Shown one piece after another: positions 1 to 64,000 of a DNA stretch of 64,000 bases (its first letter is position 1; each line of letters starts with the position of its first letter). Source of the stretch: Paenibacillus brasilensis (GTDB lineage Bacteria > Bacillota > Bacilli > Paenibacillales > Paenibacillaceae); NCBI RefSeq assembly GCF_009363115.1, contig NZ_CP045298.1, positions 1,379,001 to 1,443,000 of the forward strand. Reading direction: 5' to 3'. Under the pieces are notes generated by a model that searched no databases, was not told where the DNA came from, and saw nothing but the letters and a program-made list of their open reading frames with translations. The translations under genes and the position numbers were made by a program.

Positions 1-245
1 TGATAATATTCACATTTTTGCATATGAACTGATCATTTTTTAAGAATGGCTTGCCCAGTCACTTTCGCCATTGATTTCATGACCCGACTTCAGAATAACA
101 ACATTATATAGAATAGATTTGAATGAAATAGAATCGAAAGTGTGAACATCGTGTCAAAGTTGTGTCGTAACGATGGCGAATTTTTGAAATCAGCCCAAAA
201 CCACTAATAAGTGTGACTTTTTCGATTGATCTGCATATTTTCTGC

Positions 246-302
246 GCAAAAAAATCTCTCGTGCAGATGTCAGAGAACCTTCTTCGACATCTGCACGAGA
301 GA
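246..302 (-). terminator. Rho-independent terminator of the response-regulator gene
   Basis: A perfect 17-bp inverted repeat (255-271 with 286-302, 14-nt loop) is followed on the minus strand by seven T residues. It lies just after the stop at 331, so it ends the broken two-component transcript. Nothing else recognisable is seen in 1-245. Confidence 0.85.
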
Positions 303-330
303 CTTTGTAGAGTGCAGCCTAGAGAATCTA

Positions 331-1735
331 TTAGCCATCCGTTCCTCCGTTCTTCTGAACCCGATTACGGTAGGAGGAAGGCGACATGCCTGCATACTTT
401 TTGAATTTGCTATGGAAGTAATCAGCATTCGCATACCCCACACGACCTGCTACCTGATGCACCTTAATCCCCTGTGCAAGTAATTCCCTGGCTCGCTCAA
501 TCCTTAATTTATCCAGGTAGGCATTAAAAGCCTCGCCGGTATGGCTTTTGAACAGTTTACCTAAATAACCACTGTTGTAGTTGAACATGTCTGCCAATAA
601 CTCCAGCCGCAAATTTTCATTATAGTGACTATGTATGAAGTCCAGCATTTGCTTCATAATGATCTCCTTGCCGCCCGAGTCCGTCTGACCTATCCATTGT
701 AATATATGCTCCACCGAGTGATCGACCAGTTCGCCCAATGTAGAATAGGCATATACATCGGTAATCAAGCTGGAATGGTCCTCCAACACCGCTCGGCTCT
801 GATCCTGTCCAGCCACATACTTGTTCAGTGCCAATGTAAATGTCTGGGCAAATGCCGCCTTGATTGCAGCTTCTGTACCATAAGCCTGTGGAAATTGAAC
901 AGCCATTTCCTTTAATACACGCAACGCTGCTTCCCGGCTTGCCATATCCAGCGCATAGTAAAGCTTCTCTGCGTAACGCACGGGATCTGCTGTTTTATTG
1001 GACGCTTCGTCCATTCCGGTATTCATTGCTTCCAATGGGTGCAGATCACTGGGGAGCATCACTCTCTCCATCCCAAACAGAAAAGTACGCTCCAATAACC
1101 TCAGTGCCTGTTCAAAAGAGCGGGAATATCGGTTAATTCCGCCACCGGATCACCGGCTGCCACGTAAATCTCTGTTGCCCACGGCTTCAGCTTTTGCCGC
1201 CAGGATGCCAGCATCTGAACAGCGTTTTCCTTCGTTTTGACCGTAGCGGGAAGCAGCAGGCCCGTATAGATTCCGGTCTCAAATACCACACCTCTGCCCT
1301 GCTCCCGGTACATCTCCGCCAGATGCTGTTGGCTGCCGCTTGCCGGGCTTGGCGATCCCAGTCAGGTATCCGCAGATCCAGCAGAATGACTTGATAGCTG
1401 CCCCAATCCAAAGCAGGCAGCACCTGATGCTGCCCGTGCTGTTTGGCTTGTCGCGTCCATTCATCCAGAGGACTGCCGAATTCTATTGCATCGCGTTTAG
1501 CTAAATTCTCTTGAACTGAAAATAGCAGTGCCTCGATCCAATCACGCCCATGATGAGAAGCACCTCCCCACTTGCCGTTTTCTTTTTCGTCCTCAATGCT
1601 ACGGCGTACCCGTTTCAGCTCTGTTGTCATTTCTTCCTCATCAACAGGCTTCAATAAATAACTATCTACCCCGAAGCCCATGGCTTGCCGGGCATAATCA
1701 AAGTCTGCATATCCGCTTAATATGAGAAAATGGAA
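331..1735 (-). pseudogene. YesN/AraC-type response regulator, 5'-truncated and frameshifted
   Basis: This would be the DNA-binding partner of the adjacent kinase. The surviving receiver part starts inside the domain (ILSGYADFDYARQA, then YLLKPVDEEEM with the conserved Lys-Pro). The first ~75 residues, including the phospho-acceptor Asp, are absent. A middle region follows, then an AraC-type double HTH at the C-terminus (IHSHYNENLRLELLADMFNY ... VGYANADYFHSKFKKYAGMSPS). The frame breaks near 1328 and again near 1105, where a run of four Ts would need five. The 5' end runs straight into the kinase 3' end, so a deletion removed the kinase tail and the regulator start. It cannot make a normal regulator as written. 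Confidence 0.8.
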
Positions 1736-3445
1736 CGGTAACGTTCACCATACATCAACGTTAGACGTTGGTGGACATTACGCAGACCAATACTACTTCC
1801 TTCCGGCTCATCCGTTCCCTTGATACGTGCCAGTAAGCTGGCCAGTAAGCTGCTTCCATGCCAATTCCATCATCCGCTACTTTAATGTGCAGCTCCCGCA
1901 GTTCCATCGTAATATCCACTTCTTACCGTAACCGGCTCTCCTTGTTTTCAAGGCCATGAATAACTGCGTTCTCCACCAACGGCTGTATGTTTAAAGGAGG
2001 AATAGACATGTCCTCAGCCTGTTCTTCCAGATTCACTTCATAGATCAAACGATTTCCGAATCGGAACTGCTGAATTTGCAAATAGGAGCGCACCATATCC
2101 AGTTCCTGACGTATCGTCGTTTTACCGCTGCCAATCTCCAGATTCCGTCGCATCAGCTTGCCAAGCAAACGCACCGTCGTTGCAATCTCGGCTTCCCCGT
2201 TCAGGTGTGCTTTCATTCGGATCGACTCCAGTGCATTAAACAGGAAGTGGGGATTTATTTGACTGGCCATCATTTTGAGCTTGATGTCCTTTTGTGCCAG
2301 CTCGAGCCTGTTATTATGCTCACTCGCTTCATAGACCTGCGTCATGAGTTGGCGGATGCTGCTCACCATATAGTTGAAACGGCGGGATAAATCCCCGATC
2401 TCGTCCCTTCCCTCCACACTTGACACCACATGGAAATCGCCTGAGGCTACTTTACCCAATTCATAGCTCAACCGTTGTAGTCGTTTGGTAATAAGCCAGG
2501 AAATGATGGTAATTAAAATCAGCGCCATGATCAGTACCGCAAGAACACACAAAGCACCAATCAGGCTGATCCGGTTCGCCCCCTGTACGATATGTTCCGT
2601 CGAAAACACCGAAATAATTGTGAATCCAGTCACACTTGAGGTTGGCAGTAGCTCATCTACAATAATGTTCGAGGGCTTTCCGTTTATTTTTGCCTCATAT
2701 ATACCCTTACCCGCACGCTGGACGTCAAAGCCCAAATGCAAATCCGCCAACGTCTGACCCACCGACTGCGGATCAGTTGCTGCAACCACAATCCCGTTGT
2801 GATCGGCAATCAGTGTTTCAAACGGCTCCTTGCTCAGCATATGATTCAGCTCCGTCTGACTCAACGCTATCATCAGAACTCCCTTGGTATTGTATTCGGG
2901 AAACGGAATTTGCCGCACCAGACTCAAGCGATGGACCGGATTATCCTCCTTATCCTGAATATAAAACCAGTTAATCGCCGTCCCCTCCAAGGCGGCCTGG
3001 AACCATTGGCGCTGCTCAGTGCTGGATTCCACAGGAATAAATTCCAGATTATTGACAAGCGTCGGATTGTACGAATAAAACCGAATAGTAGCAATTTCTC
3101 GATACTGCTGTGTATACTCATTAAAATCCTTGTATTGATGGTACGCATTCATTAGCTCAACCATGCCCGAATAACGACGGTTCGCCATTTCCTTCAGCCT
3201 TTTATCGAACATGAGTCCATTTGAATTATCCGTTGGCACGCGCAGTAAATTTGCAGTCTGGCTCTTGATTTTTTCCACATTGTTTACCGCCTGGGCAATC
3301 GCACTGTCCAGTGCCTGCTGACGCAAATAAAAAGTAACACAGCCGCCCACCACCAGCACCGGATTATGACAATTAACACGTAGGAGAAGAGCAGCTTATT
3401 CCGCATACGCATATTGTTCATCAGATGCCGTACTCCACGATACAT
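1735..3445 (-). pseudogene. YesM-family sensor histidine kinase, disrupted
   Basis: An ATG at 3445 (MYRGVRHLMNNMRMRNKLLF) opens the first membrane segment, but the frame is lost near 3361, where ATCCGG needs one more C to continue into VLVVGGCVTFYLRQQ. An extracytoplasmic sensor region, a second membrane segment, HAMP and the His_kinase motif QINPHFLFNALESIRMKAHL follow. An N-box-like VENAVIHGLENK precedes an in-frame TAA at 1923. Beyond it the same frame gives VADDGIGM, then one missing G near 1880 shifts to SSIGLRNVHQRLTLMYGE, the G2 region. The gene then joins the truncated regulator at about 1735. Such pairs commonly control carbohydrate ABC importers, but none is adjacent. Several independent lesions make this a likely true pseudogene. 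Confidence 0.8.
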
Positions 3446-3461
3446 GCCATCCCTCCAGTAA

Positions 3462-3475
3462 GATAAGCGCTTACA
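3462..3475 (-). promoter_or_regulatory. cre-like catabolite-repression site
   Basis: On the minus strand TGTAAGCGCTTATC resembles the CcpA consensus TGWAANCGNTNWCA, with mismatch at the final bases. It is centred on the palindrome TAAGCGCTTA and lies about 20 bp upstream of the kinase start, where CcpA binding would repress a sugar-sensing locus. Call by motif only. Confidence 0.4.
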
Positions 3476-3606
3476 TTTTCATGTATACCTCAAATTCCAT
3501 CACGACGTATATGGTTCCAGTTTAAAGCTTCGCAACATGTATATCCATATTTTCTTGCAAATTAAAAATGTGGCGAACGAAGTCACCACACTTTACGGAT
3601 CATGAA

Positions 3607-4188
3607 CTATTTACGCGCAAAAGGTTCAATATGCACTCCCTGCGGAAGCTTATGCGGATCTTCCGGGTTGATGCGGTCATAGAACATAATACCGTCCAAA
3701 TGGTCCATTTCATGCTGTACTACAATCGCTGCATAACCTTTGAAGGTCAATAGTTCCTGGGTTCCATCCGGCAAATAGGCCTTAACGCGAATTTTTTCAT
3801 AACGCGGAACATATCCGGCTATGTAACGATCCACTGACAAGCATCCTTCACCCTGTTCCAAATAAATCATGGATGTGGAGTGGCTGACCAGCTTCGGATT
3901 AAACAGCGCATACTCTATCGTTTGGTCTCCATCCTCATAATAGATAGCGCACATTCTTTTATTCAGACCTACCTGGTTAGCGGACAGCCCTACACCCGGG
4001 CGCAGCTCATAGCGGGTGGCCAGTTCTTCATTTTGGCTATTTTTCAGATAATCCAGCATCCATTGCATCTGTTGCAGGTCCTCTTCAGACAGCGGCAAGC
4101 ATACCGGATCAACCTTCGTACGCAAAATTGGTTCCCCTTCACGCACGATATCCTTGGTAAGAAGCATGTCTATAGATTGATTGCTCAT
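3607..4188 (-). CDS. def: Peptide deformylase (class 2)
   Basis: This 193-residue metalloenzyme removes the formyl group from the N-terminal methionine of new proteins. All three family motifs are visible: GVGLSANQ (family GxGLAAxQ, Ala replaced by Ser), EGCLS with the metal-binding Cys, and QHEMDHLDG, the HExxH helix supplying two His ligands and the catalytic Glu. The insert between motifs 1 and 2 and the length fit the Gram-positive type 2 form. The ATG at 4188 follows a weak GAGGC. It is monocistronic here, not next to fmt. A structured repeat lies about 160 bp upstream. Confidence 0.95.
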   Translation of the reverse strand: MSNQSIDMLLTKDIVREGEPILRTKVDPVCLPLSEEDLQQMQWMLDYLKNSQNEELATRYELRPGVGLSANQVGLNKRMCAIYYEDGDQTIEYALFNPKLVSHSTSMIYLEQGEGCLSVDRYIAGYVPRYEKIRVKAYLPDGTQELLTFKGYAAIVVQHEMDHLDGIMFYDRINPEDPHKLPQGVHIEPFARK

Positions 4189-4345
4189 TTGTCAGCCTCG
4201 ATTCATTTAAATAAATATATGATCATATGATGTACTGCAAAAGCCGGGAAATTCCCCGGTTTTCCGCAAGTTTTGTCCCATAAATTATATCTATCTATGA
4301 AATGAATTGTCAAAATAAAGCGGTAGGAGAGAGATTGGCGCAATA

Positions 4346-4483
4346 GCGGTCGCTACGCGGACGGATCATTCTTCCGATTGCTGTTGCCCCCGGATTTCCC
4401 GATTAAAATTTTCAAGGTAGAACTCCGGGGGCAAAGGCAAACGCTGACGCTTCTTCAGAACGATTCCGCCCTCTCCGCTGCTG
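4346..4483. repeat. Interspersed structured repeat, copy A
   Basis: This ~140-bp element shares two strongly conserved blocks with 54563-54703: 4371-4388 (CTTCCGATTGCTGTTGCC) and 4427-4458 (GGGGCAAAGGC, one variable base, AACGCTGACGCTTCTTCAG). An inner stem pairs TTGCCCCCGGA with CTCCGGGGGCAA, and an outer stem pairs GGATCATTC with GAACGATTCC. The stems differ in sequence between copies but keep pairing, while the loops are conserved. Both copies stand upstream of a minus-strand gene in the same orientation. It is the only recognisable content of the gap 4189-4636. Confidence 0.75.
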
Positions 4484-4636
4484 TATTCGTTACACGATCA
4501 TATTAACACTTGTATTGAAAATTTATTGTCAACTTACTTCTCTAAGCTATAGTTCGTATCTTTTTTTCTGAAATTCTAGCCATTAAATATTCATGAGCTT
4601 AATTGTTCACCAGCTTAACTAAATAATTTATATCAC

Positions 4637-4882
4637 TTGTTTATGATAAAATACTATTTTTTTCTTGTTGCACAAATTTTTTATATAGACACTTCTTTTG
4701 AAAGTAAACCTGTGAAGCCTAGAAAGAAGCAATTTGAAGAATTATATAAACGGGATACAGTGCGGTTAGAAAATGATTTTAAAAAAAGCTTTGATGAGGA
4801 AGGCGCAGAAGGGAAAAAGGAAAAAAAAGAGGGAACTCGCATTATTAATGAGGCTCTTAGAATGTACTTTAAGGAAAATTGA
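4637..4882 (+). CDS. Small hypothetical protein, possible ribbon-helix-helix tail
   Basis: An 81-codon frame starts at TTG 4637 or ATG 4643, with no good ribosome site at either. The N-terminus is hydrophobic (YYFFLVAQIFYI). From residue 25 on it is strongly charged and ends in GTRIINEALRMYFKEN, which resembles the C-terminal helix of Arc/CopG-type ribbon-helix-helix proteins. The first ~20 residues may not be translated, and the gene may be a fragment. Base composition is more AT-rich than the flanking core genes. Confidence 0.35.
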   Translation: MFMIKYYFFLVAQIFYIDTSFESKPVKPRKKQFEELYKRDTVRLENDFKKSFDEEGAEGKKEKKEGTRIINEALRMYFKEN

Positions 4883-4885
4883 TAT

Positions 4886-5342
4886 TTAATTTATGTAAAA
4901 GGCTCCCCAGAGTTTATTTAACTTGGAGGAAGCCTTTTCTGTTTCAGATCCTCCTGAGGCATATCCCCCTGAAACATCATTTGGAGTAATAACATGTTCT
5001 TCCTTTATTTTCGCGTTTGTAAGATCTATTGTTGACTGGATTACGGAACCATCAGGAAATGTGGTTCTTTGTATTTTCAAACCATCTGATGATTCTATTT
5101 CACTTGTAATACCAGTACCTTTTTTTTCTGGATTGTCAGAATCAGGAAGTTCACCTGCTTTAATCTTTTCTATTAGACTTTGTTGTACCTCTTTAGAAAG
5201 ACCCAAATCATTTAAATGATCAGATATCTTATCTAAATCCTGACTTGAAGATGTAACAGAAGGGACCCCACTTGCAAAACTAACGGGTGCCACTGAAAGT
5301 AAAAGAGAAGCGGACAATATTGCAGATGCTAACTTTTTTCAT
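4886..5342 (-). pseudogene. Secreted small protein with a frameshift in the signal peptide
   Basis: A strong AGGAGG precedes an ATG at 5342, but the run of six As after it puts the gene out of frame. With five As the product begins MKKLASAILSASLLLSVAPV, a clean Sec signal peptide, and runs ~150 residues to 4886. As written only a TTG at 5317 lacking a ribosome site could start the long frame. The mature part is acidic and polar, with the pattern GELPDSDNPEK followed by TTFPDGSVIQSTID. The family is not recognised. It is transcribed divergently from the small membrane protein at 5435. The lesion is one base in a homopolymer, so sequencing error or phase variation are both possible. Confidence 0.6.
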
Positions 5343-5434
5343 GTTCTTCCTCCTCTAATATGGTATGATGCTATTGAAAATTAACATATTATAGCTTTAT
5401 ATGTCAAATATTATTAAAATTGGAGGTAATCTCT

Positions 5435-5608
5435 ATGTTCGATGAATTATTTTTTCATGAAATGTCTCTACTTTTTCTCTTAGGAAGTGAAATACTGCTC
5501 TTAATTTTTGCGCTTATTTTTATCATTAACATTTTTAAAAAAAACAAAGCTATGCATCAATTAGATGAGATTTTAGCAGAAACAACCCAACTAACAAAAT
5601 CGAAGTAA
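5435..5608 (+). CDS. Small single-pass membrane protein
   Basis: This 57-residue product starts at the ATG at 5435, eight bases after GGAGG; an in-frame TTG upstream overlaps the ribosome site and is rejected. Residues ~10-38 form one long hydrophobic helix (LLFLLGSEILLLIFALIFII), followed by a Lys-rich stop-transfer patch (KKNK) and a short polar, probably helical tail. The layout (membrane anchor plus cytoplasmic helix) is shared with the next frame at 5622. No function can be assigned. Confidence 0.6.
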   Translation: MFDELFFHEMSLLFLLGSEILLLIFALIFIINIFKKNKAMHQLDEILAETTQLTKSK

Positions 5609-5621
5609 GGAGAGGATTCTA

Positions 5622-5807
5622 ATAGGGACCTGGACTATATCTGTAACCATAATCTACTGGTTCTGCTTTATTCATATTTTTATATGTTCATGTGCGTTGA
5701 TCTACCTCTTTAAAATAAGAAAAACAAATAAATTATTCCAAAGAAAAATAGAATTGCTCAGTAAGCATATAGAAATACTAAAAGAGCAGATAGACAAAAA
5801 ATATTAA
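5622..5807 (+). CDS. Candidate small membrane protein with ATA start
   Basis: An uninterrupted frame encodes 61 residues: a hydrophobic segment (residues ~5-30, WFCFIHIFICSCALIYLF), a basic patch KIRKTNK and a charged coiled-coil-like tail ending in ILKEQIDKKY. GGAGAGG lies 5-7 bases before the ATA at 5622; no ATG, GTG or TTG is in frame near it. It begins 14 bp after the preceding small membrane gene and has the same architecture, so they look like a two-gene unit. The start codon is the weak point. Confidence 0.4.
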   Translation: MGTWTISVTIIYWFCFIHIFICSCALIYLFKIRKTNKLFQRKIELLSKHIEILKEQIDKKY

Positions 5808-5853
5808 GTTGCCAGAGAGGTTATAATTTCCCGTTTAATTACATTTACTTTGC

Positions 5854-5882
5854 GGGTAGTGTCAGCTTCGCTGGTACTACCC
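5854..5882 (+). terminator. Hairpin after the small membrane gene pair
   Basis: GGGTAGTGTCAGC pairs with GCTGGTACTACCC around a TTC loop, with a two-base internal mismatch, 47 bp after the stop at 5807. No U-tract follows, so termination is uncertain; it could instead protect the transcript. Confidence 0.4.
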
Positions 5883-5948
5883 ATATATCATTGTAACCTC
5901 ATATTCATACAAAAAAGAGTTGTAGATTTCTGTCAACAACATCAAATT

Positions 5949-5996
5949 AAAAATGTCTACGTAAACGTAGTTAATTACGTTTACGTAGACATTTTT
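5949..5996. repeat. Perfect 21-bp inverted repeat
   Basis: The arms 5949-5969 and 5976-5996 are perfectly complementary around GTTAAT, and each contains ACGTAAACGT. Flanking A and T runs would allow bidirectional termination, but no gene ends immediately beside it. Its right half (AATTACGTTTACGTAGACAT) closely resembles the hairpin at 6041-6074, so the two look like diverged copies. Confidence 0.6.
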
Positions 5997-6040
5997 AAAA
6001 TCCAATATACCGTGATTAAGATTCATTAAAATGAAAACCC

Positions 6041-6074
6041 AAATGTTTACAATTACATTTATGTAAACATTTTT
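6041..6074. repeat. Second, related inverted repeat
   Basis: AAATGTTTACA (6041-6051) pairs with TGTAAACATTT (6062-6072), followed by Ts. The segment AATTACATTTATGTAAACAT differs at only three positions from the right half of the hairpin at 5949-5996. A third partial likeness, TTAATTACATTTAC, lies at 5835-5848. Confidence 0.5.
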
Positions 6075-6142
6075 CCAATCATCTTCTTGTTTCTTTGATT
6101 ATTATACATTTTTTCACATCACGTCTATAAGAGCACCAAGCT

Positions 6143-6181
6143 AAAACCCTCCTATACCACAAAGGGTCAGGAGGTTTTTTT
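6143..6181 (-). terminator. Probable bidirectional terminator of the polysaccharide operon
   Basis: AAAACCCTCCT pairs imperfectly with AGGAGGTTTTTTT about 50 bp beyond the stop of the pyruvyl-transferase-like gene at 6232. A-rich and T-rich flanks allow use from either side. Confidence 0.6.
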
Positions 6182-6231
6182 AGAGTTTCCGTACGTTCAA
6201 AGCGACATTTCAATAATAATATTGCCTACCT

Positions 6232-7206
6232 TTAAGACAGCTGCTCCAGTGCGTCAGGTGCATCGTTAAACAGCCTCGCTTTGGGATTTGGCTGAGTCCA
6301 GGTATTATAATATTGCGAATTTTTTCCATAAGAATTATCAATGACTACATGCGGCATATCGAGCAGACAGGCCAGAATATGACCGTGCAGCCGTGAGGTG
6401 CGAACCTCGCGGTAAGAACTGAACAGCGTGACCGCCTTGTTCATAAGATGGTCAGTGTACTTGTACCAGAATGTACGCGTTGGCAACGGTCCACCGATCC
6501 TTTTGTTCAAACGGTAAAACTTCTGAAAGTAGACAATTCCCTTTACCTCCAGCGGAGTGAACAAAGTATCCCAATCCAGACGATGGGCTGCATCGGCCTC
6601 GTCGTCGAATTTTTTTTGTCCCCCTACCGTTTCAATATCCGTACGCAGGAAGTACAGTACATCCTTCACTGTTACTGTAGTCGGCTTTAACGGCCAGAGC
6701 TGGTGCGCCATATCAGGACATAACGTGATATGGCATTGATTCAGTTTGTCCTTGGCCCACTGATAAGAGCGTGTATCCCGCACAAACATATGTAGATCGG
6801 GGTGGGCGTTGAACAGAGCAGCGACCTCATTGGCCTTCTGTTCAGACTGAAAATGGATTGTCTGCGGCATGATTACAATCCGGTGATTAGGAAAATCCCG
6901 CACGATACGTTCTCGTAAGTTTTGATGATTTAAATACAGATCGCCGAAATTACCGCCGCCGTGGCATACGATAATCCAGTCGCCCGGAATGTGGAGCTGA
7001 TCGGGAATGTCCATAGCGCTGTAACGGGCACGGACATGAATGCCGTTATCCTTGAAGAACGCCTCGGTGCCTTTCATGATGAGTACATCTCCACCGTTAT
7101 TATAAACGGGATAATCGACATAAATGATATTCGAACCTTGAGGGACTACGTCGAGAATGACGCTCAGCTTATTTTTCAGTTTAGCCATGGGATGCGAATT
7201 CGGCAT
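6232..7206 (-). CDS. Polysaccharide pyruvyl transferase family protein
   Basis: This 324-residue protein belongs to the polysaccharide pyruvyl transferase superfamily (CsaB/EpsI-like), which adds ketal-linked pyruvate to sugars of exopolysaccharides or cell-wall glycans. Family hallmarks are YNNGGDVLIMKGTE near the N-terminus, the glycine-rich GGGNFGDLY, VIMPQTIHF and the C-terminal RTSRLHGHILACLL with VIDNSYGKN. No signal or membrane segment is seen, as expected for a cytoplasmic enzyme. Its 5' end overlaps the flippase gene by 26 bp, so it is the last gene of an operon and probably decorates the product of the two upstream glycosyltransferases. The acceptor sugar cannot be inferred. Confidence 0.85.
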   Translation of the reverse strand: MPNSHPMAKLKNKLSVILDVVPQGSNIIYVDYPVYNNGGDVLIMKGTEAFFKDNGIHVRARYSAMDIPDQLHIPGDWIIVCHGGGNFGDLYLNHQNLRERIVRDFPNHRIVIMPQTIHFQSEQKANEVAALFNAHPDLHMFVRDTRSYQWAKDKLNQCHITLCPDMAHQLWPLKPTTVTVKDVLYFLRTDIETVGGQKKFDDEADAAHRLDWDTLFTPLEVKGIVYFQKFYRLNKRIGGPLPTRTFWYKYTDHLMNKAVTLFSSYREVRTSRLHGHILACLLDMPHVVIDNSYGKNSQYYNTWTQPNPKARLFNDAPDALEQLS

Positions 7207-8560
7207 TTTTCAGTTCTCCCTTCCTGCGCTTCTTTTGTATAGTCTGAATGACAAACGTGATGTCACTTTTATCAAAAATGATCCGTGATAGCGGAACATT
7301 GAAAAACATAGGGAACGAAAACAATGAGAATGCCAACCGCACACAAGCACCTACGAGCAAAGCAATGGCGATGCCGTCCAGACCGAAAATCGGTGTACAA
7401 ATAAAAAACAATCCGACGGTGATCGCATAGGCTACAAGTTGTCGGAACAATACAAGCCCCGGACGCCCCAGCGCGTTGAAGGCTGAAGCCAGAATCCATG
7501 AACCGCCACCGATAATACATTCCAGTGACAGCAGGTAGAACGTTAGCGACGCTTCCAGAAAAGCCGGCCCGTACAGCAAACCCAACATATATCGTCCAAT
7601 GAAGAGGGCAGGTACGATGACGATCAACATGGCGGCCATCGAGATGCGGAAGGCACGGCCGACCGTTTCGACAATCTTGCTGTGCTCCATCCCGGTTACC
7701 TTGGGAAAAGTGACGTTCGTGACAGCGTTTTGCACCACATTGAATACGCGCGACAAGGCGTAAACAACAGAATATAAGCCGAAAGCTTTGGGAGACAGCA
7801 GCGCCACAATCACAATTTTGTCTGTTTGTGTCGACAGGGTCCCCATCAACTCCATCCCGTAGACTCTTGCCCCATAGCTATAATAAGGGCGAAGCACCTG
7901 GCGACGGGTAAACGGACGAAAAGCACGCAAATTCATATGCTTGCGCAAACGGAGGAACGCCCACACCAACGCAAGGAAACTCGCGACAAAATTCACAGCC
8001 CCTGCCAGCTGCACATTGAGCAAGCCCATCAACCACAGGGTCACCAGCCCGATGAAGTTCAGCAACGGGTAGTAAAACAACAAGCCGTTGTAGACGCTAA
8101 AGCGATCGAGCCCTTGCGACAGAGCCGTCGTCAGTGCTGTAAGCACCGCGAGCGGTACCGCTGCCGCACAATAGAGCTGAGACAGCTGGATAATATCCGC
8201 ACCATAGCCATTCAGCCACATGGGCATGCATATCCAGGCCACAGCCCCTGCCAACAAGCTGGCAGGCAACTGAATCCACAGCGACAGCGACAGCAATTCT
8301 TCTGTCGTACCTGTTTTTTTCTTAATATTATAAATGAGTGACGTTGGCAAACCGAAGCTCAATACGCTGCCGATCAGCGTTGGCCAAAACAGAACCGCTG
8401 CCAGCTCCCCTTTCCCCTCTACTCCGAGCATACGCGCGGTCAGAATAGAAGTCAGAGTTGTAACGATCAGTATAAAAAAATTGTTAAAGCTCGTACGCAT
8501 GATCGTTTTGGCAAGACTGTCACCCGTGAATACTTTCCTTGCTGCTGTCCATGTGCTCAT
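7181..8560 (-). CDS. Polysaccharide flippase (Wzx/MATE-like)
   Basis: An integral membrane protein of about 460 residues with 12-14 hydrophobic segments spread over its length, typical of the oligosaccharide flippase superfamily that moves lipid-linked repeat units across the membrane. An early segment reads FNNFFILIVTTLTSILTARM and ends in GVEGKGELAAV, the usual family opening. ATG 8560 follows GGGAG at 11 bases; an upstream ATG at 8578 is poorly spaced. It overlaps the pyruvyl-transferase-like gene and follows two GT2 genes in one operon. No polymerase (Wzy) is visible, so the product may be a short glycan or the polymerase is elsewhere. Confidence 0.85.
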   Translation of the reverse strand: MSTWTAARKVFTGDSLAKTIMRTSFNNFFILIVTTLTSILTARMLGVEGKGELAAVLFWPTLIGSVLSFGLPTSLIYNIKKKTGTTEELLSLSLWIQLPASLLAGAVAWICMPMWLNGYGADIIQLSQLYCAAAVPLAVLTALTTALSQGLDRFSVYNGLLFYYPLLNFIGLVTLWLMGLLNVQLAGAVNFVASFLALVWAFLRLRKHMNLRAFRPFTRRQVLRPYYSYGARVYGMELMGTLSTQTDKIVIVALLSPKAFGLYSVVYALSRVFNVVQNAVTNVTFPKVTGMEHSKIVETVGRAFRISMAAMLIVIVPALFIGRYMLGLLYGPAFLEASLTFYLLSLECIIGGGSWILASAFNALGRPGLVLFRQLVAYAITVGLFFICTPIFGLDGIAIALLVGACVRLAFSLFSFPMFFNVPLSRIIFDKSDITFVIQTIQKKRRKGELKNAEFASHG

Positions 8561-8629
8561 GTCACGTCCAACTCCCATTCCTTATTAAGCCTTTTTTCCG
8601 CTCACATCGCGCCTTTCGCCGCACCTCCA

Positions 8630-9586
8630 TTAACCTGCCATTTTTTTGGAATGGCGTTCAGATAGCCGCCCTCCGCCAAGAGGCTCCTCCTGACTTGAAA
8701 AAATCGCCTTTAGCGCTCTTTTGTAGCCTTGAATGGCAGCATGGTTTTTCCGGGGCTTCTCTCTCAAAATCTGATACAGTGTCGTCCAGTACAACGCTGC
8801 ATAACCAATCGGTCCGGAACGCTCGTCCCGCAGCAGATGAATATGATTCATCACCCGCATATAAGTGACCTGCTCCATATTGTCGCGCGAGGACGGCGAT
8901 TCGTGATGAAGCAACGTGAGCGCTGGATTGATGTACAATGGGCCGCTTTTCATCGCGATACGCGAAAGCAACAGATCCTCTCCTACGCTATAGCTTTGCA
9001 GCCAGGGTACGGGCTCCAGACCACGAATGGCCTCTCGGCGAAATGACATATTACACCCATGGAAAAACTCGGTTTTGAACGTCCTTTTCGCCTTGTGCCA
9101 GTTGTACATTGAGCCGGACTGACGGCTGAGGGACAACCTGCCTTTGGACCAAGACTGCTGGAATGACAGCAGACAACGAATCGTCCCCATGAAGCTGTTG
9201 CTCATTCCCTCTGCAATGCCGCCAATACCAGCGGCTTGCGGATAAGCTTCATAGGTACTCATTAACTCAGTCAAATAGTTGTTCGGCAACTCTACATCAT
9301 CGTCAAGGAACAAAATAATGTCACCCTGCGCAAGCTCAACCGTCTTCACACGCGATAACCATAAGCCCGGCTGCTCCTTGCGATGATATCGGTAGGTAAT
9401 ACCCGCTCTGCCCAACTGACGCTCATAACGCTCCAGCACATGCTTCGGCAGTTCTCCATCGTCGATAACCCACAGCTCGGTTTCACATCCCTCCGGTGCT
9501 CCGCCAATCGCAATTGAATTGATGCATCGGGTCAGATCGTCAATCCGATTTCGGGTACACAGGGCAATGGACAAGCTTAACATCAT
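8630..9586 (-). CDS. Glycosyltransferase family 2 (second in operon)
   Basis: This 318-residue GT-A enzyme begins LSIALCTRNRIDDLTRCINS, the nucleotide-sugar-binding start of GT2, and carries the DxD-type motif ILFLDDDVELP near residue 100. A conserved GCNMSFRREAI and a C-terminal GEDLLLSR acidic patch complete the catalytic fold. It has no transmembrane helix, so it should work at the inner membrane face. It is a paralogue of the upstream enzyme at 9623-10564 (shared TRNRIDDLTRC, FHGCNMSFR, LLHHESPSSRD), suggesting duplication and divergence in donor or acceptor specificity. The gap to the upstream gene is about 36 bp. Confidence 0.88.
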   Translation of the reverse strand: MMLSLSIALCTRNRIDDLTRCINSIAIGGAPEGCETELWVIDDGELPKHVLERYERQLGRAGITYRYHRKEQPGLWLSRVKTVELAQGDIILFLDDDVELPNNYLTELMSTYEAYPQAAGIGGIAEGMSNSFMGTIRCLLSFQQSWSKGRLSLSRQSGSMYNWHKAKRTFKTEFFHGCNMSFRREAIRGLEPVPWLQSYSVGEDLLLSRIAMKSGPLYINPALTLLHHESPSSRDNMEQVTYMRVMNHIHLLRDERSGPIGYAALYWTTLYQILREKPRKNHAAIQGYKRALKAIFSSQEEPLGGGRLSERHSKKMAG

Positions 9587-9622
9587 ACTCCCCCTTTATC
9601 CTGTAAATGTCTGTAGAACAGA

Positions 9623-10564
9623 TTACTGAACCGCCGGGCCTAAATACTCGTTGTATTTTTGCTTGCGCGGATTCAGAATGAACAACACCCCCTGCATGTA
9701 TCCGTCTGCGGCATTAAAATTGCGGCGCAGCGTTTCTTTGAGCATCAAGTAGGATAAGGTCCATAAAAGGGCTCCATACTGGATGGCTCCCGCCTTTTTC
9801 AGAGCGAGAAAATAATAGTGGTTGATCGCTGTAGCCTTGGCTACCTTGCCCGCCTTATCACGCGAGCTTGGAGATTCGTGATGGATGATGGTTAAGTCGG
9901 GATTTATAACGAGCTTGCCGTAACGACTCGCCAACTGACACATATACAGATCGTCAGCCACAGCATAGCTGGTCATCCACGGGTAGGGCTTCATATCCCG
10001 AAGCGCATCTTTTCGGAATGACATATTGCAGCCATGAAAAAATTCGGTGTCAAATATCTCCGTTGCTTCGTTCCAACGCAGTAACGAACCTGCCAGACTG
10101 CTGGGTGAAAGTTTGCCGAGGGATGGAGACATCTGAAATGTCAAAACGCCCAGCAGCTTTCCTGCCCGGCTCGAATGTAGTCCCTTTGCAATCCCTCCAA
10201 CACCCACAATCGTTTCATCCTGGTCATAGGTATCGAGCAAGCGCCGGATATAGAGTTGATCGTCCAGTTCAGCATCATCGTCAAAATACAGCACAATCTC
10301 ATACCGCACGAGAGACAAGGCTTCATAGCGGGATAGCCAAACACCGGGACGAGTTTTTTTATGATACTTGAGCACGCCTTGGGGCAAGCCGGAAACCATG
10401 TCACGATACTGCTCGACTTGTTGGCCGGAAATATCACCGTCATCAACAATCAGCAGTTCTACAGCCGTATGCTCCAGCTGCTGCTGTGCTGCAATAGACT
10501 GTATACAGCGTGTCAGGTCTTCGATCCGGTTGCGGGTACAAATGATGATGGAGACATCGGACAT
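9623..10564 (-). CDS. Glycosyltransferase family 2 (first in operon)
   Basis: A cytoplasmic GT-A enzyme of about 313 residues starting MSDVSIIICTRNRIEDLTRC. The ATG at 10564 is seven bases after a perfect AGGAGG, so it is preferred over an in-frame ATG at 10591 upstream of that site. The DxD motif is VLYFDDDAELD; FFHGCNMSFRKDAL and AVADDLYMCQLASR follow. It opens the four-gene exopolysaccharide operon, with a convincing promoter at 10631-10659. The sugar transferred cannot be told from sequence. Confidence 0.88.
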   Translation of the reverse strand: MSDVSIIICTRNRIEDLTRCIQSIAAQQQLEHTAVELLIVDDGDISGQQVEQYRDMVSGLPQGVLKYHKKTRPGVWLSRYEALSLVRYEIVLYFDDDAELDDQLYIRRLLDTYDQDETIVGVGGIAKGLHSSRAGKLLGVLTFQMSPSLGKLSPSSLAGSLLRWNEATEIFDTEFFHGCNMSFRKDALRDMKPYPWMTSYAVADDLYMCQLASRYGKLVINPDLTIIHHESPSSRDKAGKVAKATAINHYYFLALKKAGAIQYGALLWTLSYLMLKETLRRNFNAADGYMQGVLFILNPRKQKYNEYLGPAVQ

Positions 10565-10630
10565 GCCATTACCTCCTGTGTGTGTATCCAAAGCTTTGGA
10601 AGGGATATTTAAAGTTTTTCCAATTGCTGG

Positions 10631-10659
10631 ATTATATATGTTTATTGTATCTTTGACAG
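10631..10659 (-). promoter_or_regulatory. SigA-type promoter of the exopolysaccharide operon
   Basis: Minus-strand CTGTCA (-35, 10654-10659) and TATAAT (-10, 10631-10636) are separated by 17 bp, about 65 bp upstream of the first GT2 start. Confidence 0.65.
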
Positions 10660-10768
10660 CGTTTGAGTGTATATACCTCTTTTGTATACTTTTTGAGTCT
10701 CCAAAAGGGTAGACTATACTCGAAAAAGGGCAAAAAAAAGAGGATCGGCTTCTAATGCCAATCCTGAT

Positions 10769-11569
10769 CTAACCTTGAAAGTCCAGAAACAACGTCGCAT
10801 TTACATACCGGCGTGCCATGGACAAAAAATAACTGTTTTGCACCGATACCGCTGCTACCAGCAATGTATTACGTACCGCCTCACGCTGGCTGGAGTTCAA
10901 ATACGGTAAACGACGGGTGTATTGATCAGCTGCCTGAATCAGCAGTTCCTCTGTGGCACCTTCCTGACGCTGCTGTCCTGTAGTAAAATTCCCGTTTTCT
11001 TTTGCATGCCCGACCCCTGTCACATCCAGCAGTTGATCTCCGTTCGCATCCAGCTCCTCAAACAAGGTTGAATACGCAGCGTACAAATCCACTGGCTGGA
11101 TCAGATCATCTGCATCATCTTCAGGCTGTTGGAACAGGATATGAAATAGCTGTCGGATGGATTCAAAATCAAGGCATGATTTTAAATCCTCCACAATGAG
11201 CAAAATAGCTGCCTGGTTAACCGAGTATTTTTTGCCGATCTTAGGGGCGCCGAGAAATTCCTTGAAATCACGTTTGACCCAATTTTGCATGGAGGCCAGT
11301 GAAACATGGCTATATTCGACCAATTGACCTAGCGAAACGATCTCCTGGAGCGAAAAGGCGGCACTGTGCTTGCCCTTGATGATTTTATCCAACACAGGCG
11401 TCACTTCTGTGTACAAAAATGCTGGCATCGTGCTGCCGGAACGGTCCAGTTGACTATGAGTCCGTCTCCAGGCATCCTGAAGAACAGCCAAAGGCTGCAA
11501 TTCGCGGCGACCTTCCATGGCCAGCAGCAAATGGGCCATATCACGGCGAGTGAGGGTAAAAGACTCCAT
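10769..11569 (-). CDS. DUF1836 domain protein, possible regulator
   Basis: A soluble 266-residue protein. Residues ~95-145 (MQNWVKRDFKEFLG, then KKYSVNQAAILLIVEDLKSC) match what is known of DUF1836, a domain with a MerR-like helix-turn-helix shape whose role is undefined. The C-terminal third is rich in Gln and Asp, then helical (LNSSQREAVRNTLLVAAVSV). It is monocistronic and divergent from the CNNM/CBS gene; a GTTCAnnTGAAC palindrome stands just upstream of each of the two genes, so one regulator may control both. DNA binding is inference. Confidence 0.65.
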   Translation of the reverse strand: MESFTLTRRDMAHLLLAMEGRRELQPLAVLQDAWRRTHSQLDRSGSTMPAFLYTEVTPVLDKIIKGKHSAAFSLQEIVSLGQLVEYSHVSLASMQNWVKRDFKEFLGAPKIGKKYSVNQAAILLIVEDLKSCLDFESIRQLFHILFQQPEDDADDLIQPVDLYAAYSTLFEELDANGDQLLDVTGVGHAKENGNFTTGQQRQEGATEELLIQAADQYTRRLPYLNSSQREAVRNTLLVAAVSVQNSYFLSMARRYVNATLFLDFQG

Positions 11570-11597
11570 CTGCTTTCCTCCCTTTAAACCATTTCAA

Positions 11598-11609
11598 GTT
11601 CATTTGAAC
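11598..11609. promoter_or_regulatory. Palindromic operator-like site, copy 1
   Basis: GTTCATTTGAAC lies about 30 bp upstream of the DUF1836 start. The same palindrome type, GTTCAAGTGAAC, recurs at 11759-11770 before the divergent gene. Confidence 0.4.
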
Positions 11610-11739
11610 CCATCATACGCCCTCGAACTAGGCTTGTAAAGCAAAGCAATGTGCCGTGCGGGTTCTATAATGCCTTGTTTTCTGATCAAATTGGAGGTAG
11701 GTGACCCGCCACACTTCCATATGAACCTTGTATATTTTC

Positions 11740-11776
11740 TTTTAAGTTCTTAAAATAAGTTCAAGTGAACTTAAAA
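11740..11776. promoter_or_regulatory. Operator-like nested inverted repeats, copy 2
   Basis: GTTCAAGTGAAC (11759-11770) sits inside a wider perfect 10-bp inverted repeat, TTTTAAGTTC (11740-11749) with GAACTTAAAA (11767-11776). The repeat touches the first ATG of the CNNM/CBS gene, so either the real start is the internal ATG at 11809 or the site also affects translation. Confidence 0.4.
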
Positions 11777-13164
11777 TGGAGTTCCTTAAAAATTTGAACG
11801 AAAAAGGGATGAGTGAAAATTATATGGGTATAGGTGTCAGTCTATTTTTGTTTGCGGTGTTGATTTTATTTAGTGCTTTCTTCGTGGCTACCGAGTTTGC
11901 GATTATTAAAATCCGTTCCAGCCGGGTTGATCAGCTGGTAGTGGAAAACCGTAAAAATGCACTGGCGTTACAAAAGGTCGTCAATAATCTGGACGGCTAC
12001 TTGTCCGCCTGTCAGCTTGGTATTACGATTACAGCCCTGGGACTCGGCTGGCTCGGTGAACCGACCGTGGTCAAATTGCTGGAGCCTCTCTTTCAACAGC
12101 TCAACATCAATGGGGATTTTTCACATATCCTGGCCTTTATTATTTCATTTGTCATTGTAACTTACCTGCACGTGGTGATCGGTGAACTGGCTCCCAAAAC
12201 ATTGGCTATCCGCAAAGCGGAAGCAATCAGCCTCTTAACCTCTCCCGTTATCGTGTGGTTTAATCGGATTATGTATCCGTTTATCTGGCTCCTTAACGGC
12301 TCTGCCAACCGTCTGGTTCGTCTGTTCGGTCTTCAACCGGCAAGCGAACACGAAGAAGCGCATTCTCAGGAAGAAATTCAAATCATTTTGTCCGAAAGCG
12401 TGGAAAGTGGTAAGATCAATAACACCGAATATGGCTACGTGAATCGGATCTTTGCTTTTGACGAGACCGTTGCCAAAGAAATTATGGTACCACGTACAGA
12501 TATGGTATGCTTGTTTACGAATCGCTCGCTGAAAGAAAACATGCTGACTATTCATGAAGAGCAGTATACCCGTTTTCCAGTGGCGACAGATAGCAAGGAT
12601 CAGATCATCGGTATGATTAATACCAAGCAGCTGTTCCTTCAGTATGATCGCAACCAGGAGCTTGATTTCAATAGTTTGATTCAGCCGATCCTGACCGTTC
12701 CGGAAGTTATACCCGTTAACACGCTGCTGAAACGCATGCAGAAGGAGCAGGTCCATATTGCTCTTCTCGTCGATGAATACGGCGGAACCTCCGGTCTCAT
12801 TACTATTGAGGACATTTTGGAGGAAATTGTTGGCGAAATCCGAGACGAATTTGATAAGGATGAACGGAAGGAAATCGAGAAACTGACGGAGAACAGTTAT
12901 TTGATGGATGGTAAAGTACTGCTTTCCGAGCTGAGTGATTTGACTGGCTTGACATTGGACGATGAAGACGTGGATACTGTCGGAGGGTGGGTGTATAGCC
13001 GGGTTCCGGAACCAAGACAGGGCAAGGAATTCATAGAAGATGATGTAAAATTTATCATTCGTGAAATGGGTAAAAATCGTATTCGTCGGGTGGAAATTAT
13101 TTTACACCAGAAATCCCCGATATCGGAATTAGAAACGGAATCGGACTCTTCTTCCCGGGAGTGA
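11776..13164 (+). CDS. CNNM/CBS-domain membrane protein (HlyC/CorC family)
   Basis: A 462-residue hemolysin-C/CorC-type protein, a family linked to magnesium and other divalent-cation efflux. Order: CNNM (DUF21) transmembrane domain, residues ~15-200, with four hydrophobic segments and the signature ATEFAIIKIRSSR; paired CBS domains ~215-345 (MVPRTDMVCL, VDEYGGTSGLITIEDILEEI); and a C-terminal CorC/HlyC transporter-associated domain (MDGKVLLSELSDLTG, VGGWVYSRVPE). The ATG at 11776 lies within an operator-like repeat without a ribosome site; MSENYM (11809) is an alternative start. The protein is complete. Its ligand is unknown. Confidence 0.9.
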   Translation: MEFLKNLNEKGMSENYMGIGVSLFLFAVLILFSAFFVATEFAIIKIRSSRVDQLVVENRKNALALQKVVNNLDGYLSACQLGITITALGLGWLGEPTVVKLLEPLFQQLNINGDFSHILAFIISFVIVTYLHVVIGELAPKTLAIRKAEAISLLTSPVIVWFNRIMYPFIWLLNGSANRLVRLFGLQPASEHEEAHSQEEIQIILSESVESGKINNTEYGYVNRIFAFDETVAKEIMVPRTDMVCLFTNRSLKENMLTIHEEQYTRFPVATDSKDQIIGMINTKQLFLQYDRNQELDFNSLIQPILTVPEVIPVNTLLKRMQKEQVHIALLVDEYGGTSGLITIEDILEEIVGEIRDEFDKDERKEIEKLTENSYLMDGKVLLSELSDLTGLTLDDEDVDTVGGWVYSRVPEPRQGKEFIEDDVKFIIREMGKNRIRRVEIILHQKSPISELETESDSSSRE

Positions 13165-13238
13165 ACCGTTGTGACCTGAGCGACCTGTATTTTGCACTTG
13201 CCACTAGCGTTCACTCCTACTGAAATGACATATTTTTA

Positions 13239-13264
13239 GGGCAAATGACTCAGGTCGTTTGCCC
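13239..13264 (+). other. Small hairpin before uppP
   Basis: GGGCAAATGA pairs with TCGTTTGCCC (one G-T pair) around CTCAGG, 30 bp upstream of the uppP start. There is no U-tract; it may be a leader stem. Confidence 0.3.
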
Positions 13265-13292
13265 TGCACGCGTGTAAGGAGGAACTAGTAAA

Positions 13293-14090
13293 GTGGATAT
13301 TTTATCATCTATTATTATGGGAATTATTGAAGGGCTGACAGAGTTTTTGCCGGTCTCTTCGACGGGTCACATGATCCTGACGGCTGATCTTCTCGGGCTA
13401 AACACAGAGAATGATACGGTCAAAACGTTTGAGGTTATCGTGCAATTAGGTGCTGTGCTGGCAGTTGTGGTATTGTATTGGCGCAGATTTCTGAGCCTGT
13501 TTGATTTCAGACGCAGAATCTCAACCCAGCCACGTCTAAATCTGCTGCATATTATTTTAGCCATGATTCCTGCGGGGTTGATTGGCGTACTGTTCCGTGA
13601 TGTAATCAAGCAATACCTGTTTGGTCCTGAGACCGTTTTGTACAGCTTGGTTATCGGGGGCCTGCTGATGATCGCCGCTGAGAAATTTCATCCCCCCATT
13701 AAATCGCAAACCATTGATGAAATTACGTATAAACAAGCATTTACGATTGGTTTGTTTCAGGTTCTGGCGCTATGGCCAGGCTTCTCCCGTTCAGGCTCAA
13801 CCATGTCCGGGGGCCTATTTGCACGTGTAAGTCATACGGCAGCTGCGGAATTTACATTCCTGGTGTCCGTTCCGGTTATGCTGGGCGCCTCGGGCATTGA
13901 TATGATTAAAAGTATGGATCATCTGTCTATGAGCGATTTTCCGGTATTCGCGGCCGGCTTTATTACCGCCTTTATCGTCGGGATGCTGGCAATCAAAACA
14001 TTCCTCGGTCTGCTCAAACGCTTGAGCCTGACTTCATTCGCCATCTATCGTTTCGTACTGGCGGCTGTGTTCTTTTTCATTATTTTGTAA
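13293..14090 (+). CDS. uppP: Undecaprenyl-diphosphate phosphatase
   Basis: This polytopic membrane enzyme (265 residues, BacA family) dephosphorylates undecaprenyl pyrophosphate to recycle the lipid carrier of peptidoglycan and other glycans; extra copies raise bacitracin resistance. Both catalytic motifs are intact: [15 protein letters not shown] at residues ~8-22 and [13 protein letters not shown] near 160. The start is a GTG at 13293, preceded by AAGGAGG at a slightly long spacing. It stands alone and ends in a strong terminator. Confidence 0.96.
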
Positions 14091-14114
14091 GCCTTTGTTT
14101 GTTGCTTTATAACC

Positions 14115-14167
14115 AAAAAGGGATATCCGCACGGCATGAACCATCTGCCCTCGGATATCCCTTTTTT
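14115..14167. terminator. Bidirectional terminator between uppP and the thioredoxin-like gene
   Basis: AAAAAGGGATATCCG (14115-14129) pairs perfectly with its complement at 14152-14166, followed by T. It serves convergent genes on either side. Confidence 0.9.
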
Positions 14168-14235
14168 GACCATACTGAAACCATATCTACTGAAATGATA
14201 AATAACCTCATTCCATTCTTGAATCTGCGTTCAGA

Positions 14236-14562
14236 TTATTGTTTGGATTCCAGTGTAGTCAGGTACTCAGAAACTTGAGCTGGCGTTTTGGCAAATTTGC
14301 TGTGCAAATGGGCAATTTTTTCACCGTTGCGGAAAACGAGCAGGCTTGGAATGCCTCGTACCTGATTTTCCTCGGCAATCGGCTGGAATTTCTCGGCGTC
14401 AAGCGCAAAGAAACGCTTATCTGCGTTTTCCGCGATAATGCCGTCCATGAATTTATCCAGTGTCTTGCAATCCGGACACCAGGTTGTATCAAATTTTACG
14501 ACGGTCAGGCCGTCACCATTAATCAAATCCTGATATTGCTGCTGTGATTCAATGCGTTCCAT
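14236..14562 (-). CDS. Thioredoxin-like protein with WCPDC motif
   Basis: A 108-residue single-domain thioredoxin fold. The active site is WCPDC (residues ~28-32) instead of WCGPC, which resembles the Bacillus YtpP group, so the redox potential and partners probably differ from TrxA. The cis-proline segment VRGIPSLLVFRNG is present. No signal peptide, so it is cytoplasmic. The ATG at 14562 follows a good AGGAGG-like site. It is likely a general thiol-disulfide reductase under stress; the substrate is unknown. Confidence 0.85.
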   Translation of the reverse strand: MERIESQQQYQDLINGDGLTVVKFDTTWCPDCKTLDKFMDGIIAENADKRFFALDAEKFQPIAEENQVRGIPSLLVFRNGEKIAHLHSKFAKTPAQVSEYLTTLESKQ

Positions 14563-14691
14563 GGGTATTTCCCTCCTAGGGTATATTTATGAACGTCTCC
14601 ATACTCAAGTACGGATGATAAACCTGAGCTTATTCTTATATTGTAATGATTCTTTCATATATTGCAACTGCAGCGAGTACACGTTAGCATA

Positions 14692-15603
14692 TCAGCGGTA
14701 CTGCGCATCATAACGATTGGCCCGGCTTATTTGCTGTAGCGCCTGCCGTTCTTGTTGGGTTAAGGGCGGGATCTTCGCTGCTGCGGTATTATGCTCCAAT
14801 TGCCGCAATGAGCTTGCACCCGGGATGACAGCAGCGACAGCTGGATGAGACAGGCTGTAACGGATAGCGGTCTGCTCCATGCTGCAATCTGCCCCTGCGA
14901 ATGCCCTTAATTGCTTTCGTACATCCAGCAGCTCAGCTTCTTCATAGTCCAGATATCCCTTCGCTGCCTTTCCTTCCCCTCCATCGGCCAATACGCCGCT
15001 GGCGACAGGCCCGCGTGCAATCACACTAATTCCCCGCTCCTGAAGCAACGGCAGCACCTCTTCCTCTGCACGCCGATCCAGCAAACTATACTGATTCATC
15101 ACACTGACGATATTTGAGCGTTTGACATATTCCCGAATGACGTGAGGACGAATCGAAGAAATACCATAATAACGGATGACGCCTTCTCTCTTGAGCTGTT
15201 CAAAAGCCTCAATCGTCTCGTCGATAGGATCATCTATCGTTCCTCCGTGAAGCTGATACAGGTCGATATAATCCGTTCCAAGGCGGCGCAGACTCTCTTT
15301 GACTGCAGACAGAATGTATGGCTTGGACGTGTCCCATCCCCAGCCCTCTTGTCCCGGTAGACGCCGATTGCCAACCTTGGTTGCCAGGATGACATCCTGC
15401 CGTCGCCCGCGGATCGCTGCGCCCACAATTTCCTCATTACGCCCATGATGGTACAAATCGGCTGTATCCAGCAGGTTTACGCCCCTGTCTAACGCTTCAT
15501 GTATCAGGTAGACCCCTTGCTGCTCCTCCGTACCAATCGACATACATCCCAAGCCAATCTCGCCCACCAGTAATTCCGAAGATCCCAGACGGTTTTTTTT
15601 CAT
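14692..15603 (-). CDS. Aldo/keto reductase
   Basis: A 303-residue NADPH-dependent oxidoreductase of the (beta/alpha)8 AKR superfamily, reducing aldehydes or ketones. The catalytic tetrad can be read: Asp in NLLDTADLY, Tyr in the same motif, Lys in ILATKVGN and His in LYQLHGG. The C-terminal cofactor segment IPGASSLRQLEHN is typical. It is close to the YhdN/YcsN type. The gene is monocistronic on the minus strand; the 172 bp upstream shows no clear operator. Substrate unknown. Confidence 0.9.
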   Translation of the reverse strand: MKKNRLGSSELLVGEIGLGCMSIGTEEQQGVYLIHEALDRGVNLLDTADLYHHGRNEEIVGAAIRGRRQDVILATKVGNRRLPGQEGWGWDTSKPYILSAVKESLRRLGTDYIDLYQLHGGTIDDPIDETIEAFEQLKREGVIRYYGISSIRPHVIREYVKRSNIVSVMNQYSLLDRRAEEEVLPLLQERGISVIARGPVASGVLADGGEGKAAKGYLDYEEAELLDVRKQLRAFAGADCSMEQTAIRYSLSHPAVAAVIPGASSLRQLEHNTAAAKIPPLTQQERQALQQISRANRYDAQYR

Positions 15604-15775
15604 TTATGTTCCCCCTTGCGTCTATTTTTGTGTAACATCAAGTATGAATTCTCTTTATTATACGTATTCAAGTGCCCTGAACCAAACTTGAACCTAGCCT
15701 ATCCAGACAAAACACGAGTTTCAGTCAGTATAAAAATAAACGCCAAAGGATCGAGATATCACAAATATAAAAGCT

Positions 15776-16519
15776 TTATCCAAGCAACCACTCAACAGCT
15801 TTGGGAAATTGGCGCCGAAAGTGGTTTATGTTATGAACTGCTCCCTTATCCTTTACCAACCGTACCTCACGCTCCGTCAAACCATAGGCAAGCAGTGTAT
15901 CACATACCTGGAGCGTCAGCGGAACCATATCTTTTTGTACATTCGTTTTCCCTTCACCTTCACAGGTGCCGACAGATACATAAAAGCGGTGTATTCCAGC
16001 CGTTACAGCGGCATTAGATGCTGACTGCACGTACTCAATCATACCCGGATACCAGTAGGAGCCTGAAATCGAGCCGATGCGTCCAAACACGTCCGCATAT
16101 CGAAAAGCGGCATACATGGAAATCAGTCCACCCAGCGAGGCGCCGATGATTCCTGTATGCTTCGGTCCGGTTTGAACCGGATATCCCGCCTCAACGTGTG
16201 GCATTATTTGGGTAACCATAAATTCCAGATAAGCATCGCCGCCCCCGCCAAAAGCAGGTCTTCCTTCTACTAAAGCTGCCGCCTGCCAAGGTGTATAGTC
16301 ATCCAGCCGATTTACTGGCTGAATGCCCACCAGTACTACACGGGGCAGCTCCCCCGTAGCAAAACACCGCTCCAGCTCATCCAGGCTGCCTAGAAATAAT
16401 GAACTGCCATCCTGTACATATAGTACAGGACACAGCTCATTGTCGATCACGGAGACGGGAGGCGTATAGATGTGGACAAGATACTCATCTAGTAAAACTT
16501 CATCTATATGCCCTTTCAT
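15776..16519 (-). CDS. Siderophore esterase-like alpha/beta hydrolase (BesA-like)
   Basis: A 247-residue serine hydrolase of the enterochelin-esterase (Fes/IroE/BesA) family. PVLYVQDGSSLF leads into the oxyanion region; the nucleophile elbow is GASLGG (Ser near residue 127); SGSYWYPGM follows, and a C-terminal His in GAVHNINHFRRQF completes the triad. Enzymes of this group hydrolyse trilactone siderophores such as bacillibactin to free iron in the cytoplasm; no signal peptide is seen. Its ATG overlaps the stop of the preceding small frame (ATGA), so it is the last gene of the siderophore uptake operon now largely deleted upstream. Confidence 0.82.
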   Translation of the reverse strand: MKGHIDEVLLDEYLVHIYTPPVSVIDNELCPVLYVQDGSSLFLGSLDELERCFATGELPRVVLVGIQPVNRLDDYTPWQAAALVEGRPAFGGGGDAYLEFMVTQIMPHVEAGYPVQTGPKHTGIIGASLGGLISMYAAFRYADVFGRIGSISGSYWYPGMIEYVQSASNAAVTAGIHRFYVSVGTCEGEGKTNVQKDMVPLTLQVCDTLLAYGLTEREVRLVKDKGAVHNINHFRRQFPKAVEWLLG

Positions 16520-16680
16520 TTCAACGCAGCGTCAATTTCCTTGATCATTTCAGATACGGATTCCAGACCATTACCTGACAGGTACCAGTAGTTAGGATCA
16601 AGGTATACAATAAACACGAAAGCAGCAATCAACACAAGCGCGGCAGCGGCTAATATGCCAATTTTTAATTTAGGATTCAT
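16516..16680 (-). pseudogene. In-frame fusion remnant: second siderophore permease to binding protein
   Basis: A 54-residue frame overlaps the end of the upstream permease by 11 bp and the esterase start by 4 bp. Its first half, MNPKLKIGILAAAALVLIAA, looks like the start of a second FecCD-type permease. Its second half, YLDPNYWYLSGNGLESVSEM then IKEIDAALK, looks like the C-terminus of an iron-siderophore substrate-binding protein. The usual order is permease, permease, ATPase, binding protein, so one deletion of perhaps 2.5 kb joined the two in frame, keeping translational coupling to the esterase. Homology halves are recognised by pattern, not by search. Confidence 0.65.
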
Positions 16681-17626
16681 AAGCCCTTCTCCTCAGCAGC
16701 AAATACAAGAACAACGCGCTCCCGATCACACCAACCGTAAGCCCTACAGAAATTTCATACGGATAAATAATCACCCGTCCCAAAATATCGCAAAACAGCA
16801 CAAAGACGGCGCCCAGGATCGCTGTATGAGCCAGGATTTTTTTTAGATTATCCCCCATATACATACTGACGAGATTAGGTACAACCAGTCCCAAAAAGGG
16901 AATCGTCCCGACCGTTAAGATGACAACAGAGGAAACCAAAGCCACGATCACCAAACCGACATTGACGGTGCGCTTGTAATGTACGCCCAAATTGGCCGCA
17001 AAATCCTCACCCATGCCTGCAATTGTAAAACGATTCGCATATATGTACGCCAACGCAACCAAAGGAACACTAAGATACAGCATCTCGTAGCGTCCGCTCA
17101 TGATCAGTGAAAAATCACCCTGCATCCACGAAGAAATGCTCTGGATCAGATTGTATTTATAAGCAAAGAAGGTCGTCACTGAATTCAAAATGCCTCCGAA
17201 CATCAAACCAACCAACGGGATAAATACCGGGTCCTTGAAACGGATTTTATCCAGTATCTTCATGAAAATCAGTGTCCCCGCCAGGGCAAATCCGAAAGCC
17301 GCCAGCATCTTCGTCCAAAATCCAGCCGCTCCAAATACCATAATTGCAGTCAAGACACCCAAGCGTGCAGCATCCATCGTTCCTGCGGTAGTAGGCGATA
17401 CAAATCGGTTCTGGGTAAGGTGCTGCATGATAAGTCCACAGATACTCATACTCGCTCCAGCGATAATAATGCTAACCAAACGTGGAAGCCTGCTAATTAG
17501 GAGCACCTGCGCCTGATCATCGGTAAGGTGGAACAAATCAAGTGGAGTGACATCATGAACACCGATAAAAACCGAGGCAAAGCCCAGTAGCAGAAAAGCC
17601 AGTATTAAATAACGCAATTTCTTCAT
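16670..17626 (-). CDS. Iron-siderophore ABC transporter permease (FecCD type)
   Basis: A 318-residue polytopic permease of the BtuC/FecCD family, resembling YclN-type petrobactin permeases. After the N-terminal helix it shows LLISRLPRLVSIIIAGASMS and GLIMQHLTQNRFVSPTTAGT, the family's signature first loop, and GTIPFLGLVVPNLVSMYMGD near the C-terminus. A perfect Fur box stands ~70 bp upstream. Its partner permease, ATPase and most of the binding protein are missing downstream, so this subunit is probably orphaned unless it works with components encoded elsewhere. Confidence 0.9.
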   Translation of the reverse strand: MKKLRYLILAFLLLGFASVFIGVHDVTPLDLFHLTDDQAQVLLISRLPRLVSIIIAGASMSICGLIMQHLTQNRFVSPTTAGTMDAARLGVLTAIMVFGAAGFWTKMLAAFGFALAGTLIFMKILDKIRFKDPVFIPLVGLMFGGILNSVTTFFAYKYNLIQSISSWMQGDFSLIMSGRYEMLYLSVPLVALAYIYANRFTIAGMGEDFAANLGVHYKRTVNVGLVIVALVSSVVILTVGTIPFLGLVVPNLVSMYMGDNLKKILAHTAILGAVFVLFCDILGRVIIYPYEISVGLTVGVIGSALFLYLLLRRRAYES

Positions 17627-17694
17627 GTTCTAACCAAGGGAGCCTGTTCTCCATAAACCTGTACCAAGCTTCGGCCCTGTCCTCCCTTCAATAA

Positions 17695-17709
17695 TGATAA
17701 TCATTATCA
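17695..17709. promoter_or_regulatory. Fur box
   Basis: TGATAATCATTATCA is a perfect 7-1-7 Fur operator, upstream of the siderophore permease. It implies iron repression of the operon. The IS30 element begins about 60 bp farther upstream and may have displaced distal promoter elements. Confidence 0.9.
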
Positions 17710-17767
17710 AAATAAACTAGCATAAATTATATCAGTGATATTGTATCTGTCAAATTTTTTGCAATGA

Positions 17768-18844
17768 CGGATTGTCAAGCCAAGTGCGACAGTTCCTGTG
17801 TGAAAGATTCGTGAGCGGTTTTCCACCCCAGGCATTTTCGGGGGCGATGGTTGATTAAATCTAGCGAGCGCTCCAATGCCACATCGGATACTTGGGCAAA
17901 GTCTGTGCCTTTAGGAAAGAACTCTCGAAGCAAACCGTTCGCATTCTCATTCGATCCTCTTTGCCAGGAAGAGTATGGGTCAGCAAAGTAGATCTGCACG
18001 CCATGTGTGGTTTCCAGGTTCGCGTAACAGGCGAACTCTTTGCCTCGATCTGCAGTTGCTGTTTGAAACACCCCAACAGGGTACTGAGAAGCCGCTACGC
18101 CAAAGGCAATCTCCATCGACAATGCCGTTCGATCGGGCATTTGAATCGCGGTGTACAAACGGGTTTTCCGTTCAATGAAGGTTGCCACACAGCCTTTGCT
18201 TTTCCCACGACCAGACACCACCGTATCTAGCTCCCAGTGTCCAAAGGTGTCCCGGGAACGGATCTCCTTGGGGCGTTCGGAAATCGACTTACCCACGGCA
18301 AACTTCCCTCGTTTTTCAGCAGGCTGTTGCCGTTTACCTTTGTGCCGTAGCACCTTCACGTCCGCTTGGGCAAGGCGGCCTGCATAGAGCCAGCGATAGA
18401 TGGTTTTGCAGCACACGGTGGGCTGGCCTTCTGCTCTAAAACGCTCCACGATCTGCTCAGGTGACCATGTCGCATGCAACTTCTCTTCGAGCTCTACCGC
18501 TTGTTCCTCTGTCCATTTGCCTTGGGGTACAGAGGCTCTACGGCGCTGCTCGTAAGCATGTTGGGAGCGCTGTGCATCGTAGGGCTCTAGCTCAGCATTC
18601 CGACGAATTTCCCGGCAAATGGTCGCATGATGTCGCCCCAGCTCCTCAGCGATGGCTCTTGAACTTTTCCCTTGCTGGTGCAGGATTTCTAGCTTGCTTC
18701 GTTCGATTATGCTAAGATGTGAGTAGCTCATGGTGGATTCTCCTTGTGTGAATGTGGGTGTAGGAACTTTCATTCTACACGAATCCGGCCATGGGCCCTT
18801 TTTTATTTATTTCCAGCAGGTGTCGCACTTCATATTACAATCCG
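17768..18844 (-). mobile_element. IS30-family insertion sequence, ~1.08 kb
   Basis: Imperfect terminal inverted repeats bound one transposase gene: CGGATTGT at 17768 and its complement ending 18844, with AAGTGCGACA shared a few bases inside both ends. Flanking duplications of two to three bases, usual for IS30, cannot be fixed because the outer repeat ends are GC-palindromic. It separates the Fur-regulated remnant from the two-component/ABC module. Confidence 0.85.
17775..18731 (-). CDS. IS30-family transposase
   Basis: About 318 residues starting MSYSHLSIIERSKLEILHQQ. An N-terminal HTH (GKSSRAIAEELGRHHATICR) binds the ends, followed by an rve-type DDE domain: Asp in HWELDTVVSGRGK, Asp in ATADRGKEFACY and Glu in RGSNENANGLLREF. 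The frame is open further upstream to 18773, but MSYSHLS is the conserved start. The gene is intact, so the element may still move. Confidence 0.93.
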   Translation of the reverse strand: MSYSHLSIIERSKLEILHQQGKSSRAIAEELGRHHATICREIRRNAELEPYDAQRSQHAYEQRRRASVPQGKWTEEQAVELEEKLHATWSPEQIVERFRAEGQPTVCCKTIYRWLYAGRLAQADVKVLRHKGKRQQPAEKRGKFAVGKSISERPKEIRSRDTFGHWELDTVVSGRGKSKGCVATFIERKTRLYTAIQMPDRTALSMEIAFGVAASQYPVGVFQTATADRGKEFACYANLETTHGVQIYFADPYSSWQRGSNENANGLLREFFPKGTDFAQVSDVALERSLDLINHRPRKCLGWKTAHESFTQELSHLA

Positions 18845-19034
18845 TCCAATGAATAAACCATGTCAAAAAAGGTGCTAGCAAAACCTGAATAGTCTGAAGA
18901 GCGAATGAGCAGATAAGAGCAATATCCTGTAAAATAGAGGTGGAAGATTTGAGGCCCCTCTTTTCCATTTTTACTGTAAGCAGTTCTTGGAATTCGGGAT
19001 TCATTAACTTGATAATCAAAAAAACAGGAGGAAC

Positions 19035-19715
19035 ATGATGAATCACATACTAATCGTCGAGGACGATATCGCCTTGAGTAACGGTATTGTTCTTGCTCTT
19101 AAAGAACCTAACAACGTATTTGTGCAAACGTATGACATAGCTGCTGCAAAAGAACAATTGAACGTCACTGCCTTTGACCTAATGATTCTTGATGTAAATT
19201 TGCCGGATGGAAGTGGACTCGACCTTTTAACCCATATACGAAAAAAAACAACTATACCCGTCATCGTCCTGACTGCGAATGATATGGAAACAGATGTCGT
19301 CACTGGTTTTGAACTGGGGGCTGACGACTATATCACAAAGCCTTTCAGTCTTATGGTACTGAGAGCAAGAGTCGGCGTTCAGCTAAAGAAATCCAGATAC
19401 TCGCTTGCAGACTCCATTCAGCTCGACAATTTTTCCTTTTCATTCGAGAGGATGGAATTTATTAAGAATGGTACGCCCATTGAACTAAGTAAAACTGAAC
19501 AAAAATTGTTGCGCATCCTAATCAACAATCGAGGAAATACCGTTTCGCGCGATCATTTGATAGACAGCATCTGGACTGACGGAGCTGAGTATGTAGGTGA
19601 AAATGCCTTGTCGGTTACGATAAAAAGGTTGCGGGATAAATTGGAGGATCATCCCTCCTCCCCACAATATATTAAAACGGTGTATGGGCTGGGCTATACA
19701 TGGGCGATAAAATAA
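19035..19715 (+). CDS. OmpR/PhoB-family response regulator
   Basis: A 226-residue two-domain regulator. The receiver has the acidic pair (ILIVEDDIAL), phospho-acceptor Asp in LMILDVNLPDGSG and Lys in YITKPFSL; the winged-helix output ends SVTIKRLRDKLEDHP, YIKTVYGLGYTWAI. Two ATGs follow AGGAGG; either may start. The next gene begins 2 bp downstream. The kinase, ABC ATPase and FtsX-type permease that follow make this a stress-sensing and export module, often directed against membrane-active peptides. The 11-bp direct repeat at 20658-20679 is a plausible binding site. Confidence 0.92.
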   Translation: MMNHILIVEDDIALSNGIVLALKEPNNVFVQTYDIAAAKEQLNVTAFDLMILDVNLPDGSGLDLLTHIRKKTTIPVIVLTANDMETDVVTGFELGADDYITKPFSLMVLRARVGVQLKKSRYSLADSIQLDNFSFSFERMEFIKNGTPIELSKTEQKLLRILINNRGNTVSRDHLIDSIWTDGAEYVGENALSVTIKRLRDKLEDHPSSPQYIKTVYGLGYTWAIK

Positions 19716-19716
19716 G

Positions 19717-20634
19717 ATGACAACACTCCTATATATAGGTATTGGAATTGGCGTCGCTGCTGTATGCACTGCTGTGGTTGCTATTATGCTGTATCGCAGG
19801 AGCGTCCAAAGAACAATGAAAACTATTGAGAACATGCTGGATGCCGCGATAAATGGCAGCTTCTCAGAAGATGTCTTTGATGAATCCGTTCTCTCTGCAA
19901 TAGAAGCGAAATTTGCCAAATTTCTTTCTATTTGCTCCGTGTCTTCCGAAAAACTGCTTGCCGAAAAGAATAAAATAAATGAGCTGATTTCCGATATTTC
20001 ACATCAAACGAAAACACCAGTGGCCAACATCCTGCTTTATTCCCAACTACTTAGCGAATACGAACTACCGCAGGATACCTCCACTTGTGTGAAAGCTTTA
20101 TCTGCACAGGCCGAAAAGCTTAACTTTCTGATTCATGCATTAGTGAAAACTTCACGGCTTGAAACGGGAATTATCACAGTATCGCCAAGGCGGGAATCTG
20201 TTCAAAAGCTCCTTAATGCTGCATTGGAGCAAATAACGCCAAAAGCAGATGCCAAAGGGATTTCAGTTGTTATGGAGGATACCTCTATTCATGCTAATTT
20301 TGACCTAAAGTGGACGATTGAAGCTGTCTATAACATTATGGATAACGCTATAAAATATACAGAGACAGGCGGAAGAATGACTATAAAAGTGATGGCATAC
20401 GAATTGTTTTGCCGAATTGATATTACCGACAGTGGTATAGGGATTGCAGAAGAAGAGCAAGGTAAAATCTTTACCCGCTTCTATCGCTCTCCCACTGTTA
20501 ACACGAAGGAGGGTGTCGGGATTGGACTGTTTTTAGCTAGAGAAATTATCGCTGCGGCGGGTGGTTACATCAAGGTACGTTCACACGACGGCTGTGGCTC
20601 TACCTTCTCTATTTTTCTTTCTATGGATACTTAA
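19717..20634 (+). CDS. Sensor histidine kinase
   Basis: A 305-residue kinase with one N-terminal hydrophobic segment (LYIGIGIGVAAVCTAVVAIM) and no room for an extracytoplasmic sensor. HisKA has the phospho-acceptor in LISDISHQTKTPVANIL (~residue 105); the ATPase domain carries NIMDNAIKYTE (N box), DSGIGIAEEEQGKIF (G1) and GVGIGLFLAREI (G2). The absence of a sensor loop recalls Bce-type kinases that sense through the partner transporter, here plausibly the 845-residue permease. It is coupled to the regulator upstream. Confidence 0.92.
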   Translation: MTTLLYIGIGIGVAAVCTAVVAIMLYRRSVQRTMKTIENMLDAAINGSFSEDVFDESVLSAIEAKFAKFLSICSVSSEKLLAEKNKINELISDISHQTKTPVANILLYSQLLSEYELPQDTSTCVKALSAQAEKLNFLIHALVKTSRLETGIITVSPRRESVQKLLNAALEQITPKADAKGISVVMEDTSIHANFDLKWTIEAVYNIMDNAIKYTETGGRMTIKVMAYELFCRIDITDSGIGIAEEEQGKIFTRFYRSPTVNTKEGVGIGLFLAREIIAAAGGYIKVRSHDGCGSTFSIFLSMDT

Positions 20635-20657
20635 TCCTTTCAGTATTGTTAGATTCC

Positions 20658-20679
20658 AGAAAGATTGTAGAAAGATTAG
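20658..20679 (+). promoter_or_regulatory. 11-bp direct repeat, candidate response-regulator site
   Basis: AGAAAGATTGT (20658-20668) is followed at once by AGAAAGATTAG (20669-20679), one helical turn apart, in the 108-bp gap before the ABC genes. OmpR-family regulators bind such tandem repeats, so inducible transcription of the transporter alone is suggested. Confidence 0.45.
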
Positions 20680-20742
20680 TGTGTTAGTGTCTGTACTGTA
20701 GATGACTACGGTCCAGACATTTTTTTGTGAAGGAGAACGTAT

Positions 20743-21420
20743 ATGGCTCTGTTAAGAACACAGGAATTGAAAAAGTATTATGGTAACGGGGATACTGCTG
20801 TTCATGCCCTAGATGGAGTTAACCTGGAGGTGGAATCCGGAGAGTTTGTGGCCATTGTCGGTACATCCGGGAGCGGCAAATCTACCCTTCTCCATATGCT
20901 GGGTGGACTTGATCGTCCAACCAGTGGAAACGTTACGATTGACGGCAAGGATATTTCTACATTGAAGGACGAAGAATTGACCATTTTCCGCAGACGAAAG
21001 ATTGGCTTTGTTTTTCAAAATTACAACCTGGTGCCTGTCTTGAATGTCTACGAGAATATTGTGCTTCCTATTGAACTGGATGGTAAAGAGCCAGACAAAA
21101 CCCACATAAATGAAATTGTACATACTTTGGGTCTAGATCAAAAGTTGAATAACCTACCCAACCATCTATCGGGAGGCCAGCAGCAGCGTGTAGCCATCGC
21201 CAGAGCATTGGCAGCGAAACCTGCAATTGTTTTAGCAGATGAACCCACCGGGAACCTGGACAGTAAAACCAGTCTGGATGTGATGGGATTGATCAAAGTA
21301 TCCAGTCAACAGTTCCGCCAAACGATAGTGATGATCACCCACAACGAGGAAATCGCGCAAATGGCAGACCGGATCATCCGGATTGAGGACGGTAAAATAG
21401 TTGGCGGTGAAGGTAAATGA
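20743..21420 (+). CDS. ABC transporter ATP-binding protein (MacB/LolD-like)
   Basis: A complete 225-residue nucleotide-binding subunit: Walker [18 protein letters not shown]-loop [10 protein letters not shown], signature [15 protein letters not shown], Walker [14 protein letters not shown] and the switch His in VMITHNEE. The [11 protein letters not shown] form marks the subfamily that powers FtsX-type permeases. Its stop overlaps the permease start by 4 bp, so the subunits are coupled. Expression is probably set by the upstream regulator through the direct repeat at 20658. Confidence 0.94.
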
Positions 21421-23954
21421 TCAAGGTAAAGAACAAAAAAGTAATCCGCAAGCTGGCAGATAAGAGTTTCAAAGTAAACAAAGCCCGCAACTTCTTCGCT
21501 ATTGTTGCCATAGCACTAACCTCATTGCTATTTACAACACTGTTCACTATGGGGATTGGCGCTGTGGAAAGCTTACAACGGGCGACCATGCGCCAAGCTG
21601 GTGGAGATGGACATGCCGTACTTAAATATATAACGGATGACGAATTTAATCATGTCAAGGATCATCCGTTAATCAAGGAAATAGCTTATAACCGTATATT
21701 AAGCGACGGAGTTATGAACGATAACTTTCTAAAGCGGCACACAGAGTTCTGGTATTACGATGATGTAGGGATGAAGCTTGGTTTTATTGAGCTTAAAGAG
21801 GGACACAGGCCTGTGGCGGAAAATGAAGTGATTGCAGACTCCAAGACACTGCAGCTATTGGGTGTTCCACTGGAGCTTGGAGCACCTTTGAGGCTGAAGC
21901 TTAACATACGAGATAAAGAAGTACAGCGTGATTTTATCCTCTCCGGCTGGTGGAAAAGCGATCCTGTGTTTAACGCAGGACAAATATTCGCCTCTAAAGC
22001 CTATGTCGATGCTCATGCTAAGGAACTACAAAGCAACTATAAAAAGGATCACTTCTATACTGGCACCATTAGTGCGTATATAATGTTCGACAATAGCCTT
22101 GATTTGAAGGGAAAGCTCAGTACGGTGATTACCGAAAGCGGGTATTCGCTTGACGAAGATGCACCGAACTATATCGCGAATAATGTAAATTGGTCATACA
22201 TCTCGACCAATTTTAGTGTGGATACAGAGACAATCATAGCGTTAACTTCTGCCCTGTTGCTGATCATGTTTACCGGCTATTTGATCATCTATAACATTTT
22301 TCAAATATCGGTGATGCGAGATATTCGTTTTTATGGTCTTTTAAAGACGATCGGCACAAGCGGCAAGCAGATCCGCCGGATCATTCGCAGACAGGCGTTA
22401 GTTCTTTCAGGGATAGGAATCCCGTTTGGGTTAATAGCAGGTTTTTTTGTCGGTAAAGCACTTATACCACTTCTTATAAACCACACTGCTTTTGCTGGTA
22501 CCGAGGTATCGGTATCTCCCAACCCATGGATTTTTATAGGATCGGCTTTATTCGCGCTCATTACCGTAATGATCAGCACTTTCAAGCCAGGCAGAATTGC
22601 GGCAGCTGTTTCGCCAGTTGAGGCAGTAAGATACACAGACGGAAATACCAAGGGCGGCCGTAAGCTGAAAAAATCCACTGAAGGCGCTAAAATGATCCAC
22701 ATGGCTCGCTCCAACTTGGGGCGCAATACAAAGCGTACCGTGTTGGTAGTCATCAGTCTTTCGTTGAGCCTTGTACTTCTTAACACGGCCTTCACCCTGT
22801 CTCAGAGCATTGATATGGATAAGTATGTATCCAAATTCAATGACACTGACTTTCTCATTGCTCATGCTGAATACTTTCATAGCCCCTTTTTTAGCGGCCC
22901 TGAAAATGAAACCTCCGAGAGTTTTATTCAGGCTGTACAGACACAGCCCGGCTTTGAAGAGGGCGGTCGCTTGTACGGCGGCAAATTAGTGCTTACTGTC
23001 GAGAACGGGAAAGACACCGATAAGGACGATGTGACTGACTCTCGCGGCAACTTCACTGCGACAGTGTATGGGCTGGAAGATTTACCACTGCACCAATTGC
23101 AATTGCTAGACGGTGAGCTTGATTTTGAAAAGCTAGCCTCCGGTAAGTATATATTGGAAGGAGTGGATTTAGATGACCATAACATCCCCTATATGGAAAA
23201 AGCTCTTTATAAGGTAGGTGAAAAGGTCACGCTTCACAGTTATATGGGAGCAGCAGAAGCTCCGCTGGATAAAGAGTATACTACGCATGCACTCACAGTG
23301 CTTGGTCATGTTGCAATTAAATCGACCAATTCTGATCGCCTTTCAGATAAGTATAACTTTTATCTTCCGGCAAATATTTACAAGCCGCTTGCGGAGCAGC
23401 CTGCTGTGATGAGCTATGCCTTTAATGTATCCCCTGATCAGGAAGAGGCCATGGAGAGCTTTTTAAAAAGTTACACCGAAACTACAGAGCCGGTAATGAA
23501 CTACACATCCAAATTCACTTCAATGAATGAGTTTTCCGGTATGCAAAACACCATCATGATGATCGGTGGCACGCTCAGTCTGATTATCGGCCTAATTGGT
23601 ATCCTCAACTTTGTAAACGCAATTCTGACGAGTATATTGACACGACGTCAGGAGTTTGCCATGCTGCAAAGTATCGGCATGACCAAAAAGCAATTGCGGG
23701 GTATGCTGATCTATGAAGGGCTATATTATGTTCTCGGCACCGCCCTATTCTCCATTTTATTAGGGATCATATTCTCTATTTCAATTGTGAAACCCCTAAG
23801 CAGTATGATGTGGTTTTTGAGCTATCACTTTATAATCTGGCCACTTCTAGTCCTATTACCTTTACTATTATTGCTTGGGATACTTATTCCAGTAGCAGTC
23901 TATTCTATGAACGACAAACAAAGTATTGTAGAACGACTTCGGGAATCAGAATAG
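21417..23954 (+). CDS. FtsX-like ABC transporter permease
   Basis: An 845-residue permease with two FtsX domains: one after the first long extracytoplasmic region (helices near residues 275-400) and one at the C-terminus (~710-840). Helices at ~25-45 and ~440-460 begin the two halves, each followed by a large polar outside domain of 200 residues or more. This double layout is shared with exporters acting on peptides, lipids or antibiotics. Together with the kinase it probably senses and removes a membrane-active compound. The compound cannot be named from sequence. Confidence 0.9.
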   Translation: MIKVKNKKVIRKLADKSFKVNKARNFFAIVAIALTSLLFTTLFTMGIGAVESLQRATMRQAGGDGHAVLKYITDDEFNHVKDHPLIKEIAYNRILSDGVMNDNFLKRHTEFWYYDDVGMKLGFIELKEGHRPVAENEVIADSKTLQLLGVPLELGAPLRLKLNIRDKEVQRDFILSGWWKSDPVFNAGQIFASKAYVDAHAKELQSNYKKDHFYTGTISAYIMFDNSLDLKGKLSTVITESGYSLDEDAPNYIANNVNWSYISTNFSVDTETIIALTSALLLIMFTGYLIIYNIFQISVMRDIRFYGLLKTIGTSGKQIRRIIRRQALVLSGIGIPFGLIAGFFVGKALIPLLINHTAFAGTEVSVSPNPWIFIGSALFALITVMISTFKPGRIAAAVSPVEAVRYTDGNTKGGRKLKKSTEGAKMIHMARSNLGRNTKRTVLVVISLSLSLVLLNTAFTLSQSIDMDKYVSKFNDTDFLIAHAEYFHSPFFSGPENETSESFIQAVQTQPGFEEGGRLYGGKLVLTVENGKDTDKDDVTDSRGNFTATVYGLEDLPLHQLQLLDGELDFEKLASGKYILEGVDLDDHNIPYMEKALYKVGEKVTLHSYMGAAEAPLDKEYTTHALTVLGHVAIKSTNSDRLSDKYNFYLPANIYKPLAEQPAVMSYAFNVSPDQEEAMESFLKSYTETTEPVMNYTSKFTSMNEFSGMQNTIMMIGGTLSLIIGLIGILNFVNAILTSILTRRQEFAMLQSIGMTKKQLRGMLIYEGLYYVLGTALFSILLGIIFSISIVKPLSSMMWFLSYHFIIWPLLVLLPLLLLLGILIPVAVYSMNDKQSIVERLRESE

Positions 23955-23991
23955 ATTTACCGAGAAAGTCCAAAATACCAGTGTGGATTAT

Positions 23992-24030
23992 AAAAAGATG
24001 ACTCCTGATCAATTCAGAGGTCATCTTTTT
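23992..24030. terminator. Terminator after the ABC permease
   Basis: AAAAAGATGAC pairs perfectly with GTCATCTTTTT, placed between the convergent permease and GNAT genes. Confidence 0.9.
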
Positions 24031-24061
24031 ATGCATAGAAAGGTTCTTATTTGCAGAACAA

Positions 24062-24601
24062 CTATCCCCGCCACTCTTCCCGCAGTAGCCCCATTCGGAT
24101 CGAATCATAATACTCTCCATTATAATATCTGCACTTGCGAAGCCTGGCTTCGAGGGTCATGCCCAGCTTCTCCCCCACCTTCATCATCCGACGGTTTCCT
24201 GACCAGGTTGTAAAGCCTACTCTTACTAAAGGCAATGTATTAAACAAATGGTCGATCCACAATCGAAGTGCTCTCGTACCATAGCCACCACTCCAATACT
24301 CCGAATCATAGATACCTATCCCCATTTCAAGCCATTGGGAAGGTTGATGCTCCCAATAGTAGCTTACGGTTCCAATGATCTTGCCTTCCACCTCAATGAG
24401 CCAAAAATCATCTTGTTCGACTCGATCTTCTTTACCTTGTAAATAATCCTCCCAGGAAAGCGCCCTATGTTCGTAATAAGGCGCATCCCATTGCTTCCAT
24501 TCTGGAGCTTCTTCTTTATAGGTTAGCGTCCAAAGAGCATGTAAGTCTTCTTCTTTTACAGGCCTAATGGTTAAATCCTTGTCCGTGTAGATGGAGATCA
24601 C
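24062..24601 (-). CDS. GNAT-family N-acetyltransferase (RimJ/RimL-like)
   Basis: A 179-residue acetyl-CoA-dependent transferase. The N-terminal LTIRPVKEEDLHALWTL and the acetyl-CoA loop SGGYGTRALRLWIDHLF match the RimJ/RimL-type GNATs, with the C-terminal NRRMMKVGEKLGMTLEAR. Such enzymes acetylate ribosomal proteins, amino acids or antibiotics; the substrate is unknown. It is transcribed away from the ABC module and close to the AbgB-like gene (20 bp), possibly as one unit. Confidence 0.88.
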   Translation of the reverse strand: MISIYTDKDLTIRPVKEEDLHALWTLTYKEEAPEWKQWDAPYYEHRALSWEDYLQGKEDRVEQDDFWLIEVEGKIIGTVSYYWEHQPSQWLEMGIGIYDSEYWSGGYGTRALRLWIDHLFNTLPLVRVGFTTWSGNRRMMKVGEKLGMTLEARLRKCRYYNGEYYDSIRMGLLREEWRG

Positions 24602-24621
24602 CCCTGACCATCATGGTTTTA

Positions 24622-26037
24622 CTACTGGGCTCGCACCTGATTTGCACCGGGCTGGATTTCCGGTGGGATCGGGCATACGAAAGGCTGATCGTCAAGTCTG
24701 GCCCGTAAGTCGGCCTGCGCCTTCGCTACCAGCTCCGGCTGCTCCAGCAGCTCGGCGGCCGTAGCAGCCATGACCTTGGCTGCATGCAGCATGCCCTTGT
24801 GCCCGATGGATGTCGCACCTGAGGCAACCCACTGCCACGTATGCGCCTGTGTTCCTACAAGAAAACAAGCAGTCGTGCACTGTACGGTCGGTGTAATCCA
24901 GCTTACATCACCGACGTCGGTTGATCCGTACAGCGGTTCGGTTCTCGTATAAGGCTGAAGCATATCAGCCATATCCTTATCGCGCAGGCCCGGATATTTG
25001 ACCACAATCCCTGCGCGTTCCTGCTTATCCAATGTCGTCCGTATTTCGGCGGCATAGGCTAGTTCTTCCGCCGTAAATTCCGGCACGCCCAGCCGCTCGA
25101 ACACGCGGTACATGGTTTGCTCCAGCACCGGACTAGGCATCAGGTTGGAGCAAGCCTTGTCGAATACGATTTCGACCTCGGTACCTGTCATCAGTGCCGC
25201 CCCGCGAGCAATATCGCAGACCCGCTTGTAAATAGGCTGCACCTGCGATGCATGCGGTGCCCTGATCAGATAGAGCACCTCCGCATCTGCCTGTACAACA
25301 TTAGGAGAAAAGCCTCCGCTGTTCGTGATTGCATAGTGTAGACGCGCATCCTGCACAATATGTCCCCGCAAATAATTCGCGCCGATGTTCATCAACTCGA
25401 CGGCATCGAGTGCGCTGCGGCCCAGATGAGGAGCGGCGGCGGCATGTGCGCTTTTGCCTTTAAAACGAAAATAAACCTGCACGTTGGCTAGTGTGCTCAC
25501 AGGCATAATGCTGTTATAGTCCATCGGATGCCAGCACAGCGAAAAATCCACATCGTCAAACAATCCTGCACGCGCCATAAATGTTTTGCCTGAGCCACCC
25601 TCTTCACCGGGACAGCCGTAGTAACGAATCGTTCCTGACTGTCCGTTTTTCTCCATGTGATTTTTAAGCGCAAACGCTGCTGCCAAAGAGGCCTACCCGA
25701 GCAAATGATGACCGCAGCCGTGACCGTTGCCTCCCTTTTCTACCGGCTCCTGCCGAGCAATGCCTTTAAGCTGGCTGAGTCCCGATAAAGCGTCATATTC
25801 CCCGAGAAATGCAATAATCGGTTTCCCGCTGTCATAGCTCCCAATGAAGGCTGTTTCGATACCGCCCACACCACGCTCTATAGCGAACCCTTCCTCTTCC
25901 AGACTGCGGCATAGCAGCTCAGCAGATTGATATTCCTCGAAGCGCGTCTCCGCATATTGCCATATTTGCTCGCTAATGCGAATGATTTTATCCCGATGTC
26001 GTTCAATATCTTTGGACAATAGCTCTATATGCTTCAT
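24622..26037 (-). pseudogene. AbgB-like M20 amidohydrolase with an internal amber codon
   Basis: The frame starts at ATG 26037 (MKHIELLSKDIERHRDKIIR; AAGGTGG nine bases upstream) and would give ~470 residues like AbgB-type amidohydrolases, which cleave p-aminobenzoyl-glutamate. It reads GNGHGCGHHLLG, then TAG at 25693-25695, then continues in the same frame ASLAAAFALKNHM with PGEEGGSGKTFM. The metal-site region is therefore split. The base pattern GGGTAGGCC against an expected GGGGTAGCC would be two compensating one-base errors. If real, only a ~115-residue fragment or a re-initiated product is made. Its partner AbgA-like gene is intact just upstream. Confidence 0.75.
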
Positions 26038-26056
26038 GACTGGTGTTCCACCTTTC

Positions 26057-27328
26057 TCAGCGAAGCGTCCGCTTGGCCAGCCGCTCCAATAGCCCCACGC
26101 TGCGTGGCAGCACCTCTTCCTGAATATCAAACTCCGGATGATGGTGAGGGGCGGGCAGGTCGCAGCCGATAATCATATAAGTCCCTTTTCCTCCCAGCTC
26201 CTGCACACGCCGAATCATGTAGCTGGCATCCTCACTCCCTAGCGAGCTGGTTTGCCCCATCGCTTTCTGGTTCACGAAGCCCTCAATATGCTGTGCCTCC
26301 TCTGCTGCCATCTCCGCCAATTCCGGGCTGCATACAATCGGGATTGCGCCGCCGATGACACGAATTTCATGCTCAAGCTCGTGCATTCCTGCACTGTGGG
26401 CTATGATATTGCGTACCCGTCTCTCCAGTTCTTCATTCGTCTGCTCATCCACTGAGCGTGTTTCGATGATCATACGCGCGTTTTCAGGTATGATGTTGGC
26501 GGCCGTGCCTCCTTCCAGCACACCTACGTTAATACGTGTTTCCCCTGTGCTGAAACGGGGCAGCGAATGAATGTTCAGCAATGCGGTGGCCGCGCCTAGC
26601 AGGGCATTGTTCCCTTTTTCCGGCGAGGAGCCCGCATGTGACGCCACACCGCGAAAGCGTGCCTCCAGTTTGGTGGACGCCAGAAAGCCTGCCGAGCTGC
26701 CATGAATTTCACCCAGCGGTATATCACAGCCAAAATGCTGGCAAAAAAGTGTGTCTACATCGTCCAGCATTCCTTTGTGTACCATAGCATAAGCACCTCG
26801 AACTCCCTCTTCTGCCGGTTGAAAGATCAATTTAACTGTGCCCGCAAACTGGCGGTCACTTAATCGCTCCGCCAAGCCGATGCCAACCGTCGTATGTCCG
26901 TCATGAGCACAGGCATGCATAAGTCCTTCATACAGTGAACGGAAGCCTTCGGCCTGCGGCACATGTCGTGTTTCTGTGCTTTCCGTAATCGGCAGCGCGT
27001 CCATATCGAATCGGAACGCCACGGTGGGCCCTTCCTGCACACCCCGCAGAATACCAACAACAGCCGTATAGCCCCCCCTCATATGAGCCGCAATTTCAGG
27101 GTCCGCCCCATCCCTCAATGCGCGTTCATAAGCGGCCTCCAGCACTTCTTTTGCCGGCAAGCCTCGAACGGCGCTCGGTTCCATCGCGTCCTGTCCATAA
27201 ATCACCTCGTAGCCGAATTGCCGCAGCAGGCCTACAACCTTGGATGCTGTTCGGAATTCAGTAAAGCCCAGCTCAGGATGACGATGTAAATCCCGGCGCA
27301 GCTCGATCAAATCTAACGTATATACCAC
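26057..27328 (-). CDS. AbgA-like M20 family amidohydrolase
   Basis: A 423-residue zinc amidohydrolase of the M20 family. HPELGFTEFRTA, FRFDMDALPI, HACAHDGHTTVGIGLAERL and FQPAEEGVRGAYAM carry the metal-binding and catalytic residues, and a dimerisation (lid) domain follows. It is close to AbgA (aminobenzoyl-glutamate utilisation) and to indole-acetyl-amino-acid hydrolases. The start is a GTG at 27328. The next gene, an AbgB-like protein, begins 20 bp downstream; AbgA and AbgB form one heteromeric enzyme in E. coli, so with a broken partner function is doubtful. No AbgT transporter is nearby. Confidence 0.88.
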   Translation of the reverse strand: MVYTLDLIELRRDLHRHPELGFTEFRTASKVVGLLRQFGYEVIYGQDAMEPSAVRGLPAKEVLEAAYERALRDGADPEIAAHMRGGYTAVVGILRGVQEGPTVAFRFDMDALPITESTETRHVPQAEGFRSLYEGLMHACAHDGHTTVGIGLAERLSDRQFAGTVKLIFQPAEEGVRGAYAMVHKGMLDDVDTLFCQHFGCDIPLGEIHGSSAGFLASTKLEARFRGVASHAGSSPEKGNNALLGAATALLNIHSLPRFSTGETRINVGVLEGGTAANIIPENARMIIETRSVDEQTNEELERRVRNIIAHSAGMHELEHEIRVIGGAIPIVCSPELAEMAAEEAQHIEGFVNQKAMGQTSSLGSEDASYMIRRVQELGGKGTYMIIGCDLPAPHHHPEFDIQEEVLPRSVGLLERLAKRTLR

Positions 27329-27605
27329 CTTACCTTTACATAAAAATAGTAGAATTTACAAAAGCGTATTTCTCAATTATGACAGACTATCCAAACCACG
27401 ACCAGAAGCGCCCACACTATGAAGAAGAACGGCGAACCCATAAAAGTTTTCCATAGGATAGCTCACGTTGTAAGCATAGATTATCTCTGAATTCCAAGTA
27501 TTATATATCGTTCCTGATATATTGATCTCGCAACAGGAGCAATGGCGATGAGAAACACCGTCCGTCTGGGCCTTGGCCCAATTGGTTATGATAAATAATA
27601 TCAGG

Positions 27606-27646
27606 TTGACAATCATTCAAAAATGATATATCTTAATATCAAGATA
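27606..27646 (+). promoter_or_regulatory. Promoter with MhqR-like operator
   Basis: TTGACA (27606-27611) and TATCTT (27629-27634) are 17 bp apart. The -10 is the left arm of an 18-bp palindrome, TATCTTAATATCAAGATA (27629-27646), which resembles the MhqR box of quinone-responsive MarR regulators. Binding would block polymerase. The rest of the 395-bp gap (27329-27723) shows no convincing gene; a poor 79-codon frame on the minus strand lacks a ribosome site. Confidence 0.55.
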
Positions 27647-27723
27647 ATAAATATAAAGCAGTTTTAACACCTATTCATTCAGCTTTACAAGCCAAATATA
27701 TAAAAACCAAGGAGGATATTGAT

Positions 27724-28695
27724 ATGAAACTGTTAGGATTGCATCACGTATCGGCGATTACAGCGGCGGCTGCTAAAAATGTTGATTTTTATACTCAGGT
27801 TATGGGACTTCGGTTGATCAAGAAAACGGTGAACCAGGACGATGTTAGTGTATATCACCTCTTCTACGGAGATGAACGCGGAACCGCGGGGACGGAAGTT
27901 ACATTCTTTGAAATTCCGCATGCCGGACAGACTCGTACAGGGAATAACAGCATTTCAGCACTCTCTCTGCGCGTACCGAATGACAAGGCGCTGGATTACT
28001 GGAAAAATCGCTTTGAGCAACTGGATGTAAAACATGGCGAAATTACGGATCAAGCAGGACGCCTGGCGCTTTCGTTCGAGGATTTTGAAGGACAACGCTT
28101 CTTCCTCGTTTCGGATGAGCATGATAACGGAGTGCGCGGGGGGACGCCTTGGGAGAAAAGCCCTGTTCCTGCCGAATACGGCATTGTTGGACTTGGGCCG
28201 GTTCATCTGACGATTCCCAAAGCGGAGAATACCATCCTTATTCTTGAACAAGTGATGGGCTTCCGTAAAAAGGGCTCCTACCCTTCCCCTGTTGCCGGAC
28301 AACCGGATGTGGTTATCTACGAAACAGGTGAAGGCGGTACAGGAACTGAAGTTCATCTGGAAGAGCGCAACGATCTGCCACAAGAACGACCAGGACGCGG
28401 CAGTGTGCATCACGTTGCTTTCCGTGTTGAAACCGAGGAAGAGCTCAAACAGTGGGTAGACCGTATTGGGCAGCTGCAAATTTCCAACTCAGGCTTCGTA
28501 GATCGCTTTTATTTCCGTTCCTTGTACTTCCGTGAGCCGAACGGCATTCTGTTTGAATTGGCTACCGATGGCCCCGGCTTTGACACCGACGAGGAACTGG
28601 AGTTTCTGGGAGAATCCCTGTCGCTGCCGCCATTTTTGGAGTCGCGCCGCGAATCTATTGAAGCCAATCTCAAACCACTTAATACCAAACATTAA
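27724..28695 (+). CDS. Ring-cleaving dioxygenase (MhqA/MhqO-like, glyoxalase fold)
   Basis: A 323-residue protein with two vicinal-oxygen-chelate (glyoxalase/extradiol dioxygenase) modules: LLGLHHVSAITAAAAKNVDF at the N-terminus and VGLGPVHLTIPKAENTI near 155. Metal ligands are likely His in LHHVSA, His in GSVHHVAFRV and Glu in FREPNGILFELATDG. The relatives MhqA, MhqE and MhqO of Bacillus protect against quinones by cleaving hydroquinones. AAGGAGG precedes the ATG by eight bases. The MhqR-like operator upstream supports induction by quinone-type electrophiles. Confidence 0.88.
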   Translation: MKLLGLHHVSAITAAAAKNVDFYTQVMGLRLIKKTVNQDDVSVYHLFYGDERGTAGTEVTFFEIPHAGQTRTGNNSISALSLRVPNDKALDYWKNRFEQLDVKHGEITDQAGRLALSFEDFEGQRFFLVSDEHDNGVRGGTPWEKSPVPAEYGIVGLGPVHLTIPKAENTILILEQVMGFRKKGSYPSPVAGQPDVVIYETGEGGTGTEVHLEERNDLPQERPGRGSVHHVAFRVETEEELKQWVDRIGQLQISNSGFVDRFYFRSLYFREPNGILFELATDGPGFDTDEELEFLGESLSLPPFLESRRESIEANLKPLNTKH

Positions 28696-28713
28696 TTGAA
28701 TTTTCATTTGCAT

Positions 28714-28775
28714 AAAAGGGCATTCCGCCACCTGCCAGCCTTTCGGCTATGACAGGTAAGCGAAATGCCCTTTTT
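28714..28775. terminator. Bidirectional terminator
   Basis: AAAAGGGCATTCCGC pairs with GCGAAATGCCCTTTTT around an inner hairpin, between the convergent dioxygenase and oligopeptidase genes. Confidence 0.88.
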
Positions 28776-28783
28776 GGTTAAGC

Positions 28784-30481
28784 TTACAGCTTTTTATCAT
28801 CCACGCTGTTCAGCCACGCCTCAATTTCTCCGATCACAGAGGCGATACAGCCATCCTGGAACGGCGAGATCAGTCCAGCCAGTTCAACCAATCCGGTAAA
28901 AGATCGGCTCCCCCCGGCACGGCACAGCTTCAAATAATCCTCCCACGCAGCTGTCCGGTCGATACTCATACGCTTCCAGAATTGGAATGCGCACAATTGC
29001 GCGAGTGTGTAGTCAATATAGTAGAACGGGGATTGAAAAATATGACCCTGCTTGTGCCAAAATCCACCCTGCTCCAAATACTCGTTACCTTCATAGTCGA
29101 GGTGCGGTTTATACTTGCGTTCAATGGAGCGCCATGCGCTTTTACGTTCAGCCGGGGTCCAGTCCGGATGCTCATATACCGCATGCTGGAATTCATCTAC
29201 GGCTACGCCGTAAGGCACGAACAGCAACGAAGACGACAGATGCTCAAAGTGATATTTGTCCGTATCTTCTTCAAAGAACAGCTTCATCCAAGGCCAGGCG
29301 AAAAATTCCATACTCATGGAATGAATCTCAGCTGCCTCCATAGTAGGCCAGTGATACTCTGGAATTTCAAAATGTCGGCTTTCATAGACCTGGAAGGCAT
29401 GACCTGCTTCATGTGTCAATACGTCGATGTCACCGGATGTACCATTAAAATTAGAGAAAATAAACGGCGTGCCATATTCGCTCAAAAAGGTACAATAGCC
29501 TCCGCTTTGCTTACCCTTTTTGCTGATCAGGTCCATCAATTCTCGTTCGATCATAAAGCTGAAAAATTCATTCGTTTCCGGTGAAAGCTCCTCATACATA
29601 CGTGCTCCATTACGAAGAATCCACTCCGGGTCACCTTTCGGCGTAGGATTTCCTGACAGAAAGTTGAAGCCTTCATCATAATAGCGAAGCCGATCTACAC
29701 CGATCCGTTCGCGCTGACGCTCCTTCAGCTTTGTTGCCAGGGGAACGATGTGCTTCAGCACCTGCTCGCGGAAGTTGGCTACCATCGTGGCATTGTAATC
29801 TGTACGGCCCAAGCGGGCATAGCCCAGCTCTACGAAGTTGTCGTAGCCCAGCTTATGTGCCATGCGTGTGCGTACCTTGACCAATTCATCATAAATCCGA
29901 TCCAGCTCGTCCTCATGCTCGCTCATAAATTGATATTTGGCCTCGGAGGCCAGTTTGCGTGTTTCCCGATTCGTATCCAATTCAAAAGGCAAAAGCTGCG
30001 CTAACGTGCGTTCTTGCCCTTCAAACAGAATCTTGGCTGAAGCAATAAGCTGGGCATATTCAGAGGTCAGCTTATTTTCCTGCTGCAAATCCTCGATGAT
30101 ATCCGGGTGGAACGACTTGAGCGCTACCTCGGCAATACTAAAAAGCTGGCTGCCCCATTGGTTCTCTAGCTCGGCTCTGAACGGAGAATCCACCAATACC
30201 CGGTAGTAATCCGTTACATACTCCTGAATGACCGGCATGAAATCATCAGCATACTCTTGCTCCGCTTTGTAAAAGGCATCCTCCGTATTAATGGAGTGCC
30301 GAACTTCCACCAATTGCAATTGCGTTTCCACATGACTGCGCAGCTTGTTAATCGCATGAATCACTTCATTTTGACGTTCTACGCTGTCTGCCTCGCGAAA
30401 CTGCTGCAACAGCGTTTTAAACCGCTGTTCAATTTCAGGCTGCTCTGGTCGGCTGTAAGCCATTTGGCTGAATAATGTCAT
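28784..30481 (-). CDS. M3-family oligoendopeptidase (PepF-like)
   Basis: A 565-residue cytoplasmic zinc metallopeptidase. The active site is LTHEAGHAFQVYESR (HExxH at about residue 358), with the third ligand Glu in PTMEAAEIHSMSMEFF about 28 residues later. The helical N-terminal half closes over the cleft and limits substrates to short peptides. There is no signal sequence. It is monocistronic, with its terminator shared with the convergent dioxygenase. It probably recycles peptides of roughly 6-20 residues. Confidence 0.93.
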   Translation of the reverse strand: MTLFSQMAYSRPEQPEIEQRFKTLLQQFREADSVERQNEVIHAINKLRSHVETQLQLVEVRHSINTEDAFYKAEQEYADDFMPVIQEYVTDYYRVLVDSPFRAELENQWGSQLFSIAEVALKSFHPDIIEDLQQENKLTSEYAQLIASAKILFEGQERTLAQLLPFELDTNRETRKLASEAKYQFMSEHEDELDRIYDELVKVRTRMAHKLGYDNFVELGYARLGRTDYNATMVANFREQVLKHIVPLATKLKERQRERIGVDRLRYYDEGFNFLSGNPTPKGDPEWILRNGARMYEELSPETNEFFSFMIERELMDLISKKGKQSGGYCTFLSEYGTPFIFSNFNGTSGDIDVLTHEAGHAFQVYESRHFEIPEYHWPTMEAAEIHSMSMEFFAWPWMKLFFEEDTDKYHFEHLSSSLLFVPYGVAVDEFQHAVYEHPDWTPAERKSAWRSIERKYKPHLDYEGNEYLEQGGFWHKQGHIFQSPFYYIDYTLAQLCAFQFWKRMSIDRTAAWEDYLKLCRAGGSRSFTGLVELAGLISPFQDGCIASVIGEIEAWLNSVDDKKL

Positions 30482-30576
30482 TGTTTTCGTTCCCCCCTCA
30501 GTGTAATAAACCTGATGCCTATTATACAGTACGATTAGACAAAACTGGAAGCTTTTGTTCCAAAAAAAGACAACCT

Positions 30577-30609
30577 AAAAAGCCGCAATACCATGTATTT
30601 CGGCTTTTT
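30577..30609 (-). terminator. Terminator of pdxK
   Basis: AAAAAGCCG (30577-30585) pairs with CGGCTTTTT (30601-30609) about 140 bp beyond the pdxK stop. Nothing else is evident in 30482-30751. Confidence 0.7.
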
Positions 30610-30751
30610 AAGCTCAGCTGGCTTTTATCTCAGGGATATCTTTGCCTAAAGCAATTATTATATCTATGCAGCCTGATGAAGATTTATAAGACCTTCTCTG
30701 TTACACACATTGATGCATAATGATTTTAGCAAACTTAATGATTTTGCGTGC

Positions 30752-31561
30752 TTATTGATTTTGTAAACGGTGTGCGGCATGCAGGGTCGGACCGACGAAT
30801 TCATTCAGCTTGAAGCCGCCCGCAATTGCCTGTGTGATAAATTTCTTGGCCTGATCCACCGCTTCACGTACAGTCAGCCCTTGAGCCAAACCAGCCGTTA
30901 CCGCAGCCGAAGTGGTGCAGCCTGCACCATGGGTAAAGCTCGTTTTTACCACATCGGCCTCAAACCAGTCAAACGTGATTCCATCATACAGCAGGTCCAT
31001 CGCTTTGCCTGCGCTAATTTTACCACGGTCCTTGATCAGCACGTGCTTCGCTCCGCGCTCATGGATAACGGCAGCCGCTTCCTGCATCTGCTCCAGTGTC
31101 GTGATCGGTCCAGTCTTCGCCAACTGCGAAGCCTCGAACAGGTTCGGCGTTACCAGATCAGCGCCGGGGATTAACAACTCCAGCATCGCCTCTGTATTTT
31201 CCGGCTGAAGCACTTCATCCGTACCTTTGCAGACCATAACCGGGTCAATTACGATCCGCTTCAGATCATGTTTTTTCAAATGGCTGGCTACCAGCTCGAT
31301 AATATCAACGGAACCGAGCATACCAGTTTTCATCGCATCAAAGCCGATACCTTCCAATACAGTACGCAGCTGCGCTTCCACTACATCCAACGCAACAGGA
31401 TATACAAGATGGTCCCAGGTTTTAGGTCCCATCGCAACTACGGTTGTCAATACGGTCATGCCATATACGCCAAGCTCCTGAAAGGTTTTCAGGTCTGCCT
31501 GAATACCTGCTCCACCGCTTGTGTCGGAGCCCGCTATCGTTAATGTTTTGGGAATCGTCAT
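30752..31561 (-). CDS. pdxK: Pyridoxine/pyridoxal/pyridoxamine kinase
   Basis: A 269-residue ribokinase-fold enzyme of the PdxK/ThiD group that phosphorylates vitamin B6 vitamers in salvage. The opening LTIAGSDTSGGAGIQADLKT and the anion hole FTHGAGCTTSAAVTAGLA are complete. The text DPVMVCKGTDEVL, with Cys-Lys before Gly, is typical of the Bacillus PdxK (YwdB) subgroup rather than ThiD proper, where KGG is common. It is not beside thi genes, which supports B6 salvage. HMP kinase activity cannot be excluded. Confidence 0.85.
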   Translation of the reverse strand: MTIPKTLTIAGSDTSGGAGIQADLKTFQELGVYGMTVLTTVVAMGPKTWDHLVYPVALDVVEAQLRTVLEGIGFDAMKTGMLGSVDIIELVASHLKKHDLKRIVIDPVMVCKGTDEVLQPENTEAMLELLIPGADLVTPNLFEASQLAKTGPITTLEQMQEAAAVIHERGAKHVLIKDRGKISAGKAMDLLYDGITFDWFEADVVKTSFTHGAGCTTSAAVTAGLAQGLTVREAVDQAKKFITQAIAGGFKLNEFVGPTLHAAHRLQNQ

Positions 31562-31675
31562 TTGTACATGCTCTCCTTCACTTTCTGTGCTGCATTTATC
31601 CTAATCCCGCATGCGAAACTTGTCAACGCGCAAAGCGTCTTTTCCATGCTAAAAGTCACAGGAATCCGCAATGGC

Positions 31676-31717
31676 AAAAAAACGAGAACATTCCCCTTTG
31701 GAACGGGAACATCCTCG
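31676..31717 (-). terminator. Terminator of the HTH regulator gene
   Basis: On the minus strand GAGGATGTTCCC pairs with GGGGAATGTTCTC and a run of seven Ts follows, 40 bp past the stop at 31758. Confidence 0.85.
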
Positions 31718-31757
31718 TAAGAACGTGTTATATGAAGAGTTCACATGAAAGTTAGAA

Positions 31758-33164
31758 TTACGAATACCCACCGGTACTGTGATCATAGGCATGATTCTTT
31801 CCATTTTCGCTTACGCCGAGACAAAGGCTTTGATACAAATGCTGCTGTTCTGGAGTAGCAAAATTCCGGTGCTGCTCAAATAAGGCCATGCAACCGATGA
31901 TATGCTCGGTATAGCTATTATCTATAGACAGCTGTAAGCAATGCAGTGTTTGTCTCAATCCCTCAGAGAAATCGCCCTTTCGAAAATGATATTCCGCATA
32001 CACCTTGCAAAAGGATGCAAAGCGGAATGCATTAAAGTGCTTGCGATAATGAGTGTCCCATTGTTCCGGTGCAAGCTCCCAGAAGCTCTTGAGTTGCTGA
32101 CTGAACAATCCCAGCTCGGCATCCGCAAAATAACCGAACCGGTTCGCTGATTCGAGCAATGTGTTCAAGCCTTCCAGTGTCTCATCCGGATGTTCGCGCA
32201 GATAAGTAATATACTCATAGATTGCAGCAGTGTTACCCATTTTAATTTCAATACAAAGTCGGTTGCCCTGAGCATATACACGGTGCATTTCGACTACTTT
32301 CCAACCTTCCTCGTCCAAGCCCTCAAACCAGCTTAAATCTGCATAACCTTCAATCCATTGCTTGGATTCCTCATATCTGCCCTGAAACTCATAGCAGCTG
32401 GCCTTCAGCAGATGTCCCTGGGCATAGTAATAAACGAGCGGCTTAAGCAGCTCCAGGTGCTCATCCCCAAATCGGTTCCGATTGCGATATAACGCCTGCG
32501 CCAGCTCTCTTAGCTCATCCGCATACATTTCCATCTCAGACCATTGCATTTTTGACGCAAACACTTGGGACAGCATATGTAAGCCTTCCAATGCGTATGT
32601 TTCCGGTAAACGGCTACGATATAAATGGAATTGCACAGCGGCCTTCAAGTTCTGTTTGTTATCCTTAATCTGAACCTGGAAAATACGAAAATAGCTGATC
32701 GCCAAGCGTTCGGAATGGGTATACTTCTCACTCTCGATAACACAATCATACAGAAGCATGGAGGCTTCATGTCGATCATTCTCAAACATCTCTTCTGCTG
32801 TCTCAAAAATAGCTGGAATGTTCGATAAATCATCCATCAGATAGCCAAGCACACTGCGTATGCAGTCCAGCTTGTTCAACTCCGAGCAACGGAGAAGAAA
32901 GGGACGCAGCCTCCGCCAGTGCGGTAAGGAATGAACAAAGCATTCATCCACATACATCTCGAACAAAGCCCCTTCTTCTAATCCCATGGCCTCGGTGATT
33001 AGATCAAGCTGATTGACTGAAATAGGCCGTGGAGGGTTCCGGTTAAGAATACCGCTGAGTGTACCCGGATTTACCTTGGAAGCATCTGCAAAACACTGCA
33101 TCGAAATGCCTTCACTTTGAATATACTTTTCAATTTTTGCGCGAATCGTGGTGTTTTTTTCCAA
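31758..33164 (-). CDS. XRE-family regulator with helical repeat C-terminus
   Basis: A 468-residue protein with an N-terminal HTH of about 65 residues (GISMQCFADASKVNPGTLSG) followed by some 400 residues of helices with TPR-like spacing. The overall plan is that of peptide-controlled Rgg/PlcR/Rap-type (RRNPP) regulators, and Paenibacilli encode many such proteins. No obvious signal-peptide gene follows it before the terminator. The start is a TTG at 33164 after GAGGGGG. The target is unknown; peptide control is only a family-based guess. Confidence 0.75.
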   Translation of the reverse strand: MEKNTTIRAKIEKYIQSEGISMQCFADASKVNPGTLSGILNRNPPRPISVNQLDLITEAMGLEEGALFEMYVDECFVHSLPHWRRLRPFLLRCSELNKLDCIRSVLGYLMDDLSNIPAIFETAEEMFENDRHEASMLLYDCVIESEKYTHSERLAISYFRIFQVQIKDNKQNLKAAVQFHLYRSRLPETYALEGLHMLSQVFASKMQWSEMEMYADELRELAQALYRNRNRFGDEHLELLKPLVYYYAQGHLLKASCYEFQGRYEESKQWIEGYADLSWFEGLDEEGWKVVEMHRVYAQGNRLCIEIKMGNTAAIYEYITYLREHPDETLEGLNTLLESANRFGYFADAELGLFSQQLKSFWELAPEQWDTHYRKHFNAFRFASFCKVYAEYHFRKGDFSEGLRQTLHCLQLSIDNSYTEHIIGCMALFEQHRNFATPEQQHLYQSLCLGVSENGKNHAYDHSTGGYS

Positions 33165-33326
33165 AGGGACACCCCCTCAAACGAATGATGATGACTTTTT
33201 CATTACCTTTTAAACCAAAATTTGTTTAATCAAAGTATATGTCTAATTATACGGCAGGTCAATAACTTAAACGCGACTCTGGACATATAAAATCACGAAT
33301 TTCGTACGATATTAAAACCGTATTAT

Positions 33327-33356
33327 GAAAAAAGACCACCCCGGAAGGTTTGGTCT
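33327..33356 (-). terminator. Terminator of the nucleotidase gene
   Basis: On the minus strand AGACCA pairs with TGGTCT and runs into TTTTTTC, 45 bp past the stop at 33402. Confidence 0.7.
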
Positions 33357-33401
33357 GTTTATGTGCTGTGATGCGAGAGTAGAAAGTAGTTTGGTATAGA
33401 C

Positions 33402-35299
33402 TTATAGACGCCCAAAATCAATAGCGAACTTGGCGTAGCCTTCTATGGTTAATCCTTCATAAAGCAGCTCGGAATAGGCTTGGGCGGCCTCCGTGGCTTG
33501 CGGAGAGGTCAGAAACGTCACATATGGACGCCCCACCCATGGGACAAGGGACCAGTGACCATCTGCTTTTGGCGTCAATGTCTTCATTTGCTGCACATAT
33601 TCGGTCAGCACGTGCCGATTTTCATCCGGTGAAGCAAGTACGATTCGTTCTCCACCCGGATTAACGAGCGCAGAGGAGAACGCGCGATAGTTGTTCGTGG
33701 CCACCAAATAGCTTCGCTGCATATCCATTGGCTCTCCTCCGAAAGACATATGAAGGATTCTGTGCACATCCGGCTCCTTTAATTTCCCGGCAATATCATA
33801 CCTGGCAGGCTGCGTTACATCAATTTGATACCTGATCCCGTCGATGATATCAAAATTAAAGCTCGGAAAATCAGCATCAATCAGCTCTTGCTCATGCTCT
33901 GCCAAAGGATCAATCTGCCGGAATTGTCCGGCAGACCACTCAAGCCATTCCCTGATTTCCGCTCCGGTCAACCGGACGACATGCAGCGTATTCGGGAAGT
34001 TATACAAATCTGCGATATGCTTGATCGCCAACATCCCTGCCGGAATATCAGTGTAGTACGAAGGTCCGTATCTGCCGCCCGTCTTAAATGGAGCCGCTGC
34101 CGACAGAACGGGTAAATCTTCATGCTCGCTCCCTTGCATCTGCTGCTTCACATACCAAATTTGCGCATCATTTACGAGTTGAATTGAAGCATCATCCATC
34201 ACTTGGGCAAAGAAGCTGTTCACCGGCACCATCGTTTGGCCTACAGGAGCGCGAATATACTCCAATGTTCCGGCGTGCTCCTCTGCTACCAACTGCTGAA
34301 TTGCAGTATCCGGCTGCACCAGCGCCTTCTTCTGTACCGGATCATACACCGGGCGTACCTCGGCAGAAGATGCAACCACCTCCCACTTTCCTTCCATAAG
34401 AGTAAGGTCGAGGTCAATAATACCCAGATGATCCCCCCAGAAGCCCGGCTCTACCGCCGGAATATCGTGGATGGTGCCTCGTTCCGTATCAACACCCGTT
34501 TTACCAACAAACAAAGGCCCGGGGAATACTTTATGCGCATGACCAAACAGAATGGCGTCAATTCCCTCCACCCTGCTTAGCGGCAGCACCGTATTTTCCA
34601 TATATGGCGTTTCAGGAATATCCTCAAAGCCCGCATGGGGCATAGCAATGATCAGATCGGCTCCCTCAGCCTTCATTTGGGGAATAAACCGTCTTGCCGT
34701 TTCCAGCATATCCTTGACGATGATTTTTCCCTCCAGCCATGCCTTGTCCCATTGCATAATTTGTGGAGGCACAAAGCCGATTATCCCCACCTTTAAAGAT
34801 GCTTACCGCCTGCTTCATCCTCTACCGTTTTGTCCAGCAGCAGATATGGTGTGAAATAGTTTTGTTCATTTTCTCCCGCTACATAAATGTTGGCATTCAT
34901 ATAAGGAAATCGCGCTCCCCGAAGGCAGGTCTGCAAATATTCCAATCCATAGTTAAATTCATGATTACCGATATTTCCTGCCTCGTACCCTAAAAGATTC
35001 ATTGCTTTGTAAGCAGGATGCACAGCACTGGAGTTCTGTTGAAGACGCTGCACAGCATAATCACCCATTGGATTTCCCTGAATGACATCCCCGTTATCCA
35101 GCAGAAGATGGTTGGACACCTCAGACCGGGCCGCTCGAATCAAGCTGGCGGTTTGTGCCAGACCATACTGCAACGTTTCCTCATCTGCAAAGTAATCATA
35201 ATTCCACAAGCTGACATGTAGATCCGTCGTAACCATGATGCGAAATTTTACCCTCACCGGACGTGATGTTTCCAGATGTATCACTTCATTTGTATCCAA
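33402..35299 (-). pseudogene. 2',3'-cyclic-nucleotide phosphodiesterase/5'-nucleotidase family protein, frameshifted
   Basis: The two parts together would give about 630 residues of a CpdB/YfkN-type phosphoesterase. The first part (TTG 35299) has the metallophosphatase motifs VTTDLHVSLWNYDY, LLLDNGDVIQGNPMGDY and EAGNIGNHEFNYGL. It ends in frame at GGKHL, and the next frame continues VGIIGFVPPQIMQWDK, FGHAHKVFPGP (metal site) and the C-terminal nucleotide-binding domain. CTTTAAAG at ~34794 needs one more T. There is no signal peptide or anchor, unusual for a secreted family. PhoP-like boxes upstream point to phosphate starvation control. Confidence 0.8.
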
Positions 35300-35354
35300 T
35301 TCTGTTCTCTCCCCCAGCTTCGGTCATAGAGCTTGAACAAGTCTAGCAGACCAC

Positions 35355-35371
35355 TGTTAAGAGAATGTTAA
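35355..35371 (-). promoter_or_regulatory. PhoP-box pair
   Basis: On the minus strand TTAACATTCTCTTAACA has two perfect TTAACA units with a 5-bp spacer, as in Bacillus PhoP boxes, about 55 bp upstream of the nucleotidase start. It could also serve the divergent phosphonate importer at 35511. Confidence 0.6.
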
Positions 35372-35510
35372 ATGAATCAAAGCAGGTAACTATATGATAA
35401 ATTTTACATTACTTTCACCAAAGTCAGGAGTGGTTTTAACCCTAGCCGTCGGACTAGCTGTTAAGATTTGGCTGACTTCTTTAATTACTATGTTTTAGGG
35501 GGAAATTATT

Positions 35511-36479
35511 TTGTTCAAAAAAGCACTGACCTTGTGCATGACCTTCACACTGGCGGCAGGTCTGGCTGCTTGCAGCTCCAATGTAAGCAATAACAACAGC
35601 GCGTCCACTCCTGGCACAGATGGCACGAAAAGCGAAAGCACAGCCTATGTTCCTACAGAGTTAAAGGTACAGTTCGTTCCTTCCCAAAATGCTGATACGC
35701 TCGAAGCCAAAGCCAAGCCGCTCGAAAAGCTGCTAGGGGACAAGCTTGGAATTCCGGTGAAAGTAACGGTATCTCCTGACTACAACACGATTGTCGAAGC
35801 CATGTCTTCCAAACAGGTAGATGTAGGTTTCCTTCCACCAAACGCCTATGTGCTGGCACACGATAATCGCAAAGCAGCCGATTTGCTGCTGCAAGCCCAA
35901 CGCTACGGCATTGATGATGCCACAGGCAAGGACACAACTGAAAAGGTAAACTTTTACAAATCAATGATCGTGGTGAAAAAAGATTCTCCGATTAAAAGCC
36001 TGGCTGATCTGAAGGGCAAAAAAATCGGCTGGCAAAATGTAACCTCCTCGGCAGGCTACGTGTATCCCGCAGCCGAGCTAAAAAAAGCCGGCGTGGACCC
36101 GGATACGGATGTACAGGGTGTAACGATCAAAGGCCATGATGCCGCTATTCTGGCGCTGCTGAACGGTCAGGTTGATGCTGTAGCTGTTTTCCAGGATGCG
36201 CGCAACACGGTAAAGAAGGAAATTCCGGATATATTTGAAAAAACACGCGTCATTCATTACACAGCAAAAATTCCGAATGACACGGTCAGCGTACGTTCCG
36301 ATATGGATCAAGCGTGGAGAGACAAAATCAGCCAGGCCTTTATAGATATCGCCAAAGACCCGAAGGGCGGCGAAATCATTAAGGAAATCTACACACACGT
36401 AGGTTATGAAAAGGGCGACGATAAAAACTTCGACTCTGTACGTGAATATGCCGAAGCCGTCGGCCAAACGGTTAAGTAA
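35511..36479 (+). CDS. phnD: Phosphonate/phosphite-type substrate-binding lipoprotein
   Basis: A 322-residue PhnD-family binding protein. The signal peptide ends in the lipobox LAACSSN, anchoring it to the membrane. Family features are LKVQFVPSQNADTLEAKAKP, GFLPPNAYVLAHDN, GKKIGWQNVTSSAGYVYPAA and GHDAAILALLNGQVDAVAVF. The start is a TTG at 35511 after a GGGGG tract. It heads a complete importer with ATPase and two permeases. No C-P lyase or phosphonatase gene is in the window, so whether the ligand is a phosphonate, phosphite or another oxyanion is open. Confidence 0.88.
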   Translation: MFKKALTLCMTFTLAAGLAACSSNVSNNNSASTPGTDGTKSESTAYVPTELKVQFVPSQNADTLEAKAKPLEKLLGDKLGIPVKVTVSPDYNTIVEAMSSKQVDVGFLPPNAYVLAHDNRKAADLLLQAQRYGIDDATGKDTTEKVNFYKSMIVVKKDSPIKSLADLKGKKIGWQNVTSSAGYVYPAAELKKAGVDPDTDVQGVTIKGHDAAILALLNGQVDAVAVFQDARNTVKKEIPDIFEKTRVIHYTAKIPNDTVSVRSDMDQAWRDKISQAFIDIAKDPKGGEIIKEIYTHVGYEKGDDKNFDSVREYAEAVGQTVK

Positions 36480-36612
36480 CAGGAGCAAACTCGCAATTGT
36501 AATGAAGCAGCAGCTACGAAACAGGCATTACGAATGACAGGGCAGCACCGTCCATGTATTCATGGCGGTGTTGTTTTCATTCCACCCCATCGGGGGAGAA
36601 AGTTGGGAGCAA

Positions 36613-37383
36613 ATGATCGAATTCCGCAACGTATCGAAAACGTACCCAAACGGCACCAAAGGGTTGAACAATATTAATCTGACGATTAAAGAGGGGGAAA
36701 TGGTCGTTATTGTCGGCTTGTCCGGTGCAGGCAAGTCCACCCTGCTGCGTTCCATTAACCGATTGCATGACATTACCTCCGGCGACATTGTCGTAGGCGG
36801 CAGGTCTGTTACGTCTACCGGAAGCAGCGAGCTGCGGCGCATTCGCCGCGATATCGGCATGATCTTTCAAAGCTTCAATCTGGTTAAGCGGTCGACCGTG
36901 CTCCGCAATGTACTTTCCGGTCGTGTCGGCTATCATTCGACGCTCAGAACTGTTCTCGGCCTTTTTCCGAAGGAGGATGTGGAGCTGGCGCTGACGGCAC
37001 TGGAACGCGTGAACATCCGCGAAAAAGCCTACAGCCGGGCCGATGAGCTGTCCGGTGGCCAACAGCAGCGTGTATCTATCGCCCGCGCGCTGGCGCAGGA
37101 GGCCAAGATTATACTGGCGGACGAGCCTGTCGCATCGCTTGATCCGCTGACCACCCGCCAGGTCATGGACGATCTCCAGCGGATCAATCGTGAAATGCAG
37201 ATTACGACCATCGTCAATCTGCATTTCATTGACCTGGCGCGCGAATATGCGACGCGGATTATCGGGCTGCGCGCCGGTGCGGTTGTCTTTGACGGCACGC
37301 CGGAGGAAGCTACAGATGAGGCCTTTGCGGAGATCTACGGCCGGGCCATCAAGCATGATGAACTACTGGGAGTGGGATCATGA
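36613..37383 (+). CDS. phnC: Phosphonate ABC transporter ATP-binding protein
   Basis: A 256-residue ATPase starting [20 protein letters not shown]; this start is preferred to an in-frame ATG 51 bp upstream because the family begins here. Walker A is [11 protein letters not shown], signature [15 protein letters not shown], Walker [14 protein letters not shown] and switch VNLHFIDLA, the VNLH variant being typical of PhnC. Its stop overlaps the next start by 4 bp. It powers uptake together with the two PhnE subunits. Confidence 0.92.
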
Positions 37384-38234
37384 AGCCCGACTCTACGGCC
37401 CAGCCACTCTCTTCGACGCCGCCGTCGCCACATACCGGACCGCCGCAGCCCGGCAAGTCGCCCACCGGACCACCCTTGCCGGGGCGTTACAAGCGTTATG
37501 CCACCTGTATGATTTTTATCGTAGTGCTGGTAGCCTGCTCCATTCATACGGATGCCACGCCTTACCAGTTGATCGTTGGCTTGCCCGAAATGGGCAAGCT
37601 GCTGCGCGAAATGTTTCCGCCTGACTGGAGCTACCTGCCCACCATCTGGAAGCCGATGCTGGAAACGATCCAGATTGCCATTGTTGGCACGACACTGGGA
37701 GCCATCCTGGCGATCCCTGTCGCGTTGCTATGTGCCTACAATGTGATGCCGCGCAAGCTGATTTCGCTGCCCATGCGCACGATTCTAAATCTGGTGCGGA
37801 CGATCCCCGATTTGCTGTTTGCCTCCATCTTTGTGGCGGTGTTCGGCATCGGACCGTTTGCAGGGATGCTCGCCCTGCTTTTCTTCTCCTTCGGCATCAT
37901 AGCCAAGCTGACGTTCGAAGCGATTGAAGCGATTGATCCCGGGCCGTTGGAGGCTATGACTGCCGTCGGTGCAAGCCGCATTCAGGTCATTGCCTTCGGT
38001 GTTGTGCCGCAGGCGCTGCCTTATTTTGTGTCGTACTTGCTGTACACCTTTGAGGTTAATGTGCGTGCGGCTTCCGTGCTGGGCCTGGTCGGCGCTGGAG
38101 GTATCGGTCTGCTGCTTGACCGTTCCCTCGGGCTGTTCCGATATGACCGGGCAAGCATCATTATTCTACTGACCCTCGTCATCGTCCTTGCGATTGATTA
38201 CGGCAGTAACCTGCTACGGAGGAAATTATTATGA
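37380..38234 (+). CDS. phnE: Phosphonate ABC transporter permease 1
   Basis: A 284-residue PhnE permease. A Pro/Ser/Thr-rich N-terminal tail (~35 residues) precedes the first helix ([14 protein letters not shown]). The EAA-type coupling loop reads [20 protein letters not shown], and [20 protein letters not shown] is characteristic. It overlaps phnC and the second permease by 4 bp each. It forms a heterodimer with the product of 38231-39028. Confidence 0.9.
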
Positions 38235-39028
38235 ATGATCCTACGCTTCGCAGACCTGTTGGCTCCCGCCTGCGCCTATGGGCGATAGCTATTCTGCTAA
38301 TCATTATTTATATTTGGGCTTTTCGCGGGATGCAGTTTGAAGGATTACAGGGAACGGCCAAAAGTGTCTCTGTCGCTATATTGGACGGCTTTCTCCATCC
38401 CGACTGGTCATTCGTCTACATCCCTGAAGGAGAGGATTTATTGCGCGGGCTGCTGGATACGCTGGTCATTTCAATTCTCGGAACCTTCGTATCCGCGTTT
38501 GTCTGTCTTCCATTCGCCTTTTGGGCGTCCAGCAATTTGACCCGATTGCGTCCCCTATCAGGCAGCGGGAAATTTGTACTTAGTGTCATCCGGGTATTTC
38601 CCGAAATGATCGTCGCCATTCTGTTTATTAAAGCCGTTGGACCCGGCTCGTTTGCCGGGGTGCTTGCCCTTGGTATTCACTCGATCGGCATGCTGGCGAA
38701 GCTATTTTCAGAAACGATCGAAAGCGTCGATCACGGGCCGCAGGAAGCCTTGGTCGCGTGTGGCGCCAATCGTCTGCAGGTGATTTTCTTCGCCGTACTG
38801 CCGCAGGTGATCCCACAGTTTCTTTCCTATTCGCTTTATCGTTTTGAAATTAATATCCGCTCCGCCACCACACTCGGTCTGGTCGGTGCAGGCGGTATTG
38901 GTACTCCGCTGCTGTTTGCACTCCAAATGCGAAACTGGAACCGCGTAGGCGTTATTTTACTGGGCATTGTGGTCCTGATCATTTTGACGGATCTGATTTC
39001 CGGCTGGCTGCGCAAACGGATCGTATAG
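38231..39028 (+). CDS. phnE: Phosphonate ABC transporter permease 2
   Basis: A 265-residue paralogue of the preceding permease, with the same plan: VIRVFPEMIVAILFIKAVGP, coupling loop EALVACGANRLQVIFFAVLP and [20 protein letters not shown] at the C-terminus. It ends the operon just before a strong terminator. Importers with two PhnE genes are common in Bacillales and usually have no linked degradation genes, as here. Confidence 0.9.
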   Translation: MNDPTLRRPVGSRLRLWAIAILLIIIYIWAFRGMQFEGLQGTAKSVSVAILDGFLHPDWSFVYIPEGEDLLRGLLDTLVISILGTFVSAFVCLPFAFWASSNLTRLRPLSGSGKFVLSVIRVFPEMIVAILFIKAVGPGSFAGVLALGIHSIGMLAKLFSETIESVDHGPQEALVACGANRLQVIFFAVLPQVIPQFLSYSLYRFEINIRSATTLGLVGAGGIGTPLLFALQMRNWNRVGVILLGIVVLIILTDLISGWLRKRIV

Positions 39029-39066
39029 TCTTTTTATTTATATAATTTATAAGCTAGAAGCCCAAT

Positions 39067-39126
39067 AAAGCCTCTTCTGTGTAAAAGGGAAGTGTCCCAC
39101 TCCCATTCACACAGAAGGAGGCTTTT
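39067..39126. terminator. Bidirectional terminator of the phn operon
   Basis: AAAGCCTC and TTCTGTGT pair with ACACAGAA and GGAGGCTTTT across a 20-nt loop, between convergent genes. Confidence 0.88.
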
Positions 39127-39131
39127 CCTAT

Positions 39132-40262
39132 TCAACAAATCCTCGCCAGCTCATCCATCACCCGCCTAATCTCCTCAGCTGTATTGTAAAAATGCGGAGC
39201 TACACGGATGACATCCTTTCGTGCCGAAACGATCATATTTTGGCTTCTCAAACGCATCTCCACAGCCGTTACGTCTGCTACTTCAACAGCGAGCAGGCTT
39301 GGTAATGTGCCTCCCCTGTAAGGTATACGTATGTTCAGTCCTTTGCGACTTCCATACGCAACGGAAAACTCCAACAATTCACTCATATATGCCTGAATAT
39401 TCGTGACCCCGATCTCCAGCAGCAGCTTTAAGGCCGCATTCGCGGCAAAAATGCTGATGAACGAAGGCAATCCCGACTCGAAGCGTCGGGTTCCCACCGC
39501 CGGAACCGGGTGAGCAATATCAAACCGGGAAGCAAGCTCCTGTCCTAGCCAGCCCGTAAGTCGAGGCTTGAAGCGGTCTATTCGATCCTTGCTTACATAC
39601 AGAAAAGCCACTCCTGGTATTCCCAACATATATTTACGTGCTCCAGTCACCAGAATATCTATGCCCATTGCCTTTACATCCACCGGAATGACCCCCGCTG
39701 ACTGATAGGCATCCACAAACAGCAGCGCCTGATTTTGATGAGCTATAGCTGCAATGGATTTTAGATCCTGCTGAAATCCATGGGTATAATTCACATGGGA
39801 TGCTATAACGAGTGCAGTTTTTTCCGTAATATGCTCCTTATACTGCTCTATCGTAACCTCTCCTTCGATGGAGGGGATACAACGGATGTGATCACGGAAC
39901 AACTCCTGTGCTTGCCAAATGTGTCCCACCGTCGGAAAGTCGGTGTCCGCATATACAATGCCTTCTTTTCCCGGTACATAAGGAAGTGCAGTCGCCACCC
40001 CGGCAATGGCCTCAGAGGCTGAGGACAGCACTGCAATTTCGTCAGGCTCCGCCCCGATTAGCTTGGCAAAATGCGCTCTGGCTTCCTCCAAGCGTGCCAT
40101 AGACAGCTCGCCGTTATTGCCATATTGCAGCAAGCTTCGATGGTACTCCTCAATTGCAGCAGAAACCTGCCTCGATACAGCCCCTTGGGAACAGCTCCCA
40201 ACATGGATATGTGAGGACAGCACCGGAAACACCTGACGGTAGGACTGAAACGGATGTTTCAT
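39132..40262 (-). CDS. Class V aminotransferase-fold PLP enzyme
   Basis: About 376 residues from MKHPFQSYRQVFPVLSSHIH (AGGAGG and AAGGG upstream); an in-frame start 50 codons earlier lacks family sequence. PLP-site features: SSASEAIAGVATAL, the Asp in FVDAYQSAGVIPVDV and the Schiff-base Lys in VTGARKYMLGIPGVAF. It resembles isopenicillin-N-epimerase/cysteine-desulfurase-like enzymes without the IscS cysteine loop, so the substrate is unclear. It lies downstream of sulfate uptake genes, about 220 bp beyond cysW and past a hairpin, so a sulfur link is only suggestive. Confidence 0.82.
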   Translation of the reverse strand: MKHPFQSYRQVFPVLSSHIHVGSCSQGAVSRQVSAAIEEYHRSLLQYGNNGELSMARLEEARAHFAKLIGAEPDEIAVLSSASEAIAGVATALPYVPGKEGIVYADTDFPTVGHIWQAQELFRDHIRCIPSIEGEVTIEQYKEHITEKTALVIASHVNYTHGFQQDLKSIAAIAHQNQALLFVDAYQSAGVIPVDVKAMGIDILVTGARKYMLGIPGVAFLYVSKDRIDRFKPRLTGWLGQELASRFDIAHPVPAVGTRRFESGLPSFISIFAANAALKLLLEIGVTNIQAYMSELLEFSVAYGSRKGLNIRIPYRGGTLPSLLAVEVADVTAVEMRLRSQNMIVSARKDVIRVAPHFYNTAEEIRRVMDELARIC

Positions 40263-40333
40263 ATTCCCTTCGCTCCTCCTGGACACAGCTGCGTGCCTTG
40301 ATATGATCATTTTATTATCCATAGAAGCCGGCT

Positions 40334-40398
40334 TAGAACAAGAGCCTCCCTTCCATCTTCTCGTCGGTAATAAGACGATAGACACCAAGAGAGGCTCT
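40334..40398 (-). terminator. Terminator-like hairpin after the sulfate transport genes
   Basis: On the minus strand AGAGCCTC pairs with GAGGCTCT around a 40-nt loop, followed by TGTTCT. The T-tract is weak, so read-through into the PLP enzyme is possible. Confidence 0.5.
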
Positions 40399-40480
40399 AT
40401 GGGCTCAAGCACATTCGCTTGTTACGTTTATCCTAAAGTCAATCATGCAATAAGCCCGCTGAAAGAGCACAGGACCAAAA

Positions 40481-41362
40481 TTAATGTCCGCGCTTGCGCC
40501 CAAACCAGCTTTTAAGCACCAAGGTAGCGAGAGCCAGAAGCAGCAGCAACGAAGCCACGGCAAAGGATGCCGAAAATTGATATTCATTATACAAAATCTC
40601 CACATGCAGCGGCAGTGTGTTCGTCTCTCCCCGGATATGTCCGGAGACGACGGACACCGCGCCGAATTCCCCCATGGCTCTCGCATTACATAGAATGATG
40701 CCATAGAGCAGACCCCATTTGATATTCGGCAGCGTCACCTTCCAAAAAATACGCCAGCCGCGAGCGCCCAGCATAACAGCCGCCTCTTCCTCCTGCTGTC
40801 CCTGATCCTCCATCATGGGAATGAGTTCGCGCGCCACAAACGGAAAGGTGATGAACAGCGTTGCCAAAATAATGCCCGGCAAGGCAAATATTATTTTAAT
40901 ATCATGCTCATCCAGCCACGGCCCAAGCCAGCCTTGTGCGCCAAACACCAACACATACATCAATCCGCCGACGACAGGTGAGATCGCGAAGGGTAAATCA
41001 ATCAAGGTGACCAGCAAGCCTTTGCCGCGAAATTGAAATTTTGTGATCAGCCAAGCGGCGGCTACGCCAAATACCGTATTCAGCGGCACCGTTATGGCTG
41101 CCACCAGCAGCGTCAGCTGTAACGCGGACATCGCGTCCGGGTCCCGCAACGCTTCGATGTATACACTCCAGCCCTGCTTGAGTGCTTCGGTAAGCACGAC
41201 GATCAGCGGCAATACCAGCACCCATAGCAAAGCAAGAAAAGCAGCACCAATCAGCGTCCACTTTACCCAGGGTGCCTCGCTTGTAACCCTGTGGGGCGGT
41301 GCAGATGAAGGTACTGGTGCATGAGCAAGCCCCTGCCCCGTTATCGCTTGTGACATGATCAT
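40481..41362 (-). CDS. cysW: Sulfate ABC transporter permease CysW
   Basis: A 293-residue permease with six helices. The coupling loop [20 protein letters not shown] and the C-terminal [20 protein letters not shown] are the standard CysW hallmarks. It pairs with CysT encoded 40 bp upstream; both follow the binding-protein gene. The usual ATPase gene cysA is absent from the cluster, so a subunit from elsewhere must energise it. Confidence 0.92.
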
Positions 41363-41403
41363 GTCCCTCCTTAGAACGCGGCTGTACCGCTGCCCTACAT
41401 TAA

Positions 41404-42237
41404 TTATATGGCACGACGCCGTGACCAGCGTTGAATGCTATTAATCACAAATAACAGCAAGAACGAAATTACCAGCAGCATCATCGCTACTGCCGTTGCT
41501 CCTGCATAGTCATTTTGCTCCAGCTTGGACATAATGAGCAGCGGAGCAATCTCGGTTTTCATCGGCATATTGCCGGAGATGAAGACAACAGAACCGTACT
41601 CGCCAATGCCCCGGGCAAATGCGAGTGCAAAGCCCGTCAGCAGCGGCGGAATCAACTCCGGCAAAATCACGCTGCGGAAGGTACGCCATCTGCCCGCTCC
41701 CAGCGTTGCAGCAACCTCTTCCTCGTCCTTGTCCATCTCCTCCAGCACTGGCTGCACCGTCCGCACGACAAACGGAATGCCGATAAACATCAGCGCAAGT
41801 GTAATGCCCGTCTGCGAATACGCCATCTTCCAGCCCAACGGTTCGAACAGCGAACCGATCCAACCATTTGGCGCATATAGAGCGGTCAAAGCAACACCCG
41901 CAACTGCAGTAGGCAAAGCAAAGGGCAGATCAATGACCGCATCGAAAATCCGTTTTCCCGGAAACTCATACCGCACCAATACCCAGGCTATCAATAAGCC
42001 GAGAAACAGGTCGATCAAAGCCGCTGCCGCGGCACACAGAAAGCTGACCTTGTAGGAAGCCAGCACCCTCACATCCGTTGCCACGTCCCAAAATTTCTCC
42101 CACGTCAGTCCGGTTGAGTTCAGAAGCAGCGCCGATAAAGGCAGCAGCACCACCAAACTAAGGTACAGCACACTATAACCCATCGTTAACCCGAATCCGG
42201 GAAGTACGCGTTTTCGGGTGGCTTGCACTTGACTCAT
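41404..42237 (-). CDS. cysT: Sulfate ABC transporter permease CysT
   Basis: A 277-residue permease. Key segments are [20 protein letters not shown], coupling loop [20 protein letters not shown] and [20 protein letters not shown]. It starts about 85 bp after the binding-protein gene and precedes cysW, the conserved order. It imports sulfate or thiosulfate. Confidence 0.93.
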
Positions 42238-42322
42238 GTTCTGTCCATCCCTCTCTGAAATCCTTTCACTCTAAACGCTTGCGTATTACCGATCCTCTCC
42301 GACTTGACAGACGACTTATTTA

Positions 42323-43369
42323 TCAACTGCCGGGTACATAAATCTGGTCAAAAATACCCTTATCACTAAAATGCTTCTGCTGCGTTTCCTTCCACGTTCC
42401 AAAAACATCCTTCAAGGTTACGAGCTCCATATCCGGAAATTGATTCTTGAATTTCGCCTTTACACTATCCAGCGTTGGACGGTAATAGTTCTTGGCTGCA
42501 ATGGTCTGCCCTTCTTCACTGTACAAATATTTCAGGTACGCGTCCGCTACCTCACGTGTGCCTTTTTTATCTACAACCTTATCGACGATCGCCACCGGAG
42601 GCTCAGCCAAAATACTGATCGACGGATACACGATATCAAACTTATCCGCACCCAGCTCCTTCACAGAGAGCAATGCTTCATTTTCCCAAGCAATCAGCAC
42701 ATCGCCAATTCCACGCTCCACAAAGGTCGTAGTCGCCCCGCGCGCTCCGCTATCCAGTACCGGTACGTGCTTGTATAGCTCCTGTACAAACTGCTGAGCT
42801 TTTGCTTCATCGTTATTGTTTTTCTTGAGCGCATAGGCCCAAGCCGCAAGATAGTTCCAACGGGCTCCACCCGAAGTTTTAGGATTTGGTGTGATGACCT
42901 GCACATCACCACGGATTAAATCATCCCAGTCCTTGATCCCTTTCGGATTGCCTTTGCGCACTAACAGCACGATGGTTGAAGTGTATGGAGAGCTGTTATG
43001 CTCATATTTATTTTGCCATCCCTCTTTAATAAGTCCTTTTTCCTGTAGCGCATCAATATCATAGCCCAGGGCCAGAGTGACCACATCCGCATCCAGTCCA
43101 TCCTGCACAGAGCGACTTTGCTTGCCAGATCCCCCATGGGACTGCTTGATCGTCACCTTCTGCCCTTTCTCCTTTTCCCAATGCGCGGCAAACGCTTTAT
43201 TATATGCCTCATACAGCTCACGGGTAGGGTCATAAGAAACGTTAAGCAACTCGACATCCTTGGAGCCGGAAGCTGAGCTCCCCTCCTTACTTGCCCCGCA
43301 AGCACTTAGCATAATCGTTAAAACCAAAGATAGTCCGAGAATAAGTCCAATTTTCCATTTACTCTTCAT
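42323..43369 (-). CDS. sbp: Sulfate/thiosulfate-binding lipoprotein
   Basis: About 348 residues from ATG 43369 ([20 protein letters not shown]), seven bases after AGGGG; the lipobox is LSACGAS. Ligand-site sequences match sulfate-binding proteins: [60 protein letters not shown]. It heads the sbp-cysT-cysW cluster. A ~90-nt leader with a strong stem lies upstream and may control expression. Confidence 0.93.
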
Positions 43370-43440
43370 CAAGACACCCCTAATTCTATGTATTTTGTGA
43401 AAACACATTCATTTACGCCTGTTATTTACAGGCCTATTCA

Positions 43441-43540
43441 GAAAAATAGCGGAGAATTCCCTGATGCAGCTCTGATAGGTCAAACCTGTCGCGTGGACAG
43501 TATCTGCCTGCTGTTCCTAGAGGTTCTCCGCCACAATGGC
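43441..43540 (-). promoter_or_regulatory. Structured leader upstream of sbp
   Basis: On the minus strand GCGGAGAA (43524-43531) pairs with TTCTCCGC (43449-43456) and is followed at once by TATTTTTC, like a terminator closing a ~65-nt folded insert that contains ACTGTCC/CGACAGG pieces. It lies about 75 bp before the sbp start, so it could be an attenuator. It does not match the S-box or T-box motifs I can recognise. The remaining gap to 43754 is AT-rich. Confidence 0.45.
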
Positions 43541-43690
43541 GTGATCATAATGACCATACTTTAATACTTTAAATCTTTAATTCCTACCTGTTTAATGAGT
43601 TATACGAATATAATACGAGTGTTTATGAACAATGTCAAACTTTTTTTTGGCATGGGCTATCTGTGTTTTGTTTGCTTCAAAGAGAGAGGA

Positions 43691-43722
43691 CAGCCAGAAA
43701 CATGAAAGTATGTTTCCGACTG
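43691..43722 (-). terminator. Hairpin after the lipoprotein gene
   Basis: CAGCCAGAAACAT pairs (two G-U) with ATGTTTCCGACTG 30-60 bp past the stop at 43755. No clear T-tract. Confidence 0.4.
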
Positions 43723-43754
43723 CTTAGGGGTTATTTTCACACGCGGAGTATTGC

Positions 43755-44438
43755 TTAGTTGGCCACGGTTTCAAGATTAATCGAAAAAACTCCAAAAAGC
43801 TTCGGATTGTCGGTGTCTCTTCTTAACCACAGCTCACCCGAGCCAACCATAACTCCTTGGTAATTGACAAACAAATCATCCGTCTTTTGGTTCACCAGCG
43901 CTTCACGAATCGCATCCGTAAAAATCTGATCATACTTGGCAATAAAGTCTTTCTTATTCGGAATCGTTAGCGATTTCTCGCTATCATTGACACGCAAAGG
44001 GTAAAAAATATAATTGGCCACCTTCTCTTTGTCATTGTCGGCAACAGCCTTTTGTAACGCTTTGAACGTGTTCAAAAACGCTTTAGGGTCTTGAATGCCT
44101 GCTACCTCAAAAGGATTTTGAGATGGATTGGAGGGTGTCGGGGAAGAAACTGCATCCGATGAAGCAGCCGGGACCGAAGGAGTGGACTTTTGCGCGTCAT
44201 TGCTGCTGTTTTCTGCATTCCCACTCTCTTTGGCTGCTTTGTCATTTTGGGCTGAACCGCTACGATTCGCATCGGCTCCGTTCTCAATCACGCTTGTACT
44301 GCTTCCGGTATTGTTGGCTTCAGCATTCTTATCCTGGCCGCAGCCAGCAAGAGCAACAAATGTAAGTGTAAGTAAAACGGCTGTGAGCGACAGCTTACGT
44401 GACAGCTTTTGATTACCGAATTCATGGTTTTTGGGCAC
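43755..44438 (-). CDS. Ser/Asn-rich lipoprotein of unknown function
   Basis: 227 residues. A positively charged start (KLSRKLSL) leads to a hydrophobic segment and lipobox LAGCGQ. A low-complexity linker (residues ~37-115, rich in Ser, Asn, Ala and Pro) acts as a wall-spanning spacer. The C-terminal ~110 residues (AFLNTFKALQKAVADNDKEK, YPLRVNDSEKSLTIPNKKDF) are folded and resemble NTF2/SnoaL-like domains, a weak impression only. Monocistronic. Not recognised as a named family. Confidence 0.7.
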   Translation of the reverse strand: MPKNHEFGNQKLSRKLSLTAVLLTLTFVALAGCGQDKNAEANNTGSSTSVIENGADANRSGSAQNDKAAKESGNAENSSNDAQKSTPSVPAASSDAVSSPTPSNPSQNPFEVAGIQDPKAFLNTFKALQKAVADNDKEKVANYIFYPLRVNDSEKSLTIPNKKDFIAKYDQIFTDAIREALVNQKTDDLFVNYQGVMVGSGELWLRRDTDNPKLFGVFSINLETVAN

Positions 44439-44557
44439 AACGGGTCATCCTTTCTGCTTCTGCTTTCTGCTCTGGCCTATTCTGTTCATTAAGTTCAACC
44501 GTTCTATTGTAACATAGTAGGCTAATGACCGCATGTCGTGCCCATTCTGGAAGGAGC

Positions 44558-45055
44558 TTACAGTGTAATATATGCGAAAGTTTTAACGGTTCCTTGCGAT
44601 CCATCGTCTGTGCTTACGTTCAAGATCAACTTATTCGAGGAGTCGCTTCCCGCTTCTGCCTGCCCCTCCTGCTTTACAAACAACAGATCATGGCGTTCTC
44701 CCGGCTGTAACGTTCGTTTAGTAAATCCGCTCGTTGTACCTTCCAAGTCTGATCCATTCGAACTGGTGAGGCTGTATTGTAAGGGTTGCTTTCCTGTATT
44801 TTTGATGCTGATGTACAGCTTGCGCCCCTCTTCAAATTTAAAGTCCGTTTGTCCTTGTCCTCCAAAGTGCATTCTTTGATCTTGTACGATACGCTTGGCT
44901 GCGTCTCCCTGCTTACTCTGCGCGCTAAGCGGAGCTGCCGGGTGCGTCACATACGACGTTGATGTTGATGTAGTATTCGTGGTATGGATACTGGCAAAAG
45001 TCGCATAACCTACGATCACCCCCGCAACGCCCATCCAAACCCATTTTTCCACCAT
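44558..45055 (-). CDS. Membrane-anchored surface protein of unknown function
   Basis: 165 residues from MVEKWVWMGVAGVIVGYATF (AGGAGG seven bases upstream). The N-terminal helix is an uncleaved anchor or signal peptide with no lipobox, followed by a Thr/Ser-rich stretch. The rest looks like a small beta-sandwich (KLYISIKNTGKQPLQYSLTS, LQPGERHDLLFV, KLILNVSTDDGSQGTVKTF), suggesting an outward-facing all-beta domain. No known partner; the divergent promoter regions show nothing specific. Confidence 0.65.
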   Translation of the reverse strand: MVEKWVWMGVAGVIVGYATFASIHTTNTTSTSTSYVTHPAAPLSAQSKQGDAAKRIVQDQRMHFGGQGQTDFKFEEGRKLYISIKNTGKQPLQYSLTSSNGSDLEGTTSGFTKRTLQPGERHDLLFVKQEGQAEAGSDSSNKLILNVSTDDGSQGTVKTFAYITL

Positions 45056-45071
45056 TTTATGCCCTCCTTCA

Positions 45072-45109
45072 CAAAAAAAGCCGAACTCATATCTATTATG
45101 AGTCCAGCT
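45072..45109 (-). terminator. Terminator of the TetR gene
   Basis: On the minus strand AGCTGGACTCATA pairs with TATGAGTTCGGCT and seven Ts follow, 85 bp past the stop at 45193. Confidence 0.8.
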
Positions 45110-45192
45110 GCCATATTTTCCAAACCGGATCAAAAGCATCCTCCGTTCATGTTCTCCTACTACACCAATGGCCCATGCCCGCTTTCATTTAC

Positions 45193-45767
45193 TCAATTCT
45201 GAATTAGTCCATGCCAGTAAATATCCCAAGAGCTTTCCAGACGCGGATCAAAATCGGCGGTTCCGTTATACACAAGCTCTACCAGCATGCCTTCGATTAA
45301 ATTCATATAAGCTGTTGCGGCAGATCGGGCTGGAACACGCAGCTTTACCGACGTTTCGGCCGCAATTCGCTCACACACCAAATTTGTCTTATGCTGGACA
45401 TAGCGTATAACCATGGCCTGAATTTGGGCCTCCAGATTGGACGGTATCAGAAAGCCGACATACAAAATCAAACGCAAATTCATGGCGCTCCCATAACGGT
45501 CCTTGAATTCGGCGATGAGCCCCCGCAGAACAGCTTCAAGCGGCTGCTCAGATTGCTCATGAAAATAACGATCCAACTCCAGAATTTCCTGCTTCACCGC
45601 ATCAGAAAATATATCCAAGAACAAATCATCTTTGCTTTTAAAATGGTTGTAAATAGACTGCTTCTTTATCCCTACCTCATCTGCAATCAATTGCAGAGAA
45701 GCGGCATCGTATCCCTTTCTCGCAAATTGATGCAAACCAGCCGTTTTAATTTTTTTTGCAGTGTCAT
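45193..45767 (-). pseudogene. TetR/AcrR-family regulator with a frameshift in codon ~9
   Basis: The body is a normal TetR: HTH GYDAASLQLIADEVGIKKQS then IYNHFKSKDDLFLDIF, and an alpha-helical ligand domain to residue ~190. The ATG at 45767 gives MTLQKK, but the run of eight As shifts the frame; nine As would read MTLQKKIKTAGLHQFARKGY. As written, only internal TTG or ATG codons remain in frame without a ribosome site. A palindrome ACGAACGTTCGT just upstream looks like its own operator. Probably intact in vivo if the homopolymer is miscounted. Target genes are not evident. Confidence 0.7.
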
Positions 45768-45782
45768 GTTTTCCGTTCCCTT

Positions 45783-45794
45783 ACGAACGTTCGT
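45783..45794. promoter_or_regulatory. TetR-type operator palindrome
   Basis: ACGAACGTTCGT is a perfect 12-bp palindrome 15 bp before the TetR start, typical of autoregulation. Confidence 0.55.
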
Positions 45795-45843
45795 CAGAAT
45801 GAACAACACTTTTTTTCTCTGATCACATTTCGACCTAAAAAAT

Positions 45844-45884
45844 GAAAAAAGCCGGAGCCCCTTTGAATTATGGGGACACCGGCT
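45844..45884 (-). terminator. Terminator of the deo cluster
   Basis: On the minus strand AGCCGGTGTCCCC pairs with GGGGCTCCGGCT, then six Ts, directly after pdp. Confidence 0.9.
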
Positions 45885-45891
45885 CTTGTGC

Positions 45892-47193
45892 TTATTCTGT
45901 CACCGTTCCGTAGATCAGCACTGGCGCTTCCGCTTGATCCGCAATCCGGATGTTCGCGTAGATTTTCTCCAGCACCTGGGCTACGTCTTCACGGTTCGCA
46001 TGGATGGTAACCAGCGAGTCGCCTTTTTTAACCGCATCGCCGACCTTTTTGTTCAGCATCAGGCCGACAGCCAGATCAATCTCGGATTCTTTGGTCGCAC
46101 GTCCTGCTCCAAGCAGCATCGCAGCCGTACCGATTTCGTCCGCTACGATCTCGGCCACCACACCATCCTGCTTCGCAGGTACTTCAATGAGATACTGTGC
46201 CTGCGGCAAGCGTTCAGGATGATCCACTACAGAAGCATCACCGCCCTGATTGGCAATAAACTCCTTGAATTTCTCCAGTGCTTTGCCGTTGCGAATCACT
46301 TCTTTGAGCTTCTCTTCAGCATTTTCGAGGGAATCTGCTTTCCCGGCCAAAAATACCATTTGGCTGCCCAAGGCCATACACAGCTCTTCCAGATCTTTGG
46401 GTCCTTCACCGCGCAGTGTATCAATCGCTTCTTTGACTTCCAGCGAGTTGCCAATGGCCAGACCCAGCGGTTGGCTCATATCAGAAATAACCGCCATCGT
46501 TTTGCGGCCGACATTATTCCCGATGCTTACCATCGCATGTGCCAGCTCTCTGGCATCGTCTACCGTTTTCATGAATGCGCCTGCACCTGTCTTGACATCC
46601 AATACGATGGCATCGGAGCCGGCTGCGATTTTTTTACTCATAATCGAACTGGCAATGAGCGGAATCGAGTTTACCGTTGCTGTAACGTCACGCAAGGCAT
46701 ACAGCTTTTTGTCCGCAGGCGTCAGGTTGCCGCTTTGTCCGACCACAGCAATTTTACTGCGGTTCACCAGCTCCACAAATTCATCCTTGCTGATTTCTAC
46801 GTGGAAGCCGGCGATGGCCTCCAGCTTGTCAATCGTTCCCCCGGTATGTCCGAGGCCGCGACCTGACATTTTTGCCACCGGAATGTCCAAGGCCGCTACG
46901 AGCGGGGCCAGTACCAGCGTTGTCGTATCGCCCACACCACCAGTCGAGTGCTTATCGACCTTTACTCCTTCAATCGCGGACAGATCAATCGTATCACCTG
47001 AATGGACCATCGCCATGGTCAGATCAGCACGTTCCCGTTCGGTCATATCTTTGAAGAAAATGGACATCGCCAATGCACTGACCTGATAGTCAGGAATTTC
47101 ACCCTGAGTGTAGCCTTGGATAATAAAATTAATTTCCTCCGTACTCAGTTCTTTTCCATCACGTTTTTTCTCGATCAAGTCTACCATTCTCAT
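45892..47193 (-). CDS. pdp: Pyrimidine-nucleoside phosphorylase
   Basis: A 433-residue enzyme that splits uridine and thymidine-type nucleosides with phosphate into base and (deoxy)ribose-1-phosphate. The phosphate-site motif [20 protein letters not shown] and [18 protein letters not shown] are conserved; [10 protein letters not shown] binds the base and sugar. It is the last gene of the deoB-deoD-pdp run. A long open frame on the opposite strand (45886-46866) is its shadow. Confidence 0.95.
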
Positions 47194-47225
47194 ATGTCAT
47201 TACTCCTCACTGTGCGTATGATCGT

Positions 47226-47933
47226 TTACAGGGATACTGCTGTATCCAGTGCAACTTCCATCATTTCTTTAAAGGTGGTTTGCCGTTCTTCCGCCGTTGT
47301 TTCTTCACCTGTCAGCAAATGATCGCTTACCGTCAAAATTGTCAGCGCGTTAACGCCAAATTTGGCTGCCAGCGTATACAAAGCCGAAGTCTCCATTTCG
47401 ACACCCAGCACGCCGTATTCCATCAGCTTTTGCACCACTGATTTGTCATCACGATAGAAGCTGTCCGAACTGAATACGTTGCCGACATGCATGTTCAAGC
47501 CTTTGGCAACACCGCGATCATAAGCGCCCTTTAAAAGAGGGAAGCTGGCAATCGGCGAATAGTCGTAGCCGCCAAAGATATGACGGTTCATGCCAGAATC
47601 CGTACACGAAGCCTGTGCCAAAATCACGTCACGAACATGCACATGCTCCTTCATCCCGCCGCATGTGCCTACACGGAACAAGTTTTTTACACCGTACTCG
47701 CTGATCAGCTCATTGACATAAATACTGATCGAAGGCAGTCCCATTCCGGTTCCCTGTACAGACAGGCGTTTGCCTTGATACGTTCCCGTAAATCCGAGCA
47801 TTCCGCGTACCTCGTTGTAGCAGGTCACGTCCTCCAGATACGTTTCAGCGATAAACTTCGCCCGCAGCGGGTCTCCTGGCAGCAAAATCGTTTCTGCAAT
47901 TTCTCCTGGCTTAGCTCCAATGTGTACACTCAT
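47226..47933 (-). CDS. deoD: Purine-nucleoside phosphorylase (DeoD type)
   Basis: A 235-residue hexameric-class phosphorylase starting [20 protein letters not shown] (GGAGG upstream; an ATG 21 bases earlier overlaps it). [29 protein letters not shown] and the catalytic Asp in [11 protein letters not shown] are present. It releases deoxyribose-1-phosphate, which DeoB isomerises. Confidence 0.95.
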
Positions 47934-47972
47934 TGTTCTATTCCTCCGTCCCATTTGTCCGTGATTATATAA

Positions 47973-49157
47973 TTATTGAAGCTCAGCCAAAAAGCTTGTT
48001 CCGTGTTCCGGCAGTTTTACACCGAAGTTTTCCGCTACCGTCGCCCCAATATCCGCAAACGTTGTACGGAGCGCAAGCTCCTTGCCTCCAGCTGTAAAAC
48101 GTGGGGAATACACTAACAATGGTACATATTCACGAGTATGATCCGTTCCCCGGTACGTTGGGTCATTCCCGTGGTCCGCAGTGATGATCAGCAGATCGTC
48201 ATCCGTCATTTTGGCGAATACCTCCGGCAGGCGTGCATCGTAATCGTCCAGGGCTTGACCGTATCCCTGTGGATCACGGCGGTGACCGTATACAGCATCA
48301 AAGTCCACCAAATTCAGGAAGCTTAATCCGGTGAATTTCTCATCCAGCGTAGTGACCAGCTTATCCATGCCGTCCATATTGGATACGGTGCGTACCGCCT
48401 TCGTTACACCCTCACCGTCATAAATGTCGGAGATTTTCCCCAAAGCGATCACATCCAGACCTGCATCCTTTAGCTCGTTCATCGTAGTGCGGCCAAACGG
48501 CTTGAGCGCATAATCATGGCGATTGGAGGTGCGGGAGAAGTTCCCCGGTTCGCCTACGAACGGACGTGCAATAATGCGGCCCAGCATGTACGGATCCTCC
48601 AGCGTGATTTTACGGCAGAATTCGCAAATCTCATAAAGCTCCTTCAGAGGTACAACTTCCTCGTGCGCAGCAATTTGCAACACCGAATCCGCCGAAGTAT
48701 AGATGATAAGCGCTCCTGTCTTCACATGCTCTTCGCCCAGTTCATCAATGATTTCCGTTCCGCTGGCTGGCTTGTTGCCAATGACTTTGCGCCTTGTATG
48801 CTCCTCAATGCGCTGAATCAGCTCATCCGGGAACCCGTCGGGGAATACGCGGAACGGAACCGCAATATTCAAGCCCATGATCTCCCAATGCCCAGTCATC
48901 GTATCCTTGCCATTCGACGCTTCCTGCATTTTAGTGTAGTACGCGAGCGGCTTTTCAGCCGCCGGTATCCCTTCGATAGGACGAATGTTGGACAGACCAA
49001 GCTTACCCATATTCGGCATGTTCAGACCGCCGCGTTCGCGGGCGATATGACCAAGTGTATCTACATCATAATCATCAAACTTGGCTGCGTCCGGCGCTTC
49101 GCCGATGCCGACCGAGTCCAGCACAACCAAGTGAATGCGTTTAAATTTAGGCATCAT
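47973..49157 (-). CDS. deoB: Phosphopentomutase
   Basis: A 394-residue alkaline-phosphatase-superfamily mutase converting (deoxy)ribose-1-phosphate to the 5-phosphate, the step between the phosphorylases and DeoC. Metal ligands: [20 protein letters not shown] at the N-terminus, [14 protein letters not shown] with the phospho-Thr, and [20 protein letters not shown]. It follows nupC by 30 bp and precedes deoD by 39 bp. Confidence 0.96.
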
Positions 49158-49186
49158 AAAAATCCTTTCCTGACTTGCTGTTTTTT

Positions 49187-50365
49187 TTACAAAAACAACC
49201 CTGCAATCGTTGCCGACAGCACGCTAACCAGCGTCGCCCCGTACAACAGCTTCAGACCAAAGCGGGCCACCACATTTCCCTGCTTTTCATGCAGACCCTT
49301 CACCGCCCCGGAAATGATACCGATGGATGAGAAGTTGGCAAAGGATACGAGGAATACCGATACGATCCCGATTGTACGCTCAGACAAGCCTGTTTGTTTG
49401 GTCAGATCCAGCATGGCCACAAATTCGTTGGATACGAGCTTGGTAGCCATAATGCTGCCCGCCTGAACCGCCTCGCTCCATGGAATCCCCATGACAAAAG
49501 CGAACGGTGCAAACACATAACCAAGCAGCGCCTGAAAGCTGATTCCAAACACCCAGGTGAAAATCCCGTTAACCATGGCAATCAGCGCCACAAATCCAAT
49601 CAGCATCGCTGCTACAGTTATGGCTACCTTGAAGCCGTCCATAATATACTCACCGAGCATTTCGAAGAAGGACTGCTTCTCTTCCTCCTGAACCTCCAGC
49701 AAATCGTCTTCTTTTTCAATCTTGTACGGATTAATAATCGAAGCGATAATAAAGCCGCCGAACAGGTTCAACACCAATGCAGTAACCACATATTTGGGGT
49801 TCAGCATTTGCATGTAAGCCCCCACAATCGACATGGATACAGTGGACATTGCAGATGCACACAACGTATACAGCCGATGTTTCGGCAGAAGACCAATTTG
49901 CTTCTTAACGGAAATAAACACCTCGGATTGACCCAAGATAGCTGAAGCTACAGCGTTGTAGGATTCCAGTTTACCCATTCCGTTTACTTTGCTCAAGATA
50001 ATACCGATATATTTGATGATGAACGGCAGGACTTTAATATATTGCAGAATCCCGATCAGCGCGGAAATGAACACGATCGGCAGCAATACATTGATAAAGA
50101 AAGGTGCCGCCCCCTCATTTGCAATCCCGCCAAACACAAAATTGATCCCTTCACCCGCATATTTCAGCAGGCTGCCGAACGCTTCGGCAAACCCCGTGAC
50201 CAAAAGTTCGCCAATATCTGTGTTTAGCAATAAAAAAGCAAGCGCTGCCTGCAATACAACCATAACTACCAGCGGACGATACCTGATTTTGCGCTTGTCG
50301 CTGCTGGCAATGTAAGTCAGTCCAAATACAACGAGCAGCCCCACTAAAGCGATGATATATTTCAT
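49187..50365 (-). CDS. nupC: Concentrative nucleoside transporter
   Basis: A 392-residue CNT-family symporter with about ten helices. Conserved motifs are [40 protein letters not shown] (nucleoside-binding) and [12 protein letters not shown]. It brings in the nucleosides degraded by the following deoB-deoD-pdp genes. A cre-like site lies just upstream, after the cdd terminator, so a separate promoter is likely here. Confidence 0.94.
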
Positions 50366-50384
50366 TTAATTATCCCCCTTATTA

Positions 50385-50400
50385 CATTAAGCGCTTACAT
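50385..50400 (-). promoter_or_regulatory. cre-like site before nupC
   Basis: On the minus strand ATGTAAGCGCTTAATG has a core identical to the site at 3462 (TGTAAGCGCTTA). It is consistent with CcpA repression of nucleoside use. Motif match only; the last two consensus bases differ. Confidence 0.4.
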
Positions 50401-50406
50401 TAACTA

Positions 50407-50442
50407 TAAAAAGAACGCGCCCTCGAAAGAGGCATTCTTTTT

Positions 50443-50443
<1 letters not shown>
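50407..50443 (-). terminator. Terminator after cdd
   Basis: On the minus strand AAAGAATGCCTC pairs with GAGGGCGCGTTCTTTTT around TTTC, splitting the cluster into deoC-cdd and nupC-deoB-deoD-pdp. Confidence 0.75.
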
Positions 50444-51533
<1,090 letters not shown>

Positions 51534-51615
51534 GTTCTGAACGCTCCTTCAATGATAAATAGTGTGAAGACAAATGTCCTTTATTTCTCTGTGATGAGAC
51601 CATCATAGCACGGCT

Positions 51616-51653
51616 TTGAACATATGTAAAACACATTTTGAAATTATGTTCAA
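51616..51653. promoter_or_regulatory. Probable DeoR operator
   Basis: TTGAACATA (51616-51624) and TATGTTCAA (51645-51653) form a perfect inverted repeat with a 20-bp spacer, between deoR and deoC. Bacillus DeoR uses ATTGAA/TTCAAT-type repeats, so the match is good. Confidence 0.7.
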
Positions 51654-51741
51654 GCCTATGCATACGACAGTCACCTACAGTTCACATTACCCTATAGGCG
51701 GACGCCAAAACCGTATGTTTACACGGAATTGATGCACATGC

Positions 51742-52677
51742 TTATTGTAAAAGTGCTTGTGCCGTAAACTGATCCGTCACCAGAATATTCGCGTACTTGC
51801 CCCGCAATGATGCACGGATAGCCTCCACTTTGCGCTGTCCACCCGCTACAAGAATAGCCTTCTCCTTCTTGCGTAAATCCGGCAGATCAATTCCAACAGT
51901 ACGGCTGTTGATTTCGTCACTGCATATATTGCCCTCATCGTCAAAAAAGCGCGAGCAAATGTCGCCCTTGCCGATTTTTTGCAGCAGCTTCTGTTCCTCT
52001 TGGTTAAAATACCCCAGTCTGAACAACAGCGCATCCTCCTTGACCGTTCCCACCGTAAACACGGCAATATTCGCCTGCTTGCCAAGTTCAATGATGCGCT
52101 GGATGTGCCGATCCTTCTCAACCATTTTCTTAACGGCATGACTATCAAAAATCACAGGAAGCGGTAAGTACCGTGCAATTGTGTGAAAGGCTTCCGCAAA
52201 CAAATTCACCGTCTCAACAGCATATGTGTTGACATGCGAATGGCTCACGCCTCCTTTGAGCTGAACCACCTCAACTCCCTTAACCTGCTTTTGCTGGAGA
52301 TGGAGTGCCACTGCATGCATCGTCGTGCCCCACGTTACCCCAATAATATCCGCATCCTGGACCGTTTCATGCAAATAATCGGCTGCCTTTTTGCTAATAT
52401 GCTTCTTAATCTCCTGATATTCATTGACTGGCGAGTAGCAAACCAGCACGGTATCCAGTCCGTATTTCTTTTTGAGCTGCTCTCCAAGCGCATCCATATC
52501 CTCCATTGGATCAACAATACTGATCCTTACGTATCCCTGTTCCTTGGCAGCCTGAAGCAGCCGCGATACCGTAGGACGGGAAACCCCGAGTCTGACCGCG
52601 ATATCCTGCTGGCTATAGTCGTTCAGATAGTATAACCTGGCTGCCTCGATACTTAATCGCTGCTTATCATGATCCAT
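51742..52677 (-). CDS. deoR: DeoR, deoxyribonucleoside regulator (SorC-type)
   Basis: A 311-residue repressor. An N-terminal HTH (YSQQDIAVRLGVSRPTVSRL) precedes a sugar-phosphate-binding domain (GVTWGTTMHAVALHLQQKQV, VGTVKEDALLFRLGYF, ILVAGGQRKVEAIRASL). The family responds to deoxyribose-5-phosphate. Its gene is directly upstream of deoC in the same direction, with an operator in between, so it represses the catabolic genes. Confidence 0.9.
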   Translation of the reverse strand: MDHDKQRLSIEAARLYYLNDYSQQDIAVRLGVSRPTVSRLLQAAKEQGYVRISIVDPMEDMDALGEQLKKKYGLDTVLVCYSPVNEYQEIKKHISKKAADYLHETVQDADIIGVTWGTTMHAVALHLQQKQVKGVEVVQLKGGVSHSHVNTYAVETVNLFAEAFHTIARYLPLPVIFDSHAVKKMVEKDRHIQRIIELGKQANIAVFTVGTVKEDALLFRLGYFNQEEQKLLQKIGKGDICSRFFDDEGNICSDEINSRTVGIDLPDLRKKEKAILVAGGQRKVEAIRASLRGKYANILVTDQFTAQALLQ

Positions 52678-52897
52678 TCTACCTCAACCCGCTTATCATA
52701 AAATGTAGTCCCATCACCTGAGTCTCTCTTTTGGAAGATTTAACTGCCAGTTTGTGATATTCTGTGATTAACTGAAACAGTTTCACCACACCCTCAACTT
52801 TATAATTCCATGTGCCAAAACGCAATAGCTAACCCGTTTTACTGTCATTTCACAACGCCCTGTAGAAGACTTATCTGAATATGTAAGGAGAATGGCT

Positions 52898-53310
52898 ATG
52901 TCTGAGTATATTGTGTGCAGTCTGGCGGACAAAAGGTTCGCTTTAAACTTTCTGGAAGTGGAAGAAGTCATGAACGTCAAGAAAGGGACACCGCTTCCCT
53001 TTTCCGAGGCATGGCATAAGGAATGGTCACCATCCGTGACAACGTATTTACGATCCTCAATTTGCGAAAAAAGCTACTGCTTCCCGCTTCAAATGAGTCC
53101 TCCGAGAACAAAATGATTTTGCTCAGCCGGGCGAAGATTGCTCTAATTGTCGATCAGGTGGAGGATACAGCTTCTGCCGAGGACAGTCAGCTACAGAGCA
53201 ATGAGGAAGAGTGGCAACGCGAGCTGTTTCCCACCGTGCTGGAGCATCATGGTACCCTCATTCCGGTGCTGGATATGGACGCTTTTCTCGCTTCCACCAA
53301 GACAAACTAA
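52898..53310 (+). pseudogene. CheW-like domain protein, frameshifted
   Basis: MSEYIVCSLADKRFALNFLE starts seven bases after AAGGAG. The frame changes near 53022, where AAGGAATGG would need AAGGGAATGG to continue MVTIRDNVFTILNLRKKLLL. Joined, the ~137 residues form one CheW fold, including KIALIVDQVEDTASAEDSQL and a C-terminal GTLIPVLDMDAFL. CheW couples receptors to CheA, but no chemotaxis genes are nearby, so a stand-alone scaffold is likely. One missing G in a run is the only lesion. Confidence 0.7.
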
Positions 53311-53332
53311 AAAAGCTTTAAAGCTTTCATGT

Positions 53333-53384
53333 AAAATACTCCCGAACCTTGAGTCAGCTTGCACTCATCGTTCGGGAGTATTTT
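53333..53384. terminator. Bidirectional terminator
   Basis: AAAATACTCCCGAAC pairs perfectly with GTTCGGGAGTATTTT between the convergent CheW-like and SPFH genes. Confidence 0.92.
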
Positions 53385-53387
53385 CAA

Positions 53388-54506
53388 TTATTGCAGCCCC
53401 TGTCCCTCTTTCATGTGAACCAGCGTGTTCAGCTGCTCCAGCAGCGTATTCCCTCCGGTCAGCGAAATGGTGCCAATCTTCTCGCAGATTTTTTCCAGAA
53501 ACTCCAGCTCTTTGAGACGATAGAGAGTGGCGTTTTCCTCCATCAGCTTGGCCGTATTGAGCAAACTACGAGTAGAGGCCGTCTCTTCGCGGCGTGTGAT
53601 AAGGTTGGCTTGCGCTTTCTTCTCTGCCAACAGCACTGTATTCAGAATATCCTTGATATCCCCTGGCAAAATAATGTCCTTCACCCCAGCCGACGTAAAG
53701 GTCACTCCATATTCGCCGCTCTGCTCATTCAGCCGAGTCAAGACATATTGAGCGATTTCCTGCTTCATTTTCAACAAATCGTCCAGCTTCATGGCGCCAA
53801 CGTATTCACGCAGCAGCAATTGAAGCATAATATACATTTGCTCCTCGAATGCCCGGAATTCCAATGCACGCAGCGGATCAATGATACGGTATTGACAAAC
53901 GAAGTTAAGGCGCAGCGTAATTTTATCCTCTGTCATGATTTCCTGTCCCATCAAATCCATCTGCTGCTGGCGCATATCTATCGTTTTGATCTCTGTGTTC
54001 ACCGTCGACATCCAAAAGCAATACTTGCCCGGCTTCAGCTCGCCTTGCAGGACGTTATCATAATACAGGAAGCCCAGCTCATAGCTGGCTACCTGAAGTG
54101 CCTTCCAGAAGCCTTTTGTCTTGGACAAAAAGGCTTGCCCCAATGCCTTATCAATCGCAGGCTGCCGGGTATCTGCATGGACAAAGCGATGTTCCTTGAG
54201 CACGCTCCAAAACGCATATTTTCCTGCCGTCAGCAGCTCCACGAACTTATTGTCCTCATAATGCAGGACATATTCATGATCCTCAACCTCTACGACATTC
54301 AATTGCTCCAGCAATAGGGGATCGGTCAAAAACAGGCGAATATCATGGTCTGGTACAAAAAACGGTTCACCTACATTCAAAATCACAACCGTCTCCTGCT
54401 GAAATGTCTTCAACAGGTAAGTCCCGGGCAGCAGCAACTTGTGGTAGCTCCCTTTTTTGAACAGCAGTCCGCGTTCATCAGATTTAATGGTTATTTTCTT
54501 AAACAT
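53388..54506 (-). CDS. SPFH-domain (slipin/stomatin-like) protein
   Basis: About 372 residues from MFKKITIKSDERGLLFKKGS (GGAGT upstream at 54510-54520). Central SPFH/Band 7 region: VLQGELKPGKYCFWMSTVNT, KIDMRQQQMD-like segment, TLRLNFVCQYRIIDPLRALE, YGVTFTSAGVKDIILPGDIK. A heptad-rich C-terminal part (RREETASTRSLLNTAKLMEE) gives coiled coils for oligomerisation. It lacks the hydrophobic hairpin common in stomatins, so it is probably peripheral. The role is unknown; relatives scaffold membrane microdomains. A structured repeat sits ~60 bp upstream. Confidence 0.82.
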   Translation of the reverse strand: MFKKITIKSDERGLLFKKGSYHKLLLPGTYLLKTFQQETVVILNVGEPFFVPDHDIRLFLTDPLLLEQLNVVEVEDHEYVLHYEDNKFVELLTAGKYAFWSVLKEHRFVHADTRQPAIDKALGQAFLSKTKGFWKALQVASYELGFLYYDNVLQGELKPGKYCFWMSTVNTEIKTIDMRQQQMDLMGQEIMTEDKITLRLNFVCQYRIIDPLRALEFRAFEEQMYIMLQLLLREYVGAMKLDDLLKMKQEIAQYVLTRLNEQSGEYGVTFTSAGVKDIILPGDIKDILNTVLLAEKKAQANLITRREETASTRSLLNTAKLMEENATLYRLKELEFLEKICEKIGTISLTGGNTLLEQLNTLVHMKEGQGLQ

Positions 54507-54562
54507 GGTATCACTCCTAGTATTTAAAATCCTCAACGTAAAAGAGTGCTTTTTTCTACGTG

Positions 54563-54703
54563 TGGCGGCTCCGCGATCCATTTGATCTTCCGATCGCTGT
54601 TGCCTCTGAATTATTAGAATTGATGAACCCTTATAGAGTTAGAATTCAGGGGCAAAGGCGAACGCTGACGCTTCTTCAGATTCAAATGGACCGCTCCGCT
54701 GCT
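54563..54703. repeat. Interspersed structured repeat, copy B
   Basis: Partner of 4346-4483. Conserved blocks at 54587-54604 and 54649-54679. The outer stem pairs TCCATTTGA with TCAAATGGA; the inner stem pairs TTGCCTCTGAATT with AATTCAGGGGCAA. Stem sequences differ from copy A while pairing is kept. It lies upstream of the SPFH gene in the same relative orientation that copy A has to def. Confidence 0.75.
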
Positions 54704-54739
54704 GCCCACCTAAAATCAACACACTTTTAAAATGAGGAT

Positions 54740-55257
54740 CTTCATTTTTATTCGTTGTAGCAGGGTTAGTGACCCTTGCAGAGCATCCCTCCGGGGTGAA
54801 CGGCGGGGCCAAGCTTGAGGAAAAAGGAAGGTGCTGTCTGTCTCCGTGTTTCGAGGATGGGATTCATCAGCCCAACATCGACTGTGAATCCGTATCCCCG
54901 AAGCTGCGGGCCCTGTCGTCGCTTGCTCTTTCCGGTATCCGCTAGCCGCATAGCCATCGCCTCGGCATCTGTCATAGGGACCAGAAATGGGATGCTCTCA
55001 TCCAGGTCTTTTCATTGTTTTTATTCGACCATTCGAATACTCTACCAGAAGTCGCTTGGAAGGCGATTGGGAATCGAACCCTAATGTTGGTGGATACACA
55101 AGATTTACAGGATACCTGGCCCGATGAGGGCAGGCACTGCGGGACCTTTAGAAATCCTCACCTCGGTAATATCTTCCTGCATCAGCCTTCATCATTATTG
55201 CGCACAACCTCACTCACGAACATGGCGAAAGTATTACGACCCTATACAAAAACAAAA
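54740..55257. other. Unexplained 0.5-kb segment before the IS110 element
   Basis: No credible gene: short frames on both strands lack ribosome sites. It contains GTAGCAGGGTTAGTGACCC, GC-rich text on the minus strand (54766-54980) and, at ~55070, a tRNA T-arm-like GGGAATCGAACCC that lacks a matching acceptor stem. It may be the remains of another mobile element or of a tRNA-linked site. Confidence 0.3.
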
Positions 55258-55306
55258 AAAAGACACGGAAGAAGCTCTTTTGGCTCACTCCGTGTCGCTC
55301 TTTTTA
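55258..55306 (+). terminator. Orphan terminator
   Basis: GACACGGA pairs with TCCGTGTC, followed by GCTCTTTTT and preceded by eight As. No intact gene ends here, which supports the idea that the segment upstream is a remnant. Confidence 0.7.
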
Positions 55307-55394
55307 TAGCTACCTGTGTCAACAGAAAATAAAGTATTAGACGCCCATGCCGCTAACGCAGCACCAACAGATGATGAAAATGGTAGGTATGCGA

Positions 55395-55580
55395 TATAAT
55401 TTACTTACGGCTGGCGAAGGCAGGTCGGCAGTCAATGGTGCTTCGAGCCCGAGTATTAGACTGACCCTAACGACCAGGTGCACCACAGATTGTTGCTCCG
55501 AATTTGGAAGCACGCAGGATAGAATAACCATATGTGGTTGTTGCACCAGCCCCTTCAATCTTGCTGCCGTAAGGAGAAGG
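55395..55580 (+). ncRNA. Candidate IS110 bridge RNA
   Basis: A -10 box TATAAT (55395-55400) precedes ~180 nt of folded leader ending at the transposase ribosome site. First loop: TGGTGC (55436-55441) and GCACCA (55480-55485) close an internal loop with AGTATTAGACTG (55452-55463), identical to 12 nt of the reconstructed target across the core, and CCAG (55474-55477), complementary to CTGG just right of the core. Second loop: CAGGATAGA (55515-55523), identical to the element's right end, sits before the hairpin AACCA/TGGTT (55526-55539). A right donor guide is not clear. This is the layout of target- and donor-binding loops in IS110 bridge RNAs. Confidence 0.7.
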
Positions 55581-55586
55581 CTACGA

Positions 55587-56807
55587 ATGGACGTTGTTTA
55601 CAGTCATGTGTGCGGACTTGACGTTCATAAAAAGAACATCGTTGCCTGCACCATCACGCCTGAAGGTAAAGAAATCCGTACGTTTGGCACGATGACCGAC
55701 GATTTAATTTTGCTTGTAGATTGGCTCAAAGTCAAGGAATGCACTCATGTAGCGATGGAAAGCACTGGAGCATATTGGAAACCAATCTACAACCTGTTGG
55801 AGCTTGAGGAGATTGAGACTCTTGTTGTGAATGCCCAGCACATCAAGAATGTTCCGGGACGCAAGACTGACGTCAAAGACGCGGAATGGATTGCTGGATT
55901 GCTCCGGCATGGTCTATTGAAGGGTAGCTTTATCCCAAATCGCGAGCAAAGAGAGCTGAGGGAATTGATTCGCTACCGCCGTAGTCTCATCGAAGAGCGA
56001 GCTCGGGAAGTCAGCCGCATTCAAAAGGTGCTGGAAGGAGCAAACATCAAGCTTTCCTCGGTTGCCAGCAATGTGCTTGGGAAATCAGGACGTGCAATGA
56101 TTGAGGCGATGATTGCTGGCGAAACCGATCCTGAAGCTTTATCTGATCTTGCAAAACGAAAGTTGAAAAGCAAAAAAGCGGATTTGAAGCGAGCATTGAA
56201 CGGCTTAATGGGCCCTCATCAGAAACTGATGCTGGGAGCTCAGCTCCGTCACGTCGATTATTTGGACGAAGAGATTGGCAGGTTGGATGAGGAAATTAAA
56301 AAGCGCATGCTCCCTTTTGATGAAGACTTGGAACTGCTTGACACCATCCCAGGTGTGGCACGAAGAACAGCAGAGACTATTCTAGCCGAAATTGGCTCTA
56401 ATATGAATCAGTATCCTTCCGCCGCCCATTTATGTTCTTGGGCAGGGCTGTGTCCGGGTCAGAATGAAAGCGCCGGAAAACGATTGTCCGGCAAGACGCG
56501 AAAAGGAAATAAGAAACTCCGAAGTACGCTTGTAGAAGCTGCGAAGGCTGCGGCTAGAACAAAAGAAACGTATTTATCCAGCCAGTATCATCGGATTTCC
56601 GCGCGTCGGGGAGCTAACCGAGCGACGGTTGCAGTAGCACACAGTATATTGTCTATGGTTTACTATATCCTTAAGCGGAAACAACCCTACATCGAGCTAG
56701 GTCCAACCTACTACGAGGAACGAAAACGGGACGTGATCATCAAGCATTCCATTAAGAAACTGGAGTCATTAGGTGTATCAATTACTGTGAATACGGCAGC
56801 TTCCTGA
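55587..56807 (+). CDS. IS110-family transposase (RuvC-like DEDD recombinase)
   Basis: 406 residues from ATG 55587, ten bases after AAGGAG. The N-terminal DEDD domain (~res 8-160): Asp in [14 protein letters not shown], Glu in [13 protein letters not shown], Asp pair in [16 protein letters not shown] coiled-coil linker follows, then the Transposase_20 domain with [40 protein letters not shown] and the serine region. The frame stays open upstream to 55347, but that part is the RNA leader. It catalyses RNA-guided recombination with the leader transcript. Intact. Confidence 0.93.
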
Positions 56808-57345
56808 TCGTTATGCAAACCATACATTACTAATGCCCCTGGCTATTTTTTTGTTTGCCGGAGGGTCGCTTTCTTGTTGCCTTTTTTAGGTGTTCTACGG
56901 AGCGATATTTTCAGGATAGACGCGAAAAGGAAATAAGAAACTCCGAAGTACGCTTGTAGAAGCTGCGAAGGCTGCGGCTAGAACAAAAGAAACGTATTTA
57001 TCCAGCCAGTATCATCGGATTTCCGCGCGTCGGGGAGCTAACCGAGCGACGGTTGCAGTAGCACACAGTATATTATCTATGGTTTACTATATTCTTAAGC
57101 GGAAACAACCCTACATCGAGCTAGGTCCAACCTACTACGAGAAACGAAAACGGGATGTGATCATCAAGCATTCCATTAAGAAACTGGAGTCATTAGGTGT
57201 ATCAATTACTGTGAATACGGCAGCTTCCTGATCGTTATGCAAACCATACATTACTAATGCCCCTGGCTATTTTTTTGTTTGCCGGAGGGTCGCTTTCTTG
57301 TTGCCTTTTTTAGGTGTTCTACGGAGCGATATTTTCAGGATAGAC
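56498..57345 (+). repeat. 424-bp tandem duplication of the IS110 3' end
   Basis: 56498-56921 is repeated as 56922-57345 with the same length and only a few substitutions. The unit holds the last ~100 codons of the transposase plus the right end. The second copy has no start and is a dead fragment. Both units end in CAGGATAGAC, and the internal start of the unit is preceded by GCAAGAC, so the junctions share AGAC. Confidence 0.92.
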
Positions 57346-57429
57346 TGGATGTCTTTATTCCACGCGGCTTTTCGAATTGCCATACCGTCAGACTCCATAA
57401 AATAAGTTTTAGACTTGCCTTAGAAAATT

Positions 57430-57482
57430 GAAACAGCGATAGCAAAGGACAAGAAAATAAAGTCCTTTGCTATCGCTGTTTC
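57430..57482. repeat. Perfect 21-bp hairpin
   Basis: 57430-57450 and 57462-57482 are perfectly complementary around an A-rich 11-nt loop. No T-tract follows. It lies between the IS110 duplication and the TetR gene; the rest of 57346-57674 shows no gene. Confidence 0.7.
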
Positions 57483-57674
57483 ATTGAACTAATGTTTCCC
57501 GTTAGGTTAACGCCAGCGCCCAGTCTACAACTTTATTTTTACGGTCTAGTTCTTTATTTTTCAGTACTTCATTCATCGAACACCAACAAATCTCTTTTGC
57601 ATTTCTCCGCCCCATACGTTACTATCTTTGTATCGACAAATTTGCAGGTCTATATTAAGGAGGTTTTAACACCC

Positions 57675-58259
57675 ATGTGCCCCCGTACCAAAGAACAAAA
57701 TGAGCTCATACGTATGCAGCGCAGAGAACAGATCCTGGATGTCGCCGCTCGCTCCTACTTTCGCACGGGCGGCAGCTTTGATATTCGCGACGTTGCCCGC
57801 GAGGCAGGGCTTGGTTACGGCACAGTATACCATTATTACCCCAACCGGCATTTATTAATAGAAGATGTGTTAGGAAGCGGCTTCGAGCGATGCGAGCAAG
57901 TTATCGCAAAATGGGCGAACATCAGCGGCAGCCCCCCGGATGACTGGCAGTTGTTGACGTATTGTAAAGCGCTGCTCCGGCTGTGGCAGTCGGACGCCCG
58001 CGCTTATCTCGTCTACAAAATGGCGGCGGAACATTATGCTGGCTTGCCTGAGAGGGATCGACACCACGCCAAAAGAAAATTTATGGAACGGCTGTATGTT
58101 CCACTCCAATTGATCGCTCAGTGCGAAGACGACAGCGTCGACCATATGCTTGCCGTACTGGTCGGTTGCTGTGGGCTGCACTACTATGCGGGCAATTCCG
58201 ACCTGGACGTCGATCGAATCGCCCGACTCGCTATGCAAGCTATTACGAAGGAGTCCTGA
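57675..58259 (+). CDS. TetR-family transcriptional regulator
   Basis: 194 residues from ATG 57675 (MCPRTKEQNELIRMQRREQI; AAGGAGG upstream with an 11-base spacer). The HTH reads GGSFDIRDVAREAGLGYGTV, then YHYYPNRHLLIEDVLGSGFE. The C-terminal helical domain would bind a ligand. It ends seven bases before the methionine aminopeptidase start, so they are cotranscribed. The unit is GC-richer than its neighbours and lies beside IS material, hinting at acquisition. Confidence 0.88.
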   Translation: MCPRTKEQNELIRMQRREQILDVAARSYFRTGGSFDIRDVAREAGLGYGTVYHYYPNRHLLIEDVLGSGFERCEQVIAKWANISGSPPDDWQLLTYCKALLRLWQSDARAYLVYKMAAEHYAGLPERDRHHAKRKFMERLYVPLQLIAQCEDDSVDHMLAVLVGCCGLHYYAGNSDLDVDRIARLAMQAITKES

Positions 58260-58266
58260 TACGAAC

Positions 58267-59013
58267 ATGATCATCTTAAAAAGCAAGCATGAAATCGAAT
58301 CCATCCGCAAGGCATGCCGAGTGGTGGCTGAATGCCATCGTACAATTGCCCCGCTCATCAAACCGGGCATCACAACGAACGAGATTGAGCGCATATTCGA
58401 GGATATTATTTTGAAGCACGGCGCCAAGCCATACGAGAAGGGCTACAAGGGCTATCCATATGCGACCTGTGCCTCCGTCAACGACGTGATCGCGCATGGC
58501 TTCCCTAGCAATAAGCCACTTGAGGAAGGCGATATCGTGACGATCGACACGGTCGCGGAGCTCGACGGCTGGCTCGGCGATTCGGCTTGGAGCTATGCAG
58601 TCGGGCAGATCTCGCCGACGGCCGAGAAGTTGATGCGCGTCACGAAGGAATGTCTTGACCTGGGCATCGAGCAGGCGCAGCCCGGCAATCGACTCGGCGA
58701 CGTGACGAGCGCGATTCAGCGGCATGCGGAATCACACGGTTTCGGCGTCGTGCGCGACCTTCTCGCCCATGGCATCGGCCGCGACCTGCACGAGGAGCCG
58801 ACCTATATGCATGTCGGCAAGCCCGGAAAAGGCCTCCGTATCAAGGAAGGTATGGTGTTCACGATTGAGCCCATGATCACCGAAGGCACCTACTTCATGA
58901 CAATCGATCCGGACGGCTGGACCGCACGGACGATGGACAACAAGCTTGCCGCCCAATACGAGCATACGATCGCCATCACGGCTGAAGGTCCACAAATTTT
59001 GACCGCGCAATAG
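58267..59013 (+). CDS. map: Methionine aminopeptidase, type I
   Basis: A 248-residue dinuclear metal peptidase removing N-terminal Met. Ligands are readable: Asp in IVTIDTVAEL, Asp in WLGDSAWSYA, His in LAHGIGRDLHEEP, Glu in MVFTIEPMI and Glu in AQYEHTIAIT; the substrate His is in VIAHGF. It starts MIILKSKHEIESIRKACRVV. The housekeeping map copy normally sits in the ribosomal-protein region, so this TetR-linked one is probably an accessory paralogue, perhaps under inducible control. Codon use is markedly GC-rich. Confidence 0.93.
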   Translation: MIILKSKHEIESIRKACRVVAECHRTIAPLIKPGITTNEIERIFEDIILKHGAKPYEKGYKGYPYATCASVNDVIAHGFPSNKPLEEGDIVTIDTVAELDGWLGDSAWSYAVGQISPTAEKLMRVTKECLDLGIEQAQPGNRLGDVTSAIQRHAESHGFGVVRDLLAHGIGRDLHEEPTYMHVGKPGKGLRIKEGMVFTIEPMITEGTYFMTIDPDGWTARTMDNKLAAQYEHTIAITAEGPQILTAQ

Positions 59014-59193
59014 AATAAATAGAGGTCGATCAACGAAAGGTCGACTTCTTTTTTCGTATTCGGCATAACAGCTTTCTTTATTCATTACAGGTGATCGCGT
59101 AAACGATATCCCGTTCCCATCTTCAAATTGAATTTTCTCCTGACAACCTGTCACATTCGTATCTTGGGCCTGATCCACTAGAACGCTTTTAGC

Positions 59194-62100
59194 CTATAGA
59201 TGGGTATAACTCGCCTTAGGGGTGTCATGAGCCAAGCCATTGCTCTCATAGGTGAACCAATAGCTAATGACCTGACCAGCTGAAAGTCCACTGACCGTGT
59301 GCTCCCAGGCTCCATTGTTGTTCTTCATGCGATAATTCATTTGAGTGCCGCCGGACACGGTATAGTGGACATCTACAAATGCCGATGTACTCTTCGGCTG
59401 GAACGTGATCAACGCCTCGTGGTGGAAATCCTGGAAACCCCTGTCGTTGTAGAGGAAGCCTGGTGTGTATAGCTGAATGAAGGGGTATCATATTGCAATC
59501 CCGCTTTTTCATAGGTGAACCAATAGCTGACAACGGTCCCGATGGCGAGGCCTGTAACCCGCTGCTCCCAGACGCCGCCGTTGTTTGTCATCCGGTAGTT
59601 GAGCTGTTGTCCACCTGGCAAAGTATAATGCACGTCAACATAGGCGGAGGCTGTTTTGGGCGTAAATTGAAGCAGCGCTTCACTGTCGCTGACAAAGCGG
59701 GCTTGTGCGGTGTAATCCTTCGTTTCTCCGCCCCCGTCATTCCCACCGTCAGAGGATGCTTCCGTAGTTACGGCTACAGCATTGCTGGCCGCAGATAGGT
59801 TGCCGGCTGCATCGCGAGCCTTAACGGTAAAGCTGTAAGTGGTGGCTGCATTCAGCCCTGTAACGGAAATAGAAGTACCGCTGGCCTCTGCTGTCTGAAT
59901 CCCGTCCTTATAAACGGTATAACCCGTAACACCAACATTGTCTGTGGCTGCATCCCACTCCAGCGTGACCGCCGAAGCCGTTTTAGCCGTGGCTCGCACA
60001 TTCGCGGGGATGGATGGTGCTTTCGTATCAGGCTGCGGATTGCCGCCGCTTCCATTTCCGGTATTAAAGCTATTCGGCTGTACAGTGATACTATGCCCAT
60101 CTGAGAAGGTTACGGTTTTGACCTGGTTTGTAAAGTTGTAGGCTACATAGGTTTTTACTCCGTTTTTATGAAATACGGCATAAATAGGTGAATTGGCGGT
60201 GATGCTGCGGTCGATGTTGCCTAAAGCATCCAAATTGTAGATCCAGTGATATGCATTCGCCTTGGAATTACCCGCTTCCGGTGTCATGCTCGCTGCGCGT
60301 GTGCTGAATCTGCCCTTCGCATCGGACGGGTCCGAAATCGCTCTGTACATATACACAATATCTTCCCACGGATTGAAATTACCTCCGCTTTTTTGCAGCA
60401 GATCGTTATAATTTTTAGCTGCATACTCCGGATATTGCGTCAAATACAAGGATGCAGCGGTGATCGGCAGCCAGTTGATGCCATGCACCTCTGTAGCATT
60501 ATCGGTCCACCATGTTGCATTTCCCACCGTTTTACCGCCCCAAATCATGCTCGCCGTAGCGCTTTGCATCCCCGTGGGAGTGTTTGTGCCTTTCACATCA
60601 AACCAGTATTCGTTAATCGCATTCATTTCAGTTGTATATAGATAAATGCCCAGATCACGTGTTCGAGTGTCTCCCGTCGCTTCGCCCCATAAAATTAGAC
60701 CGGCCCAGGCATTCATCGCCTCTGAGGAAGATTCATTGTTGTTGCCGTCACCAAATTTGGCATGGCCGGAGGCCCAGGTGTGCCCGGCATAGGGATCAAA
60801 ATTACGCAAATACGGAAATTGCGAATCAGACCTGTCGGTATTGGCGATGTCGCGAATGAGCAGATTCACCATTTTCCCCCATTGGGCATTGGATGCCCAG
60901 CTTTTGTCCACACGTGCAATTTCAGCTGCAGCCTTAATAAAGTAGCCATAATGGAAATGATGGTCATTTAATTCCACTGCACTGCCAAAGCTGTCGGGAT
61001 AACCAATCAATGTCCCCCAATTGCTGTTATACACAAATAGATTGGAGCTTTTCAGATTCCCCGAGCTGTCACTGGCCTTAAACCAGTCCTGCAGCCGGCT
61101 TTTGATCTCATTGCGGAACTGGGTCGCTGCAGCAGTGTTGCCAGCCTGGTCGGCGATCGGTGCCAGAGCTGCCAGCTTGCCCAGACGTTTTCCAATCCAG
61201 TACGTGTCTTCATTGCCAGAGTAGGTTTCGGCTTTCGCTTCGTTAATGTAGCTGTTCAGCGTATTTTTATCGTAGGACCCCAAGTCGGGCAGGGAAGGGA
61301 GCACCCCTGTAAATTTCATTTTCGTTTGAAAAGAAGTACCTTCCGCTGTTTTCATCAGGCCGCGTACAGAATTATATGTGTAGTTCAGCAAGGGTTGGGA
61401 AGAATTTTTCCACTGATGCGGATATAAGGCAAAAATAGTACCGCCCTGTGTACCTTCCTTCGCGGCTGTAGTAACGGTAAAGGTGGTGGTTAACTCGGCA
61501 GAGGTTTCGTTATAGCTGTACTGTGCTTTGGAGTCTGTGACAAAGGAATAGGCGTATTGCCGGAATTTGTTCAATGTGGCCTCTGTTTTGTCAGGCAAAG
61601 CTGCCACCGTAAAATAGCTTTTCCCGTTCAAATTATTGGTCAGTGTGCTCGTTCCCAAGCCGGACCAGGTACTGCCGGAAGGACCAAACAGGCCATAGTG
61701 TGAACCATTGACCGTAATGCCAAGCACAGGGGTGGTGGAAGACCCGAACCAAACCTCAGGTACCTTATTAAACGAGAGCTTGGGATTTCCGCCGCCAAAC
61801 TCAAAATAAACATATGGAGAGCCGTGTCCATAGGTAGCACTCATTTTATTGCTTCCGCTTTGAAATAATGATTTGACAAACCAGTCGCTGAAGCCGTCCA
61901 CCTTGGCATCAGGAAATGAAGCGGTTACAGAATGGCCGATGGTAAAATCGTTCACATCATCCATCCAACCTGCGATGTACCCCGGATTTACAGTAATTTT
62001 TCCGCTCGGGTTAAAAATGCGCAGCCCGTTTTGCTGATTTTTCAAGGCAAGGGGGTGCGGATATTGGGCCTCGGAGTAGGGAACCCAGGCTAGACTGCTC

Positions 62101-62300
62101 CACCAGTCATTGGTGGGCATTGGACCGGATACATTCCCTGTTTTGTAAATTTCATTCTGCGGAGTTGTTGCTCCAGCGGGCAGTATGGTTGAATATGAAC
62201 CAGCACCTTGCGTGACCTCACCCGAAAAGGCTTTAGTAGAAACCGGTGCAGCTAAAAATACCAGACTGGCACTTAACAAGCATAACAGCAATTTTTTCAT
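59194..62300 (-). pseudogene. GH81 endo-1,3-beta-glucanase with FN3 and two binding modules, frameshifted near the 3' end
   Basis: Starts MKKLLLCLLSASLVFLAAPV, a Sec signal peptide behind AAGGAGGAGG. GH81 catalytic region ~40-745 with NDHHFHYGYF (~445) and NNNESSSEAMNAW (~520) carrying the acid and base residues. An FN3 domain (~760-847) and a beta-glucan-binding module (CBM56-like, ~857-950) follow, ending SYTHQASS. The frame then closes at 59409; one more C near 59425 would continue FHHEALITFQPKSTSAFVDV through a second binding module (59194-59412) ending SYTHL. As written the enzyme keeps the catalytic part and one module. It likely attacks fungal or plant beta-glucan outside the cell. Confidence 0.88.
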
Positions 62301-62548
62301 AGCCTACCTCCTCCTTAGAATTCGCTAACCCCTTTCACTGCAAGGTTTTTCCCTTTTATTCCAATTCAGATTCAACTTCATTGTGCTTTATCCTGATTTC
62401 TAGGTCAATCCTTCATTTCTATATTTCAACTAAACGAGGCGAAAGTCTCTAAAAAAATAAAAGAAACCAGGACGAAAAGCCCGAAAATCCTCCCGGAGCA
62501 CCGGAACACCATTCATTCTGGGAAATTACATCCATTCTTTCCTTTGGC

Positions 62549-62603
62549 TTCATCCCATAAAACATTCACCCCATGAGTTGTTCATCCCATTAACCATTCA
62601 CCC
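62549..62603. repeat. Two 23-bp direct repeats upstream of the glucanase
   Basis: 62549-62571 and 62581-62603 match at 21 of 23 positions (TTCATCCCAT, two variable bases, CATTCACCC), 32 bp apart, three helical turns. They lie ~250 bp upstream of the GH81 start and could be an activator site. Confidence 0.5.
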
Positions 62604-62662
62604 TAATAAAGGTTTAGTATACAAAAAAAAGAATCTTCCAGGCTTCCAGCCCTTCAGATCCT

Positions 62663-62718
62663 CAGTCTTTTTGAATCTATAAGTTTTGAGTCTTTAAGTC
62701 TTTGAGTCTTTGAAAGTC
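62663..62718. repeat. AGTCTTT tandem repeats
   Basis: AGTCTTT occurs four times, three of them in tandem at 62689-62712 with 8-bp spacing. Low-complexity AT-rich spacer between GH81 and ribD; no gene is seen in 62301-62799. Confidence 0.5.
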
Positions 62719-62799
62719 CTCTTCCCCTTCTACCATGCTCCACACCAATTCGGAAAAATGAGTTACTTTGTGGCGGAGCCTCCCTCACCACAATTTCAC

Positions 62800-63909
62800 T
62801 CACTTCTTCCGCTCAAAATACCCTTCTATCTTCAAATCCACGCCAACCTGCGTCACGCTCAGATCCTGTAGCCCAACCGCTTCGCTCATCGCTGACACGC
62901 CTTCTCCTCCCAAAAAGCCCGGTGCTTCACGTCCTCCAACCAGCTTCGGCGCAATATACAGTACAAGCTTGTTTGCCAGTCCTTGCTGTACGAACGAAGC
63001 GTTCACCTCGGCACCGCCTTCCACGAACACCGAAGACACCTCCGCTGCACCCAAAATATCCAGCATTTGCGGCAGACTAACCCGATCACTGTCTGCATCC
63101 AGTGTCGAATATACCTTTACACCAAGCTGTTCCAGCTGGCTTCGTTTGTCTTCATCATAAACACGTCCTGTAAATATCCAGGTGGGCGCTTCTCCATCTG
63201 TAATGACACGAGCATCAAGCGGAATACGCAGCGTGCTGTCCAGAATGATACGAATCGGATTCCTTCCTTCCGGCAAACGTGTCGTTAGCTGCGGATTATC
63301 ATGAATCACGGTCTGCACACCGACCAGGATGCCTACATGCTCATGACGAAGACGATGCACATCCTCCCGTGCCACCTCGGACGTAATCCACTTGCTTTCC
63401 GAGGTTCGGGTGGCAATTTTACCATCCAGCGTCACCGCTGATTTGATCGTAATATAAGGACGCTTGCTTACAATATAATGGTTAAACACTTCATTCATAC
63501 GAATGGATTCCTGCTCGCATACTCCGACAATGACCTCGATGCCCGCATCTTTCAAAATCTGTACCCCTCTGCCCGAAACGAGCGGGTTCGGGTCCAGTGC
63601 AGCGATCACCACGCGGCGAATACCAGCCTGCACAATCGCTTCTGCACACGGACCTGTCCGTCCGTGGTGGGAGCATGGCTCCAGCGTTACATAAATCGTT
63701 GCTCCCCGAGCATGCTCACCCGCCATACGCAAAGCATGAATCTCCGCATGTGGCTCGCCGGGCTTCAAATGAGCGCCAATCCCAACAATACGACCGTTGT
63801 TAACAATCACTGATCCGACGAGCGGATTCGGTTCTGTCTGCCCTTTGGCACTTCTGGCATTTTCCAACGCCAGGCGCATATATTTTTCGTGAATGGTCTG
63901 AGTGGTCAT
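62800..63909 (-). CDS. ribD: Bifunctional riboflavin deaminase/reductase
   Basis: A 369-residue fusion catalysing the second and third steps of riboflavin synthesis. The deaminase domain (1-145) has the zinc site PHAEIHALRM and EPCSHHGRTGPCAEA. The reductase domain (150-369) has KSAVTLDGKIATRTSESKWI, LVGVQTVIHDNPQLTTR and VFVEGGAEVNASFVQQGL. Its ATG overlaps the stop of the upstream gene by 4 bp (ATGA). It would be expected in a rib operon; ribE and ribH do not follow here, as GH81 comes next on the same strand after 500 bp. Confidence 0.95.
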   Translation of the reverse strand: MTTQTIHEKYMRLALENARSAKGQTEPNPLVGSVIVNNGRIVGIGAHLKPGEPHAEIHALRMAGEHARGATIYVTLEPCSHHGRTGPCAEAIVQAGIRRVVIAALDPNPLVSGRGVQILKDAGIEVIVGVCEQESIRMNEVFNHYIVSKRPYITIKSAVTLDGKIATRTSESKWITSEVAREDVHRLRHEHVGILVGVQTVIHDNPQLTTRLPEGRNPIRIILDSTLRIPLDARVITDGEAPTWIFTGRVYDEDKRSQLEQLGVKVYSTLDADSDRVSLPQMLDILGAAEVSSVFVEGGAEVNASFVQQGLANKLVLYIAPKLVGGREAPGFLGGEGVSAMSEAVGLQDLSVTQVGVDLKIEGYFERKK

Positions 63910-64000
63910 AGAACCTCCCTGAAATCGAAATCCCGCAAATGGCCGGACCGTTCCACTTTTGTATTCAAATACCGCTCGTTATATTGCGATACATCGCCCC
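63906..64000 (-). CDS. GTP cyclohydrolase II-like protein, 3' end only
   Basis: The last 30 codons of a gene cut by the window edge read QYNERYLNTKVERSGHLRDF then DFREVL and stop, overlapping the ribD start. The NxxYLxTKxxxxGH pattern is that of GTP cyclohydrolase II C-termini, and coupling to ribD supports the first riboflavin step. RibA alone or a RibBA fusion cannot be told apart from this fragment. Confidence 0.6.
   Translation of the reverse strand, partial: GDVSQYNERYLNTKVERSGHLRDFDFREVL

What the first reader, a model, noticed from the sequence alone, without database searches (positions are those of the whole stretch)
4346..4483. Structured interspersed repeat with compensatory stem changes (copy A)
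Copies at 4346-4483 and 54563-54703 conserve the unpaired blocks CTTCCGAT(T/C)GCTGTTGCC and GGCAAAGGC(A/G)AACGCTGACG. The flanking stems have different sequences that still pair (TTGCCCCCGGA/CTCCGGGGGCAA against TTGCCTCTGAATT/AATTCAGGGGCAA). Conserved loops with covarying stems point to a selected RNA rather than passive DNA. Both lie upstream of a gene on the minus strand in the same orientation (def and the SPFH gene).
Basis: seen in the sequence. Interest (0 to 1): 0.65.

Follow-up and report, generated by a model that had tools for sequence, protein, structure and literature searches.

The report
Hairpin repeats scattered between Paenibacillus genes
The two look-alike hairpins are two of about fifty copies in this genome of a palindromic, apparently once-mobile DNA repeat, found outside genes in many relatives of Paenibacillus; its folded shape is preserved while the paired letters change, but whether it works as an RNA is not shown.

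Summary
In detail: copies A (core 4347-4483) and B (core 54563-54704) share unpaired blocks and have different but complementary stems. They belong to a large family: at least 51 places in this genome, 35 full-length, and matches in 234 of 296 genomes of the order but in 0 of 294 genomes outside the host family in a phylum-wide sample. Rfam has no match at its cut-offs.

Covariation is strong (22 of 39 pairs) but does not prove RNA selection. G-U counts give no consistent strand, and at several orthologous sites the terminal hairpin was replaced by one closer to another copy.

The elements look like MITEs: terminal inverted repeats on 17 of 207 copies, about 190 bp apart, one insertion flanked by a 5-6 bp repeat and absent from two relatives, and losses of hairpin modules. 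Copies A and B lack those ends. No copy of 179 lies in a called gene, and the element's 5' end tends to face the nearer gene. No transposase partner was found.

Verdict: a new MITE-like structured repeat; a transcript-level role is plausible, untested.

The parts
4347..4483 (+). copy A, core of the element (model positions 1-142)
   Evidence: cmsearch 129.3 bits
4362..4372 (+). copy A, P1 5' arm CGGATCATTCT
   Evidence: sequence; covarying helix
4373..4383 (+). copy A, conserved 5' internal-loop strand TCCGATTGCTG (includes short inner helix)
4384..4394 (+). copy A, P2 5' arm TTGCCCCCGGA
4423..4434 (+). copy A, P2 3' arm CTCCGGGGGCAA
4435..4456 (+). copy A, conserved 3' internal-loop strand AGGCAAACGCTGACGCTTCTTC
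4457..4468 (+). copy A, P1 3' arm AGAACGATTCCG
54563..54704 (+). copy B, core of the element
   Evidence: cmsearch 149 bits
54577..54588 (+). copy B, P1 5' arm TCCATTTGATCT
54600..54612 (+). copy B, P2 5' arm TTGCCTCTGAATT
54643..54655 (+). copy B, P2 3' arm AATTCAGGGGCAA
54678..54690 (+). copy B, P1 3' arm AGATTCAAATGGA
3607..4188 (-). neighbouring gene, peptide deformylase (def); not part of the element
   Evidence: TIGR00079, PF01327
53388..54506 (-). neighbouring gene with Band_7/SPFH domain; not part of the element
   Evidence: PF01145; start taken at ATG 54506 behind GGAGTGATACC, conserved in four genomes; the longest ORF begins at 54581, inside the element

Best explanation
The two stretches are members of a family of non-autonomous, palindromic, MITE-like intergenic repeats that spread through the order of Paenibacillus long ago and are now mostly inherited in place. 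A unit with both ends is about 190 bp: an outer stem whose ends are terminal inverted repeats (TATAAGYTGAACT...) where still recognisable, then a 140-nt core made of hairpin P1 with hairpin P2 stacked on it through a conserved two-sided internal loop. Shown: the family, its pairing, its absence from called genes, one insertion, losses of modules, replacement of P2. Inferred: a transposase acting in trans once moved it by its ends; pairing is kept by a mixture of exchange between copies and selection for, or passive correction of, the palindrome; and copies just after stop codons or within operons become part of mRNAs, where the long hairpin alters mRNA stability or processing, as reported for ERIC and NEMIS. 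The orientation bias suggests that one strand is less tolerated in leaders and operons than the other.
For: Structure. Terminal repeats: both ends in 17 of 207 distinct copies, 0 in the reversed control; TIR pattern 20 against 4 control hits in this genome and 34 against 5 in G006, but 10 to 11, 13 to 6 and 10 to 7 in G001, G014, G015. Insertion: L046 site empty in G004 and G007, flanked in G000 by ATAGTT. Losses with G007 as third genome: core at L023 and P2 at L042 in G004. P2 replacement: at L040 and site B the hairpin is 0.89 and 0.88 identical to another copy, 0.66 to its ortholog. Outer flanks of 35 copies pair better than mismatched flank pairs (mean -21.0 against -13.4 kcal/mol). Placement: 0 of 179 in called genes; 5' end nearer a gene in 89 of 104 copies of relatives, 27 of 31 of them in this genome, and in 52 of 75 named copies.
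Against: Copies A and B, and 167 of 207 copies in all, show neither terminal repeat by the test used; single ends occur in 23 copies but also in 16 controls. Only one clean insertion with a target repeat was found and its exact ends are ambiguous. No autonomous partner: no transposase in 18 stretches fetched around TIR matches of two genomes (the ORFs of 90 aa or more between distant TIR-like matches were a transporter, CbiC, a response regulator, one protein without a Pfam match and short overlapping frames), no Y1 transposase in this genome, no element within 1.5 kb of 30 Y1 loci. A merely parasitic MITE would not be expected to keep its internal loops across an order while its stems drift, so some function of the loops, cellular or in mobilisation, is likely and unexplained.
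Confidence: 0.62

Rival explanations
1. A selected structured RNA acting in cis: the element is part of mRNA leaders, spacers and 3' ends and is bound or cut by a protein or ribosome through its conserved internal loops; copies were multiplied and retained for this.
For: Loops conserved and stems covarying (the named set was fetched by a loop pattern and cannot show loop conservation); oriented placement at gene boundaries; copies upstream of purC and purS and other housekeeping genes in several species; tandem gaps of 350 bp or less hold 8 sense against 29 antisense copies, longer ones 55 against 56, p 0.004, orthologous sites not removed.
Against: Both strands are used next to genes. G-U excess contradicts itself between sets: leaving out the fixed T.G pair, 30 G-U to 103 A-C and 52 to 101; folded P2 hairpins, sense against antisense G-U, 126 to 63 and 89 to 92. 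Neighbouring genes have no common function that I can see. Copies lose P2 or the core at some sites without loss of the gene.
Confidence: 0.22
2. A REP-like repeat mobilised as single-stranded hairpin by a RAYT or other Y1 transposase.
For: Palindromic, high copy, intergenic, often in opposed pairs as known for REPINs.
Against: No PF01797 match in this genome nor in G003, G004, G008, G015, G016, G023, which have 34 to 82 model matches each, 82 being the number scored; no element near any of the 30 Y1 loci fetched, of 32 match rows; several times the 20-40 bp of REPs; terminal inverted repeats on some copies.
Confidence: 0.05
3. A dispersed intrinsic transcription terminator, sense strand only.
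For: Sense copies sit 0-73 nt after stop codons (17 of 35 in this genome); some outer stems have an A-tract before and a T-tract after.
Against: T-runs behind sense tandem copies in 18 of 43 and 5 of 20, A-runs before them in 20 of 43 and 3 of 20, no clear strand preference; about half the copies have a gene start, not a stop, on their 5' side.
Confidence: 0.08
4. Chance similarity of two unrelated hairpins.
For: None.
Confidence: 0.001

Closest known systems
NEMIS/Correia, ERIC and RU elements (bacterial MITEs reviewed in PMC2229807; passages seen)
   Same: Units of about 100-200 bp, long stem-loops in the transcript; NEMIS with terminal inverted repeats and TA at the ends; for ERIC the review calls the orientation crucial for its effect on mRNA stability.
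   Different: Here the interior is conserved as loops with freely varying paired stems, hairpin modules are lost and exchanged, and the host range is the order of Paenibacillus; no sequence relation to those families was tested.
bcr1-bcr18 repeats of the Bacillus cereus group (PMC6542083, PMC3446304; passages seen)
   Same: Repeats of 100-400 bp, bcr1 with 39 copies per strain on average; bcr1-3 described as MITE-like; bcr10 and bcr18 as having conserved structures and being transcribed in 5' UTRs.
   Different: Their mobility is associated with a TTTAT motif and they are described as specific to the B. cereus group. None of 294 genomes outside the host family in a phylum-wide sample matches our model; whether that sample includes B. 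cereus is not known.
REP elements with RAYT transposases, REPINs (search listings and abstract beginnings only)
   Same: High-copy palindromes, opposed pairs.
   Different: Size, no RAYT.
BOX and RUP repeats of Streptococcus pneumoniae (search listing only)
   Same: Small interspersed repeats of a Firmicute; the modular make-up of BOX is recalled, not read.
   Different: Host; sequences were not compared.

Membership tests
MITE | short (<600 bp), no ORF for a transposase | tested here: met
   188-197 bp between terminal repeats in 14 copies, 223-235 bp in three, too short for a transposase gene
MITE | terminal inverted repeats | tested here: inconclusive
   both ends in 17 of 207 copies (some of them orthologs of each other), one end in 23 (control 16), none in 167, window copies A and B among these; control both ends 0
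MITE | target-site duplication on insertion | tested here: inconclusive
   one site only, ATAGTT or TAGTT, empty in two relatives; the 17 copies with both ends show at most TA by eye
MITE | autonomous transposon with the same ends | tested here: not met
   none in 18 stretches around TIR matches in G000 and G006; not searched elsewhere. Hence MITE-like, not MITE
REP/RAYT | RAYT (Y1 family) gene in the genome, flanked by the repeat | tested here: not met
   0 PF01797 in G000; 0 elements at 30 Y1 loci
cis-regulatory RNA class | conserved structure with covariation | tested here: met
cis-regulatory RNA class | constant strand and position relative to one class of genes | tested here: not met
   both orientations, unrelated genes
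cis-regulatory RNA class | transcription and effect on gene expression | not testable with these tools
   no expression data
any Rfam family | match to a curated covariance model | tested here: not met
   none at gathering in the window; at E up to 1 five hits far below cut-off in seven loci, one of which (mir-9461, L003) overlaps a copy
bcr1 | sequence match and TTTAT-associated ends | not tested
   bcr1 sequence not at hand; its paper is not held

The most novel reading that the evidence does not exclude
An order-wide element whose unit of selection is a shape: two hairpins joined by an invariant internal loop, recognised as single-stranded nucleic acid (RNA or DNA) by a factor conserved in this order. 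The stems are exchangeable cassettes that copies swap with each other, and the element is kept with fixed polarity at gene boundaries because the folded transcript changes mRNA processing. It would be a structured mobile element domesticated, many times over, as a boundary signal.
Probability: 0.25. Interest if true: 0.75.

Novelty: new variant of a known kind. Interest (0 to 1): 0.5.

Why it matters
Small palindromic repeats shape many bacterial genomes, but most are known as sequences. This one is conserved as a structure across an order (matches in 234 of 296 sampled genomes), has no Rfam match, and shows module loss and replacement between sister species, so how such palindromes stay paired while changing can be studied directly. 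It also warns that covariation in a multi-copy palindrome is not by itself evidence for a functional RNA. If the oriented placement reflects an effect on transcripts, dozens of genes per genome, in some species those of purine synthesis, carry the same signal.

Tried and rejected
RAYT/REP: rejected. Terminator: T-run and A-run counts gave no clear strand preference. Chromosomal strand: no obvious excess of either strand by eye on the list; not a formal test. Ancestral small form: copies without P2 have several different junctions and at L042 two of three genomes have P2, so those copies look like deletion products; at L045 only G007 lacks P2 and the direction is not settled. Autonomous parent: the orphan 5' blocks that I read (three of those) are decayed copies, and TIR matches lead to no transposase. 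RNA strand from G-U counts: sets disagree. Plasmids: two Paenibacillus cellulosilyticus records match, over 47% and 20% of the query; phages none. Literature: searches listed no paper on such a repeat in Paenibacillus; only the top rows of up to 520 papers were seen and only open-licence papers are held, so this is no proof that none exists. An extra 36-nt hairpin at the base of P2 was first read as swapped between copies; G006 has the same P2 without it at the L018 site (L176), so it may be an insertion or a loss there.

Genes were called with a simple codon-usage script. Before the counts, duplicates and copies under 115 nt were dropped, then copies lacking a called gene on either side (207 to 179). 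The 'rel' set holds orthologous copies, so its counts are not independent. The named loci (80 used of 118 found) came from an exact loop pattern. One search scored 150 of 1931 first-look candidates, so 51 is a lower bound; searches used stricter filters. Of 20 flank segments all were located in G004, one wrongly (L028/L218); 19 were located in G007. Parts of the output were cut; of the G007 comparisons I saw 13 of 19.

Full report
Observation. Copies A and B are real and alike. A shared 26-nt block occurs only at these two places in the window, none in 100 shuffles, and both stretches fold well below their shuffles on either strand. Rfam has no match in the window and only five hits far below cut-off in seven loci.

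Family. A search of the whole genome with the 3' block, up to 3 mismatches, gave 17 places; 16 are copies, and L013 was dropped as a chance match. The 16 were aligned (A1). RNAalifold found 39 pairs, 23 with double changes. My slightly different structure has 22 of 39, 93.1% of cells paired against 77.5% in shuffles, and 34-51% when the partner is slid by one to three columns. The fold is a rod: P1 (about 12 pairs with one bulged T whose place differs between subfamilies, by eye), a large asymmetric internal loop, a short helix with an unvarying T.G pair, a G/A mismatch, P2 (15 pairs) and an apical loop. Outside the core the flanks of 35 copies pair too, on average -21.0 kcal/mol against -13.4 for mismatched flanks.

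Numbers and spread. Model R1 gave 55 rows in the genome; four are opposite-strand shadows, leaving 51 places, 35 full-length with 80 bits or more. It matches 27 of 39 genomes, own included, among them all 24 of the genus, 234 of 296 genomes of the order in 32 of 48 genera, and 5 of 299 across the phylum, all five in the host's family. In the order it also reaches other families.

History of sites. At site B, G000 and G006 share P1 but have different P2 stems, while G004 and G007 keep only the 5' half. Site A is shared by G000 and G004 only; its surroundings are rearranged in G006 and G007. Twenty further sites were looked up in G004: of 19 usable, 14 hold a whole element, two a partial one (L042, L043), two only the outer stem (L023, L038) and one nothing (L046). 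Nineteen were located in G007, 13 of them seen. L046 is an insertion in G000: both others have the uninterrupted sequence, and G000 has ATAGTT on both sides. At L023 G007 has the core, and at L042 it has P2, so G004 lost them. At L045 G007 alone lacks P2; direction open. At L040, L030, L047 and site B the P2 hairpin differs from its ortholog (identity 0.66, 0.67, 0.63, 0.66) and is closer to another copy (0.89, 0.81, 0.72, 0.88). L025 (0.51 against 0.52) is undecided. At L018 the best match (0.57) is the same site in G006. For site B the closest copy, L048, lies by its flanks at the place of the copy that faces site B in G006. So paired arms are sometimes replaced together.

Ends. Seventeen of 207 distinct copies carry TATAAGYTGAACT-like ends on both sides, 188-197 bp apart in 14 and 223-235 in three; the reversed control gives none. 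One-sided matches occur in 23 copies and in 16 controls, so single ends are weak evidence. As a genome-wide pattern these ends exceed the control in G000 (20 to 4) and G006 (34 to 5), less in G014 (13 to 6) and G015 (10 to 7), not in G001 (10 to 11). Copies A and B lack them; the link of their subfamily to the end-bearing ones rests on the common core.

Placement. In this genome no full copy lies in a called gene. Seventeen of 35 follow a stop codon on their own strand by 0-73 nt; 18 have on their 5' side the start of a gene on the other strand. Over both sets 0 of 179 lie in called genes. The 5' end is nearer to a gene than the 3' end in 89 of 104 copies of relatives, 27 of 31 of these from this genome, and in 52 of 75 named copies. 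Tandem gaps of 350 bp or less hold 8 sense and 29 antisense copies, longer ones 55 and 56. Genes behind antisense copies include mnmE, mutL, purB, purC, purS, ligA, smpB and pheT: ordinary genes without a common theme.

RNA or DNA. In A1 nearly all changes that keep a pair are Watson-Crick to Watson-Crick: 97 cells changed on both sides, 2 on one side. G-U counts do not agree between sets: leaving out the fixed pair, 30 G-U to 103 A-C and 52 to 101, with some misaligned columns in both; by folding each P2 hairpin, 126 G-U sense against 63 antisense in one set and 89 against 92 in the other. I therefore do not claim a strand.

Interpretation. The least forced reading is a MITE-like palindrome related in kind to NEMIS, ERIC and bcr elements (passages of PMC2229807, PMC6542083 and PMC3446304). 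It is not a formal MITE here: no autonomous partner was found, terminal repeats are missing from most copies and the target repeat rests on one site. What does not fit a plain parasite is the conservation of the internal loop and the oriented placement; that is the part worth an experiment.

Noticed in passing
window 55347-56807 (+): IS110-family transposase (PF01548, PF02371) downstream of copy B; no link to the element was seen.
   Followed up: partly
window about 54740-55000: Block beside copy B conserved in G000, G004, G006 and G007; no Rfam match up to E 1 in 54700-55360 and no tRNA in the window.
   Followed up: partly
L076-L095, e.g. G000:C1:1747011/1747403 and 3546335/3546822: Many copies form opposed pairs about 100-1600 bp apart with their 3' ends facing, by their flanks at corresponding places in several species.
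   Followed up: partly
L093 (G004), L355 (G256), L273 (Paenibacillus zeisoli): Runs of three copies in a row, 185-187, 263 and 337/488 bp from start to start.
   Followed up: no
L149, L151, L152, L209, L368, L376 and six named loci: Some copies carry an extra hairpin of about 36 nt (AGCTTTCCTACGGAAAGCTTT-like) at the 3' base of P2, present or absent at the same site between species.
   Followed up: partly
L036 (G000:C1:904414-904566): A copy with the GAACGC motif of the internal loop repeated three times; its G004 counterpart has it once.
   Followed up: no
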